Part shown: positions 1-48,917 of the stretch, piece by piece
How positions within the stretch are numbered: the first letter of the stretch is position 1
Layout of the letters: the number at the start of each line of letters is the position of its first letter
Source: Thermomicrobiales bacterium
Lineage (GTDB): Bacteria; Chloroflexota; Chloroflexia; Thermomicrobiales; UBA6265
Assembly (NCBI GenBank): GCA_019637585.1
Contig: JAHBVL010000018.1
Location: 1 to 48,917 of the forward strand
Length of the DNA stretch: 48,917 nt
Direction of reading: 5' to 3'
Translations under genes and position numbers: made by a program
Notes under the pieces: generated by a model
The model's input: the letters and a program-made list of their open reading frames with translations, nothing else
Databases searched by the model: none
Told to the model about the DNA's origin: nothing

Positions 1-178
1 GGCGGCCCGGAACAGATCCAAGTTCGGTGTAGCGGCGGGGCCCGCCTCGCTCGTCCGTGGTGACGGGCAACGCAGGCGTTGCCGCTACGGCGACCCGGAA
101 CAGCTCCCCGTTTCGGTGTAGCGGCGAGGCCTGCCTCGCTCGTCTGTGGCGACAGGCAACGCAGGCGTTGCCGCTACG
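1..178. repeat. Two tandem 89-bp units carrying REP-like inverted elements (family A)
   Basis: Bases 1-89 and 90-178 are two diverged copies of one 89-bp unit. Each holds a 60-bp element (29-88 and 118-177) that begins GTAGCGGC and ends GCCGCTAC, an exact 8-bp terminal inverted repeat. Inside each element are two further hairpins: GCGAGGC-CT-GCCTCGC at 124-139 (degenerate in copy 1) and GGCAACGC-AG-GCGTTGCC at 66-83 and 155-172. A GTAG tetranucleotide next to a palindrome, present twice in opposite orientation, is the layout of REP/REPIN elements mobilised by RAYT (TnpA-REP) transposases. That is family knowledge; the assignment is inference. No gene is seen in this stretch. Confidence 0.7.
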
Positions 179-188
179 CCGAACTGGG

Positions 189-920
189 TTAGAAGTGATC
201 CAGAAGCTCGCTGAATCCGGCCAGCTGGAGAAACCGGCCCGGTCCGCCGTTCAGGTCCTGCAGCTCCAGTTCCCAGGTGCTGTGGTACGGAATGAATACG
301 GCATTGATTCCAGCGGCCAGGGCCGGATTGATGTCCGATTTCGGCGAATTGCCGATCATCCAGGTCCGCCCGCTCTCCCAGCCGCGGCCAGTCACGATTT
401 CCCGGTAGACGGCCTCATCCTTTTCCGGCACCACGATCGCATCGAGGAAATGCATGTCGATCCCGGATTTGTCGATCTTCTGTCGCTGTTCCGCGTCGCT
501 TCCCTTGGTGAACAGGACCAGTTCGTGACGATCGGCGAGCATCGGCAGCGTTTCTTCGACGCCGCGCAGAAGATCGATCTCCTGGAGCATGATCTCCTCG
601 GCGAACCCCAGAATCGTCTCGATATCCTCGTCTGAGACATGGCGTTCGCTCAGCTTCTGGTAGCAGGATTGAAGACTCCGGCCAAATGCCGCCGAACCGT
701 AGCCGTGAACGGTCAGGTTCTCAAGCTCGATCTCCTGAAGCACCAATCTCACCCGGTCGGGCGGCATCGACGAGTGATCGAGGAAATCAATGAAAGCGTC
801 GGTGGCTCGATTGAAGTAGATGTTGTTTTCCCAGAGGGTGTCGTCGGCATCGATCAGCAGATGTTGACCCTCGAGCCTGGTCAGTGATGCGATGGTTTCC
901 GTAAAGATTTGCGCGTTCAT
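189..920 (-). CDS. HAD-superfamily hydrolase
   Basis: Predicted soluble phosphatase of the haloacid dehalogenase superfamily, 243 aa. Motif I is LLIDADDTLW, with nucleophile D24 and acid/base D26. Motif II is LFTKGS, and motif III/IV is MIGNSPKSDINPA near the C-terminus, with a helical cap between them. The reading frame stays open upstream over the divergent regulator gene, but homology begins at the ATG at 920. There is no good Shine-Dalgarno there. A TAGAAT hexamer at 928-933 on the same strand could give a nearly leaderless transcript (inference). The substrate is unknown. It is transcribed divergently from the GntR gene and may share its control region. Confidence 0.85.
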   Translation of the reverse strand: MNAQIFTETIASLTRLEGQHLLIDADDTLWENNIYFNRATDAFIDFLDHSSMPPDRVRLVLQEIELENLTVHGYGSAAFGRSLQSCYQKLSERHVSDEDIETILGFAEEIMLQEIDLLRGVEETLPMLADRHELVLFTKGSDAEQRQKIDKSGIDMHFLDAIVVPEKDEAVYREIVTGRGWESGRTWMIGNSPKSDINPALAAGINAVFIPYHSTWELELQDLNGGPGRFLQLAGFSELLDHF

Positions 921-962
921 GCCGGCAATTCTAGTCTGTGAAAATCGGTGCAACAGGAGATA

Positions 963-991
963 TTGACACTGTCGCATAGTGCGAATAGAAT
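963..991 (+). promoter_or_regulatory. Sigma-70-type promoter of the gntR/importer operon
   Basis: A perfect -35 TTGACA (963-968), 17-bp spacer and -10 TAGAAT (986-991, 5 of 6 consensus) lie 35 bp upstream of the GTG start of the regulator. This is the best promoter match on the plus strand in the window and probably drives the long operon from 1026. Confidence 0.8.
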
Positions 992-993
992 CG

Positions 994-1011
994 TTGTCAG
1001 ACATCTTACAA
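994..1011. promoter_or_regulatory. Putative GntR/FadR operator
   Basis: Immediately after the -10 box lies TGTC-A-GACA (995-1003), a perfect 9-bp palindrome containing GT-N3-AC, the core of FadR-subfamily operators (TNGTNNNACNA). A wider pair TTGT...ACAA spans 994-1011. The position at the expected transcription start suits autorepression. The operator is inferred from pattern and location only. Confidence 0.5.
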
Positions 1012-1025
1012 GTGGAGTCGCATAC

Positions 1026-1820
1026 GTGGGCAAGGCATCCGTCACCAGTCCGCATCGCGGAGAAGCGCAGGCTGCGGTTATCGAACCGATACCCTCGGTG
1101 TCGCTCGTGCCCGAGGTGCAGAACCGCATTCAGCAGTACATCGCGGAGAACACGCTCCGCCCTGGCGACCGGTTGCCCTCCGAAGAATGGCTCTCCACCC
1201 AGATGGGTGTGGGGCGGCCACTCATGCGGGAAGCGCTGAGCGGACTCGAAGCAGTGGGCTTGGTCGAGACCCGTCGCGGTGTCGGCCGGTTCGTCAAGGC
1301 GTTCGACGTCGAGCAGTACCTCGGTCACTTCACCTCCGAGGTGCTCATTCGGTCGTTCAGCGAAAACGATCTGGCTGAAGCGCGCTGTCTGCTGGAGATC
1401 GCTGCGGCCGGCAGCGCGGTGGCGCAGCTCACCGACGACGACTGCAGCGAGATCGAAGCGCATCTCGACGCGATGCGACTTCACGCCCAACAAGGGGTGA
1501 GGGACTCCGAGAGCGATATCGGTATGCATCGGGTCATCATGCGGCGAGCCGACAACCGGGTGCTGGCGGCGCTCCTCGATGCGGTCTACACCCTGGCCAC
1601 CGCCCATACGGTGGAGGACAAGCACACTCAGGCGATGCGCGATCAGGATCTTGCCGAACACGAGGTCATTGGGCAGGCGGCGATCCGGCGGGACGGCAGA
1701 GCAACGCAACAGGCGCTGATTGCGCATTTCGAGACCACGGCATCACGCCTCGGGTTTCGCCCTCTGTGGCGGGACCTCTATGGAAAGGAGAAGGATGTCA
1801 GCCGATCCGCCGCCACCTGA
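1026..1820 (+). CDS. GntR-family regulator, FadR subfamily (FCD domain)
   Basis: Transcriptional regulator of 264 aa. The N-terminal winged helix (about residues 27-98) has the typical LRPGDRLPSEEWLSTQMGVG and VETRRGVGRFV segments. The C-terminal helical FCD ligand domain (about 110-235) carries the D/H residues that often bind a metal or carboxylate effector (ESDIGMHR, EHEVIGQ, AHFETT). I chose the GTG at 1026 over the TTG-initiated longer frame at 948 because a GGAG lies 8 nt upstream and the promoter overlaps the longer frame. It is the first gene of the operon, so it probably senses the imported compound or a breakdown product. FadR-type regulators with FCD domains usually respond to organic acids (family knowledge). 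Confidence 0.9.
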   Translation: MGKASVTSPHRGEAQAAVIEPIPSVSLVPEVQNRIQQYIAENTLRPGDRLPSEEWLSTQMGVGRPLMREALSGLEAVGLVETRRGVGRFVKAFDVEQYLGHFTSEVLIRSFSENDLAEARCLLEIAAAGSAVAQLTDDDCSEIEAHLDAMRLHAQQGVRDSESDIGMHRVIMRRADNRVLAALLDAVYTLATAHTVEDKHTQAMRDQDLAEHEVIGQAAIRRDGRATQQALIAHFETTASRLGFRPLWRDLYGKEKDVSRSAAT

Positions 1821-1892
1821 TCGTGCGGCGTCGTTTCTCATTGGTTTGGCTCCTGGATGGCCATGGAGATTGGTCGAAAACGAGGAGGACAT

Positions 1893-3572
1893 ATGGACAC
1901 GAAACGGTTTGGAATCGACACATTGCTCGCCGGCGCGGCGTCAGGAGAACTGTCGCGACGCGACATCCTGAAGGCGTCGATGGCGCTCGGAATGGGTTCG
2001 GCCTTTGGCATCGCGCTGGCCAATGCCCAGGGAGCCAGTGCTCAGGATGGCATGACCCTGACATTCGACGCCGGCGCGACCCAGGGTGGCGGTGGCCGCC
2101 CGAATGCCGAGCACATTGCCTACAGCTTCATCATCAATGGCGGCAGCCAGTTCGAGATCAACCGGATGGTCGATGCCCGCCTGGTGACGCTCAGCGCCGA
2201 CCTGCAGGAATTCGTTGGCGACCTGGCCGAGAGCTGGGAAGTGGTGGATAACGTCTACACATTCAACCTGCGCCAGAACGCCGTGTGGCATGACGGCACG
2301 CCGGTAACCGCCAAAGATGTTGTCTTCACCATCAATCTGCTGACCGATCCTGCCACCACGAGCCGCTGGGGATCGTCGTTCCGCAATGTCGCCGGCTATG
2401 CCGAGGCCCAGGAAGCGGAAACACCAACGTCGCTGACTGGCGTGACCGCGCCAGACGACTACACCGTCCAGATCGAGCTGGCCAACCCGGACTCGGGGAT
2501 GCTCTCCGGGTTCATCTTCATCAATATCCTGCCGGAGCACGTTCTGGGGACCGCCGATCGGGCGACGATCACCGAGCTCCCCTACTGGACGACCAACGAG
2601 CGCATTGGCGCCGGACCGTTCAAGTTCGTCCAGCTGGTCGAAGGCGAGCGTGTCGAGCTGGTCGCGCACGAGGAGTACCATCACGGCGCTCCAGCGATCA
2701 AGAATCTCAACCTCCTCTTCTTCTCCAGCGCCGAAACGTCGCTTGCGGCGTTGCAGGCGGGCGAGAACATGGCCGCTCCGATGTCGGTCAACGAGCTCGA
2801 GTTGGTGCAGGGGATCGACGGCGCGGAGGTCATCGACTTCCCGGCCGGCGTCGGCGTGATCTTCTTCAACGCTCTTCAGCCGGAGCTGAACGACAAACGG
2901 GTTCGCCAGGCGATCGCCTACGCCATCGACAAGAAGACGATCTGCGAAACCCTCTTCCAGGGATACGCCGATCCGGTGTCGACCGAGATTCCTTACGTCG
3001 AGTGGGCGCAGCCGGATGACGCCAATCCCTACGACTACGATCCCGAGCAGGCGAAGGCCTTGCTCGAGGAAGCTGGCTTCACCGGCGAGCGAACCCTCGG
3101 CCTCTGGTACTACTACACCGATCCGGTCACCGCGAATGTGATGGAAGCGATGCAGCAGTACCTGGCCGCGGTCGGCATCAACACCGAGCTGAAGTTCGAC
3201 GATGGCAGCGGTGTCCGCACCCAGGAGATCGCCGACAAGACGTGGGACATGACCTACGGATCGTTCGGCGCGCAGCCTTCGCCGGCGAACCTGACCGCGG
3301 TTTGGGGACCTCCGGGCGAAGTGACGTACGGCTGGCTAAACGACGACTTCAACGCCGAGATGGATGCCGCCCTGGCGACCTACGAGCGGGAAGAGCAGGC
3401 CGTCCACTATCAGAACGCGATTCGGATCCTCAACGAAGAGTCGCCATCGGTCTGGCTTTTCGACCGAAAGAACCTGATCGCGCTCAATTCGGCGAAACTG
3501 CAGAACTCGGTTTGGGGACCTGGGCACATCTACTGGATGAACCGGGCCAACGAATGGACCGTTGCCGAGTAG
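1893..3572 (+). CDS. ABC importer substrate-binding protein, peptide/nickel family 5 (copy 1)
   Basis: Extracytoplasmic solute receptor of 559 aa (SBP_bac_5, DppA/OppA type). The N-terminus has a twin-arginine leader (LSRRDILKA followed by a hydrophobic stretch to ANAQGASAQ), so export in folded form through Tat is likely. The mature part shows the family landmarks WHDGTPVTAKDVVFTI, GAGPFKF, RVRQAIAYAID and a C-terminal SPSVWLFDRK-like segment. The ATG at 1893 follows AGGAGG directly; the in-frame ATG at 1857 lacks a site. It is followed after 109 nt by its two permeases. No ATPase subunit is nearby. The ligand could be a peptide, an acylated amino acid or an oligosaccharide, since this family is broad. 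Confidence 0.92.
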   Translation: MDTKRFGIDTLLAGAASGELSRRDILKASMALGMGSAFGIALANAQGASAQDGMTLTFDAGATQGGGGRPNAEHIAYSFIINGGSQFEINRMVDARLVTLSADLQEFVGDLAESWEVVDNVYTFNLRQNAVWHDGTPVTAKDVVFTINLLTDPATTSRWGSSFRNVAGYAEAQEAETPTSLTGVTAPDDYTVQIELANPDSGMLSGFIFINILPEHVLGTADRATITELPYWTTNERIGAGPFKFVQLVEGERVELVAHEEYHHGAPAIKNLNLLFFSSAETSLAALQAGENMAAPMSVNELELVQGIDGAEVIDFPAGVGVIFFNALQPELNDKRVRQAIAYAIDKKTICETLFQGYADPVSTEIPYVEWAQPDDANPYDYDPEQAKALLEEAGFTGERTLGLWYYYTDPVTANVMEAMQQYLAAVGINTELKFDDGSGVRTQEIADKTWDMTYGSFGAQPSPANLTAVWGPPGEVTYGWLNDDFNAEMDAALATYEREEQAVHYQNAIRILNEESPSVWLFDRKNLIALNSAKLQNSVWGPGHIYWMNRANEWTVAE

Positions 3573-3593
3573 CCGGCGCGACGATGTTGCGTC

Positions 3594-3620
3594 GAGGAGG
3601 AGGGCACTGCCCTCCTCCTC
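3594..3620. other. Stem-loop 1 between binding protein and permease
   Basis: GAGGAGGAGGGC-ACT-GCCCTCCTCCTC is a perfect 12-bp stem with a 3-nt loop, 21 nt after the binding-protein stop. It has no U-tract, so it looks more like an mRNA 3'-end stabiliser or partial attenuator than an intrinsic terminator. Confidence 0.75.
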
Positions 3621-3640
3621 CCGTCGCCTCCGGCGTTCCT

Positions 3641-3665
3641 GGCCGTCAGATCGAGTCTGACGGCC
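3641..3665. other. Stem-loop 2 between binding protein and permease
   Basis: GGCCGTCAGA-TCGAG-TCTGACGGCC is a perfect 10-bp stem with a 5-nt loop, ending 16 nt before the permease start. With stem-loop 1 it separates the highly expressed type of gene (binding protein) from its permeases. Confidence 0.75.
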
Positions 3666-3681
3666 AGCAAGGTTGCATGGT

Positions 3682-4638
3682 GTGACTCACTATCTCGTCC
3701 GTCGCCTGCTGCACGCGATCACGATTCTGATCGGCATCAGCGTGCTGGTTTTCATTTTCGTGGAGGTGGCGCCCGGAGACGCCATCGATTCGATGCTGCC
3801 TCCGGAATCGATGCCAACGCCCGAAGCCAAGGAAGCGATGCGGGAGCGCCTGGGTCTCAACGATCCGGCGCCGGTTCGTTATGTCCGCTGGCTCGGCCGG
3901 GCCGTACAAGGCGACCTCGGCTATTCCCTCACCTCCCGGAAACCGGTTACCGACATCATCATGGTCCGGCTGCCGAAAACCCTTCAGCTGGTGGGCACCG
4001 CGATGGTGATCTCGGTGATCGTCGGCGTTTCGACCGGCATCATTTCGGCTATTCGTCAATATTCGTGGATCGATTATCTGGCAACGTTTCTCTCTTTTTT
4101 CTGGTTGTCCATTCCCGGTTTTTTCCTCGGTTTGATGATGATCTATCTCTTTGCCGTCAAGTTGGGATGGTTCCCGGTGTTTGGCGCATCGACCGCCGGC
4201 GCCTCCAATCCGATCCTCGATCGTCTCCACCACCTCGTTTTGCCCGCGACCGTGCTGGGGCTGGAGCTGGCGGCCGCTCTGACGCGCTACACGCGAGCGA
4301 GCCTCCTGGAAGTGCTCAAAGCCGACTACATGCGCACCGCCCGAGCCAAGGGGTTGCGCGAGCGGCTGGTCATCGTCAGGCATGGACTAAAAAACGCGCT
4401 GATCCCCATCATCACGGTCATCGCCTTCCGGATGCCCTATCTGATCAGCGGCGCGGTTGTGATCGAGACGGTTTTCCAATGGCCGGGTCTCGGTTTGTTG
4501 ACCCTCAACGCTGCCAACCAGAAGGATTACCCGGTTGTGCTTGCGCTGGCGCTGGCGGTCACCCTCATCGTCGTGATCAGCAGCTTCCTGGCGGATGTGG
4601 CGTATAGCATCGTCGATCCAAGGATTCGGTTGGGATGA
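3682..4638 (+). CDS. ABC importer permease, DppB type (copy 1)
   Basis: Inner-membrane permease of 318 aa (BPD_transp_1). It has an N-terminal helix YLVRRLLHAITILIGISVLV, the family sequence GDAIDSMLPPE, about six transmembrane segments and the cytoplasmic EAA loop RTARAKGLRERLVIVRHGLK that docks the ATPase. I placed the start at GTG 3682, with AAGG 9 nt upstream, rather than the TTG at 3673; this also gives exactly the 318-aa length of the second copy. Its stop overlaps the next start (ATGA), so translation is coupled. The cognate ATPase is not encoded here. Confidence 0.9.
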   Translation: MTHYLVRRLLHAITILIGISVLVFIFVEVAPGDAIDSMLPPESMPTPEAKEAMRERLGLNDPAPVRYVRWLGRAVQGDLGYSLTSRKPVTDIIMVRLPKTLQLVGTAMVISVIVGVSTGIISAIRQYSWIDYLATFLSFFWLSIPGFFLGLMMIYLFAVKLGWFPVFGASTAGASNPILDRLHHLVLPATVLGLELAAALTRYTRASLLEVLKADYMRTARAKGLRERLVIVRHGLKNALIPIITVIAFRMPYLISGAVVIETVFQWPGLGLLTLNAANQKDYPVVLALALAVTLIVVISSFLADVAYSIVDPRIRLG

Positions 4639-5537
4639 GCGCCATCGCCGCCACTTCGACCGGACCTGTGGATTCCGCCACACTGACCCGCGTCCGCACG
4701 CGACCCGGATTCTGGACCCGATTGTCGCGACACAGAGTCGCGCTGATCAGTCTGATCTTCCTCGTTTTCATGGGTCTGGCGGCACTGCTGACGCCATATG
4801 TTTCTCCCTACGACCCCTACGCCATGAGTCTCGGCGATGGCGGACAGACGCCCAGCCTCCAACATCCCCTGGGCACCGACAAGCTGGGACGGGACAACCT
4901 GACCCGGGTCTTCACCGGCGGCAGGGTGTCGATCGCCGTCGCGCTCTGCGCTGTCGCGATCAGCTCATCGCTAGGCACCGTGCTCGGGCTGATGGCAGGG
5001 TTTCGGGGCGGCTGGATCGACGCGATCATCATGCGTTTGACCGACATCTTCATGGCGTTTCCGCTTTTCGTTCTCCTGATCGTGCTGGTTTCGATACTCG
5101 GGTCGAGCGCCAAGAACGTCGTGCTGATTCTGGGATTCTTCAGCTGGATGGGGACGGCGCGCCTGGTGCGGGGGCAAGTGCTCGCCGTCATGAACGAACC
5201 CTATATCGAAGCTGCGACGTCGACCGGCGCCAAAGCCGATCAGCTGCTCCTCAGACACGTTCTGCCAAACAGCTTCGTGCCGATCGTCGTGGCGAGCACC
5301 CTTGGGGTGGCGAACGCCATGCTCTCGGAAGCGGCGTTGTCCTTCCTCGGTCTGGGGATTCAACCCCCGACTCCCTCCTGGGGCAACATGCTCAACACTG
5401 CCCAGTCGCTGCAGGTATTGGTCAATGAACCGTGGGTCTGGATAGGTCCGGGCGCGGCGATTGCCTGCACGGTGCTGGCCATCAATTTTCTTGGAGATGG
5501 ATTGCGCGACGCGCTCGATCCCCATTTGCAGCGGTAG
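4635..5537 (+). CDS. ABC importer permease, DppC type (copy 1)
   Basis: Second permease subunit, 300 aa. An N-terminal cytoplasmic arm is followed by a first helix (VALISLIFLVFMGLAALLTP), then HPLGTDKLGRDNLTRVFTGG, the conserved periplasmic/cytoplasmic landmark of DppC proteins, and five more helices. The EAA loop is EAATSTGAKADQLLLRHVLP. It ends FLGDGLRDALDPHLQR, typical for the family. It overlaps the DppB-type gene by 4 nt and precedes the deacylase gene by 21 nt, so all are one transcript. Confidence 0.92.
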   Translation: MSAIAATSTGPVDSATLTRVRTRPGFWTRLSRHRVALISLIFLVFMGLAALLTPYVSPYDPYAMSLGDGGQTPSLQHPLGTDKLGRDNLTRVFTGGRVSIAVALCAVAISSSLGTVLGLMAGFRGGWIDAIIMRLTDIFMAFPLFVLLIVLVSILGSSAKNVVLILGFFSWMGTARLVRGQVLAVMNEPYIEAATSTGAKADQLLLRHVLPNSFVPIVVASTLGVANAMLSEAALSFLGLGIQPPTPSWGNMLNTAQSLQVLVNEPWVWIGPGAAIACTVLAINFLGDGLRDALDPHLQR

Positions 5538-5558
5538 CACGCCCGAGGAGCCACGGTA

Positions 5559-7139
5559 TTGTTCGACACAGTGATCACCGGGGGAACGATCATCGATGGA
5601 ACGGGACGCAGACCCGCATTCCGGGCCGATCTTGCCGTCACCGAGGGCAAGATTTCGGCGATCGGCGCGTTCGAGAGCGACGCTGCCCGTGAGACGATCG
5701 ATGCAACCGGTCTGACGATCGCCCCCGGGCTCATCGACGTGCATATTCACTCCGAGATCGCGCTCCTTCTTGCCGGAAACCCGGTTGGCAGATATGGGGC
5801 GCTTCGGCAAGGCGTCACGACGCAGCTCCTGGCGCCCGACGGGTTCGGCTGGGCGCATCTTGACGACCAGCAGCGGTCGGAAATGTGGCAGTACACCGAG
5901 TTCTCGACCGGCAAAGCAGATCTCGGACCGCCCTGGCCGGGAGCGGCGGACTACCTGTCCCTCTTCCCGGGCAATACGCCGGCGAATGTCGTTCCCCAGG
6001 TTCCCCACCTCCCCATCCGCCAGGCCGTGATGGGATGGGAGAGTCGGGAGGCGACCGATCGGGAGGTCGCCCGGATGGGCGAGCTGGTGGCCGAATGGCT
6101 CGATGCCGGCGCCGTGGCCTTCAACACAGGGCTCGACTATCAGCCTGTCGCCTACGCCAGCACGGAAGAGCTCATCGCGCTGAGCAGGGTCGCCACGGAA
6201 GCGGGCGCCATCTATGCCGCCCACATTCGATACGGCATCCTGGGACGGGAAGAAGCGTGGCGGGAGACATTCCGCATCTCCCAGGAAGCGGGCATTCCCA
6301 TTCACTTTTCGCACGAGAACGTCGATGGCATCACCGGTCCGTTGCTCGATGAAGCCGCCGGCAGGATCGATGTCACCTTCGAGTCGTACAACTACGCGGC
6401 GGGCTGCACCCATCTCGCCCAGATGATGCCGACCTGGGCCCAGGCCGGAGGACCGGATGCTGTTATCGAGCGACTGCAGGACACCGCGATCCGGGCCGAG
6501 CTGACCGCATACCTGGAAGACCGGCTGACGGTGAGCGATCAACGGCCGGCCAAACTGGTCATCGCCGCGAACCAGAGTGGCCGGGATATCGGGCGTTCGC
6601 TGGCGGATGTCGCGTCCGAGCGCTCCCAGCCGATCGGGGAAGCGGCGATCGAGATGATGATCGAGGAGCATCCCTACGCCCTGATGGTGTTTCACCGCCG
6701 GATGAGCGATGAGGAAAACCGGGAGCGTGTGCGGGCCACGATCAGTCATCCGGCGATGATGGTCGCCAGCGACGGCATCTACCACGGCACGTTCAGCCAT
6801 CCGCGCTCTTATGGGTGCTTTGCCCAGGCCATCCGCCTCGGCGTGCGGGAGCTTGGCGCCGTTTCACTCGAGGAAGCCGTGCACAAGATGACCGGCAAAC
6901 CGGCAACGCGGTTCAAGGTGGCCAATCGCGGATTCTGCAAAGAGGGATACGCCGCCGATCTCGTCATCTTCGACGCCGCTACGATCGCCGATGGCTCCAC
7001 CTGGGAAGCGCCGTTAGCCCCGCCAACCGGAATCGCGCGGGTGATGGTCAATGGCGAGTGGGTGGTCGTCGACAACGAGCCGACCGGCAGACTGCCCGGG
7101 CAGGTACTGCGCCGCCAGGACTGGACGCCGCCCGCATGA
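5559..7139 (+). CDS. N-acyl-D-amino-acid deacylase-like amidohydrolase
   Basis: Cytosolic metal-dependent hydrolase, 526 aa, of the D-aminoacylase branch of the amidohydrolase superfamily (removal of N-acyl groups or related amide cleavage). Visible metal-site residues are H62 and H64 (DVHIHSE), H222 (AAHIRYG), H252 (FSHENV) and catalytic D405 (ASDGIYH). In D-aminoacylases a bridging cysteine follows GVTT (GNCG); here the aligned residue is D94 (GVTTQLLAPDGF). The enzyme is therefore divergent and may have another substrate or metal preference. The TTG start is supported by GAGGAG 8 nt upstream. It is coupled to the next gene (ATGA overlap). Its place behind an importer suggests that it acts on the imported compound. 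Confidence 0.82.
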   Translation: MFDTVITGGTIIDGTGRRPAFRADLAVTEGKISAIGAFESDAARETIDATGLTIAPGLIDVHIHSEIALLLAGNPVGRYGALRQGVTTQLLAPDGFGWAHLDDQQRSEMWQYTEFSTGKADLGPPWPGAADYLSLFPGNTPANVVPQVPHLPIRQAVMGWESREATDREVARMGELVAEWLDAGAVAFNTGLDYQPVAYASTEELIALSRVATEAGAIYAAHIRYGILGREEAWRETFRISQEAGIPIHFSHENVDGITGPLLDEAAGRIDVTFESYNYAAGCTHLAQMMPTWAQAGGPDAVIERLQDTAIRAELTAYLEDRLTVSDQRPAKLVIAANQSGRDIGRSLADVASERSQPIGEAAIEMMIEEHPYALMVFHRRMSDEENRERVRATISHPAMMVASDGIYHGTFSHPRSYGCFAQAIRLGVRELGAVSLEEAVHKMTGKPATRFKVANRGFCKEGYAADLVIFDAATIADGSTWEAPLAPPTGIARVMVNGEWVVVDNEPTGRLPGQVLRRQDWTPPA

Positions 7140-8224
7140 CCCCACTGAGGACCGTGATTGTCGGTCTCAATCACTATCACGTCACGGGTTGGGTCGAATC
7201 GCTGGCGGGATTTCCGGATCAGATCGAGATCGTCGGTCGCTACGATGCCGATCCGGCTCGAAGCGATCGGGATGCACCCGATTTCAGCGATCCGAATCTC
7301 TCCCAATCGTTCCCCGCATGGATGAGCGCGGTTCCTTTTTTCTCCGATCTCGACGCTTTCGTCGATTCGACCGCTCCCGACCTCGCGCTCCTCACATTGC
7401 CGAACGTGCAGACTCCGGCCGCGATTCGCACCCTGGCCGGCGCCGGGGCGCATCTGCTCGTCGACAAACCGGGCGGCGCCGGTGCGCTTGACGCCGCGCC
7501 GGCGCGTGATGCCGTGCATCGCTCCGGTGTGAAAGCAGCGGTCGCCTTCACGCGCAGGTATGGACCCCCCTGGCAACAGGCGGCTGTCGCGATCAGATCG
7601 GGGCGGCTCGGACGTCTGCTTACAGTGGAAGCGCTCTTCACGACCTCCTCCGTCTTCGTTCGCGATCCGGCCAACCACATTTTCAATCGATCGTTGATGG
7701 GCGGCGGCATCCTGAGCTGGCTCGGGGTCCACGATGTCGACCTGATCCACTGGCTGACGGGCGAACGGATCGACCTGCTGCAGGCGATGACCGCCATGAC
7801 CAACGACGCTGGCATCGATGTCGAGGACACGGTCTCTGTGTCGTTCAAGATGGCCTCCGGCGCGCTGGGAACGATGCACTTCGCTTATGCGTTGCCCCGG
7901 CCGGGTGGCGAAGGATACGTCGCTCTGCGCGGATCGGACGCGTCGGTGCGTGTCGATGCCAGCGGAACCACGACCTGGATTGGCGCAGGCTCACCCGGTG
8001 ATCCGCTGTTGACGGAACAGACCACATTCGACTCGATTCGTTTGCCTGGGTATGGCTCAGCGGGTCACGCCATCATCGCCGACCTGCGCGGGGCTATCGG
8101 CTCAGACCGGCAGCCCCTGGCGACGATGGATGACGCCGTCGCCGCCCTTCAGGTGATCGACGCGGTCTACGAATCGGCAATCGATGGCCGCCGGGTGCGC
8201 GTCGGAGGAACTGACGGTGCGTGA
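7136..8224 (+). CDS. Gfo/Idh/MocA-family oxidoreductase (1)
   Basis: NAD(P)-dependent dehydrogenase of 362 aa. It has an N-terminal Rossmann fold (TVIVGLNHYH, then LLVDKPGG with K111 of the E/D-K-P motif) and a C-terminal beta-sandwich domain with GVHDVDLIHWLTGE, where the His/Asp are the usual substrate-site residues. Family members oxidise or epimerise sugars, inositols and sugar acids, or hydrolyse glycosides through a transient oxidation. The start ATG overlaps the deacylase stop. It is a close paralogue in layout of the minus-strand gene at 19981-21057 (same length class, same VVG-L-x-HYH start, same DKPG position), so the two probably act on related compounds. Confidence 0.88.
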   Translation: MTPLRTVIVGLNHYHVTGWVESLAGFPDQIEIVGRYDADPARSDRDAPDFSDPNLSQSFPAWMSAVPFFSDLDAFVDSTAPDLALLTLPNVQTPAAIRTLAGAGAHLLVDKPGGAGALDAAPARDAVHRSGVKAAVAFTRRYGPPWQQAAVAIRSGRLGRLLTVEALFTTSSVFVRDPANHIFNRSLMGGGILSWLGVHDVDLIHWLTGERIDLLQAMTAMTNDAGIDVEDTVSVSFKMASGALGTMHFAYALPRPGGEGYVALRGSDASVRVDASGTTTWIGAGSPGDPLLTEQTTFDSIRLPGYGSAGHAIIADLRGAIGSDRQPLATMDDAVAALQVIDAVYESAIDGRRVRVGGTDGA

Positions 8225-9167
8225 GCTGCTGAAAGGCGTTTGGGTGGCGATGCCCACCCCCTGGCAGGCGGACGGCAACGTCGATGCGGGAGTGGTTCGC
8301 GAGCTGGTAAGTCGCTACGCCGAGGCGGGACTGCACGGCGCCTACACCACCGGCACGGATGGCGAGCTCCATGTCATGGAAGCCGGAGAGCTGGCACAGC
8401 TGGTTCCTCCCTTCGCCGAAACGGCGGTTTCCGCGGGATTGCCGGTGCAGGTCGGCTGCGGGTGGTCGCACACCGACGGGACGGTCGATCGCGTTCGCAT
8501 CGCGGCGGCTTCCGGGGTGGGCATCGTGCAGATCTCCCTGCCGTCCTGGATCCCGCTCGATGACAGCGAGCTGCTCCGGTTCTATGGCGACATCCAGGAT
8601 GCGTCGCCGGAGATGCTGCTCGTTCACTACAACATCGCCAAGTCCGGCCGCTTTCTGACCGGCAGGGACTACCGGGCCATTCTCGGTGTTGCTCCCAATC
8701 TGGCGGGAAGCAAGCACACGGGCGGGAACATGAGCGCGCTGGCCGAGATCATCGGCGCCACGCCAGAACTCGCCCACTTCGCCGTCGATAGCGACATCGT
8801 CGCTGGCTCGCTCTACGGATCGCCCGGTTTCTACAGTTTCGTGGCCAACCTCTCCCCCGCTTTCGCGCTGGAGATGATGGCCGCCTGCCAGAAAGGCGAA
8901 TGGCAAACAGCGGCTCGATACGCGAAGAGCTGGCTCAGGTTGGTGCGGACCTGGACGGCGGTGTGCCCGGAGATCAACTCCAGCTCGGCGCTGGCCAAAA
9001 TCGCCACGGCGGCGGGCGTTTTCCCGGAGATGCCGTTGTCCGTCAAACGGCCGTATACATCCGGCACGGCGCATCATGTCGCCCAGTTGCGCGAATTGAT
9101 CGATCGGGATTTTCCAGAGTTCAGGGCAGACCGCGAGATAAACGTACCCACGCAGGAGCAATCATGA
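8217..9167 (+). CDS. Dihydrodipicolinate synthase/N-acetylneuraminate lyase family protein (1)
   Basis: Class I (Schiff-base) aldolase or lyase, 316 aa, DapA/NanA fold. The Schiff-base lysine is K166 (LAGSKHTGG), the catalytic tyrosine Y138 (HYNIAKSG), and the carboxylate-binding loop is TTGTDGE rather than the usual GTTGE. The family cleaves or forms 2-oxo acids: pyruvate plus aldehyde, 5-keto-4-deoxyglucarate, neuraminate. The GTG at 8217 was chosen because GGAGG lies 8 nt upstream; the frame opens earlier inside the preceding gene. It overlaps both neighbours (8 nt and ATGA). With two Gfo/Idh proteins and a sialidase-fold protein alongside, a sugar-acid substrate is plausible but unproved. 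Confidence 0.85.
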   Translation: MRELLKGVWVAMPTPWQADGNVDAGVVRELVSRYAEAGLHGAYTTGTDGELHVMEAGELAQLVPPFAETAVSAGLPVQVGCGWSHTDGTVDRVRIAAASGVGIVQISLPSWIPLDDSELLRFYGDIQDASPEMLLVHYNIAKSGRFLTGRDYRAILGVAPNLAGSKHTGGNMSALAEIIGATPELAHFAVDSDIVAGSLYGSPGFYSFVANLSPAFALEMMAACQKGEWQTAARYAKSWLRLVRTWTAVCPEINSSSALAKIATAAGVFPEMPLSVKRPYTSGTAHHVAQLRELIDRDFPEFRADREINVPTQEQS

Positions 9168-10207
9168 CCTCGTACCGATTTGGCATTGTCGGACTCAGCT
9201 GGATCACATCCGAACCAGCCGGCGAAGCGACTCACCCAGTTCTGGGACCGGCGATGCCTCATACCCATCTGTCCGGACTGGCGCGGATTCCGGAAGCGGC
9301 CGTTGTCGCTGGGTGCGACATCAGCGCCGACGCCCGCCAGCTCTTCATCGAACGGTGGGACACGACCTGGCCGGGATTGGTGGTGTTCGACGACTACAAG
9401 CGGATGCTGGCGGAAACCGAGCTCGATATCGTCTGCGTCGCGACACCAGATCACCTGCATGGCCAGATCGTCATGGACGCCGCGGCCGCCGGGGTGAAAG
9501 GGATCTTCTGCGAAAAACCGATCTCGACCCATACCGACGAAGTCGACGAAATGATCGCCGCGCTCGACGCGCACAACGTCGTCTGCAGCGTCAACCACAC
9601 CCGGCGCTGGAATCCGACCTGGGTGGCGGCCAGGGAAGCACTGCGCACGGGCGCGATCGGCGATTTCGTCACCGTGACCGGTCGCCTGGGGGGCGAACGG
9701 GCCATGCTCTGGCGCAATCTCTCCCACGTCATCGACATGATGAACTACTTCGTCGATGCCGACCCGGAATGGGTGGTGGGCGAACTCCAGGAAGGCTTCG
9801 AGGAGTACGGTCTGCGCTACCACGGCGACGGTGGACGGGATGCAGCGCTCGAACCGGGGGCCAACGCCTATGTCGCCTGGACCAATGGCGTGAGAGGTGT
9901 CTTGCTGGGAATGAAGCGGGCCGTAGCGTCGTTGCAGGTCGACCTGATCGGTTCGACCGGTACGATTCAGGTGACCGATCAATCCGCGACGATGCAGCTC
10001 CAGACCGAACAGGGGTTGGTTTCCAGACCGATCGTGCCACGCTACTCGCGAATCGGGATGGAAGCGGCGATTGCCGATTTGATCAACGCCGTGGCGACTG
10101 GCGCGGCGCCGCAATCGCCGCCGCTGGACGCGCGACGGACGGTTTCGATCATCGACGGCATTCTGGCGTCGCAGGCGGCCGGCAACACCCGCGTTCCGGC
10201 TCCGTAG
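9164..10207 (+). CDS. Gfo/Idh/MocA-family oxidoreductase (2)
   Basis: 347 aa, Rossmann N-terminal domain (FGIVGLSW ... CVATPDHLHG) with the canonical CEKPIS motif (E117-K-P) and a C-terminal domain containing LSHVIDMMNYFV, where the His/Asp of the active site usually sit. It belongs to a different subgroup from the 7136 and 19981 proteins: the dinucleotide loop is longer (residues 10-35) and the EKP is canonical. ATG is preceded by GGAG and overlaps the previous stop (ATGA). It presumably catalyses another redox step in the same pathway. Confidence 0.88.
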   Translation: MTSYRFGIVGLSWITSEPAGEATHPVLGPAMPHTHLSGLARIPEAAVVAGCDISADARQLFIERWDTTWPGLVVFDDYKRMLAETELDIVCVATPDHLHGQIVMDAAAAGVKGIFCEKPISTHTDEVDEMIAALDAHNVVCSVNHTRRWNPTWVAAREALRTGAIGDFVTVTGRLGGERAMLWRNLSHVIDMMNYFVDADPEWVVGELQEGFEEYGLRYHGDGGRDAALEPGANAYVAWTNGVRGVLLGMKRAVASLQVDLIGSTGTIQVTDQSATMQLQTEQGLVSRPIVPRYSRIGMEAAIADLINAVATGAAPQSPPLDARRTVSIIDGILASQAAGNTRVPAP

Positions 10208-10212
10208 CGGCC

Positions 10213-11340
10213 GTGGAGATCGTCGACGCCGGGTTCATTTTCGATGCCGAAGCGACCGACCTCTCCGGCCGGTCAAATGCATTCACATCGCTGACCCGCT
10301 TGTCCAATGGATCGTATCGCGCGGCGTTTCGTTCGGCGCCAGGGAGGGACATCGCGGGCGGGCGATTGCGGATCATGGGCAGCGACGATGGCCGGGTCTG
10401 GTCGACGGTCCATCCGGGATTGACCCGTACGATCGACGGCGTCGACGGGGACATGTACGCCGGTTATTTCACCGAAAGCGAGCCGGGCGCGCTCCTGGGC
10501 GCATTTGTCTGGGTCGATCGCTCGAATCCCGAGCTCTCGTTCGTCCGTCCCGACACTGCGGGCATTCTGCCGACTCGCAACCTGCTGGCGACGTCGCACG
10601 ATGGTGGCGCGACCTGGCTTGACTGGCGGGAGGTTGATCTGGGTCCGGAGGAGGGATGCACGGTGACCGGACCGGTGTTCTCCTGGGGGGATGGGACCCT
10701 GGCGCTCCCCTACGAAACCTGGAAATCGTATGAAGACGTCTCACCCGGGTCACACACGGCTTCGTTGCGACTCACAACAGACGGAGGCTGGAGCTGGAGC
10801 GACCGAAAGATCGTGGCGGCCGATCCGGCGAGCCGTCTTTTCTACTGGGACCAGCGGATCGCGGTCGATGCCGGCAGTGGTGAAGCGGTCGCCATGTTCT
10901 GGACACACGATCGGCAGGCCGGACAGGATGTCGAGAATCACATCGCCTGGTCGTCCGGACCGGGGTTGCCCTGGTCGGCTCCCCAGCCGGCCGGCTGGCG
11001 CGGCCAACATTGCCAGCCTCTCTGGCTGGGCGGTTCCAGGCTGCTCGCAGTCTATGTCGAGCGCGACAGTCCAGGCGGCATTGCCGTCCGGTTGAGCCCC
11101 GATTTCGGCCGGACCTGGCCCCGCGACGACTATCTGCGCGTCTACGACCATGCCGCCACGGCGACCCGCTCCTCGGATGGTTTCGAAGCGTTCTGGCAGG
11201 AGATGATGACCTGGCAATTCGGGCATCCTCGTGCGGTTCTGAATCCCGACGGTACGGTCCTGATCGCCTGGTACGCCGGTGACGCCAGCGCCACCAGCAT
11301 GCATTGGGCACGAGTGGCAATGCGGAGCGGCGCGCTATGA
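10213..11340 (+). CDS. Sialidase/BNR-repeat family protein
   Basis: 375-aa six-bladed beta-propeller candidate. Four Asp-box repeats (S/T-x-D-x-G-x-x-W) are visible: SDDGRVW (57-63), SHDGGATW (128-135), TTDGGWSW (188-195) and SPDFGRTW (295-302). These are the hallmark of exo-sialidase folds. There is no signal peptide, so unlike most bacterial sialidases it should be cytosolic. Asp boxes are structural, so they do not prove glycosidase activity. GTG 10213 lies 5 nt after the preceding stop with no clear ribosome site of its own, suggesting coupled translation. Its stop overlaps the following ATG. Confidence 0.75.
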   Translation: MEIVDAGFIFDAEATDLSGRSNAFTSLTRLSNGSYRAAFRSAPGRDIAGGRLRIMGSDDGRVWSTVHPGLTRTIDGVDGDMYAGYFTESEPGALLGAFVWVDRSNPELSFVRPDTAGILPTRNLLATSHDGGATWLDWREVDLGPEEGCTVTGPVFSWGDGTLALPYETWKSYEDVSPGSHTASLRLTTDGGWSWSDRKIVAADPASRLFYWDQRIAVDAGSGEAVAMFWTHDRQAGQDVENHIAWSSGPGLPWSAPQPAGWRGQHCQPLWLGGSRLLAVYVERDSPGGIAVRLSPDFGRTWPRDDYLRVYDHAATATRSSDGFEAFWQEMMTWQFGHPRAVLNPDGTVLIAWYAGDASATSMHWARVAMRSGAL

Positions 11341-12938
11341 GCGGTTTGATCGACATCAACACCAGCTACGGCGGCCGCGAGTCTATTCAGGAATTCAGCG
11401 CGGCGTCGTTGATTGCGGAGCTCGATCGGACACCCTGCTCGCTGGCATTTGTCAGCTCGAATGAGGGCGTATTCGATCAGCGGCGAGCCAATGCCGATCT
11501 GCGCCGCTTCTGCGCGGGGGATGAGCGACTCCTGCCAGCCGCGTCGATTCACCCCCGTGACACCTTCGTCTGGGAGGACGAGATCAGGAGCAATCTCGAG
11601 GCCGGGGTACGCCTTTTTCGCATCGATCCCGACCGGGCCGGCTGGCCGGTCGATTCGGTGTTGATGGAGAAGATCGTCGACCGCTTAGCCGGCACCGGAG
11701 CGGCGCTCCTGGTCAACGCCACGACGCCGGGATTGCCGTCCAGAGTGGCCGAGCGAACGGTTCCGGCCGGTATCCCGGTGATCTTCACCGAAGCGCGCTA
11801 CTTCCCGCTGACCGAGCTGATTCCCCTGGTGCAGCGCTATGACGGCGTCTACATCGAAACCAGCCGGCTGACCAGCCCGGGCGGCATTGCGCTTTGTGTT
11901 GCCGAGATCGGCGCCGGCCGGCTGCTCTATGGATCGGGGACATGCCGGTATCCCGCCCGGATTGCCTGGCAGATGCTCGAGCGCGCGGAGATCAGCGACG
12001 ACGAACGCTCGGCTATCGCCTGGAGAAACGCGGCGTCACTGCTGGGACTCAATCCCCTCGTCTCCCCTGCCCCAGAGGTCGATGGAGCGGGCGAAGCGCG
12101 ACAAACGGCATCCGATGCCACTAATGATATCGGTATTGCGGCGTCCCGGCCCTTTGCGCCAGCGATCGACGTCCATCTGCACGACAAGTTTCCGGGTGCG
12201 CCCTTCGCTCCGTTCGACGCCAAGGCGTACGAGCGGGAGCTCGAACGATGCGGCGTGGTGGCCGGGGTCAGCTCATCGGCCACGGCGATCTTTCACGACC
12301 TGAGCGCGGGCAATGATGAAAACGCCGCATTGGTCGACGCCGTGCCGCGCTTGAAGGGATATGTCGTGGTCGATCCGCGATATCCCGGGGCATCACTGGC
12401 CGAGCTCGACCGCCTGGATGGTGACGACCGCTGGATCGGCGTCAAGGTGCATTGCGCACACGCTCGCACTGCCACCGGCTCGCGAGCGATGGCCAACCTG
12501 ATGGCTGCCGTCGCCGAACGGGGGAAACCGATTCTCGTGCATCCGCTGGGCGATGACTGGCCAGAGGCGCTTAGCGCATTGGCCAGGACGCATCCCCGCC
12601 TGCCGATCATTGCCGCCCACAGCGGATATGGCGACGCTCCCCACCCTACCCACGATGCCGCGCTCCGGGTTGCCCAGGAGCCGAACATCGTCATCGAGTT
12701 CTGCAGCACCTATCTGGCAGCCGGGGCCATCCGCCGGGGGATCGAAGCGGTCGGCGTCGAACGGGTGTTGTTCGGCAGCGACTTTCCGCTGATCTCCCTC
12801 GAGTACATGCGGATCGCGTATGAGGAAGCCGAGCTCACTCCCGGGGAAGAGCGGCTCATTCTGATCGAGAACGCCCTCCGGCTCTTTCCGGAGCTGGCAA
12901 CGGTCGTGGTGAAAGGGGGAGCGGGGACTGGCGATTGA
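11337..12938 (+). CDS. Bipartite amidohydrolase (two amidohydrolase_2 domains, first one degenerate)
   Basis: 533 aa, about twice the usual length of this TIM-barrel family. The C-terminal half (about 275-533) keeps the metal site: DVHLH (H280, H282), VHPLGD (H402), AAHSG (H428) and FGSDFP (D482). The N-terminal half (1-240) has the same architecture (start strand, LYGSGTCRYP near its end, NAASLLGL helix) but DVHLH has become DINTS and GSDFP has become GSGTC, so the metal ligands are lost. A linker of roughly 35 residues joins them. The best reading is an internal duplication with a non-catalytic N-terminal half that may serve in dimerisation or substrate binding. The family includes decarboxylases and lactonases. 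It is coupled to the sialidase-like gene. Confidence 0.8.
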   Translation: MSGLIDINTSYGGRESIQEFSAASLIAELDRTPCSLAFVSSNEGVFDQRRANADLRRFCAGDERLLPAASIHPRDTFVWEDEIRSNLEAGVRLFRIDPDRAGWPVDSVLMEKIVDRLAGTGAALLVNATTPGLPSRVAERTVPAGIPVIFTEARYFPLTELIPLVQRYDGVYIETSRLTSPGGIALCVAEIGAGRLLYGSGTCRYPARIAWQMLERAEISDDERSAIAWRNAASLLGLNPLVSPAPEVDGAGEARQTASDATNDIGIAASRPFAPAIDVHLHDKFPGAPFAPFDAKAYERELERCGVVAGVSSSATAIFHDLSAGNDENAALVDAVPRLKGYVVVDPRYPGASLAELDRLDGDDRWIGVKVHCAHARTATGSRAMANLMAAVAERGKPILVHPLGDDWPEALSALARTHPRLPIIAAHSGYGDAPHPTHDAALRVAQEPNIVIEFCSTYLAAGAIRRGIEAVGVERVLFGSDFPLISLEYMRIAYEEAELTPGEERLILIENALRLFPELATVVVKGGAGTGD

Positions 12939-12998
12939 TGTCATGAAACGGGTGGGAGGCGCTCACCGGTCGGTTCGTGAACGAAAAGGGGGATAGCA

Positions 12999-13760
12999 AT
13001 GAACATCACCAATACGGCGAAACAGAAGATGCTCCGGGGAGAACCGGCGTTTGGCTGGGCGCTGGGTCTCGGGTCGGCTCTGGCCGCCGAACGGATGGCG
13101 GCCACGGGCATCGATTTCGTGATGATCGATGGACAGCACGGATCGTGGGGCACCGACGCCATGATCCCCGCTTTCATGGCCATCGCCGCCGGCGGCGCAA
13201 CGCCAATGGCTCGCGTGCCGAGCAACGACTACACCCGGATCGGCAAGCTGCTCGACGAGGGAGCGCTGGGCATCATCGTCCCGATGGTCCACACCGCCGA
13301 CGATGCCAAACGCGCTGCCGATGCCTGCCGGTTTCCGCCGGTTGGCGCCCGGTCGTGGGGCTGGGGCCGGGTCGGCGTCTATGGCGACGACTATCCGCGT
13401 GTCGTGAATGATGAAATCTTTCTCGCCGTGCAGATCGAAAGCGCTGAAGCGGTCAAGAACGCGGAAGCGATCCTGGGCACGGAAGGGGTCGACGGCTGCT
13501 GGATCGGCCCATCCGACCTCCAGTTGTCCATGGGCCACTCGCCCTGGTCGCCCGGCGGGCTCAAAGCGCTCGACGCTGCACTGGTGGAGATCGAAGCCGC
13601 GGCGAAGGCCACCGGCAAGATTCTTGGCTTCGCCTCGAACGGCCCGGAGCATTCCGTCGAGCTGGCTGGCAGGGGATACCGCTTCCTCACCTCAGGGAGC
13701 GATATCGGCTTCATGCTCTCCGGAGCGGCGGCCGGTTTGAAGGTCCTGAGGGGCGCCTGA
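12999..13760 (+). CDS. HpcH/HpaI-family aldolase
   Basis: Class II, metal-dependent aldolase of 253 aa. The general base H47 is in MIDGQHGSW, the metal ligands are the Glu of AVQIES and the Asp of IGPSDL, and the conserved FLTSGSD ends the barrel. Relatives split 2-keto-3-deoxy sugar acids or 4-hydroxy-2-oxo acids into pyruvate and an aldehyde. The ATG follows AAGGGGGA by 6 nt. It is separated by 60 nt from the amidohydrolase and has no promoter of its own that I can see, so it is probably the last gene of the first operon. Confidence 0.9.
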   Translation: MNITNTAKQKMLRGEPAFGWALGLGSALAAERMAATGIDFVMIDGQHGSWGTDAMIPAFMAIAAGGATPMARVPSNDYTRIGKLLDEGALGIIVPMVHTADDAKRAADACRFPPVGARSWGWGRVGVYGDDYPRVVNDEIFLAVQIESAEAVKNAEAILGTEGVDGCWIGPSDLQLSMGHSPWSPGGLKALDAALVEIEAAAKATGKILGFASNGPEHSVELAGRGYRFLTSGSDIGFMLSGAAAGLKVLRGA

Positions 13761-13767
13761 CCACGTT

Positions 13768-13842
13768 TGTGCAGAATCTCACGGGCAATTTGAAATCCCC
13801 TCGACAGACAGGTACCATGGAGATGTAAGACAACTCTGCACA
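13768..13842. promoter_or_regulatory. Promoter of the second importer operon flanked by an inverted repeat
   Basis: TTGAAA (13790-13795), a 17-bp spacer and TACCAT (13813-13818, 4 of 6) form a plausible sigma-70 promoter. It is bracketed by an exact 8-bp inverted pair, TGTGCAGA at 13768-13775 and TCTGCACA at 13835-13842, 67 bp apart centre to centre. Such a pair could be two half-operators for a looping repressor; an 8-bp match may also be chance. Confidence 0.4.
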
Positions 13843-13943
13843 TCGCGTTTCGTCGAAGAATGCCTCGGGGCGAACCCCAAGGACACACTGGTGTTATCGG
13901 CGAAATGCGCAGAGCGGATCGCGAAAGGAGGAGCCAGGACGCA

Positions 13944-14030
13944 ATGGTGGTGAGTACGGGAGCGGCGTTCGCCTTCTTCCGTGCGCCTGGGAATGCAGTC
14001 TTCTGGAATTCACAAAGGAGAGAAATTTGA
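13944..14030 (+). CDS. Possible 28-aa leader peptide of the second importer operon
   Basis: A small frame starts at ATG 13944, 12 nt after a strong AAAGGAGG (13924-13931), and codes MVVSTGAAFAFFR...SQRREI. Its TGA (14028-14030) overlaps the TTG start of the binding-protein gene (14027-14029) by two bases, the geometry of translational coupling. I recognise no family. The leader RNA upstream also has a small GGGG-CGAA-CCCC hairpin near 13866-13877. Coding status is uncertain; the same ribosome site could be accidental. Confidence 0.35.
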   Translation: MVVSTGAAFAFFRAPGNAVFWNSQRREI

Positions 14031-15622
14031 CCAGACGCAATCGATTTCGAAAGCCACTGCTCTTCCTGGGCATGCTGGCCCTCGTCGCCTCGATCATGGC
14101 GCCCTCGCTCGCTTTGGCTCAGGAGAATTCCGGGTCTGGCGGCGGCATCATGGTCGGCGGTTTCGACGTTGGACCGGGCGGCGCTCCTGAGCAGTTCAAT
14201 CCATTGCAGGCGGGAGCCGGATTCACCTGGTTCGAAAAATACTTCTCCAAGCTCATGCTCTACGATCCACAGTTCACCGCCATCCAGGGCGAACTGGCCG
14301 AGTCGTGGGAGATCAACGAAGACGCCACCGTCTACACCATTCACGTTCGCGAAGGCGTGACATGGCACGATGGCGAGCCATTCACCGCCGAGGACGTCAA
14401 GTTCACCATCGAGTTCGCCGCTCATCCGGACAGCGCCAGCTATATCGGCGCCAAGTTCGCCAGCGTCGAGTCGATCGAGACACCGGACGACCTGACCGCG
14501 GTCATCACGCTTACTGCTCCGAATGCGACATTGCTCGACGCCTTCACCTTCCTGGTGATGCTGCCGCAGCACGCGCTGCAGGACATCACGCCGGCCGAGA
14601 TGGTCGAATCTGACTGGTGGCGAACCAATCCGATCGGCACTGGTCCGTTCAAATGGAAGGCATACGAACCGGGACAGTATGTCGAGCTCGAAGCGTACGA
14701 GGACTACTGGCGGGGACGGCCGGCGCTCGACGGCATCATCAACCGGTACTTCCCGGAAGCGGGCAGCTCGGTGATCGCGCTCCGCGCGGGTGACATCTCC
14801 TTCACCTACCTGACCACCGACGAAGCGCTCGACCTGCAGGGCGATGAGAACTTTACCGTTCTGGAAGGACCGTCGCTGGTGGTCAACGCCTTCGGCTTCG
14901 ACCTCACCGACGAGCGGTTCCAGGACGCCCGGGTTCGCCAGGCGTTCGCCTATGCGCTCGACCGCCAGATCATGATCGAGCAGCTCTTCCAGGGCACTGC
15001 CGAAGCGGTTCCGTGCGCGTACTTGTTGCCGCAGTTCATTCCAGCTGAGGTCAACATGTATGAGTACGACGTCGCCATGGCCCAGTCTCTGCTGGCCGAG
15101 TCGGGTATCGACACCAGCCAGCCGATCGAGATCGTGACCTACTACTCCGACCAGCTCTCGCAGGACGTCCTGGTCACCGTTCAGCAGTTCCTGGCTGACG
15201 CTGGTCTGACGATCACGCTGCGGACGACCGATACCCCGGGCACCTACAACGAGGTCGTTGCCGACCCCGCCCAGTGGGATATCGCCTACTTCGGCGCGGC
15301 GAATGGCCCCGATCCGGATGTTATGTCGACACACTTCCAGTCGAAGGAGTCGAATCCGTCGGTGATCAATCGCTCCGGCATCGCCAACCCCGATCTCGAC
15401 GCCCTCTTCAAGCAGGGCCGGGAAACGGTCGATCCGACTGCCCGGGCAGAGGTCTACCAGCAGATTTGCTCGATCATGAACACCGAGCTCTACTGGGTGC
15501 CGATGTGGGTGACCACGCGCTTTGGCGGCGTTTCCAATGGGGTGGAGAACTTCATCTGGGTTCCCGCTCCGGGCGGTGGACGCTACTACGACGCAGCTGA
15601 GACGTGGAGTCTGGCTGCCTGA
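14027..15622 (+). CDS. ABC importer substrate-binding protein, peptide/nickel family 5 (copy 2)
   Basis: 531-aa solute receptor (SBP_bac_5). It has a Sec-type signal peptide: basic start TRRNRFRK, a hydrophobic core, and likely cleavage after SLALA before QENS. Family landmarks are VTWHDGEPFTAEDVKFTI, NPIGTGPFKWK, DARVRQAFAYALDRQ and a C-terminal YWVPMWVTTRFGG. The TTG start is supported by AAAGGAG 6 nt upstream. It differs from the first copy, which has a Tat leader, so the two receptors use different export routes. The permeases follow after a strong hairpin; no ATPase is present. Confidence 0.92.
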   Translation: MTRRNRFRKPLLFLGMLALVASIMAPSLALAQENSGSGGGIMVGGFDVGPGGAPEQFNPLQAGAGFTWFEKYFSKLMLYDPQFTAIQGELAESWEINEDATVYTIHVREGVTWHDGEPFTAEDVKFTIEFAAHPDSASYIGAKFASVESIETPDDLTAVITLTAPNATLLDAFTFLVMLPQHALQDITPAEMVESDWWRTNPIGTGPFKWKAYEPGQYVELEAYEDYWRGRPALDGIINRYFPEAGSSVIALRAGDISFTYLTTDEALDLQGDENFTVLEGPSLVVNAFGFDLTDERFQDARVRQAFAYALDRQIMIEQLFQGTAEAVPCAYLLPQFIPAEVNMYEYDVAMAQSLLAESGIDTSQPIEIVTYYSDQLSQDVLVTVQQFLADAGLTITLRTTDTPGTYNEVVADPAQWDIAYFGAANGPDPDVMSTHFQSKESNPSVINRSGIANPDLDALFKQGRETVDPTARAEVYQQICSIMNTELYWVPMWVTTRFGGVSNGVENFIWVPAPGGGRYYDAAETWSLAA

Positions 15623-15635
15623 TCTTCGAATTCGT

Positions 15636-15665
15636 TGTCTGGACCAGCGCCTGCTGGTCCAGACA
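15636..15665. other. Stem-loop between second binding protein and its permease
   Basis: TGTCTGGACCAGC-GCCT-GCTGGTCCAGACA is a perfect 13-bp stem with a 4-nt loop, starting 13 nt after the binding-protein stop. There is no U-run directly after it. It repeats the arrangement of the first importer with a different sequence, so the position rather than the sequence is conserved. Confidence 0.8.
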
Positions 15666-15721
15666 GCTCCGCGAACTCTTTTCAGTGTTGTGCAAGCGTA
15701 TCGTGCGCCGGGTGAGGGGTT

Positions 15722-16678
15722 ATGGGTCGATACATTATCCGGCGGCTCATTATCTCGATTCCTCTGTTGATCGCTATCTCCTTTTTCGTGTTCACACTCC
15801 TCCAGTTCACCCCTGGCGATCCCGTCGACGCCTACCTTCCCCCCGATGCGCTCATCTCGCCTGAACAGAAAGAAGCGATTCGGAGCCAGATGGGCCTCGA
15901 CCGTCCTTTCCTGGTGCGGTATGGCTACTGGGCGAAGGAAGCGGTGCAGGGAAATCTGGGCTTTCGGCTCATCTCCAAGGAACCGGTGACCGATGCCATC
16001 GCGTCGCGCGTTGGCGCCACCCTGCTCCTGATGGGCACGGCGATGTCGATCGGCATTCTGCTCGGCATCTTCTTCGGCGTCGTGGCGGCGGTGAAGCAAT
16101 ACTCCATTCTCGACGGCATGTTGACCATCCTGGCGTTTCTGGGACTCTCGATGCCGGTTTATCTGGCCGGATTGCTTGGACTCTATTTCTTCTCCCTCAA
16201 ATTCGACTGGTTCCCTTCAGGTGGATACTCGACCCCAGGACAACCCTTCTCGATCACCGACAGGCTGCACCACCTGATCCTGCCGGCGTCGATCATCGCG
16301 GTGAACTACATCGCGTCGATCATGCGCTACACGCGAGCGGCGATGCTCGATGTGCTGGGTCAGGACTACGTCCGGACCGCCCGGGCCAAGGGGCTGAAAG
16401 AGTCGCTGGTGATCGGCAGACATGCGCTGCGCAATGCGCTGATTCCGATTGTGACGATCGTCGGAACCTATCTGCAGTTCCTGCTCGGTGGCGCGGTTTT
16501 CATCGAATCGATCTTTGGCTGGCCCGGTCTGGGGCGGCTCTTTCTCGAGGGAGTCGGGCAGCGCGACTATCCGTTGATTATGGGATTGACCCTGATTCTG
16601 GCCGTTCTGATTTTGATCGCCAACCTGATCACCGATGTCGTCTACGCATTTGTCGACCCGAGGATTCGCTATGACTGA
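15722..16678 (+). CDS. ABC importer permease, DppB type (copy 2)
   Basis: 318-aa membrane permease. It has the N-terminal helix YIIRRLIISIPLLIAISFFV, then FTPGDPVDAYLPPDA, six predicted membrane segments and the EAA loop RTARAKGLKESLVIGRHALR. The ATG at 15722 is preceded by GAGGGG. Its last 8 nt overlap the next gene. It is clearly paralogous to the protein at 3682-4638 (identical length, same landmarks). Confidence 0.93.
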   Translation: MGRYIIRRLIISIPLLIAISFFVFTLLQFTPGDPVDAYLPPDALISPEQKEAIRSQMGLDRPFLVRYGYWAKEAVQGNLGFRLISKEPVTDAIASRVGATLLLMGTAMSIGILLGIFFGVVAAVKQYSILDGMLTILAFLGLSMPVYLAGLLGLYFFSLKFDWFPSGGYSTPGQPFSITDRLHHLILPASIIAVNYIASIMRYTRAAMLDVLGQDYVRTARAKGLKESLVIGRHALRNALIPIVTIVGTYLQFLLGGAVFIESIFGWPGLGRLFLEGVGQRDYPLIMGLTLILAVLILIANLITDVVYAFVDPRIRYD

Positions 16679-17585
16679 CGTGGCGACCTCTCCACCACTC
16701 TATGCCGACGATCAGGCGCTCGGGCGCAAAACGCGCATCGAGAGCCCGGCCCGGCAGGTCGTCCGTCGCTTTGCCCGGCATAAGCTGGCCATGACCGGGC
16801 TGATCGTGCTCGTCTTCATCATCCTGGCTTGTTTGCTGGCGCCGCTGATCGCCAGTCACGATCCGGATACGGTTGATCTGCTGGCCAGGAATCAGGGGCC
16901 GTCGCGCGAGCATCCGTTTGGCACCGACCGTACCGGCCGCGACACATTCGCCCGCGTTCTCTATGCGGGACGCGTTTCGCTGGCTGTCGGTTTGGGCGCG
17001 GTGGCGATCTCGGTTGCGGTCGGCATGCTGCTGGGCTCGATCGCCGGGTTTTTCGGCGGGCGCATCGACAACATCATCATGCGTTTCACCGACGTGATGA
17101 TGACCTTTCCGCCCGTCGTCATCATCCTGACCGTCGCGGCGATCGCCGGGCCGGGTGTCCGCAACACGATGCTGATCATCGGTTTGCTGAACTGGCCGGT
17201 GCCCTGTCGATTGGTGCGCGCCAAGTTCCTCACGGTTCGCGAGATGGAGTATGTCTCAGCGGCTCGTTCGCTCGGCGTGCCGACCAAACGGATCATCGGC
17301 AGGCACGCGCTTCCCAATGTGGTCGATGTGATCATCGTCTACGCCACGCTCGGTATGGCCAATGCCATTCTGTTGGAAGCCGGTATGAGTTTTCTCGGTG
17401 TCGGCGTGCAGCCCCCGACTCCCAGCTGGGGGAACATGCTGAACGTCGCCCGGAACATCAGCGTCCTCGAAGGCGACCCGTGGCAATGGATGCCGGCCGG
17501 CGTGGCAATTGTGCTCACCGTTCTGGCCGTGAACCTGATCGGCGACGGTCTACGAGACGCACTGGATCCGAGGATGAAGATTTGA
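16671..17585 (+). CDS. ABC importer permease, DppC type (copy 2)
   Basis: 304-aa second permease. It carries the arm ARQVVRRFARHKLAMTGLIV, the landmark HPFGTDRTGRDTFARVLYAG, the EAA loop SAARSLGVPTKRIIGRHALP and the ending NLIGDGLRDALDPRMKI. I selected ATG 16671 over the upstream frame start at 16635, which lies inside the preceding gene. It is the last gene of the importer operon. Downstream lies a GC-rich stem-loop and then a convergent gene, with no ATPase. Confidence 0.92.
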   Translation: MTDVATSPPLYADDQALGRKTRIESPARQVVRRFARHKLAMTGLIVLVFIILACLLAPLIASHDPDTVDLLARNQGPSREHPFGTDRTGRDTFARVLYAGRVSLAVGLGAVAISVAVGMLLGSIAGFFGGRIDNIIMRFTDVMMTFPPVVIILTVAAIAGPGVRNTMLIIGLLNWPVPCRLVRAKFLTVREMEYVSAARSLGVPTKRIIGRHALPNVVDVIIVYATLGMANAILLEAGMSFLGVGVQPPTPSWGNMLNVARNISVLEGDPWQWMPAGVAIVLTVLAVNLIGDGLRDALDPRMKI

Positions 17586-17602
17586 GTGGGGAGCGGGGAT
17601 TT

Positions 17603-17641
17603 CCCTCACCCCCGGCCCCTCTCCCGACCGCGGGAGAGGGG
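17603..17641. repeat. CCCTCACCCC-type intergenic repeat with 10-bp hairpin
   Basis: CCCTCACCCCCGG followed by CCCCTCTCCC-GACCGC-GGGAGAGGGG (stem 17616-17625 with 17632-17641). The same sequence recurs at 18744-18779 (inverted), 18833-18851 (truncated) and 18990-19030. It sits between convergent genes and could block transcription from both sides, but has no U-tract. Confidence 0.7.
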
Positions 17642-17643
17642 AG

Positions 17644-18027
17644 CTATTGCCCGTCATCCTTTGCCTTTTGCCTTTTGCCCTTTGCCTTCGCTCCCTTCGT
17701 CGCGATCGTCAGATAACTCTCTTCGACCAGATTGGCGGCTCCCTCCCAGTCGGTCGGCTCATCGAGAATGATGCCGATCCACCCTTTGTGGCCAACGTAT
17801 GGCGGCGAGAAGTAGTGAGCCGGATCTGAGTCGATCAGGGCGTCGCGCAGCTCCATCTCGGACTTGCACCAGACTTGGGCATGGCCGTCGGCGTTTGTGC
17901 CGGCCATGGCAAAGATGCGGTCGTGAATGCGAAAGGTCGGGTCTCCCCAGGCGATCTTCTCCGTGGCGTCGGGCAGGGCCAGGCAGATGCTCCGAAGCCG
18001 GTCGATCTGGTCCTCCGGATCAACCAC
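17644..18027 (-). CDS. MmcQ/YjbR-family protein
   Basis: 127-aa protein of the YjbR (cyaY-like fold) family. The family features ALPDATEKIAWGDPTFRI, FAMAGTN, VWCKSEMELRDAL and the FSPPYVGHKGWIGIIL segment are all present. Function is unknown in the family; members are proposed DNA-binding or small-molecule-binding proteins. I chose GTG 18027, with GGAG 9 nt upstream, giving an 8-nt overlap with the esterase gene. The frame is open up to 18063. The C-terminus is lysine-rich (ATKGAKAKGKRQKAK). Confidence 0.75.
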   Translation of the reverse strand: MVDPEDQIDRLRSICLALPDATEKIAWGDPTFRIHDRIFAMAGTNADGHAQVWCKSEMELRDALIDSDPAHYFSPPYVGHKGWIGIILDEPTDWEGAANLVEESYLTIATKGAKAKGKRQKAKDDGQ

Positions 18028-18682
18028 TTGGGGCTGCTCCAGCCGCGATGACCTGATCCACAATGCCCCGGGCTGCCATCAGCTCGTCCTGGTTGATCGT
18101 ATGACCCATGCCGGGATAGATGCGCATATCGACCGCGCCACCCATCCGTTGCAGCACATCCCCCGTTTCGAGAACGCGAGCCTCGGGGATGTGCGCGTCG
18201 ACATTGCTGCACCCGAGAAAAACCGGCGTGCCATCGAGCGATCCCGGGTAGTCGCGTGGTGTTCTGTCCGGGCCGATCAATCCCCCTGAAAAGAGAATGA
18301 GTCCACCATAGCGCTGGGCGTTCCGGGCGACGTATTCGCTCGACAGACAGGCTCCCTGGGAAAAGCCGAGCAGGATGACTCTGTTGCGCGGAATACCGGC
18401 TGCAGCGATCTGGTCGAGCAGACTGCCGATTCTGGCCAGCGCCGAATCGAGGAATGGCTGATTCATCTCGATCGGTTTCAGGAAGCTGAAGGGGTACCAG
18501 GTCTGTTTGTTGGCCGCTGGAGCCAGGCAAGCCAGTGCGTCGCCGCCGATCTCGGGCGCAAGGGCGAGAATGTCCGCGGCGCTCCCTCCCCGGCCATGGA
18601 TCAGGATGATCGCGCCGGGAGCCTCGTCGAGGTTGGCTCCCGCTGTGAGAACCGGTTGTGAATCGTGGAGATCGGCAGTCAT
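18020..18682 (-). CDS. Alpha/beta hydrolase, phospholipase/carboxylesterase family
   Basis: 220-aa serine hydrolase of the carboxylesterase/thioesterase type. The oxyanion region is LIHGRGG, the nucleophile S108 is in GFSQG, the acid is D162 (CSNVDAHIP) and the base is H194 (GMGHTI). It has no signal peptide. The start is ATG 18682; the frame continues upstream through a CCCTCTCCC repeat whose translation (PSPCPLPTAGEG) is a common annotation artefact. It is co-transcribed with the YjbR gene. The natural ester is unknown. Confidence 0.85.
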   Translation of the reverse strand: MTADLHDSQPVLTAGANLDEAPGAIILIHGRGGSAADILALAPEIGGDALACLAPAANKQTWYPFSFLKPIEMNQPFLDSALARIGSLLDQIAAAGIPRNRVILLGFSQGACLSSEYVARNAQRYGGLILFSGGLIGPDRTPRDYPGSLDGTPVFLGCSNVDAHIPEARVLETGDVLQRMGGAVDMRIYPGMGHTINQDELMAARGIVDQVIAAGAAPSG

Positions 18683-19034
18683 ACGTTCGCTCACAGGTCT
18701 CTTGGATCGTTCTGGATCGAGTGTACCCGAGCGGGCGCTCAAACCCTCTCCCGCGGTCGGGAGAGGGCAGGGTGAGGGACATCCCCTCAACCACCGCTCG
18801 GGTGAAGTTGGAATCGACGTGGGCGGGCAAATCCCTCACCCCCGACCGCGGAAAATCCCTCACCCCCTTTCCCCCCTTGCCCCTCTGCGGAGGGGTAAGG
18901 GGAACGATCGTGGTGGACCGGGACTCCTCCTTCCCCTTCGCAAAGGGGAAGGAGACTGGGAGGAAGGGGTTGGTACGGGGCGGAAACGTCCCTCACCCCC
19001 GGCCCCTCTCCCGACCGCGGGGAGAGGGGGAAAG
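18683..19034. repeat. Gene-free repeat block (CCCTCACCCC repeats and hairpins)
   Basis: This gap holds several copies of the GC-rich repeat also seen at 17603: inverted copy 18744-18779, truncated copy 18833-18851, variant 18857-18902 with CCCCTC-TGCG-GAGGGG, and a full copy 18990-19030. Between them is a 12-bp stem, CTCCTTCCCCTT-CGCA-AAGGGGAAGGAG, near 18928-18955. No open frame here looks coding. Recombination among the copies could have built the block. Confidence 0.65.
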
Positions 19035-19038
19035 GGCG

Positions 19039-19950
19039 CTACTGCACGGGATTGGTCAGGGTGCCCAGCTTGTCGATTTCGGCTACGACCACGTCGCCTG
19101 CTTTCAGGTAAGTCGCCGTGGTGGCTCCGACCCCACCCGGGGTGCCCATGCAGAGCATGTCGCCGGGCCGGAGGGTGACGAAGCGGGAGAGGAAGGCGAT
19201 CGACTCGGGAATCGAGAAGATCATCTCGCCGGCGTCGGAGTGCTGCCGCAATTCGCCGTTGACGCGCAGCGCCATTTCCAGGGTACTTGGATCGCCCGAC
19301 TCGTCTTTCGTCACCAGGTACGGACCGATAGCGGCGAAGGAATCGCACCATTTGCCCAGCAGCCAGTCGAAAAAGCTGTCGCCAGCTCGCTCATCGCGGC
19401 CATCCGCAACCTTCAGCGAGCGCGCCGAGACATCGTTGAACACGGTGTACCCAGCAATGTGGTCGTCCGCGTCGGCCACCGAGATGTGCCGTCCTGCCTT
19501 GCCGATCACCGCAGCGATCTCGATCTCATAGTCGAGGGTGTCGGAATCGGGTGGAATGAGAATGGGATCGTTGGTGCCGATAATCGCGGTGTTTGGCTTG
19601 ATGAACGGGCGAGGATTGATTCGCTCCTTGTTCACCGCCGGCGCGCCACCTTCCATGATGTGCGACTGATAGTTGCCGGCCAGCAGATAGATGGTGGGAG
19701 GGGTTTGCAGAGCCGCGCCGAGCACCACGTCCGCTTCCGGCAACGAAGTGAGGTCGCCGTCCGCGGCGGCTTTTTCGACCTTCCGGGCAATTGCCAGCGC
19801 GGCATCGCCGCCCTGAATGATCTCGACGACATTCGCCGGCAGCGACTCACCGAGCGCCGCAGCACCGGCGGCGAGATCGACGACCTGCCCGTTCACCGAG
19901 AGACCGGCGCTGAACGCCCCACCACCGACTGAGTAGCTGACAAACTTCAC
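19039..19950 (-). CDS. Fumarylacetoacetate hydrolase-family protein (1)
   Basis: 303-aa FAH-fold enzyme. The divalent-metal acidic triad lies in LDYEIEIAAVIGK (E, E) and YTVFNDVSAR (D), followed by GPYLVTKDE and the closing CMGTPGGVG. Relatives hydrolyse acylpyruvates or 2,4-diketo-3-deoxy sugar acids, or decarboxylate oxaloacetate. I preferred GTG 19950, preceded by AAGGGGAA 4 nt upstream, to ATG 19965; this gives MKFVSYS, the usual family start. It lies 30 nt downstream of the Gfo/Idh gene on the same strand, and probably acts in the same route. Confidence 0.87.
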   Translation of the reverse strand: MKFVSYSVGGGAFSAGLSVNGQVVDLAAGAAALGESLPANVVEIIQGGDAALAIARKVEKAAADGDLTSLPEADVVLGAALQTPPTIYLLAGNYQSHIMEGGAPAVNKERINPRPFIKPNTAIIGTNDPILIPPDSDTLDYEIEIAAVIGKAGRHISVADADDHIAGYTVFNDVSARSLKVADGRDERAGDSFFDWLLGKWCDSFAAIGPYLVTKDESGDPSTLEMALRVNGELRQHSDAGEMIFSIPESIAFLSRFVTLRPGDMLCMGTPGGVGATTATYLKAGDVVVAEIDKLGTLTNPVQ

Positions 19951-19980
19951 GACGTTCCCCTTCACATGAGCTGGCGACCA

Positions 19981-21057
19981 TCACCAGCGAACTGACACTC
20001 GATTGCCTGTCGAAGCGGCTTCGTAGATCGCGTCGATGACGCGCAGGGCGTGGACCATCTCCTCGCCGTTCGACAGTGGCTCACGGTTTTCTTCGATCGC
20101 GCCAAGCAGGTCGGCGATGACCAGAGGCGCCAGCGATCCGTATCCCGGCATTTTCGCCGAAGTTGATGAAATGGTCTCTTCCCGTACCGGATCGCTTCGA
20201 TCGCCCGGACCGATCCAGCGAAGCGTGCCGTCATTGCCCATCGAAATCGATCCCTGCGCTCCTCGAACGGCCAGAAAGCCCTGCGACAGGGTGCGGGGCA
20301 GGACGTAGGCGTAGTGGATCGTTCCGATGGCGCCACTTTCGTACCGAACGGAAACGGAGATGGCGTCTTCGACGTCGATTCCGGCTCCGTTGACCTGAGC
20401 CGACATCGCCTGCACGTCGACAATCCGCTCACCAGTCAGCCAGAGAAGAAGGTCGATATCGTGAACACCGAGCCACATCAGAATGCCGCCGCCCTGCAGA
20501 TCGTTGGAGAAGATCGGATTGGCCGGATCGCGAATCCAGGGCGAGGAAGTGTTGAATACCGTTTCAGTGGAGAGCAACCGGCCGGTCCGGCCCGCCTCGA
20601 TCATCTCCTTGGCCGCCTGCCAACCCCGGCCGTACCGTCGCAGCAGTCCAGTGGCGATCTTCACATTGTTGTCGCGTGCGACATCAATTGCGAGCTGCAG
20701 ATCGTCGGCATGTTTGGCGCCCGGTTTGTCTGTCAGGATATGGACCCCGGCGCGGGCCAGCTCTGTCAACGCCGCCGGGGTGTCGCGGTTTGGCAGGGTG
20801 ACCAGCGCAATGTCCGGCCGGCAGACCTCCAGGAGTTCGCCAAGATCGGTGAAATAGGGCAATGCCCGGTATGAATCGTCCAGGGCCGGCGCCCAATGCG
20901 GATCCTGATAGCGAGGCCGAAGCGAGGCCCGGAGCGACGGATCGGGATCGTAGATACCAACGACCTCGAGCCGATCGCTGAAGAGTTCGAGACTCTGAAT
21001 CCAGCCAACGGTGTGGTAGTGGTCCAGCCCGACGACAACGATCCGCTTTTTCGCCAC
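19981..21057 (-). CDS. Gfo/Idh/MocA-family oxidoreductase (3)
   Basis: 358-aa NAD(P)-dependent oxidoreductase. The nucleotide-binding start IVVVGLDHYHTVGW, the TDKPGA motif (K111) and GVHDIDLLLWLTGE in the C-terminal domain correspond almost position for position with the plus-strand protein at 7136-8224, so the pair are paralogues. The start codon is GTG, 2 nt after the stop of the MDR dehydrogenase gene, indicating coupling. Substrate unknown; a sugar or sugar-acid derivative is likely by family. Confidence 0.88.
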   Translation of the reverse strand: MAKKRIVVVGLDHYHTVGWIQSLELFSDRLEVVGIYDPDPSLRASLRPRYQDPHWAPALDDSYRALPYFTDLGELLEVCRPDIALVTLPNRDTPAALTELARAGVHILTDKPGAKHADDLQLAIDVARDNNVKIATGLLRRYGRGWQAAKEMIEAGRTGRLLSTETVFNTSSPWIRDPANPIFSNDLQGGGILMWLGVHDIDLLLWLTGERIVDVQAMSAQVNGAGIDVEDAISVSVRYESGAIGTIHYAYVLPRTLSQGFLAVRGAQGSISMGNDGTLRWIGPGDRSDPVREETISSTSAKMPGYGSLAPLVIADLLGAIEENREPLSNGEEMVHALRVIDAIYEAASTGNRVSVRW

Positions 21058-21059
21058 GG

Positions 21060-22097
21060 TCAGCTGTCCTGCCAGCTGAACACAGCGCCGACCATCGAGC
21101 GATCGCCCTCAGCGAAGCGCTGCAGTACGTCGCCGACTTCACTGCTGTCGAATCGGTGGGTGACCAGCTTTGTCAGGTCGATCTTGCCCCGGCCCGCCTG
21201 TTCCAGGAGATAGGAGTAGTTCCCTTCCCGCGTGAAGGTGAAGGGTGAGTCGGGAAGCGCGTTCTCGGGATCGTAGCCACAGCCGACGATATCGATCTTC
21301 TTGTAATGGAGCTTGCTGGGGAATCCATAAAGCATCTGGTGCAGGCGCAGGGCTTGCTCCGCGCTCGGCGTGCGCCGGTAGAGTCCCATCAGCGCGATGC
21401 GGGTGTAGTCGCGGCAGGCGTTGAACGCCAACTCGAACCCGCTCCAGGAACCACTCGTTTCCAGAATGAGGTCGACGCCTCGATTGCCGGCCGCGGCTCC
21501 GATCTGATCGATCGCGTCGGGAGCGGCGCCGTCGATTGCCGCGGTCAATCCGAGCTGCCGGCCGTGGGCGACCCGTTCCGGCGCGACATCGACGCCGATC
21601 ACCCGGGCGCCCATCATGTCGGCGGCGAGCGCCGCTGACGCGCCAACCAGACCCAGTCCCACGACGAGCACTGTTTCCGCAGCCGCATAGCGGCCGAGAT
21701 GGAGCGCGCTCACCGCCCAGACAGAGAGGTAGGAGAGACTGGCTTCCTCGGTCGAAACACCCTCGGGAAGCCTGTGCACCCGGCTCAGCGGGGCGACCGC
21801 ATACGCCTGGTGCCCAACGCCGCCAACAGAAACCGCATCACCGATCTGCAGATCGGTCACCCCTTCACCGAGCGCCGATACAACGCCGGCGCCCATGTAG
21901 ATGCACTCCTGCGGTTTGCCTTCCCACTGACCAGTGTAGGAACCGGTCTGGTAGATGTAGACGTTGCTGCCGGGGCTGATGGCGGTATGGGTGATGCGGA
22001 CCTGCACTTCCCCGGCACCGGGCGCCGGTACAGGTTCCTCGATGCAACCGATTTCTCCCGGCGCCACGACGTAGTAATGCTTCATCATCGCTGTCAT
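21060..22097 (-). CDS. Medium-chain (MDR) alcohol-dehydrogenase-like protein
   Basis: 345-aa MDR-superfamily protein. An N-terminal GroES-like domain is followed by a Rossmann domain with VLVVGLGLVGASAALAA and the acidic VIGVD. The catalytic-zinc cysteine motif (GICGTD) is replaced by AISPGSN and the four-cysteine structural zinc loop is missing, resembling the BchC-like or 'zinc-binding dehydrogenase' subgroup with GISxGTE. Zinc dependence is therefore doubtful. Three in-frame ATGs (22097 and two codons near the MMKHYY sequence) are possible starts. It lies between the GGT-like and Gfo/Idh genes with gaps of 4 and 2 nt. Confidence 0.85.
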   Translation of the reverse strand: MTAMMKHYYVVAPGEIGCIEEPVPAPGAGEVQVRITHTAISPGSNVYIYQTGSYTGQWEGKPQECIYMGAGVVSALGEGVTDLQIGDAVSVGGVGHQAYAVAPLSRVHRLPEGVSTEEASLSYLSVWAVSALHLGRYAAAETVLVVGLGLVGASAALAADMMGARVIGVDVAPERVAHGRQLGLTAAIDGAAPDAIDQIGAAAGNRGVDLILETSGSWSGFELAFNACRDYTRIALMGLYRRTPSAEQALRLHQMLYGFPSKLHYKKIDIVGCGYDPENALPDSPFTFTREGNYSYLLEQAGRGKIDLTKLVTHRFDSSEVGDVLQRFAEGDRSMVGAVFSWQDS

Positions 22098-22101
22098 CGC
22101 G

Positions 22102-23736
22102 CTACCAGGCCATCGCGTAGCCGTCGCGGCGCGGATCTGCTCCGGCTGCGTAGGCTCCAGTATCGGGATCGATCATGATCCCTTGCCCCCCGCCGACCAT
22201 GTTGGAGAAATCTGGCAGGTGATCCAGTTGATGGCCGCGACGGGTCAGCTCGTCACGGACTTCAGACGACACCCTCGTTTCGATCTCCAGCGTGGTGCCG
22301 TTGACCGCTTTGATGCGGGGCGCTTCGATGGCGGCCTGAATCGAATACTCGAAATCGATCAGGTTGCTGATCATCTGTGGCGTGGTTTGCAGGATGCCGA
22401 AGGATCCGGGCGTGCCGATACAGCTGAAGAGCTGCTCGTCCCGGAAAATGGCCGCCGGCGCCATGCACATCTCGATGTTGCGGCTCGGACCGATCACATT
22501 CGGGCTGGCGGGATCGAAATCGAACCAGTACCCGAAGTTGTTCAACATCAGCCCGGTCTCCCCGGCCATCACGCCGCATCCGAATCCGTCGCCCAGCGAC
22601 TGGGTAACCGACACCACATTCCCTTCTTCGTCGATGACGTCGAAGTGGGTGGTGCATTCCTTCAGTGCCCGGGCCGGATCGCCGGCGGGAATCGAGCCCT
22701 CTGGGGGTACGCCCCTGTAGCGATCCCCTTCCACGCTGGCGGCGTGGTTCGGATCGACCATCTGGGCTCGCTCGGAGAGGTAGAAGTCCGAAAGCAGCTC
22801 GTCGAGATTGATGCGCGGATTGGTGGTGTAGGCGATTCGGTCGGCAACGGCGATCTTGAAGACCTCGGCCAGCGTATGGAGATGGTCTGCCGACGAATGC
22901 TCGGCAGCGGGGATGTCGAACCCCTCCAGCATCCCCAGCGCCTGCAGATACTGCCAGCCACTGCAGGACGGCGGTGGGCAGGCGACTGTGTAACCGCGAT
23001 AGCCGCGCAGTACCGGTTCTTTCCACACCGGTTCGTAGCTGGCCATATCGTCGGCGTCGATGAGTCCGCCCTGCGCCTGAATCGACTCGACGATCTCCCC
23101 AGCCAGCTCACCTCGATAGAACGATTCGATTCCCCCTTCAGCGACTCGCTCGAAGGTGCGAGCCAGCTTTGGCTGTCTGATCACTTCACCCGCAACGGGC
23201 GACCGCCCTTCCGGCATGAACACCGCTTTGGTCATGTCGGTCAGGTTGCCGGCGTTGTAGATCAGCTCGTAGAACAAGGCGTTCTTGACCGTCAAGGGGG
23301 CGCCGACCGTCGCGTATTCGATTGCCGGAGCGAAGACTGTGCTGAGCGGCAATGTTCCGTAACCGGCATGGGCCGTCAACCAACCGGCGGCCGCAGTCGG
23401 CACAAGGGGCGCCTTGGCGCCGTAGTTCTTCTCATGTTCGGTGGAGAAAGCGTCAAGGCTGGCGTGTCGCGAGCTGGGTCCGACATAGTCGAGCACGCTC
23501 ATCTTCCGGTCTTTGGCGGTGTAGAGGAGCATGTAGCCGCTGCCGCCGATTCCCGACATGTACGGCTCGGCCACGTTCAGCGCGGCCGCGGTGGCTACCG
23601 CGGCGTCGACCGCATTGCCACCTGACTGGAGAATCCGCATTCCCGCCAGCGAGGCCAGCGGATGAGCGGACGCCACCGCTCCACGTGTTCCCATAGCGAC
23701 TGGACGATACGCCAGTCCCTTGTTCGCCCAGGCCAT
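22102..23736 (-). CDS. Gamma-glutamyltransferase family (Ntn hydrolase)
   Basis: 544-aa GGT-family proenzyme. The N-terminal landmark is MRILQSGGNAVDAAVAT and GIGGSGYML; autoprocessing should occur before T362 in KECTTHFDVID, releasing a small subunit that starts TTHFD and contains GFGCGVM and the GGGQG motif. There is no signal peptide, whereas typical bacterial GGTs are periplasmic, so this one likely works inside the cell on gamma-glutamyl or other amide substrates (some relatives are cephalosporin acylases). The start has GGGGGA 6 nt upstream. It is the first gene of a minus-strand cluster with the MDR, Gfo/Idh and FAH genes. Confidence 0.88.
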   Translation of the reverse strand: MAWANKGLAYRPVAMGTRGAVASAHPLASLAGMRILQSGGNAVDAAVATAAALNVAEPYMSGIGGSGYMLLYTAKDRKMSVLDYVGPSSRHASLDAFSTEHEKNYGAKAPLVPTAAAGWLTAHAGYGTLPLSTVFAPAIEYATVGAPLTVKNALFYELIYNAGNLTDMTKAVFMPEGRSPVAGEVIRQPKLARTFERVAEGGIESFYRGELAGEIVESIQAQGGLIDADDMASYEPVWKEPVLRGYRGYTVACPPPSCSGWQYLQALGMLEGFDIPAAEHSSADHLHTLAEVFKIAVADRIAYTTNPRINLDELLSDFYLSERAQMVDPNHAASVEGDRYRGVPPEGSIPAGDPARALKECTTHFDVIDEEGNVVSVTQSLGDGFGCGVMAGETGLMLNNFGYWFDFDPASPNVIGPSRNIEMCMAPAAIFRDEQLFSCIGTPGSFGILQTTPQMISNLIDFEYSIQAAIEAPRIKAVNGTTLEIETRVSSEVRDELTRRGHQLDHLPDFSNMVGGGQGIMIDPDTGAYAAGADPRRDGYAMAW

Positions 23737-23824
23737 CGCAAATCCCCCTCGAAAGTCTGATACAGGCTGGCGTGTATTGTGTCACACCCGGTTTCAGTCC
23801 GCCGGAGGAAGGAAGAGCAAGCGA

Positions 23825-25720
23825 CTAACGAGCAGTTGCCATCTGGGCGCGCTTTCGTTCCTTGCCGCGATCGTCTGCCGAGAGAAGACGCTTGCGCAGC
23901 CGGAAGGCTGAGGGGGTGACTTCGAGCAGCTCGTCGTCCGCCAGGAAGTCGAGCGCCTGTTCCAGGCTGAGCACGACGGGCGGGGTCAGCTTGACCGCGA
24001 TGTCGGAGGTGCTGGAGCGGATATTGGTCAGTTTTTTGGCCCGGCAGACGTTGACCACCAAGTCATCCATGCGCGGTTGCTGTCCGACGATCATCCCCAT
24101 GTAGACCTCGGTCTGCGGGTCGATGAAGGTGACACCCCGCTCCTGGGCGTTGGCGATACCATGGGCCAGCGCCACCCCTGTTTCGGATGCAACCAGCGCG
24201 CCGGTGCGATTCGACGCGATCGGGCCAAGCCAGGGCTCGAAGCCGATCAGGCGGGAGGCCATCACGCCATTGCCCCGGGTCGCTGTCAGGAACGCGTTGC
24301 GCAACCCGATCAGACCACGAGTGGGAATCGCGAACTCCAGCCGGACACTGCCGCGACCGTCGTTGACCATGTCCAGCATCCTCGCCCGGCGGCCGCCCAC
24401 CAGCTCGGACACGACGCCGACATACTCCTCGGTCGTATCGATCACCAGGTGCTCGACCGGTTCGTGAACCTCGCCGTCGACCGTGCGCGTGATCGCCTCC
24501 GGCCGGGAAACCTGGAACTCGTACCCTTCCCGGCGCATCGTTTCGATCAGAATCGAGAGGTGGAGCTCGCCACGTCCCGACACGGAAAAGACGTCTGGCT
24601 GGTCGGTCGTGTCCACGCGCAGCGACAGATTGGTTTCCAGCTCCCGGAAGAGTCGCTCACGCAACTGGCGGGAGGTGGAGAATTTGGCGTCCCGGCCGGC
24701 AAATGGCGATGTGTTGACCCCGAACGAGAGTTTGAGCGTCGGTTCCTCGATGTCGATCGCATCGAGGGCGTGCGGCGCGTTTGGGTCGGCCAGGGTGGCG
24801 CCGATCCGGGCATCGGCAAACCCGGCGATGGCCACGATATCGCCGGCGACGGCTTGCTCCACCTCCGTGCGCCGCAACCCATCGAAGGTGGAGAGCGAGG
24901 TCACGCGCTGGCGCGCTTCCTGCCTTTCCGGCCCTACCTGGATCATCAGATCTCCCAGCGAGACGACACCGCTATGGACGCGGCCGATGGCGATACGCCC
25001 CAGATGGTTGTCGTAGTCGAGCGATGCGATCAGCAGCCGGGCGGGAGCGGTGCGGTCGGTGACCGGCGCCGGGATGTGCTGCAGGATGGCGTCGAAAAGG
25101 GGCCGGAAATCGTCCTGCAGATCGTCCGGAGATGACCCGGCTCTACCATCTCTGGCGATGGCATAGAGAACGGGAAAATCGAGCTGATCGGCGTCGGTGG
25201 CCAGGTCGAGGAAGAGATCCTGGGTCATCAGCACGACATCGTCGGGTCGCGAGGATGGCCGGTCGACCTTGTTCACGATGACGATCGGTTTCAATCCGAT
25301 CGCCAGCGCACGCTGCAGAACCGTGCGGGTTTGGGGCATGGGTCCTTCCACGGCATCGACCAGGAGCAGGCAGCCATCGGCCATATTCAGCACGCGTTCG
25401 ACCTCGCCGCCGAAATCGGCGTGACCGGGTGTATCGATGATGTTGATCTTCACGCCGTTGTAGAAGACCGCCGTGTTCTTGGCCAGAATCGTGATGCCCC
25501 GTTCCCGTTCGAGATCGTTGCTGTCCATGATCAGGTCGCCGGCGGCGGTGGGGTCGCGGAAGACATTTGATTGCTTGAGCAGTCCGTCGACAAGGGTCGT
25601 TTTACCGTGATCGACGTGCGCGATGATCGCCACATTGCGAAGCGCATGGTCGGGTGAGGCATGTTCCGCAGCGAGATGCCCACCCCCTTCGAGCACGGGG
25701 GAGCCGGTGTTGTCTGTCAT
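23825..25720 (-). CDS. typA: Ribosome-associated GTPase TypA/BipA
   Basis: 631-aa translational GTPase of the EF-G-like family. G1 is AHVDHGKTT (34-42), G3 DTPGHADF (96-103) and G4 NKVDRP (150-155), followed by domain II, the EF-G-like domains III and V (GRGELHLSILIETMRREG) and the TypA-specific C-terminal domain with GLIGLRNAFLTATRG and the switch sequence MVGQQPRMDDLVVNVCRAKKLTN-like region. It acts on the 70S ribosome in stress and assembly. The frame is open to 26362, but homology begins at ATG 25720. Length is about 20 residues over the usual because of an N-terminal tail. It is divergent from manC and unrelated to the catabolic genes. Confidence 0.95.
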   Translation of the reverse strand: MTDNTGSPVLEGGGHLAAEHASPDHALRNVAIIAHVDHGKTTLVDGLLKQSNVFRDPTAAGDLIMDSNDLERERGITILAKNTAVFYNGVKINIIDTPGHADFGGEVERVLNMADGCLLLVDAVEGPMPQTRTVLQRALAIGLKPIVIVNKVDRPSSRPDDVVLMTQDLFLDLATDADQLDFPVLYAIARDGRAGSSPDDLQDDFRPLFDAILQHIPAPVTDRTAPARLLIASLDYDNHLGRIAIGRVHSGVVSLGDLMIQVGPERQEARQRVTSLSTFDGLRRTEVEQAVAGDIVAIAGFADARIGATLADPNAPHALDAIDIEEPTLKLSFGVNTSPFAGRDAKFSTSRQLRERLFRELETNLSLRVDTTDQPDVFSVSGRGELHLSILIETMRREGYEFQVSRPEAITRTVDGEVHEPVEHLVIDTTEEYVGVVSELVGGRRARMLDMVNDGRGSVRLEFAIPTRGLIGLRNAFLTATRGNGVMASRLIGFEPWLGPIASNRTGALVASETGVALAHGIANAQERGVTFIDPQTEVYMGMIVGQQPRMDDLVVNVCRAKKLTNIRSSTSDIAVKLTPPVVLSLEQALDFLADDELLEVTPSAFRLRKRLLSADDRGKERKRAQMATAR

Positions 25721-25972
25721 CGCGTCTATGGTCCTGGACGAGGTCGGGAATTCAGTGGTTGAGACCGGGAAACGCTCGTTCTGGAGAACGTTCGCCGGGC
25801 AATCGGTCAATTGTGCACGCCAGCGCCCGATTTTTCCATAAGAGGATCGCTGTGTTGCTTGATTCGGCAAACGGTTGCCGGTTCGTGTAGCCTTCGATGC
25901 GTGTCTCGACCGCATGAGCGGCAGAGGGCAGCGACAGGATCGCTTCTTTGCGTACGTACAGTGACTTTTTCG

Positions 25973-27073
25973 ATGAATGAGCAGGGGGATCGACGATTCT
26001 GGTCGGTCGTTCCGGCAGGCGGATCGGGTACGCGGCTCTGGCCGTTGAGTCGGGCAGGCCGTCCCAAATATCTCCTGCCGATCGCCGGTGAGCGATCGCT
26101 CCTTCAGCAGACGTGGGACCGCCTGCTCCCTCTTTCCTCGCCTGACCGGATATTGGTGGTCGCCGGCGCGGCGCACGCTGCCGCTATCGCCAGGCAGCTG
26201 CCCGACCTGCCCGAGGAGAACATCCTCATCGAACCGCAACCACGCGGCACCGGACCGGCGATCGGACTGGCGGCCGGAATCATTGCCTCCCGGGATCCTG
26301 CAGCCATCATGGGGAGCTTCGCCGCCGACCATGTCGTCACCGACACACGAGCCTTCACCCAAGCTGTGGAAACGGCGATCGCCGCGGCATCACAGGGTTG
26401 GCTGGTGACGATCGGTATTCAGCCGTCGCGACCGGAAACGGGGTATGGCTACATCGAGCGGACCGACGAGGTGCTCGAACTCGGTGCCGCCGTGCCAGGA
26501 GTCGCCTACCGGGCTGCGGGATTCAGGGAGAAACCGTCGTACGAAGCGGCCGTCGAGTTCATTCGCTCCGGTCGATACGACTGGAACGCCAGCATGTTCA
26601 TCTGGAGTGTCGAGACGTTTGCCACCGAGATGCGGCGATATCTGCCGGTTCACGCCAACCGGATCGCCAGGATCGTGTCGGCCTGGAACGAACCGGAGCG
26701 GGACGAAACGCTGGCCCGGGAATGGAATGCGATGAAACCGGTGACCATCGATGAGGGACTGATGGAACGAAGCGACCGTCTGGCGGTCGTGCCGGCCGAG
26801 ATGGGATGGTCGGATGTCGGGGACTGGCATGGTCTTGGCGCGCTGATTTCCGACCGGGAGGATGGCAACGCGTTTCGGGGCAATGTGCTCGCTCACGCGA
26901 CTCGCGACACCCTGGTCTGGTCGACCTCAGGGCGGCTCGTGGCGCTGGTGGGTGTGGGCGATCTGGCGGTCATCGATACACCCGACGCGCTCCTCGTGGT
27001 CAACAGACACCGGGCGCAGGAAGTGCGCTCCATCGTAGACAAGCTGGCGGGAGGGATGGATGACCTCATCTGA
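25973..27073 (+). CDS. manC: Mannose-1-phosphate guanylyltransferase
   Basis: 366-aa nucleotidyltransferase making GDP-mannose from mannose-1-P and GTP. The signature VPAGGSGTRLWPLSR with RPKYLLP (K32) is present, then FAADHVV, TGYGYIER, GFREKPSYE, NASMFIW and GWSDVGDWHGL. It lacks the C-terminal phosphomannose isomerase domain of bifunctional ManC/AlgA proteins; a separate manA is at 38349-39323. ATG 25973 was chosen from homology; the frame opens at 25811. A ribosome site is not obvious. It overlaps the next gene by 14 nt. Confidence 0.92.
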   Translation: MNEQGDRRFWSVVPAGGSGTRLWPLSRAGRPKYLLPIAGERSLLQQTWDRLLPLSSPDRILVVAGAAHAAAIARQLPDLPEENILIEPQPRGTGPAIGLAAGIIASRDPAAIMGSFAADHVVTDTRAFTQAVETAIAAASQGWLVTIGIQPSRPETGYGYIERTDEVLELGAAVPGVAYRAAGFREKPSYEAAVEFIRSGRYDWNASMFIWSVETFATEMRRYLPVHANRIARIVSAWNEPERDETLAREWNAMKPVTIDEGLMERSDRLAVVPAEMGWSDVGDWHGLGALISDREDGNAFRGNVLAHATRDTLVWSTSGRLVALVGVGDLAVIDTPDALLVVNRHRAQEVRSIVDKLAGGMDDLI

Positions 27074-29564
27074 TGGTGTTGTCGCCGGTTCAGGCGTCGG
27101 TCACATCCCGATCGGGCTGCCGGAGATCGAAGCCGCTCACCGGTTGCTCACTGGCAAAGCGGAGTTTCTGCCCGGCCGGACGACGCAATTCGCGCTCCGC
27201 ACACCACTGGTTCTCTCCGAACCGCTCACCCAGCAACTGGGATGCCGGGTCTGGTTGAAGCTGGAAAATCTGCAGCGCACCGGTTCGTACAAAGTGCGCG
27301 GTGCATTCAACAATGTGGCTCAGCTTCCTCCCGAACAGCGGGCGAAGGGTCTGGTGACCGCTTCGGCAGGCAACCATGCGCAGGGCGTGGCCGCCGCCGC
27401 GGCGGTGTTTGGCATCGCCGCGCAGACGTCGGTGTTCGTGCCGGTCGGCACGCCGAAAGTCAAGCAGGAAAACACCCGGGCTTTCGGCGTCGACGTGCGG
27501 GAAGTTGGCGACACCTTCGATCAGGCTCGCCAGGCGGCGTATCAGGAGGCTGAGAGGTCGGGGCGAGCTTTCATCGAACCATTCGACGCCTGGAACACGA
27601 TTGCCGGCCAGGGCACGGTTGGACTGGAAATCGCCGCTGACCTGCCGAGCTGCCGGGGCATCGTCGCGCCGATTGGAGGTGGCGGGCTCATCTCGGGTAT
27701 CGCGCTGGCCTTCAGGGATCTGCTGCCAGGAACCGAAGTGATCGGCGCCCAGGCGACCGGCGCCGCGGCCATGATCGCTTCGCTGGAATCGGGAGCGCCA
27801 ACCGATCTCGCCTTTCCGCCGACCACCCAGATTGCCGACGGCATCAAGGTGAGCCGGCCCGGCGATCGCCCCTTTGTCGTGGTGCAGTCGCTCATCGGCG
27901 CCGACCGGATCGTCGCCGTTCCCGATTTCGAAACCGTGGCCGCGGCGGCCGACCTGATGGTCTACGCCAAGGTCATTGCCGAAGGGGCCGGAGCGATCAG
28001 TCTGGCTGCATTGCGAGAAATCCAGATGGGGCGGTTCGCCCAGCATGCGCCATTTGCCGCAGACGACGATGTGGTGGTGATCGTCAGTGGGGGCAACATC
28101 GATCCGAGTTTCTCCTGGCGGATTCTCTATGAGCAGACGGTGCCCAACCTGATGACGGTTCGCGTGGCGATGCCAGACCGGCCCGGCGAATTGCTCAGGA
28201 TGCTGCTGCCGATCGCCAAGCAGAATGTGAACATCATCGACGTTGACGTCAATCGCCTCGATTCGAGACCACGAATCGGCGAACGCATCGTCGAGCTCTG
28301 CGTGGCCGTCGCCCATCAAGCGCAGGCTGATTCGCTGATAGCCTCGCTGAGCGATGCCGGATACCGGGTGCTCGTCAGCCGCTGGCAGGATCCGGCAGTC
28401 GACTCCAGGGGAAACACAACCCCCTCTGCCTATCTGGAAGCGCGCTCTACCCCCCAGGCGCCACCGGATTCCCCGCCTCAGTCGATACAGGAGCAGGTGT
28501 CGGCTCAGGGCGTGGACCTCCGGATCGAGAAGTTCGTGCTGACCGATCAGCGCGGCAAACCTCGATTCGCCAACACGTTTCTCCCCGGCGAGGAGATCTA
28601 CGTCGAGCTCGAGCTGCGAAATGCGGGCAGGAAGACGAGTCCATCTGGTCTGGCGACGGCGGTGTTCAGCCACATCGAAGCAGAAGGATCGGACAAGGAT
28701 GCCTTGAGCAGTCCCGACCTGCTGATTCTTCACCACGAGTTCCAGCCGAGGAGAGTCCCGTTTCGCTATGGTTCCTGGCCGGAAGGGCCGAAGTCTGGAA
28801 GGTTCGAACGCGGCTTTCGTTCGTTCTCGCAACAGGAACCCGGCCGGTACCGGGCCGTGGCGATGATCGATCCACTCGACAGGCTTGGTTTGCCATTGAC
28901 CTGGCGAGAAGCGGTTGTGGAGTATGCGATCGACTCCACCCTTCCCGATCCCACCGCGCACGATTTCGAGGATCCCCAGCAGGGGCCGGTTCTTGTGGTC
29001 AACAAGAAGTACCCGCTGCCGCGCGACTACACCCCCGCCGACCTTCGCGATCCGGCGGTGTTCACCAGGGTGATCGGTCCCCTGCGTGAACCCGCAGCCG
29101 TCGCGCTGGAAACGATGATGAGAAGGGCAGAAGAGGACGGCATCTCCCTCTGCCTCGTTTCTGGTTTCCGTTCGTGGGAACGGCAGCGGACGCTCTACGA
29201 AGAGGCCGTCGGCATCCGGGGGATCGAACGAGTCGAGCGCTTCATCGCCCGGCCAGGACATAGCGAGCATCAGGCGGGTCTGGCTGTCGATCTGGGAGTC
29301 AGAGACCGCCCCGAACTGGATACAGTGGCGGCATTCGCGGAATCCGCCGAGAGCGCATGGCTGAACCGCCACGCGCATGAGTTTGGTTTTCATCTGAGAT
29401 ACCCGAGCGCCAAGGAAGCGGTAACGGGTTTCTCCGGGGAGCCCTGGCACTACCGGTTTGTCGGGCGGCGCCTTGCCCTGATTCTCAAATCCCGCAACCT
29501 GACGCTCGAGGAGTACCTTGGCGTCGAGGGTGGCGACTACCGTTCCGATCCCGTTCAGGAGTGA
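27060..29564 (+). CDS. ilvA: Threonine ammonia-lyase-ACT-VanY-type D,D-carboxypeptidase fusion
   Basis: 834-aa uninterrupted frame joining enzymes normally encoded apart. Residues 1-360 are a PLP fold II threonine dehydratase: K78 (GSYKVRG), SAGNHAQGVA, the phosphate loop IGGGGL (about 205-210) and VSGGNID. Residues 365-445 are an ACT-like regulatory domain (MTVRVAMPDRPGELLRM). A Pro/Ser/Gln-rich linker (about 450-480) leads to a beta-rich domain (485-640) with LPGEEIYVELELRNAG. Residues 646-834 are a VanY/DacB-like zinc peptidase: SGFRSWERQ (701), H737 in HSEHQAGLAVD, D744, and GEPWHYRF with E794 and H797. All active-site residues of both enzymes look intact. No signal peptide or membrane segment precedes the peptidase. 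It is either a genuine fusion or an assembly/deletion join of two genes. Confidence 0.85.
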   Translation: MTSSDGVVAGSGVGHIPIGLPEIEAAHRLLTGKAEFLPGRTTQFALRTPLVLSEPLTQQLGCRVWLKLENLQRTGSYKVRGAFNNVAQLPPEQRAKGLVTASAGNHAQGVAAAAAVFGIAAQTSVFVPVGTPKVKQENTRAFGVDVREVGDTFDQARQAAYQEAERSGRAFIEPFDAWNTIAGQGTVGLEIAADLPSCRGIVAPIGGGGLISGIALAFRDLLPGTEVIGAQATGAAAMIASLESGAPTDLAFPPTTQIADGIKVSRPGDRPFVVVQSLIGADRIVAVPDFETVAAAADLMVYAKVIAEGAGAISLAALREIQMGRFAQHAPFAADDDVVVIVSGGNIDPSFSWRILYEQTVPNLMTVRVAMPDRPGELLRMLLPIAKQNVNIIDVDVNRLDSRPRIGERIVELCVAVAHQAQADSLIASLSDAGYRVLVSRWQDPAVDSRGNTTPSAYLEARSTPQAPPDSPPQSIQEQVSAQGVDLRIEKFVLTDQRGKPRFANTFLPGEEIYVELELRNAGRKTSPSGLATAVFSHIEAEGSDKDALSSPDLLILHHEFQPRRVPFRYGSWPEGPKSGRFERGFRSFSQQEPGRYRAVAMIDPLDRLGLPLTWREAVVEYAIDSTLPDPTAHDFEDPQQGPVLVVNKKYPLPRDYTPADLRDPAVFTRVIGPLREPAAVALETMMRRAEEDGISLCLVSGFRSWERQRTLYEEAVGIRGIERVERFIARPGHSEHQAGLAVDLGVRDRPELDTVAAFAESAESAWLNRHAHEFGFHLRYPSAKEAVTGFSGEPWHYRFVGRRLALILKSRNLTLEEYLGVEGGDYRSDPVQE

Positions 29565-29571
29565 AGCTGCG

Positions 29572-29772
29572 ATGAATACACCAGACGGACCGGACAATCC
29601 GGGAGCTGATGATCCCCTGGCCGAGCCATTCGCTCTGCGCGACGTCAGCGAGCGCCTGCCCAACGAGTCGTTGCGGTCGGAGTTGGAGACGATGTCCGAC
29701 GACGAGCGTGAAGCCTATCTCCGGCACCTGGAAGAGCTGTCAAAGCAATACCTGGGTCCGGGCGGACCGTAG
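29572..29772 (+). CDS. Small acidic hypothetical protein
   Basis: 66 aa, strongly acidic, with a proline/aspartate-rich N-terminus (TPDGPDNPGADDPLAEP) and a helical C-terminal half (ESLRSELETMSDDEREAYLRHLEELSKQYLG). AGGAG sits 10 nt upstream of ATG 29572 and the gene lies 7 nt after the fusion gene, so it is in the same transcript. I do not recognise a family. The helix might mediate a protein contact. The next gene converges 3 nt away. Confidence 0.6.
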   Translation: MNTPDGPDNPGADDPLAEPFALRDVSERLPNESLRSELETMSDDEREAYLRHLEELSKQYLGPGGP

Positions 29773-29775
29773 CGC

Positions 29776-30801
29776 TTACCCGACGACAACGCCCCAGACA
29801 GCGGCTTCCGCGACCAGACTCTCCCAGATCGGATCGGCCACCTCGATGCCGTCCCGCTCCCGGCGGGCGCGCTCAGCGATTTCCGGTTCTCCCGGCAGCA
29901 GCACCTCGCTGATTCCTTCCGCGGGCATGGCTGCGTGAACCGCGTCCACCTGGTCCTCGACCGCGCCGAGAAAGTCGGTCAATGGCCGCAGGCGCTCCGG
30001 GTCGATGGCGATGATCACCGGGCCATTGCCTCCCCCATGACCTGCCAGTTGCTCGGGTGTTTGTCCCGCCAGACCACGGCCCATCAACTGGGCGAAAAGA
30101 CTCATCCCCGACCCCTTATGCGCGCCAAACGCCATCAGTGCGCCGCCGTTGTAGAAATCGTTCGGGTCGTCTGAAGGCAGCCCGTCGGCATTCACCACGG
30201 CGCCAGGAGGGGCTGGCAGCCCTTTCGCTCTGGCCACCCGCAGTTTTCCTTCAGCGATGAACGCGGTGGCCACATCGAGCGTCACCGGCTCATGACCGTC
30301 CGCGCGCGGCACCGACCAGGCGAACGGGTTGGTTCCCATCACCCGGCTCCTGGCGCCGAAGGGAGCGACCGCCGCGCCGGCATTGGCCATTGCGATGCCG
30401 ACCATCTTCGCCGCAGCCACCTGCTCGACGTAGGGCGCCACGCGCCCGATGTGGTAGCACCGCTCGACCGTGGCCAGGCCGAGACCGAACTCGCGCGCCA
30501 GTCTGATCGCTTCGGTCGTGGCCAGGTGCATGGCCGGTTGACCCCATCCCCACCGGCCGTCGATGAGGATCGTCGCGCCAGACTCGTTGACGACCTCGGC
30601 CCGTGCGACCGGGTCGAGGGCTCCCGAACGAACCTGCGCCAGATAGGCGAGGATACGAATGACGCCATGCGAGTCATGACCGGTCAGGTTGGCATCGACC
30701 AGCGAAGCGCCAACGAACGCCGCCAGATCGGACGGTGTGCCGGACGCTTGCAGCATTTGTGTCATCAGTACGCGGAGTTGATCGGGGGTTCGTCGCGTCA
30801 T
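29776..30801 (-). CDS. Malate/L-lactate dehydrogenase family (Ldh2) oxidoreductase
   Basis: 341-aa NAD(P)-dependent 2-hydroxyacid dehydrogenase of the non-Rossmann Ldh2/YlbC/ComC family. Landmarks are TGHDSHGVIR (catalytic His), the NAD loop MANAGAAVAPFGARSRVMGTNPFAW, LDVATAF, and GAHKGSGMSLFAQLM. Members oxidise malate, sulfolactate, ureidoglycolate or 2,3-diketogulonate. The start ATG 30801 has GAGGA 5 nt upstream; the frame is open to 30846. It is divergent from the cupin gene. Confidence 0.9.
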   Translation of the reverse strand: MTRRTPDQLRVLMTQMLQASGTPSDLAAFVGASLVDANLTGHDSHGVIRILAYLAQVRSGALDPVARAEVVNESGATILIDGRWGWGQPAMHLATTEAIRLAREFGLGLATVERCYHIGRVAPYVEQVAAAKMVGIAMANAGAAVAPFGARSRVMGTNPFAWSVPRADGHEPVTLDVATAFIAEGKLRVARAKGLPAPPGAVVNADGLPSDDPNDFYNGGALMAFGAHKGSGMSLFAQLMGRGLAGQTPEQLAGHGGGNGPVIIAIDPERLRPLTDFLGAVEDQVDAVHAAMPAEGISEVLLPGEPEIAERARRERDGIEVADPIWESLVAEAAVWGVVVG

Positions 30802-30901
30802 CGCTTCCTCTGCTGATCGAATTTCGGATTCGGCGCTGCTTGGCACATTATCTGCGATATCGGCTCGTCACCTGAGTTCGATCCATCGAGGAGGTGGAAT
30901 C

Positions 30902-31261
30902 ATGAAGCTGCACCGGCCATCGGACATCGCACCGGTCCGGGATGAGTCACCGATTTTCATCGGCGATGTGACCCGGCAACCGATGGTGCCCGACGACAAC
31001 CCCGGTTTGCTCCGGGTGAATGTCGTCACTTTTCACGACGGGGCTCGCAACAAACTGCATCATCATGGAGCGGATCAGCTGCTTGTCGTCACCGGCGGTG
31101 AGGGTGTGGTGGCGACGGAGAGCGAGAGGCTGGAAGTGCATGCCGGCGACGTCATCCACATTCCTGCCGGCGAACGGCATTGGCATGGCGCGTTGCCGGG
31201 CAAGACCTTTGCACACATTTCGATTTTGACGCCGGGCGCAATGATGATCGACGAAGAGTAG
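30902..31261 (+). CDS. Cupin-domain protein
   Basis: 119-aa single-domain cupin. Motif 1 is HDGARNKLHHHGADQLLVVTGGEGVV with metal ligands in HHHGADQ, and motif 2 is GDVIHIPAGERHWHGA. Such proteins are small isomerases, dioxygenases or ligand sensors. GAGGAGGTGG precedes the ATG. It is a single-gene unit between a divergent dehydrogenase and a convergent amidase block, so its partner is unclear. Confidence 0.88.
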   Translation: MKLHRPSDIAPVRDESPIFIGDVTRQPMVPDDNPGLLRVNVVTFHDGARNKLHHHGADQLLVVTGGEGVVATESERLEVHAGDVIHIPAGERHWHGALPGKTFAHISILTPGAMMIDEE

Positions 31262-31266
31262 CTTCC

Positions 31267-31482
31267 CTACCCTTCGAAGCCGCGCACAACGCCCTGCAGA
31301 AGCTGCCCTGACTCCGCCATGACAAAGCGGAGCCCATCGATGTGATTGAGGACTTCCAGCAGGTCCTGTCCCTGGAAGTGCTCGACGGCGTCGGCGAGCT
31401 CGCCACATTCGCGGAGCGCACTGACCAGATTTTCGCGGGCCTGAGCGGCCCGTGGGGTCGATCGGCGGTTCAATTCGTCCAT
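31267..31482 (-). CDS. Small hypothetical protein downstream of amidase 1
   Basis: 71 aa, mostly helical by composition (AAQARENLVSALRECGELADAVEHF, then DLLEVLNHIDGLRFVMAESGQLLQG). ATG 31482 has AGGA 9 nt upstream and lies 4 nt after the amidase stop, so the two are co-transcribed. I recognise no family. Given its position it might be an amidase accessory, but that is inference. Confidence 0.55.
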   Translation of the reverse strand: MDELNRRSTPRAAQARENLVSALRECGELADAVEHFQGQDLLEVLNHIDGLRFVMAESGQLLQGVVRGFEG

Positions 31483-31486
31483 TTCG

Positions 31487-32875
31487 TCATTCCTGTACCG
31501 ATAGGTTGCCGGGGAACTGCGGGCCGAATCCGATCGCGTCTTCGATCCTGCGGCCGGCGGAGAGAAGTGCTTCGTCCTTGTTTGGGCGACCCGCGATCTG
31601 CAATCCGACGGGCAATCCGAGGTCGTCGAATCCGCACGGGATGGAGAGGGCCGGTTGGCCAGTCGCGTTGAAGGGCATCGTGAACCGGGTGTACGCCATG
31701 CCGACATGCTCTCTCGACCCGTCGTCATAGACAACGCGGACATCGTCAGCCGGCGCGGCTGTGCCAGGTGAGGCCGGCGTGATCATCGCGTCGAGCTCAT
31801 GCTCGTCGAACACGCGAGCACAGCTTCTGGCGATGATGCCGCGAGCCTGGTGCGCTTTGACATAGGCATAGGCGGGCACCAGCGTCGAGGACTCGATACG
31901 CAGTCGAAGCTCTTCCCCATAGCCATCCCACTGTTCCGCGAGATCGCCGATGTGGACACCCACCGTCTCGACGCGATTGATGATGAAACTTGCGGCGCGA
32001 GCCGCGCTGGCTTCGGCCCACGGCGTTTCGATGACCTCGATACCGGCCTGGCCAAGTGACTCGATTGCCAGCGCCATGGCGCTGGCGACTCCCGGCTGCA
32101 GACGGTCGAAGAAATGAGGACGAGGAATGCCGACCCGCAGTGGAGCGGAGCGAGGCGCCGGTTTCGATCGGCCCTCCCCCGTCTGCATGACGCGATACAT
32201 CAGCGTGGCATCGTCGACAGTCCGCGTCAGCGGGCCGACGGTGTCCAGCGACCAGGAGAGAGGAAACACGCCCCCGGTGCTCAGCGCCCCGAATGTCGGT
32301 TTGAATCCCACCACGCCACACATTGCCGCAGGAATGCGAATGCTGCCTCCGGTATCGGACCCCAGCCCGGCAAGTGACGAGCCGGCGACAATCGATGCAG
32401 CCGTGCCTCCCGACGATCCGCCCGGGATGCGGTCCGGGTTCCATGGATTGCGGGCCGGATCGCTGACGACTCCGGCGGCGAACTCCTGGGTGACTGTTTT
32501 TCCCAGAAGGATGGCGCCCGAATCCCGCAGCTGACGCACCACGACCGCGTCTTCGGTCGCGGCCGGCGCCTCCTGACGCGACCTGGAGCCACACCGCGTC
32601 GGCAGCCCGCGGACATCGAAGATGTCCTTGACGCCGACGGGAATGCCGTGCAATGGACCACGTGTTTCCCCCTTGACCAGATCGTTGTCGCACGAACGAG
32701 CCGCTTCCCCGGCCTGTTCCGCGTCGATCAGCACCCAGGCATGAACGGATGGCTCGGTCTCAGCGGCACGTTCGAGAACGGAATCAAGGAGCTCGACCGA
32801 CGACAATGCCCGCGATCGCAACAACGATGCCGCTTCCAGGATAGTCAATTGCCAGGGGTGGGAAGGACCGTTCAT
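31487..32875 (-). CDS. Amidase signature-family enzyme (1)
   Basis: 462-aa GatA/AtzE-type amidase. The Ser-cisSer-Lys triad is visible as K83 (GVKDIFD), S154/S155 in PGGSSGG, and nucleophile S178 in GSDTGGSIR. The C-terminus has the family FNATGQPALSIPCGFDDLGLPVGLQ. I chose ATG 32875, which overlaps the preceding TGA (TGATG) and has GGAGG just upstream, over GTG 32878. It is paralogous to the amidase at 33146-34531. It cleaves an amide or ester; specificity is not predictable. Confidence 0.9.
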   Translation of the reverse strand: MNGPSHPWQLTILEAASLLRSRALSSVELLDSVLERAAETEPSVHAWVLIDAEQAGEAARSCDNDLVKGETRGPLHGIPVGVKDIFDVRGLPTRCGSRSRQEAPAATEDAVVVRQLRDSGAILLGKTVTQEFAAGVVSDPARNPWNPDRIPGGSSGGTAASIVAGSSLAGLGSDTGGSIRIPAAMCGVVGFKPTFGALSTGGVFPLSWSLDTVGPLTRTVDDATLMYRVMQTGEGRSKPAPRSAPLRVGIPRPHFFDRLQPGVASAMALAIESLGQAGIEVIETPWAEASAARAASFIINRVETVGVHIGDLAEQWDGYGEELRLRIESSTLVPAYAYVKAHQARGIIARSCARVFDEHELDAMITPASPGTAAPADDVRVVYDDGSREHVGMAYTRFTMPFNATGQPALSIPCGFDDLGLPVGLQIAGRPNKDEALLSAGRRIEDAIGFGPQFPGNLSVQE

Positions 32876-33081
32876 CACACCTCCCAGGAGGGATCGAAGG
32901 ACATGCGAGGCGGCTCTGTGCCCAGACCGAGCGCTTCGATCTCTTCGAGAAACTCATTGATGATCTCGATCCGGGCGAGCGCTTCCGGGAACCTGTCAGG
33001 AGGGATCACATACTCGGCATCGACCGGCAAGCTTCCCGCCTCGGTATTCGAAACGTGGGGAATGATCCTGGATCCGCTCAT
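32875..33081 (-). CDS. Small protein between the two amidases
   Basis: 68 aa with the helical stretch PPDRFPEALARIEIINEFLEEI. It overlaps the amidase start by one base (TGATG), which implies stoichiometric coupled translation. Small helical partners such as GatC, AtzG or AtzH accompany several amidase-signature enzymes, so a structural subunit role is a reasonable guess, but I cannot show homology. GGGAAAG upstream of ATG 33081 is a weak ribosome site. Confidence 0.6.
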   Translation of the reverse strand: MSGSRIIPHVSNTEAGSLPVDAEYVIPPDRFPEALARIEIINEFLEEIEALGLGTEPPRMSFDPSWEV

Positions 33082-33145
33082 TGTTCACTTTCCCAGTGGT
33101 TTCTGATGTATGCGGTCATTGTCGCAGATGCACAACAGGTCGACG

Positions 33146-34531
33146 TCAATCAAAAGCTGGAAAACCGAGCTGGAATTGCAGGGATTCTTCGATGAGCCGG
33201 CCAAGCGCGAGCAAAGCGGCGTCATGGCTCTGTCTGCCAACAACCTGCAGCCCAATCGGCAAGCCGTCGTCATCGACACCGCAGGGGATCGAGAGCGCGG
33301 GCTGACCCGTCACATTGAACGGCATCGCGAATCGCGTGTAGGCGAAGGCAACGTGCTCTGTGCTTCCATCGGCGTGGTGTACCTCCTCCTGACCGCAAGG
33401 GATGGCAGTCGCCGGAGTGGCCGGTGTGACGAGCGCGTCGAGGTGGAGCTCGTCGAATGTCCGATCGATGTCTGTGGCAATCTGCTGCATCAGCTGGCGA
33501 GCGCCCAGATAGGTCGCTGAGGAGACCCTTCGACCCTCCTCGATCGTGCCGCGAAGTCCATCGCTGTAGCCATCGGGATCGGACGCCACCATGGCGCTGT
33601 GCAGTGCCGCCGCTTCCACCACGAAGATGGTGTAGTTGCTCATCCGGGTTCGCCAGGCGGCGGGCCAGTCCATCTTGATGAGCTCGAAACCGCTATCGCG
33701 CAACCGATCGAGCGATGCTTCGACAGAACGCGCCACAGCAGGCTGGAGTCGCTCGAAGAAGTAGGAACGCGGCACGCCCAGACGCCGCTTCCGGCCATTG
33801 TTCGCCGTGAGCGGGACGCCAGATGCGCGTTGCATCGCGCCGAAGAGCAGCGTCGCGTCCTGTACCGACCGTGCCAGCGGACCGAGCGTATCCAGCGTCC
33901 ACGAAAGTGGAAAAACTCCGGTGATATCCACCCGCCCCAGTGTCGGTTTGAATCCGACGGCGCCGCAGATCGATGCAGGGATGCGGATGCTGCCGCCGGT
34001 ATCAGATCCAAGCGAACCGGTCGCTGATCCAACGGCGACCGCTGCCGCGCTGCCGCCCGACGATCCTCCCGGTACCCGCGAGGTGTCCCATGGGTTTCGC
34101 GCCGGTGCGCTGGTCACGCCTGCCGCGAACTCATGGGTGACCGTTTTACCAAGGAGGACGGCTCCGGCATCTCGCAAGCTGGTGATCACCGCCGCATCTG
34201 ACATCGCCGGGCCGGCCCTCTCGCGAAGTCTGGCTCCGCACCGCGTGGGCAGCCCCGCAACATCGACCAGGTCTTTGATGCCGATCGGGATGCCATGGAG
34301 CGGCCCGAGTGTGCTTCCCCGGGCCAGCGCGTCATCGCATGCCCGAGCCGTTTCCAGCGCCCGATCGCTATCGACGGCAACCCATGCCTGCACGAGGTCA
34401 TCAGTCGACTGCATCCGCTCGAGAACCGAAGCCGTCAGCTCGACAGACGACAGCGCTCCGGCGCGCAACCTCGATGACGCCTCCACAATCGACATTTGCC
34501 ACGGATCCGTTGAGTGGGAGCGATCTGTCAC
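33146..34531 (-). CDS. Amidase signature-family enzyme (2)
   Basis: 461-aa amidase closely paralogous to the adjacent one. The triad is K86 (GIKDLVD), S157/S158 (PGGSSGG) and S181 (GSDTGGSIR); the C-terminus is FNVTGQPALSIPCGVDDDGLPIGLQ. Divergence is concentrated in the middle third (about 240-370), the part that shapes the substrate pocket, so the two copies may differ in specificity. It sits between the M42 peptidase and the 68-aa protein on one strand. Confidence 0.9.
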   Translation of the reverse strand: MTDRSHSTDPWQMSIVEASSRLRAGALSSVELTASVLERMQSTDDLVQAWVAVDSDRALETARACDDALARGSTLGPLHGIPIGIKDLVDVAGLPTRCGARLRERAGPAMSDAAVITSLRDAGAVLLGKTVTHEFAAGVTSAPARNPWDTSRVPGGSSGGSAAAVAVGSATGSLGSDTGGSIRIPASICGAVGFKPTLGRVDITGVFPLSWTLDTLGPLARSVQDATLLFGAMQRASGVPLTANNGRKRRLGVPRSYFFERLQPAVARSVEASLDRLRDSGFELIKMDWPAAWRTRMSNYTIFVVEAAALHSAMVASDPDGYSDGLRGTIEEGRRVSSATYLGARQLMQQIATDIDRTFDELHLDALVTPATPATAIPCGQEEVHHADGSTEHVAFAYTRFAMPFNVTGQPALSIPCGVDDDGLPIGLQVVGRQSHDAALLALGRLIEESLQFQLGFPAFD

Positions 34532-34603
34532 TGAAGATCCATGTTTCGGTGCACGACTGTCTCGTAGATACTGGCGGGTTTGGAAGCGGTCCGGTGCATT
34601 CGG

Positions 34604-35671
34604 TCAGCTCGGGGCATGGACGACGAATGCCTCCAGCAGGTCGACCGTGGCTTCGATGTCCCGCTCGTCCACCATCTCGATGGGCGAGTGGGTGTAGCGC
34701 GTCGGATAGGTCACGAGCGCGATCTCAGTGCCGCGTTTGAGCAGCGCCGAGGCATCGCTTCCATAGCTCTGATAGATCGCTCGCTGAACCGGAATCCCGG
34801 CGTCCCTGGCGATGCCGATGAGTCGTTCGCTGAGTTTCCAGGAATAGTGGGCCGAACTGTCGTGGTAGACCACGGCTGGTCCGGCGCCCATCACATTGGG
34901 AAAATCCCGCTTGTCGGTGCCTGGGATGTCGCCGACCAGCCCCACATCGAGATTGATGCAGAGATCGACCTCGATTTCATCGGCGATACTGGCGGCGCCG
35001 TGCAGCCCTGCTTCCTCCTGAACGGTCGAGACGAGCCAGAGCTCGTAGGGCAAGTCGCCCCGTTTGGCCAGACGCTCCGCGGCGAGCGTGACGATGGCCA
35101 GCGCGGCCCGATCGTCCATCGCCTTGCCGGAGATTCGGTGCTCTCCGAACCGTCGCGTCTTGGGGTTCCAGATGATCCGGCACCCGGCGTGAATGCCTAA
35201 CGCTTCGACCTCCTCCCGCGAGGACGCGCCGATGTCGATGAACCAGTCGTTCCATTCCCACCCGCTGGCGTTTCGCTCTTTGGCGCTCACGACGTGCCCG
35301 CTGGCAGTGGCGAACACGCCGTCGACGGTTCCACTGGGCGTCACGATCAGGGCGGACTGATTGAGCGGCATGACCCACTTGGGCGGCGCGCCACGGGTGT
35401 CGCCGTAATATGGCCAGATATGGATGAATCCATCGTCGCTCACGCTCTTGACCATGAAACAGATCTCATCCGCGTGGGCCATCAGCGCCAGTCTCGGCCC
35501 GGAGCCGCCGACCTTCGCCAGGACGTTGTCGACCCGCGTCCGCCGAACCTCCGCGAACGCGGACCAGCGCGCTTCGATCCAGTCCTGGACTGGTCCTTCC
35601 ATGCCGATTGGACCGGGAAGCTCGGTGAGCTCCCTGATGATGTCGAAGACACTGGATTTGCTGGTGCTCAC
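34604..35671 (-). CDS. M42-family metallo-aminopeptidase
   Basis: 355-aa peptidase of the glutamyl aminopeptidase/deblocking (M42, FrvX-like) family. The di-metal site residues are H66 and D68 (MAHADEICFM), D186/D187 (KAMDDRAAL), E219 and E220 (TVQEEAGLHGA) and a C-terminal His in YTHSPIEM. It forms large tetrahedral complexes in other species and trims short peptides. The start is GTG 35671 with AAAGGGA upstream. It is first gene of the block with the two amidases, which points to peptide or amide turnover. Confidence 0.9.
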   Translation of the reverse strand: MSTSKSSVFDIIRELTELPGPIGMEGPVQDWIEARWSAFAEVRRTRVDNVLAKVGGSGPRLALMAHADEICFMVKSVSDDGFIHIWPYYGDTRGAPPKWVMPLNQSALIVTPSGTVDGVFATASGHVVSAKERNASGWEWNDWFIDIGASSREEVEALGIHAGCRIIWNPKTRRFGEHRISGKAMDDRAALAIVTLAAERLAKRGDLPYELWLVSTVQEEAGLHGAASIADEIEVDLCINLDVGLVGDIPGTDKRDFPNVMGAGPAVVYHDSSAHYSWKLSERLIGIARDAGIPVQRAIYQSYGSDASALLKRGTEIALVTYPTRYTHSPIEMVDERDIEATVDLLEAFVVHAPS

Positions 35672-35864
35672 CCCGATTCCCTTTCCGCCTCGCCAATTCC
35701 CGGCAGAGCGTATGGCAGCCGCGTCAGTTGGTCAATCGCGGTAGGGGAGCAATCCTCTCCCGCGTATACTGACTCCATGCAAATCACGCGGGGCGCGCGT
35801 CGCCCAGGCGGTCTTCAGAGCCGGATTTCGCCGGCTCGATCCATCCGGAGGACATGAACGAATC

Positions 35865-37289
35865 ATGGCAGAAGTAGCGACAGCAACACACGAATTCGAT
35901 CTCGTTTTGCTGGGCGGCGGCACCGGCGGCTATGTAGCCGCCATCCGGGCCACGCAGCTCGGTCTCAAAGTCGCCGTCGTCGAGGAGTTGATCCTCGGTG
36001 GCACCTGTTTGCACCGCGGCTGCATTCCTGCCAAGGCGTTTCTCAAGTCGGCCGATGTCTACGAGGAAGTCAAGAATTCGGCTGAGTTCGGGGTGAACAT
36101 CGCCGGGGAGCTGTCGTTCAACTATGACGCCGCGTTGCAGCGCGCGCTCAAGGTGGTCGAAGGGCAGTACAAGGGACTCCTCTTCCTCTTCGACAAGAAG
36201 TACAAGATTCCCGTCTTCATGGGCCGCGGACGTCTCCTTGATGCGAACACGGTCGGGGTGACCCCGAACGATGGCAGCGCCCCATTCAGTCTGCGGGCGC
36301 CGAACATCATCATCAACACCGGATCGCGCCCCCGGCCGATCAAGGACCTGCCCTTCGATGGGGTGCGGGTGATCAGCTCCGATCACGCCGTCGTTCTCGA
36401 CCACTTGCCGAAGAGCTTCATCGTGCGAGGCGGCGGCGCCACCGGTGTCGAGTGGGCGTCGGCCTATCACCGGTATGGCTCGACGGTCTCACTGGTCGGC
36501 AATGTCGTCCCGCAGGAGGACCACGAGGTTTCCCAAGCGCTGGCCCGGGCGTTGCAGCGGCAGAAGATGGAGGTCATTCAGGGCGCGCGGCCCTCAGCTG
36601 GCGACATCAACGTCGGCAAGAAGGGCGTGACCATGAAGGTGACCGACGAAAAGGGCAAGGAAAAGGTGCTCGAAGCCGAAGCGCTCCTGGTGGCGATTGG
36701 CCGGCAGGGAAATGTCGAGGACATCGGGCTGGAAACTGTGGGCATTCAGACGAAAGGGGACATCATCCCCGTCGACGCCATGCAGCGGACCAATATCCCG
36801 AACATCTATGCCATCGGCGACGTCAACGGCAAGCAGATGCTGGCTCACACCGCCATGCATCACGGCATCATCGCCGTCGAGAACATCATGGGACTCAATC
36901 CCTACCCGCTCGACGAGGAGATGAATTCCCCCTCCTGCACCTACTGCGAACCGGAGATCGGCAGCATCGGTCTGTCGGAGAAGAAAGCGCAGGAGAAGGG
37001 CTTCAACGTCAAGATCGGCAAGTTCCCGATGAAACCAAACGCCAAAGCGACGATTGCCGGGCATACCGATGGATTCACCAAGATCGTGGCGGATGCCGAT
37101 ACCAAGGATCTCCTCGGTCTGCACATCATCGGGCCGAACGCGACCGAGCTGATCGCCAATGGCGCGGTGGCGCGGTTGCTGGACAGCAGCCCGGAGGAGT
37201 TGGCGATCACCGTATTCCCGCACCCGACGATTTCCGAGGTGATCGGCGAAGCGGCGCACGACTGGCTGGGGCACGCTATCCATATTTAG
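35865..37289 (+). CDS. lpdA: Dihydrolipoamide dehydrogenase (E3)
   Basis: 474-aa flavoprotein disulfide reductase. It has the FAD motif LVLLGGGTGGYVAAIRA, the redox disulfide C48/C53 in GGTCLHRGCIPAK, the NAD motif RGGGATGVEWA, the second FAD motif NIYAIGDVNG, and the catalytic HPTISE near the C-terminus. It is the E3 of 2-oxoacid dehydrogenase or glycine-cleavage complexes, yet no E1, E2 or lipoyl protein is nearby, so it probably serves complexes encoded elsewhere. GGAGG at 35847-35851 is too far from ATG 35865 (13 nt) and very close to an out-of-frame ATG 35854 coding a 7-codon frame (MNESWQK) that overlaps the start; the true initiation arrangement is uncertain. A TATACT at 35765-35770 is a candidate -10 box. 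Confidence 0.93.
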   Translation: MAEVATATHEFDLVLLGGGTGGYVAAIRATQLGLKVAVVEELILGGTCLHRGCIPAKAFLKSADVYEEVKNSAEFGVNIAGELSFNYDAALQRALKVVEGQYKGLLFLFDKKYKIPVFMGRGRLLDANTVGVTPNDGSAPFSLRAPNIIINTGSRPRPIKDLPFDGVRVISSDHAVVLDHLPKSFIVRGGGATGVEWASAYHRYGSTVSLVGNVVPQEDHEVSQALARALQRQKMEVIQGARPSAGDINVGKKGVTMKVTDEKGKEKVLEAEALLVAIGRQGNVEDIGLETVGIQTKGDIIPVDAMQRTNIPNIYAIGDVNGKQMLAHTAMHHGIIAVENIMGLNPYPLDEEMNSPSCTYCEPEIGSIGLSEKKAQEKGFNVKIGKFPMKPNAKATIAGHTDGFTKIVADADTKDLLGLHIIGPNATELIANGAVARLLDSSPEELAITVFPHPTISEVIGEAAHDWLGHAIHI

Positions 37290-37310
37290 CAGTCGGCAGT
37301 CGGCAGTCGG
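37290..37310. repeat. Three tandem copies of a 7-bp unit
   Basis: CAGTCGG is repeated three times directly after the lpdA stop codon. It is short and has no obvious role; the remaining intergenic DNA to 37408 shows no gene. Confidence 0.6.
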
Positions 37311-37408
37311 CGGTCAAGTGATCGCTGGAGTCTGGTACGCTAACGGGTGATGTTGTGGGCGGCGAATGCCGCCGGCTTTGGCGTGTCGACAATGGGGAAT
37401 GGGTGGAA

Positions 37409-38293
37409 ATGAAATTCTTGACCTACAAGAGTGGTGACGGGTTGAAGCTGGGCGTCCGCACCGAGGCCGGTGTGATCGACGTCGCGGCGGCTGGCGCCGC
37501 GCAGGGCGTCGACGTTCCAGCGTCGCTGGGCGATGTCATCGCCGGCGGCGAGAGCGCGGTGGCCGCGGTCCGGGCGCTGGTCGAATCGCTGCCGGACGAC
37601 TCAGGCGCGGCCTGGCGTCTCGACGAGATGGCCATTCAGTATGGTCCCGCCGCCGACAATCCCGGCAAGATCATCTGCGTTGGTCTGAACTACGCGCGGC
37701 ACGCCAAGGAATCGGGCGCGGCCATCCCGACCTCTCCCGTGCTCTTCTCCAAATTCGGCAACACCATCTGCGGAGCGGGCGACAGCGTGCCACTCCCGGC
37801 CGGCATTGCCGAGCAGTACGACTATGAGGTCGAACTTGGTTTGGTGATTGGCAAGCACGCCAGGAATGTGAGCCAGGAAGACGCCCTGAGCCATGTGTTC
37901 GGCTATGTGACCGCCAATGACGTCAGTGTCCGCGACCTGCAGATGCGCACCAGCCAGTGGCTGCTGGGTAAGACCATGGACAACTTCCTGCCGATCGGCC
38001 CCTATCTGGTGACGGCCGATGAAGTGGGCGATCCGCAATCGCTGCGCCTCCGCTGCTGGGTCAATGACGATATCCGCCAGGACTCGAACACCGGCGACAT
38101 GATTTTCAGCGTCGCTGAGATCATCAGCTACATCAGCCGCTACTTCCCGCTCGAGCCAGGGGACGTGATCGTCACCGGCACACCCGAAGGGGTGGCGATG
38201 GGCCGGGAAGACAAACCATGGTTGAAGCCGGGCGACATCGTCACGGTCGAAGTCGAGCGGTTGGGCAAGCTGACCAACCAGATGACTGCCTAG
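37409..38293 (+). CDS. Fumarylacetoacetate hydrolase-family protein (2)
   Basis: 294-aa FAH-fold enzyme. It starts MKFLTYKSGDG and carries VGLNYARHAKESG, the metal-binding DYEVELGLVIGK, YVTANDVSVRDLQ and TGTPEGVAMG. It keeps the longer lid sequence PVLFSKFGNTICGAGDSVPLP typical of 2-hydroxyhepta-2,4-diene-1,7-dioate isomerase/diketo-deoxy-sugar-acid hydrolases. ATG 37409 was chosen with GGGGAA 9 nt upstream; the frame opens at 37355. It is a distant paralogue of the protein at 19039-19950. An intrinsic terminator follows. Confidence 0.88.
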   Translation: MKFLTYKSGDGLKLGVRTEAGVIDVAAAGAAQGVDVPASLGDVIAGGESAVAAVRALVESLPDDSGAAWRLDEMAIQYGPAADNPGKIICVGLNYARHAKESGAAIPTSPVLFSKFGNTICGAGDSVPLPAGIAEQYDYEVELGLVIGKHARNVSQEDALSHVFGYVTANDVSVRDLQMRTSQWLLGKTMDNFLPIGPYLVTADEVGDPQSLRLRCWVNDDIRQDSNTGDMIFSVAEIISYISRYFPLEPGDVIVTGTPEGVAMGREDKPWLKPGDIVTVEVERLGKLTNQMTA

Positions 38294-38317
38294 ACGGCAA
38301 ATCGACACCGGAGCACC

Positions 38318-38346
38318 TGCCGGGCCAGCAATGGCCCGGCAGTTTT
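38318..38346. terminator. Intrinsic terminator between convergent FAH and manA genes
   Basis: TGCCGGGCC-AGCAAT-GGCCCGGCA is a perfect 9-bp GC-rich stem with a 6-nt loop, followed on the plus strand by GTTTTC. It ends the plus-strand unit 24 nt after the FAH stop and lies 3 nt beyond the end of manA, so it may also stop transcription from the other side. Confidence 0.85.
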
Positions 38347-38348
38347 CG

Positions 38349-39323
38349 TCATGCCGGCCAGGCGATCAACGCCCGCGCCCGTTCGGTGGCCCTCATGATG
38401 CAGGTGTGCATCGCCGCCGGGACGACAAAGGTGTCGTAGGGCTCCAGAGAACGCTGGATACCGTCGTACTCGACGGTGGCGTTGCCATCGATCAATGTCA
38501 CGATGGCGAACCGGTCTCCACCGGTCGTGATTTCCGCGGGACGCTGCCCGATTGCGGCAATCTGGAGAACAAATGGCTCCAATGCCGCGATTTCGGTTGC
38601 CTGTCCGTCGCCAAGCGCTGGAATTGGCACCGGATGCGGATGAAACGAGACATCCGCTGCCCGGACCGACTTCTCGATGTGCAGCTCTCGTCCTGCTTTG
38701 GCCGGTCTGTTCCAATCGGAAACCCGGTAAGTGATGTCTGAGGACTGCTGGATCTCGTAGATGAAGAGACCGGGACCGAGCGCGTGCACGGTGCCGGCGG
38801 GCATTGCCAGTACCTCATCCTTTCGCAATGGATGCCGCTCGGCGATCGCGTCGATGGTTCCCGAGCGAATCGCATCGGCGAGCGTCTCCTGCGTCACGCC
38901 GTTTCGGATTCCGGCGATGACCTCTGCGCTGGCCCCGGCTTCGATAGCGAACCAGGCTTCGGTTTTGCCCCGCATCCGGGGGCCTTCGAGTTCGGCGGCG
39001 AGGCGGTCGTCCGGGTGGACCTGGATCGAGAGCCACTCATTGGTGTCGAGGAGCTTGACCAGGAGCGGGAATGACCGCTCCCCGCTCTCCCAGACCGAGT
39101 GGCCAAGGAGCGACGATCCGCCTGCACAAACCAGCTCGGCCAGCGTTCTCCCCTTGGCCGGCCCTTCCGCAACCTGATTCGACTCATGAACGAGCCACGC
39201 TTCGCCGACGGGCGTCGCTCCCGCTGGAAAGCGGTTGCCTCCCCAGATCCGCTCGACATACCGGGGTTCGAGGAAGATCGGTTGCTCGAAGATGTCGGAG
39301 GATGATTCCGTCAGATCACTCAC
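38349..39323 (-). CDS. manA: Mannose-6-phosphate isomerase, class I type
   Basis: 324-aa zinc-dependent cupin isomerase interconverting fructose-6-P and mannose-6-P. Zinc ligands are Q101 and H103 (QVHPDD), E122 (KTEAW) and the His of PAGTVHALGPG. This is the short bacterial form (about 320 aa). The start is a GTG at 39323 overlapping the stop of the PAP2-type gene by 4 nt, so translation is coupled. It supplies the precursor for the ManC at 25973-27073, probably for cell-surface glycans. Confidence 0.92.
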   Translation of the reverse strand: MSDLTESSSDIFEQPIFLEPRYVERIWGGNRFPAGATPVGEAWLVHESNQVAEGPAKGRTLAELVCAGGSSLLGHSVWESGERSFPLLVKLLDTNEWLSIQVHPDDRLAAELEGPRMRGKTEAWFAIEAGASAEVIAGIRNGVTQETLADAIRSGTIDAIAERHPLRKDEVLAMPAGTVHALGPGLFIYEIQQSSDITYRVSDWNRPAKAGRELHIEKSVRAADVSFHPHPVPIPALGDGQATEIAALEPFVLQIAAIGQRPAEITTGGDRFAIVTLIDGNATVEYDGIQRSLEPYDTFVVPAAMHTCIMRATERARALIAWPA

Positions 39324-40951
39324 AGCCGGCGCTCATCGTCCCTCGATTGCGACTGGACGAGTTGTTTCGACGCGGCTGGTTGCTGGTGACTGTGCATTGG
39401 TGAGAAATGCCACCAGTAGAGCAGCGCGGCCGCCACGAAGGCGCCGGAAAAGTCGGAGATGATGTCGTAGATCGTGTCTTCGGCCCCCGCGTGACGGCCG
39501 GTGCCGAGCAAGCGGTCGCCGAAGTACTCGTAGACCTCCCAACCCAGCCCGAGCGCCATGGCGATCGCCACCGCGGACAGCATGATCGTGCCGGGCCGCC
39601 AGTCGATCGTTCCCCTGCGCCGCAACGCCAGCAGCACATCCCCCGCCGCCGTCGCGACCGCCGCCGATCCGAGAAAATGGGTGACCTTGTCATAGGCGAC
39701 AAACCGGTCGTACATGTGCCCTGCCGTGCCGAGCGTGTCGGCGTAGGTGGTCACAACGATAATGCCGTGGGTGACCAGGGAGAGTCCTCCCTCGGGCGCG
39801 AACTTCACGCTGATGAAGAGAATGGCGAGGATCGACAGCGCGATCTGCGCCACCATGTAGCCCCAGTAATTGGTGAATCCATGATCGACGATTTGCCTGA
39901 CGATCATGTAAGTCAGGAGAAGGGTCAGCGAGTAAGTGGTGAACCGGAGTCGCGGTGACCGATGCAGCTCGCGGTTGGCGGCGTGGACCGCCTGGCCAAA
40001 ACCGGTGCTGGCGAAGGTGACTTTGCCATCCGGCGCCTTGGCCACCGCGGCTCGCCAGGTGAGCACGAGGAATGGCACAACGCCGATAGCCGACCCGACC
40101 AGCCCGTCGACGAAATAATGATGACCGGTGGCCATCACGGTGAAGCCCATGATCAGGGTCGGCACAAAAAGCCAGAACCAGCGCATCCAGTGCTTCACGC
40201 CAACAAAGAGGGCGACGCTGCTCAACGCGACCCACCCGACGTGAAGCGACGGCATGGCGGCGTATTGATTGACGAAACTGTGCGATCCACCCCGCATCGC
40301 GTGCGTGCCGATGATGTCGCTGCCCGGCGCCAGACGGGGCGGCGCGAGTGGATAGGTCCAGATGATCACCAGGGCTAATCCGGACGCGATGGCCAGCGAT
40401 GTTCGGAACCGGCGAAAGACATCGTCATTGGTGATGTAGAGCCAGAAGAGCGCGCCGGCGACGACGGGCAGGAAGAACCAGGAATAGGCGTCGTTGAAAA
40501 AGCCGACCAGCGAGTCGTTGCGCAGCAGGAATTGTTGAACGGCGCGCTCCTGGTCGAGGTGCAACATGTCCTCGAACCGCATCAGCGATGTGGCGTTGGC
40601 GATGGCCTCGTCCCAGGTGCCTTTGACGAAGTGGCGGCCAGTCTCGTAGAGGATGAAAACGCTCGAGCAGATTGCCGCTTCCTGCAACGCTCGCCTGCCG
40701 GGCCGCGGAAAAGCGGTGCGGCCCCGCCAGCGCCAGGCCAGGATGCCGGCCATGCTGATAGCCAGCGGGATATAGATCACCGAATCGAAGAGATACGCGG
40801 CAAATGCCGCCAGGCCCATGAAGAGCGCGGTCCAGTGACTCGACGACAACGTGCCGAAGACGCCGATCAACGCGAATACTGTGAGGAAAACCGCCCACTC
40901 GCCGGGTGCGACGGGAAGGTGCGGGGAGCGGCCGAAGACTTCGATCTGCAG
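39320..40951 (-). CDS. PAP2-superfamily membrane phosphatase fused to a YjdF/DUF2238-like domain
   Basis: Polytopic membrane protein. The first part resembles the inositol-phosphoceramide-synthase-type PAP2 domain: PSLHVGW and GHHYFVDG hold the active-site histidines and Asp. The second part (from about residue 420) has YDKVTHFLGSA, WEVYEYFGD and DTIYDIISDFSGAF, as in YjdF/DUF2238 proteins. The first ATG/GTG/TTG start (TTG 40870) would cut into a hydrophobic helix (WAVFLTVFALIGVFG). The frame continues upstream to a CTG at 40951 preceded by AAGGAG with 7-nt spacing, giving 543 aa; I take this rare start as most likely. It may transfer or remove phosphate from a lipid or a glycan carrier. manA follows with a 4-nt overlap. 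Confidence 0.75.
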   Translation of the reverse strand: MQIEVFGRSPHLPVAPGEWAVFLTVFALIGVFGTLSSSHWTALFMGLAAFAAYLFDSVIYIPLAISMAGILAWRWRGRTAFPRPGRRALQEAAICSSVFILYETGRHFVKGTWDEAIANATSLMRFEDMLHLDQERAVQQFLLRNDSLVGFFNDAYSWFFLPVVAGALFWLYITNDDVFRRFRTSLAIASGLALVIIWTYPLAPPRLAPGSDIIGTHAMRGGSHSFVNQYAAMPSLHVGWVALSSVALFVGVKHWMRWFWLFVPTLIMGFTVMATGHHYFVDGLVGSAIGVVPFLVLTWRAAVAKAPDGKVTFASTGFGQAVHAANRELHRSPRLRFTTYSLTLLLTYMIVRQIVDHGFTNYWGYMVAQIALSILAILFISVKFAPEGGLSLVTHGIIVVTTYADTLGTAGHMYDRFVAYDKVTHFLGSAAVATAAGDVLLALRRRGTIDWRPGTIMLSAVAIAMALGLGWEVYEYFGDRLLGTGRHAGAEDTIYDIISDFSGAFVAAALLYWWHFSPMHSHQQPAASKQLVQSQSRDDERRL

Positions 40952-40991
40952 CGCCAGTCTCCTTCCAGCTTGGTACTGGGCCGGACAACAC

Positions 40992-41022
40992 CTGGACTGG
41001 CCAGTCGCGCCCGCCAGTCCAG
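40992..41022. other. Stem-loop upstream of the PAP2-type gene
   Basis: CTGGACTGGC and GCCAGTCCAG form a perfect 10-bp stem with an 11-nt loop, in the 145-nt gap between copA and the PAP2-type gene. It lies 74 nt past the copA stop and has no U-tract. It may limit read-through from copA. Confidence 0.6.
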
Positions 41023-41096
41023 ATAATGCGTCTACTGATTATTGCACACGTTCCGCCGGATGAATCGCCCGGACGTCCGTATCCCCTCGACGGCGC

Positions 41097-43655
41097 CTAC
41101 TGGGCGGTCGCTGTCCGCAGTTCCAGATCGGGTCGCTGGGGCGAGCGGGGACCGCTCGACGTCGGCGCGCCGCTGCGGCCCCGAAAACCGCGCAATCGCA
41201 GTGAGTTGGTCACCACGCTGACGCTGGAGAGCGCCATGGCGCCCGCCGCCAACCCTGGATTGAGCAGGTGACCGGTGAAGGGATAGAGCACACCCATGGC
41301 CACTGGAATGAGCACGACGTTGTAGGCAAACGCCCAGAAGAGATTCTGGCGAATCGTTCGCATCGTCTGCCGGGAGAGATCGAGCGCGTTGCCGACCCCG
41401 CGCAGATCGCCGCCAACCAGAGTGATATCGCTGGCCTCTTTCGCCACATCGGCTCCCGTGCCGATAGCGATGCCCAGATCGGCGGTGGCCAGCGCTGGAG
41501 CGTCGTTGATGCCGTCGCCAACCATGGCTACGATGCGGCCTTCGGACTGAAGGCGCTCGACGACTCCCGCTTTCTCAGACGGCAGCACCTCGGCGATGAC
41601 CCGATCCTCCGGCAGACCCACTTGCGCAGCCACGGCCACGGCGGTGGCCCGGTTGTCGCCGGTCAGCATCCAGACATCCCGCCCCTGGGCGCGAAGCTGG
41701 CCAATTGCCTCGACCGAATCGGGTTTGAGAGTGTCGGCAACGGCGATGATTCCTGCCACATTGCCGTCAATGCCCACATACATCGGCGTCTGGCCGAGCG
41801 ACGCCAGTTCGGCGCCACGCGCGCTCGGCGAGTCTGCCTCGATTCCGGATTCCGCCAGGAACGCTCGCGTACCGATGACGATCTGCTTCTCTTCGACGAC
41901 GGCGGAGACACCCTTGCCGGGAGTTGCGCGGAATCCTGTGGCGCTTTCGATCGTCAGACCCTGCTCTCTCGCCGCCCGGACGATCGCCGCACCGAGCGGA
42001 TGCTCAGAACCGATCTCGGTGGACGCGGCCAACCGGAGCAGCAAAGATTCGTCGAAGCGACCGTCCGGCACGACGGCCACGACCGCGGGTTTGCCCTGGG
42101 TGACCGTGCCCGTTTTGTCCAGAACGACCGTATCGATCTTGTGTGCTTGTTCGAGAGCGGCGCCACCCTTGATCAGGATGCCCATTTCCGCGCCCCGCCC
42201 GGTTCCCACCATCACCGCGGTTGGCGTGGCCAGACCCATGGCGCAGGGGCAGGCGATGATCAGGACGGCGATGGCCGCCTGGAGCGCGTTGCGAAATTCC
42301 GGAGCCGGACCGACCAGATACCAGACGGCAAAGGTCAGCGCGCTCAGCACCAGCACGATGGGTACGAAGTAGGACGAGATCGTGTCGGCCAGACGCTGAA
42401 TCGGCGCTTTCGATCCCTGTGCGTCTCCGACCAGCTTGATGATTTGGGCGAGCGCCGTGTCCTTGCCGACTCTGGTGGCCCGGAAGGTCAGCGTGCCGGT
42501 CGTGTTCACGGTGGCTCCGATGACCTCGTCGCCACTTTCCTTCTCCACAGGCAGGCTCTCGCCAGTGAGCATGCTCTCGTCGACCGCCGACTGACCGGAC
42601 AGAACGACGCCGTCTGTGGCGATTCGCTCCCCGGGCCGCACCCGGACGAGATCGCCGACCGCTACCGCGGCGAGCGGTATCTCGACTTCATCGTCGTTTC
42701 TGATCACCCTGGCGGTCGCCGGGGCCAGATCCATCAGGGCGGTGATCGCCGATGAGGTGCGCAACCGCGCCCGCGCTTCGAGCCAGCGTCCAACCAGGAT
42801 CAATCCGATGATGACTGTCGCGGTTTCGTAGTAGACCTCTGGCATGTCGTGATGATCGACCAGCCGCTCCGGGAAAAAAGTCACCGCCGTCGAATAGAGA
42901 TAGGCGGCCGATGTGCCGATGGCCACCAGGGTGTTCATGTTCATCTGGCCGTGACGGCCTGCGGCAAAGGCGAGTCTGTAAAACTGCCATCCGGCCCACA
43001 CCTGGATGGGCGTCGCCAGCGCAAACATGAGGTAGTTCATCGACTGCATCGAGTCGAACGGCTGTCCGCCGAAGAACCAGTCCGGCCAGTACATCAGGAA
43101 CATGAGCAAAGCGGAAACCGCCAGCGCCGCGACGGCTTTGATCTTCAGGTTCCGCAGCTCAGCGAGCCGCCGGTCGGTCAACGAATCGTCTTCGGATTCC
43201 GCTGTCTCGCCCGACTCCCGAATGGCGTAGCCAGCCCGGACGACGGCTGATTCGAGCGCGGAGCGATCAAGCGAACCAGCGTGTCCCTGAATCGTGGCGG
43301 TTTCGGTTGCCAGGTTCACGGAGACGCTCTGTACGCCCTCGACTTTCTCAAGGGCTTTCTCCACCCGCCGAACGCAGCTGGCGCAGGTCATGCCGTCGAC
43401 CGGCAACGTGACGGTGGTGGTTGGAACGCTGTATCCGGCGGATTCGATGGTGGCAACCAGATCGGCCGCGTTCACGACACCGGGATCGAAATCGATCGTT
43501 GCCTCTTCCGTCGCCAGATTGACCGCGACCGATTTCACCCCATCCTTCTTCTCCAGCGATCGTTCGACCCGGCGGACGCAGCTGGCGCAGGTCATACCGC
43601 CGATCGGCAGGCGGATTTCGTGTTCAGTGGGGGGTGTTTGTGTTTCTATGCTCAT
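41097..43655 (-). CDS. copA: Copper-exporting P1B-type ATPase
   Basis: 852-aa Cu(I) pump. Two N-terminal heavy-metal-associated domains each have GMTCASC (C23/C26 and C91/C94), followed by eight membrane segments. TGES (364-367) is the actuator loop, CPC (469-471) the transmembrane metal site, DKTGT with phosphorylated D513, the nucleotide-domain HP dipeptide in GSEHPLG, and [10 protein letters not shown]. The CPC and MxxSS-like C-terminal helices fit subgroup 1B-1 (Cu+/Ag+). It exports copper from the cytosol. The upstream operator is CsoR-like, so induction by copper is expected. No chaperone or csoR gene is adjacent. Confidence 0.96.
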
Positions 43656-43693
43656 GGTTTCTCGCGATGAGTCGGAGGAGGATCAATGTGTTC

Positions 43694-43722
43694 ATTATAC
43701 CCCCATGGGGTATATAAATCAA
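43694..43722 (-). promoter_or_regulatory. copA promoter
   Basis: Read on the minus strand: -35 TTGATT (43722-43717), a 17-bp spacer and a perfect -10 TATAAT (43699-43694), 39 nt upstream of the copA start. The normal 17-bp spacing argues against MerR/CueR-type activation, which needs 19-20 bp. Confidence 0.85.
43696..43714. promoter_or_regulatory. CsoR-type copper operator
   Basis: TATACCCC-CAT-GGGGTATA is a perfect 8-bp inverted repeat lying between the -35 and -10 boxes of copA and overlapping the -10. It matches the TACCC...GGGTA form of CsoR operators. Repression relieved by Cu(I) is the expected mode (family knowledge plus position). Confidence 0.75.
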
Positions 43723-43794
43723 CTCTCCGTCATTCGCCCGAATTCTTCATTATCAGGCGATGAACACGACCTCTGACCGCGATCTCGTCGCCAT

Positions 43795-43958
43795 GTAGCC
43801 GCAGACCCCCGTGTCTGCACGGGTATGGGAGGCGCTGTGAATGTTGGCCATCACCCTCATGCACAGCAAACCGCGGCTCCGCCTCGGCGCGCCGAGAGAG
43901 CCGCTGCCAAGGATGCGTTGTGCCCCCTGAGAAAGCAGACACGGGGGTCTGCGACTAC
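43795..43958. repeat. 164-bp REPIN-like element (family B)
   Basis: The ends (43795-43818 and 43935-43958) are 24-bp inverted repeats matching at 23 of 24 positions. The left end reads GTAGCC then GCAGAC-CCCCGT-GTCTGC, itself a 6-bp-stem hairpin; the right end closes with GACTAC. GTAG beside a palindrome, twice in opposite orientation, is the REP doublet layout. The inner 116 bp contain no gene. Confidence 0.75.
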
Positions 43959-44231
43959 AAACAACAACAGGGGTGCTCTACAAATCATCATCCATGTTAG
44001 CCCGACAGGCGTGGAAAGCCCTCAGTCGGCGAACAAGCCATGACTGCGCTCGTAAGGGAATACTCAAGTATTGATTGGTTAACTGACTGGTCGTTGAAAG
44101 ACGAGGGATCACCGAAAAGTCTGGGGGTTTTGCCAGTCTGGCGGTCGGTCGACCGCCTGCAAACTATCCTCTCCGGCGCACTCATCATCTTAGCACAGAT
44201 GCCGCTTTCCTGCGCGAGTTTTGCGGGATCG
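43959..44231. other. Gene-free, lower-GC stretch
   Basis: About 270 bp with visibly lower GC than its surroundings. It contains the 14-bp palindrome AATACTCAAGTATT (44059-44072) and a hairpin GGCGGTCG-GT-CGACCGCC (44140-44157). The only open frame (44040-44405) runs antisense into the HAD gene and matches nothing I know. It may be a remnant of inserted DNA. Confidence 0.4.
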
Positions 44232-44900
44232 TCAGTAAAGCTGCGCTTTCAGCCAATTCTGGGCGTCAAACAGCGAGGAAACGCTGATAGTCGGCTCGGC
44301 AGTGAAGTCTGGCATCCTCTCTCTGCCGTTTTGGACCGCAATCGCCCGCATCCCCGCGGTGATCGCAGCTTCCACGCCCAGCGGAGAATCCTCGAGCACC
44401 ACTGACGCGTTCGGCTCGACTCCCAATCCCTTGGCGGCGGCCAGAAAGAGATCGGGAGCGGGTTTGCCTCGTTCGACCTGATCGCCAGTGACCTCGAAGT
44501 CGAACGCGTTCGCCAGACCTGTTTCCGTGAGGGAGATGTCGGCATGGGTTCGCATGCCGGAGGTGGCCAGAGCGATGGGTAGACCGGTGGACCGCACCCA
44601 GTCGAGGATCGCTCTGGCCCCAGGCATGGGACGGACAGCGCCTCGCAGCGCCGCCATCCGGGCCTCGCTGTAGCCATCGGTCAAGTCATCGAGTGTGCCC
44701 GGCAGGCCGTACGACGCCTGGGCGATGCGGATCGCCTCGGGCAGCCGCCGGCCGAGCATTCGGGCCTGCACCGCCGGATCGACTGCTACCCCGAATCCCG
44801 CCAGAAATCCCTGCATGGCCATGGCCGCCAGTGGTTCGGAATCGACGAGCAATCCATCGAGATCGAAAATCACGGCACCCATTGGTGGTCGGGTTGTCAC
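44232..44900 (-). CDS. HAD-family phosphatase, beta-phosphoglucomutase-like
   Basis: 222-aa HAD subfamily IA hydrolase. Motif I is IFDLDGLLVDSEP (D13, D15), motif II LATSGM, motif III GKPAPDLF, and motif IV VLEDSPLGVEAA; a helical cap spans about 20-90. Substrates may be sugar phosphates such as beta-glucose-1-P or 2-deoxyglucose-6-P. GTG 44900 overlaps the previous stop (GTGA) with AGGAG 7 nt upstream. Confidence 0.9.
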   Translation of the reverse strand: MTTRPPMGAVIFDLDGLLVDSEPLAAMAMQGFLAGFGVAVDPAVQARMLGRRLPEAIRIAQASYGLPGTLDDLTDGYSEARMAALRGAVRPMPGARAILDWVRSTGLPIALATSGMRTHADISLTETGLANAFDFEVTGDQVERGKPAPDLFLAAAKGLGVEPNASVVLEDSPLGVEAAITAGMRAIAVQNGRERMPDFTAEPTISVSSLFDAQNWLKAQLY

Positions 44901-45502
44901 TTCTGGTCTCCTGTCTGCGTTGTCAATGCCACGGCCGGGTTGTCCACGAGCATCTGGCGTACCTGCCGGGCCGAGAATCCCGATTCCATCAGCCCCAGCG
45001 GCAGCGCATGGATCGTGTCGGAGAGGCTCTTGCCATACTCTGCTGCGTGTCCGAGCAGAACGCCGTCGCTGCTGGGTGGAGCGGCGGAGGATTTGGTGAG
45101 GATGGTGAATCCACCGGGCGGCACATCACCGTCCCAGGCGACCGAACGGCGAGCGCCGTCCTTCACGCGCACGAGATGAACCGGGCTTCGAGCGGCGATC
45201 CAGGACAAGAGCGCTTTTCCCTCCGTCTCTCCCGAATCCGGCAGGAGGATCAACGAACGCAACCCAATCGCATAGGCGGCTTCGAGCTCGGCGATGATCT
45301 CCATCGGATCGGCGTCGGGGATGCCGGTGATCTCGGCAATCGATGCAACGACCATGGCCATACCGAGTGCGCCAGGCTCGATCGGACCCAGCATTGTCGG
45401 CACATGCGGCTGGCCAAGATCGAGGTGGTCCGGCAGCGGGTCTGGTTCGAACGATTCGCCGGGCGCCAATCCGTAGTCCAGCTCGATGTCATGTGATGTC
45501 AC
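44897..45502 (-). CDS. Truncated phosphotriesterase-like protein without metal ligands
   Basis: 201 aa. Residues 36-50 (PTMLGPIEPGALGMA) resemble the start of phosphotriesterase-family proteins (TVLGPI-x-P-x-x-LG), and residues 155-193 (LPLGLMESGFSARQVRQMLVDNPAVAL) resemble their C-terminal helix. The HEHL metal motif that should follow residue 50 is replaced by VVASI, and the protein is about 130 residues shorter than the usual 320-350. It therefore cannot form the binuclear site. It may be a decaying gene or a repurposed, non-catalytic remnant; the intact frame, GTG start with AGGTG upstream and coupling to the HAD gene favour expression. The family assignment rests on short segments. Confidence 0.5.
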   Translation of the reverse strand: MTSHDIELDYGLAPGESFEPDPLPDHLDLGQPHVPTMLGPIEPGALGMAMVVASIAEITGIPDADPMEIIAELEAAYAIGLRSLILLPDSGETEGKALLSWIAARSPVHLVRVKDGARRSVAWDGDVPPGGFTILTKSSAAPPSSDGVLLGHAAEYGKSLSDTIHALPLGLMESGFSARQVRQMLVDNPAVALTTQTGDQK

Positions 45503-45713
45503 GACCCGTCACCTGCGTGCGATTCTCTGCACAAGGAGCGGCGCCAATCCCCTCCGCCCACACTCCTGATTATCGTAGGAAGACGCCTCGCGCGCCTCGA
45601 TGCCGGTACTCCCGTCGCCGCAACGCCAGAATTGGTCTCCCAGGGAAAACACATCTGATGGCGTCGTGGTATCGTCAAACGCGAACCGTCGCCAACAGCA
45701 GGGAGGGATCTCG

Positions 45714-47189
45714 ATGTCGGAGGAAGAAAAGGGGAAAACCGCCGAACCAGCAGCCGCCGGGATGGAGGCGCCGCCTCCGCCAGTCAAGGGAACCGGCAGT
45801 TTCGCGGCAGAGGCTCTCTCGCTGGAATGGGAAACCGAGTTCGGTTTCATGCCGATCGAAAACGCCAAGGGCGAGATCGAGGCGACGCTGTCGTACACCT
45901 ACTACAAGCGATCGAACGACGGCGGCAACCGGCCGCTGACCATCCTGTTCAATGGCGGGCCGGGGTCGGCATCGATCTGGCTTCATATGGGAGGTATTGG
46001 TCCGCGGCGCGTTCGGTTGCACGACGACGGCGCCATGCCCCCTCCCCCATTCGAGGTCATCGACAATCCCCACACCTGGCTGACCTTCAGCGATCTGGTG
46101 TTCGTCGATCCGGTCGACACCGGATACAGCCGGGCGTCGAGCGAGGAAACGGGCAAACGGTTCAAGTCGGTCGATGGCGATCTGGAGTTGAACAGCGAGT
46201 TCATCCGCCGCTTCATCTCCCGCTACAACCGCTGGTCCTCCCCGCTCTTCCTGTCGGGTGAGAGCTACGGCACATTCCGGTCCGCCGGTCTGGCGGGCAA
46301 ACTCTCCGACCGCGGCGTCATTTTCAATGGCATTATGTTGATCTCCAGTGTCCTCGAACTGGGCACCCTCCTCTTCGAATCGGGAGACGATCTGCCCTAC
46401 GTGGTGTATGTACCCACCTACGCCGCCACCGCCTGGTATCACGGCGCGCTGGAACCAGACCTGCAGGCGATGCCTGTGGAGAGCCTCCTCCGGGAGGTTC
46501 GCGAGTGGGCGCTGACCCGATTCACGGTGGCGCTGGCCAGCGGTCATGACCTGCCTGACGGCGAGCGAAAAGCGGTTGCCGCGGAACTGGCCCGATACAC
46601 GGGTATCGATGCGATGCTGCTCGAACGCTGGAATCTGCGGATGAGCGGCGAGCGATTCTGCAACGAGCTCCTGCGAACGGATGGCAAGGTCGTCGGCAGG
46701 CTCGATTCCCGTTTCACCGGGTTCGATCCCAACAATCGGACCGACGACACGGAGTTCGATCCGAGTATGAGCGCCATCCGGGCGCCGTTCACCGCGGCCT
46801 TCAATGCGTATGTCCGCAATGAGCTCGGGCATGAGACCGAAGCCGAGTATCACGTGCTGCGGAATCTCGACTGGACGTGGGGCAGCGCCGCGGAAGGCAC
46901 GCCGCGCACCAACGCGTTATTGGAGAAAGCGTTCTCCGAGAACCCCTATCTGCACCTGATGGTGCTGTCGGGCTACTACGATCTGGCGACGCCATTCTTC
47001 GCGACCGAATACACCCTTGGACGCTTGCGCATCGATCCGGCCCTACGTGACCAGATCGTGCCAGCCTACTATGCGGGCGGGCACATGATGTATGTCGCTG
47101 AGGAGATCCTGGCGGCGATGCAGAAGGATGTCGCGGCGTTCGTTGAGCGGGCGCTGGCCGCCCCGCAACAGGTGTTGCGGGGCAGCTGA
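45714..47189 (+). CDS. Serine carboxypeptidase-like (S10) peptidase
   Basis: 491-aa alpha/beta-hydrolase peptidase. The oxyanion sequence is FNGGPGSAS (80-86), the nucleophile S184 is in SGESYGTFR, the acid is D423 in GYYDLATPF and the base H457 in YAGGHMMY. Typical eukaryotic S10 enzymes are secreted, but this one begins with a charged, Pro-rich tail (MSEEEKGKTAEPAAAG...APPPPV) and no signal peptide, so it is probably cytosolic. ATG 45714 follows GGGAGGG by 6 nt; the frame opens at 45600. The 3' end encodes a perfect hairpin CCCCGCAACA-GG-TGTTGCGGGG (47161-47182) just before the stop. Confidence 0.87.
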   Translation: MSEEEKGKTAEPAAAGMEAPPPPVKGTGSFAAEALSLEWETEFGFMPIENAKGEIEATLSYTYYKRSNDGGNRPLTILFNGGPGSASIWLHMGGIGPRRVRLHDDGAMPPPPFEVIDNPHTWLTFSDLVFVDPVDTGYSRASSEETGKRFKSVDGDLELNSEFIRRFISRYNRWSSPLFLSGESYGTFRSAGLAGKLSDRGVIFNGIMLISSVLELGTLLFESGDDLPYVVYVPTYAATAWYHGALEPDLQAMPVESLLREVREWALTRFTVALASGHDLPDGERKAVAAELARYTGIDAMLLERWNLRMSGERFCNELLRTDGKVVGRLDSRFTGFDPNNRTDDTEFDPSMSAIRAPFTAAFNAYVRNELGHETEAEYHVLRNLDWTWGSAAEGTPRTNALLEKAFSENPYLHLMVLSGYYDLATPFFATEYTLGRLRIDPALRDQIVPAYYAGGHMMYVAEEILAAMQKDVAAFVERALAAPQQVLRGS

Positions 47190-47202
47190 AACCGTCCCGG
47201 GA

Positions 47203-47973
47203 TCAGGGGATGGCCGTGACCATGGCGCCGTCCGCCTGCACTGAGATGCCGCTCAGGTAGGACGCGGCCGGGGAGAGCAGGAACGCTCCGACCCGGCCGA
47301 ACTCGACAGGATCGCCATACCGGCCGAGCGGAATCTGACTGCTGGTCGCCGCTTTCACCGCTTCGGGAGTCACACCCTGTGCTGTGGCGCGAACTTCGTC
47401 GAGCGACCGGACCCGGTCGGTGTCGAACCGGCCAGGGGCCAGACTGTTCACCCGGATCGCGGGGCCGAGCTCGCGGGCCAGCACTTTGGCCATCGCCGCG
47501 ACGCCCGGGCGCAGCACATTCGACGTGTCGAGACCAGTCACCGGTTGGCGTACCGATGTCGACGTGACGAAGAGAATCGCCCCGCCGCCAGTCATGCGGG
47601 GTGTGAGCGCTCGCAGCAGCCGGACCGGACCGCCGATGAGGGTCTGGTAAGCGCCCAGCCACTGTTCGTCGGTCAGATCGAGCACCTCGCCCGGCGGCGG
47701 TCCGCCAGCATTGACCAGAATGCCGTCCAGACCACCGAGGTTGTCGTCAACAGCCACGGCGATGGTCGCGATGGCACCCGGATCGGCGATATCCGCCGCG
47801 ACCCAGGAGGCGGCCGGGCCAATGGCAGTCGCCGCCTCGTCCAGGCCGTATGCCGACCGGGACATCAAGAGCACCTGGGCGCCTTCCTCGGCCAGAATCG
47901 TACCGATGGCCCGCCCCAACCCCTTGCTGCCGCCGCCAATGAGAAATTTCTTGCCCGCTACCCCGAGATCCAT
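47203..47973 (-). CDS. Short-chain dehydrogenase/reductase-family protein lacking the catalytic Tyr
   Basis: 256-aa SDR fold. The cofactor loop is GGGSKGLGRAIG (13-24), then NAGG, the active-site Ser in VTSTSVRQP, and the helix LRPGVAAMAKVLARELGP followed by VNSLAPGRFDTD. In classical SDRs a Tyr lies four residues before the Lys (YxxxK); here the aligned stretch is SNVLRPGVAAMAK with no Tyr. This is known in an atypical FabG-like subgroup, whose activity is unclear. ATG 47973 has AAAGGA 6 nt upstream; the frame is open to 48018, running into a REP copy. Confidence 0.85.
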   Translation of the reverse strand: MDLGVAGKKFLIGGGSKGLGRAIGTILAEEGAQVLLMSRSAYGLDEAATAIGPAASWVAADIADPGAIATIAVAVDDNLGGLDGILVNAGGPPPGEVLDLTDEQWLGAYQTLIGGPVRLLRALTPRMTGGGAILFVTSTSVRQPVTGLDTSNVLRPGVAAMAKVLARELGPAIRVNSLAPGRFDTDRVRSLDEVRATAQGVTPEAVKAATSSQIPLGRYGDPVEFGRVGAFLLSPAASYLSGISVQADGAMVTAIP

Positions 47974-48010
47974 GCTGGTCCTTTCCCTGTGTTCTCCTGG
48001 ATACGCCCCT

Positions 48011-48163
48011 GCAGACACGGGGTCTGCAACTACTTACTCGATTTGTTGGCCGGTGTGGATTCCAGAACTGCTTCCCGGCATTTCTCGTCGTAGCTGCGGA
48101 CCCCCGTGTCCGCTTCTCCCAAACACGTTCTTCGAATCTGGCAGAGACGGAGTCTGCAACTAC
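48011..48163. repeat. Three further family B REP copies
   Basis: Copies at 48011-48033, 48090-48113 (opposite orientation) and 48141-48163 share the GCAGAC/GTCTGC hairpin and GTAG or CTAC end of the element at 43795-43958. The second and third form a 74-bp inverted pair; the first is a lone half. The last copy ends 10 bp beyond the stop of the DapA-like gene. No gene is seen in this gap. Confidence 0.75.
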
Positions 48164-48172
48164 TGAATACCA

Positions 48173-48917
48173 TCAGGTTCTTGGTGCTGTCTGCAGACGG
48201 CTGGTCAGATCGTCGAGCATCGAGATGCTGAACGCATCGAGGGCCGGCGCTGGTTGCCGCACGGTGGCATGAGCAATCGCGCCCAAACGCCTGAGCAGCT
48301 CCTTGCGAACCGCGACACCGGGCTGGGCTTCGAAAACCATCATCGGCAGAGCTTGCTGGAAGGCGTCGTATGCCTTTGATGAGTCTCCCGCATGAAACGC
48401 CGAGACGATGTCGACCAGCACATCGACCAGGGCGAAGCCGGTCATGGCGCCCGCCGATCCCGCCTGCAATTCCTGATAGAGCGAAACGCCACCCAAACCG
48501 CCAAAGATCTGGAATCCCGGCTCAGCCGTGCGGAGCGCGGCCATCTTGCGCGCGGTCGGTGGGTCTTCGAGTTTGACCACTGAATGGGGCGGCAGGAACT
48601 CGAAGAGTCCAGCGATGAAATCGACCGGCAGCTTCACGCCGCTCGAAGCGGGGTGATCCTGGACGATGACCGGAATCGACAGTCCGTCGGCAATGCGGCG
48701 AAAGTGGTCGCGCAGCGGCGGTCCGGCCGCGCTGCCGGGAGGAGGCGAAACCATCACTGCCACGGCGCCGATACGCTCGGCTTCCCTGGCTCGCTGGGCC
48801 GTCACCAATGTCGAGCTGTGTGTGATCCCGACCGAAATCTGCAGCCGGTCGCCGGCATGGTCGAGGGCTGTCTGCAACACCTCGTTCCGCTCGGCGTCGC
48901 TCATCTTGTCCGCTTCG
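48173..48917 (-). CDS. Dihydrodipicolinate synthase-family protein (2), partial
   Basis: Partial at its 5' end: the window edge cuts the gene, and the frame runs to the last base. The first visible residues (EADKMSDAERNEVL) match the DapA-family GEADxLSxxER segment, so about 60 N-terminal residues are missing. The Schiff-base lysine is in SVVKLEDPP, and the tyrosine position has become QDHP (where YNxP is usual), so the catalytic Tyr is probably replaced. It is a distant paralogue of the protein at 8217-9167. Confidence 0.8.
   Translation of the reverse strand, partial: EADKMSDAERNEVLQTALDHAGDRLQISVGITHSSTLVTAQRAREAERIGAVAVMVSPPPGSAAGPPLRDHFRRIADGLSIPVIVQDHPASSGVKLPVDFIAGLFEFLPPHSVVKLEDPPTARKMAALRTAEPGFQIFGGLGGVSLYQELQAGSAGAMTGFALVDVLVDIVSAFHAGDSSKAYDAFQQALPMMVFEAQPGVAVRKELLRRLGAIAHATVRQPAPALDAFSISMLDDLTSRLQTAPRT

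Follow-up and report, generated by a model that had tools for sequence, protein, structure and literature searches.

The window analysed here is the whole stretch of 48,917 nt (positions 1-48,917) of contig JAHBVL010000018.1 from Thermomicrobiales bacterium (GCA_019637585.1), and its plus strand carries a single open frame of 834 codons (27060-29564), beginning with an ATG, in which domain matches identify an ilvA::vanY fusion gene. The encoded protein begins with a PLP-dependent threonine/serine dehydratase that ends in an ACT-like tail (residues 1-470); a short Pro-rich linker then leads to an all-beta domain, and an LdcB/VanY zinc carboxypeptidase closes the chain. One uninterrupted frame with exactly these limits had been reported in an earlier note on this DNA, and our analysis agrees with it. 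Because two strong family matches share one frame, chance is excluded as the source of the fusion call. The coding signal keeps the same frame across the junction and has its minimum over the Pro-rich linker. The two halves of the gene have a third-position GC of 0.75 and 0.73, versus 0.77 in the neighbouring genes, and the codon score of the peptidase half is 0.14 versus 0.24 for the dehydratase half. An antisense open frame of 857 codons (27090-29663, minus strand) spans the entire fusion gene; since it scores lower for coding than the sense frame over nearly its whole length, it is most probably a by-product of GC-rich codon usage.

The dehydratase half belongs to the IlvA-TdcB group of fold-type II PLP enzymes. 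Its PALP domain occupies residues 43-344 (27186-28091, plus strand; Pfam PF00291, E 8e-71), and the PLP lysine K78 (27291-27293), the GGGGL loop (206-210) and the SGG motif (343-345) are all kept in a stand-alone ortholog of 64% identity. The best NCBIfam model, matching residues 48-438, is TIGR01127, threonine ammonia-lyase with one C-terminal ACT domain, whose members share with the fusion the full PALP domain, the PLP lysine, the glycine loop and probably a C-terminal ACT-like region. The fusion differs from them in about 365 added residues and in a score of 327 bits, beneath the curated equivalog cut-off of 378.75, so that the dehydratase family is clear and the exact substrate, threonine, is putative. 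In the ACT-like regulatory region (residues 366-445, 28155-28394), the PF01842 match is weak (residues 366-410, 17.4 bits for a Pfam cut-off of 27). The earlier description of this half as an intact PLP dehydratase with K78, the GGGGL loop and an ACT-like domain is right, the exact substrate being a refinement. The dehydratase should work normally, as the extension after the ACT region leaves the catalytic domain intact.

The end of the IlvA tail and the Pro-rich linker lie at 28395-28499, where the stop codon of the relative aligns near codons 470-480, which is as finely as the tail end can be located. The all-beta domain that follows (about residues 480-640, 28497-28979) shows strands in a low-confidence model; it gave no sequence match in Pfam or the PDB and no convincing match in structure comparison. 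In a peptidase relative from the viral collection (L095), a lipoprotein-like signal is followed by a region of beta-strand type and then by a VanY domain, which resembles the fusion minus IlvA in the order of its parts.

The peptidase domain (M15B type, residues 645-821, 28992-29522) matches Pfam PF02557 at residues 675-802 with 128.9 bits, for a cut-off of 25 (E 1e-37). By sequence, the closest solved structures are Bacillus LdcB 4mph and 4ox3 (E about 1e-42 to 1e-40), with VanXY and VanY-B ranking behind them. Single-sequence structure prediction was unusable (pLDDT 35), and a model was built from six sequences, in which the VanY domain is confident (pLDDT 70-86 in most blocks) and the beta domain poor. 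When this model was compared using Foldseek and VIA-align, the predicted VanY domain grouped with LdcB, at a Z of about 20 over 170-188 residues, with 37-44% identity and an rmsd of 2.3-3.1, and the VanY-B and VanXY structures scored lower (Z 15-18). The NCBIfam cut-offs were missed both for the LdcB exception model (123 vs 275 bits) and for vanXY (121 vs 250 bits). Judged from these sequence and model comparisons, the putative peptidase is nearer to LdcB, an LD-carboxypeptidase of the kind that shortens tetrapeptides to tripeptides, than to VanY proper.

For S. pneumoniae LdcB, PMC4087270 names the zinc ligands H153, D160 and H207 together with E204, R120, Q125, S151, Y191 and Y201. In a mapping read from the alignment, the three ligands correspond to H737 (29268-29270), D744 (29289-29291) and H797 (29448-29450) of the fusion, the catalytic E204 to E794 (29439-29441), R120 to R704, Q125 to Q709, S151 to S735 and Y191 to Y781, and the sole change among these residues is Y201 to F791. 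The zinc triad H-x6-D...H and the catalytic Glu are complete, and the intact VanY-like metal site seen earlier is thereby confirmed. The LdcB/DacB enzymes (B. subtilis YodJ, B. anthracis and S. pneumoniae LdcB; PDB 4ox3, 4mph, 4ox5) share with the peptidase half the fold, the zinc ligands and the active-site Glu, Arg, Gln and Ser, whereas the peptidase described here is fused to another enzyme, has no export signal and carries Phe at the Tyr201 position. The D,D-dipeptidase/D,D-carboxypeptidase VanXY has, according to the model comparison, the same fold and metal site, but its sequence similarity is lower, it is a stand-alone protein, and no van cluster genes are found among the fusion neighbours examined. 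A bisubstrate selectivity loop, beta4-alpha5, is given as a VanXY feature in PMC4087270. VanXY acts on UDP-MurNAc-pentapeptide and D-Ala-D-Ala (PMC9866002), and it therefore provides a precedent for a family member acting on precursors.

How did a dehydratase come to carry a peptidase at its end? Upstream, a manC-like mannose-1-phosphate guanylyltransferase gene (25811-27073, plus strand) overlaps the fusion start by 14 bases. Downstream, an ORF of 66 aa, orf66 (29572-29772, plus strand), starts 7 bases after the fusion, and a gene of the malate/L-lactate dehydrogenase family (ldh, 29776-30846, minus strand) ends the conserved block. The closest IlvA, the 64%-identical protein mentioned above, is a stand-alone protein of 461 aa in G002, the nearest relative, which belongs to a different genus of the same family. 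The gene order of G002 (GGT, manC, ilvA, orf66, ldh, amidase) is the order of the window with the fusion in the place of ilvA; the overlap with manC is arranged in the same way, orf66 shows 62% identity over 52 residues, and the start codon of orf66 overlaps the ilvA stop. In other words, the segment of about 1.1 kb that encodes the beta and VanY domains is placed in frame precisely between two genes that touch in G002, with both neighbours intact. The synteny and the in-frame placement at the gene border lead us to infer that the segment was inserted at the 3' end of ilvA. The reverse polarity, a loss of the segment in G002, would be less likely because a comparable VanY half is absent from all other genomes of the order (61) and of the class (158). 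With regard to the flanking genes, orf66 and ldh are separated in G002 by an aldolase-like ORF (L042, 4336-5289) that is missing at that spot in the window, and orf66, whose C-terminal part is conserved (EREAYL..LEEL.K.YLGPGGP), is present only in these two genomes among 32 of the family.

The fusion is known from one genome only. The few VanY matches found within the class are short and weak and belong to another subgroup, and none of the related VanY proteins in a draw of 400 genomes of the phylum is joined to IlvA. The same fusion was found in no phage, plasmid or viral contig, where the nearest phage and plasmid relatives have about 40% identity over the VanY domain only and none reaches 80% query coverage. 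A scan of genome contigs returned as sole match a VanY-type protein of Demequina, which carries its own membrane segment. The earlier note had proposed searching related genomes for the same domain order; the class holds no second fusion, and the nearest relative has a stand-alone ilvA, with no vanY at that place. The best reading of these sequence comparisons is that the fusion would be lineage-specific and its peptidase LdcB-like and acquired. A search of the literature gave no relevant publication on such a fusion or on both protein names together, and the protein joins two families that are each well known in a way that is unusual and seen in a single lineage. As a separate observation, one locus (L107, G474 C125:7881-8282) has a weak VanY-type match within an open frame of 863 codons, possibly another multidomain protein.

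LdcB/VanY peptidases are usually exported by means of a signal peptide, a lipobox or a membrane anchor, VanXY being the exception. A strict hydropathy rule finds an uncharged hydrophobic segment ahead of the domain in 28 of 35 related VanY frames, and weaker signals can be made out by eye in the remaining ones, for instance a start that resembles a twin-arginine signal or a lipobox; in many of these relatives a Pro/Thr/Ser-rich linker comes after the signal. In the fusion protein, by comparison, hydrophobic segments are absent from the N-terminus and from residues 440-640. A frameshift concealing a signal peptide was rejected, since the other two frames upstream of the VanY half offer neither a signal nor a hydrophobic candidate. 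Relative to the inspected proteins, the peptidase half thus seems to have lost its export signal, and the fusion protein is presumably cytosolic, which upholds the proposal of a cytosolic dehydratase fused to a normally exported peptidase. A cytosolic role for the peptidase half goes against the rule, because the inspected relatives all appear to act outside the membrane.

We consider it reasonably probable that this is a real, lineage-specific fusion producing a cytosolic two-enzyme protein, whose peptidase probably trims wall peptides ending in D-amino acids. A coupled operon manC-ilvA-orf66 would be the ancestral state, into which about 1.1 kb encoding the beta domain and an LdcB-type peptidase, devoid of export signal, would have been inserted in frame just where ilvA terminates, so that the ilvA stop was lost. 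Both activities and the peptidase substrate are read from sequence: the dehydratase half would deaminate threonine/serine, and the tethered zinc carboxypeptidase would probably act in the cytosol, where it would trim muropeptides from recycling or UDP-MurNAc peptides. The genome encodes several Mur ligases and a Ddl clustered on one contig (C29), and hence makes peptidoglycan precursors. The LD-carboxypeptidase that usually serves in the cytosol, LdcA (S66), is missing from this genome, as it is from most of its family. Given these precursors, the missing LdcA and the VanXY precedent, cytosolic trimming is possible, and to this extent the suggestion of muropeptide recycling survives. Its other part, a feed into deamination, does not: an LdcB-type enzyme would release D-Ala, which is not known to be a substrate of this class of PLP dehydratases, and the neighbours manC, orf66 and ldh give no context of wall recycling, so that nothing supports a link from the peptidase to the deamination of amino acids. 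A more specific proposal, that fusion to a housekeeping PLP enzyme recruited a cytosolic LdcB-type LD/DD-carboxypeptidase that would stand in for the missing LdcA in the trimming of recycled wall peptides, or would edit precursors of the wall, the ACT-bearing IlvA serving as its regulated scaffold, we regard as rather doubtful.

The presence of the fusion in a single genome, the export signal that is gone although relatives have one and the lower codon adaptation of the peptidase half, which fits a recent import, maybe a decaying one, would also be expected if the fusion were real and its peptidase half a cytosolic passenger of no useful activity, tolerated at the end of IlvA and decaying. This reading fits almost as well as wall-peptide trimming, but about 350 stop-free codons and the retention of all zinc, catalytic and ligand residues except for the Tyr-to-Phe change speak against decay, and we hold it to be on the unlikely side. 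That a foreign or distant fragment was attached to the end of ilvA during assembly is very improbable: there is one assembly only, in 33 contigs, but both flanks are collinear with G002, the composition matches, and a misassembly would have to insert a complete domain pair in frame, at exact gene borders, leaving the neighbours intact. A misassembly driven by repeats was rejected, 28300-28700 having no second copy in the genome, and so was a deletion joining ilvA to a neighbouring vanY, as orf66 comes straight after ilvA in G002, with no vanY there; the assembly or deletion join that the earlier note kept as its alternative is accordingly unlikely. The peptidase half might also be released as a separate protein, from an internal GTG start (28497 or 28512) or by cleavage of the Pro-rich linker, which is probably flexible. 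An AGGAG lies shortly upstream of 28497 but only 3 bases from that GTG, and the separate piece would still have no signal, which makes release hardly credible.

If both halves of the favoured two-enzyme protein work, an exported wall peptidase would, unusually, have become cytosolic by being joined to a metabolic enzyme, in a genome that has no LdcA, and the locus would exemplify how gene fusion can change the compartment of a protein. With an idle peptidase half, the locus would still cleanly document a recent in-frame insertion within a conserved operon. Elsewhere in the window, a pair of amidase-family genes on the same strand is found beside an M42 aminopeptidase-like gene (31490-35671, minus strand), followed by a P-type ATPase with two heavy-metal-binding domains (41100-43655, minus strand) and by a partial match (45600-47186, plus strand) to serine carboxypeptidase S10, whose family is more familiar from eukaryotes.
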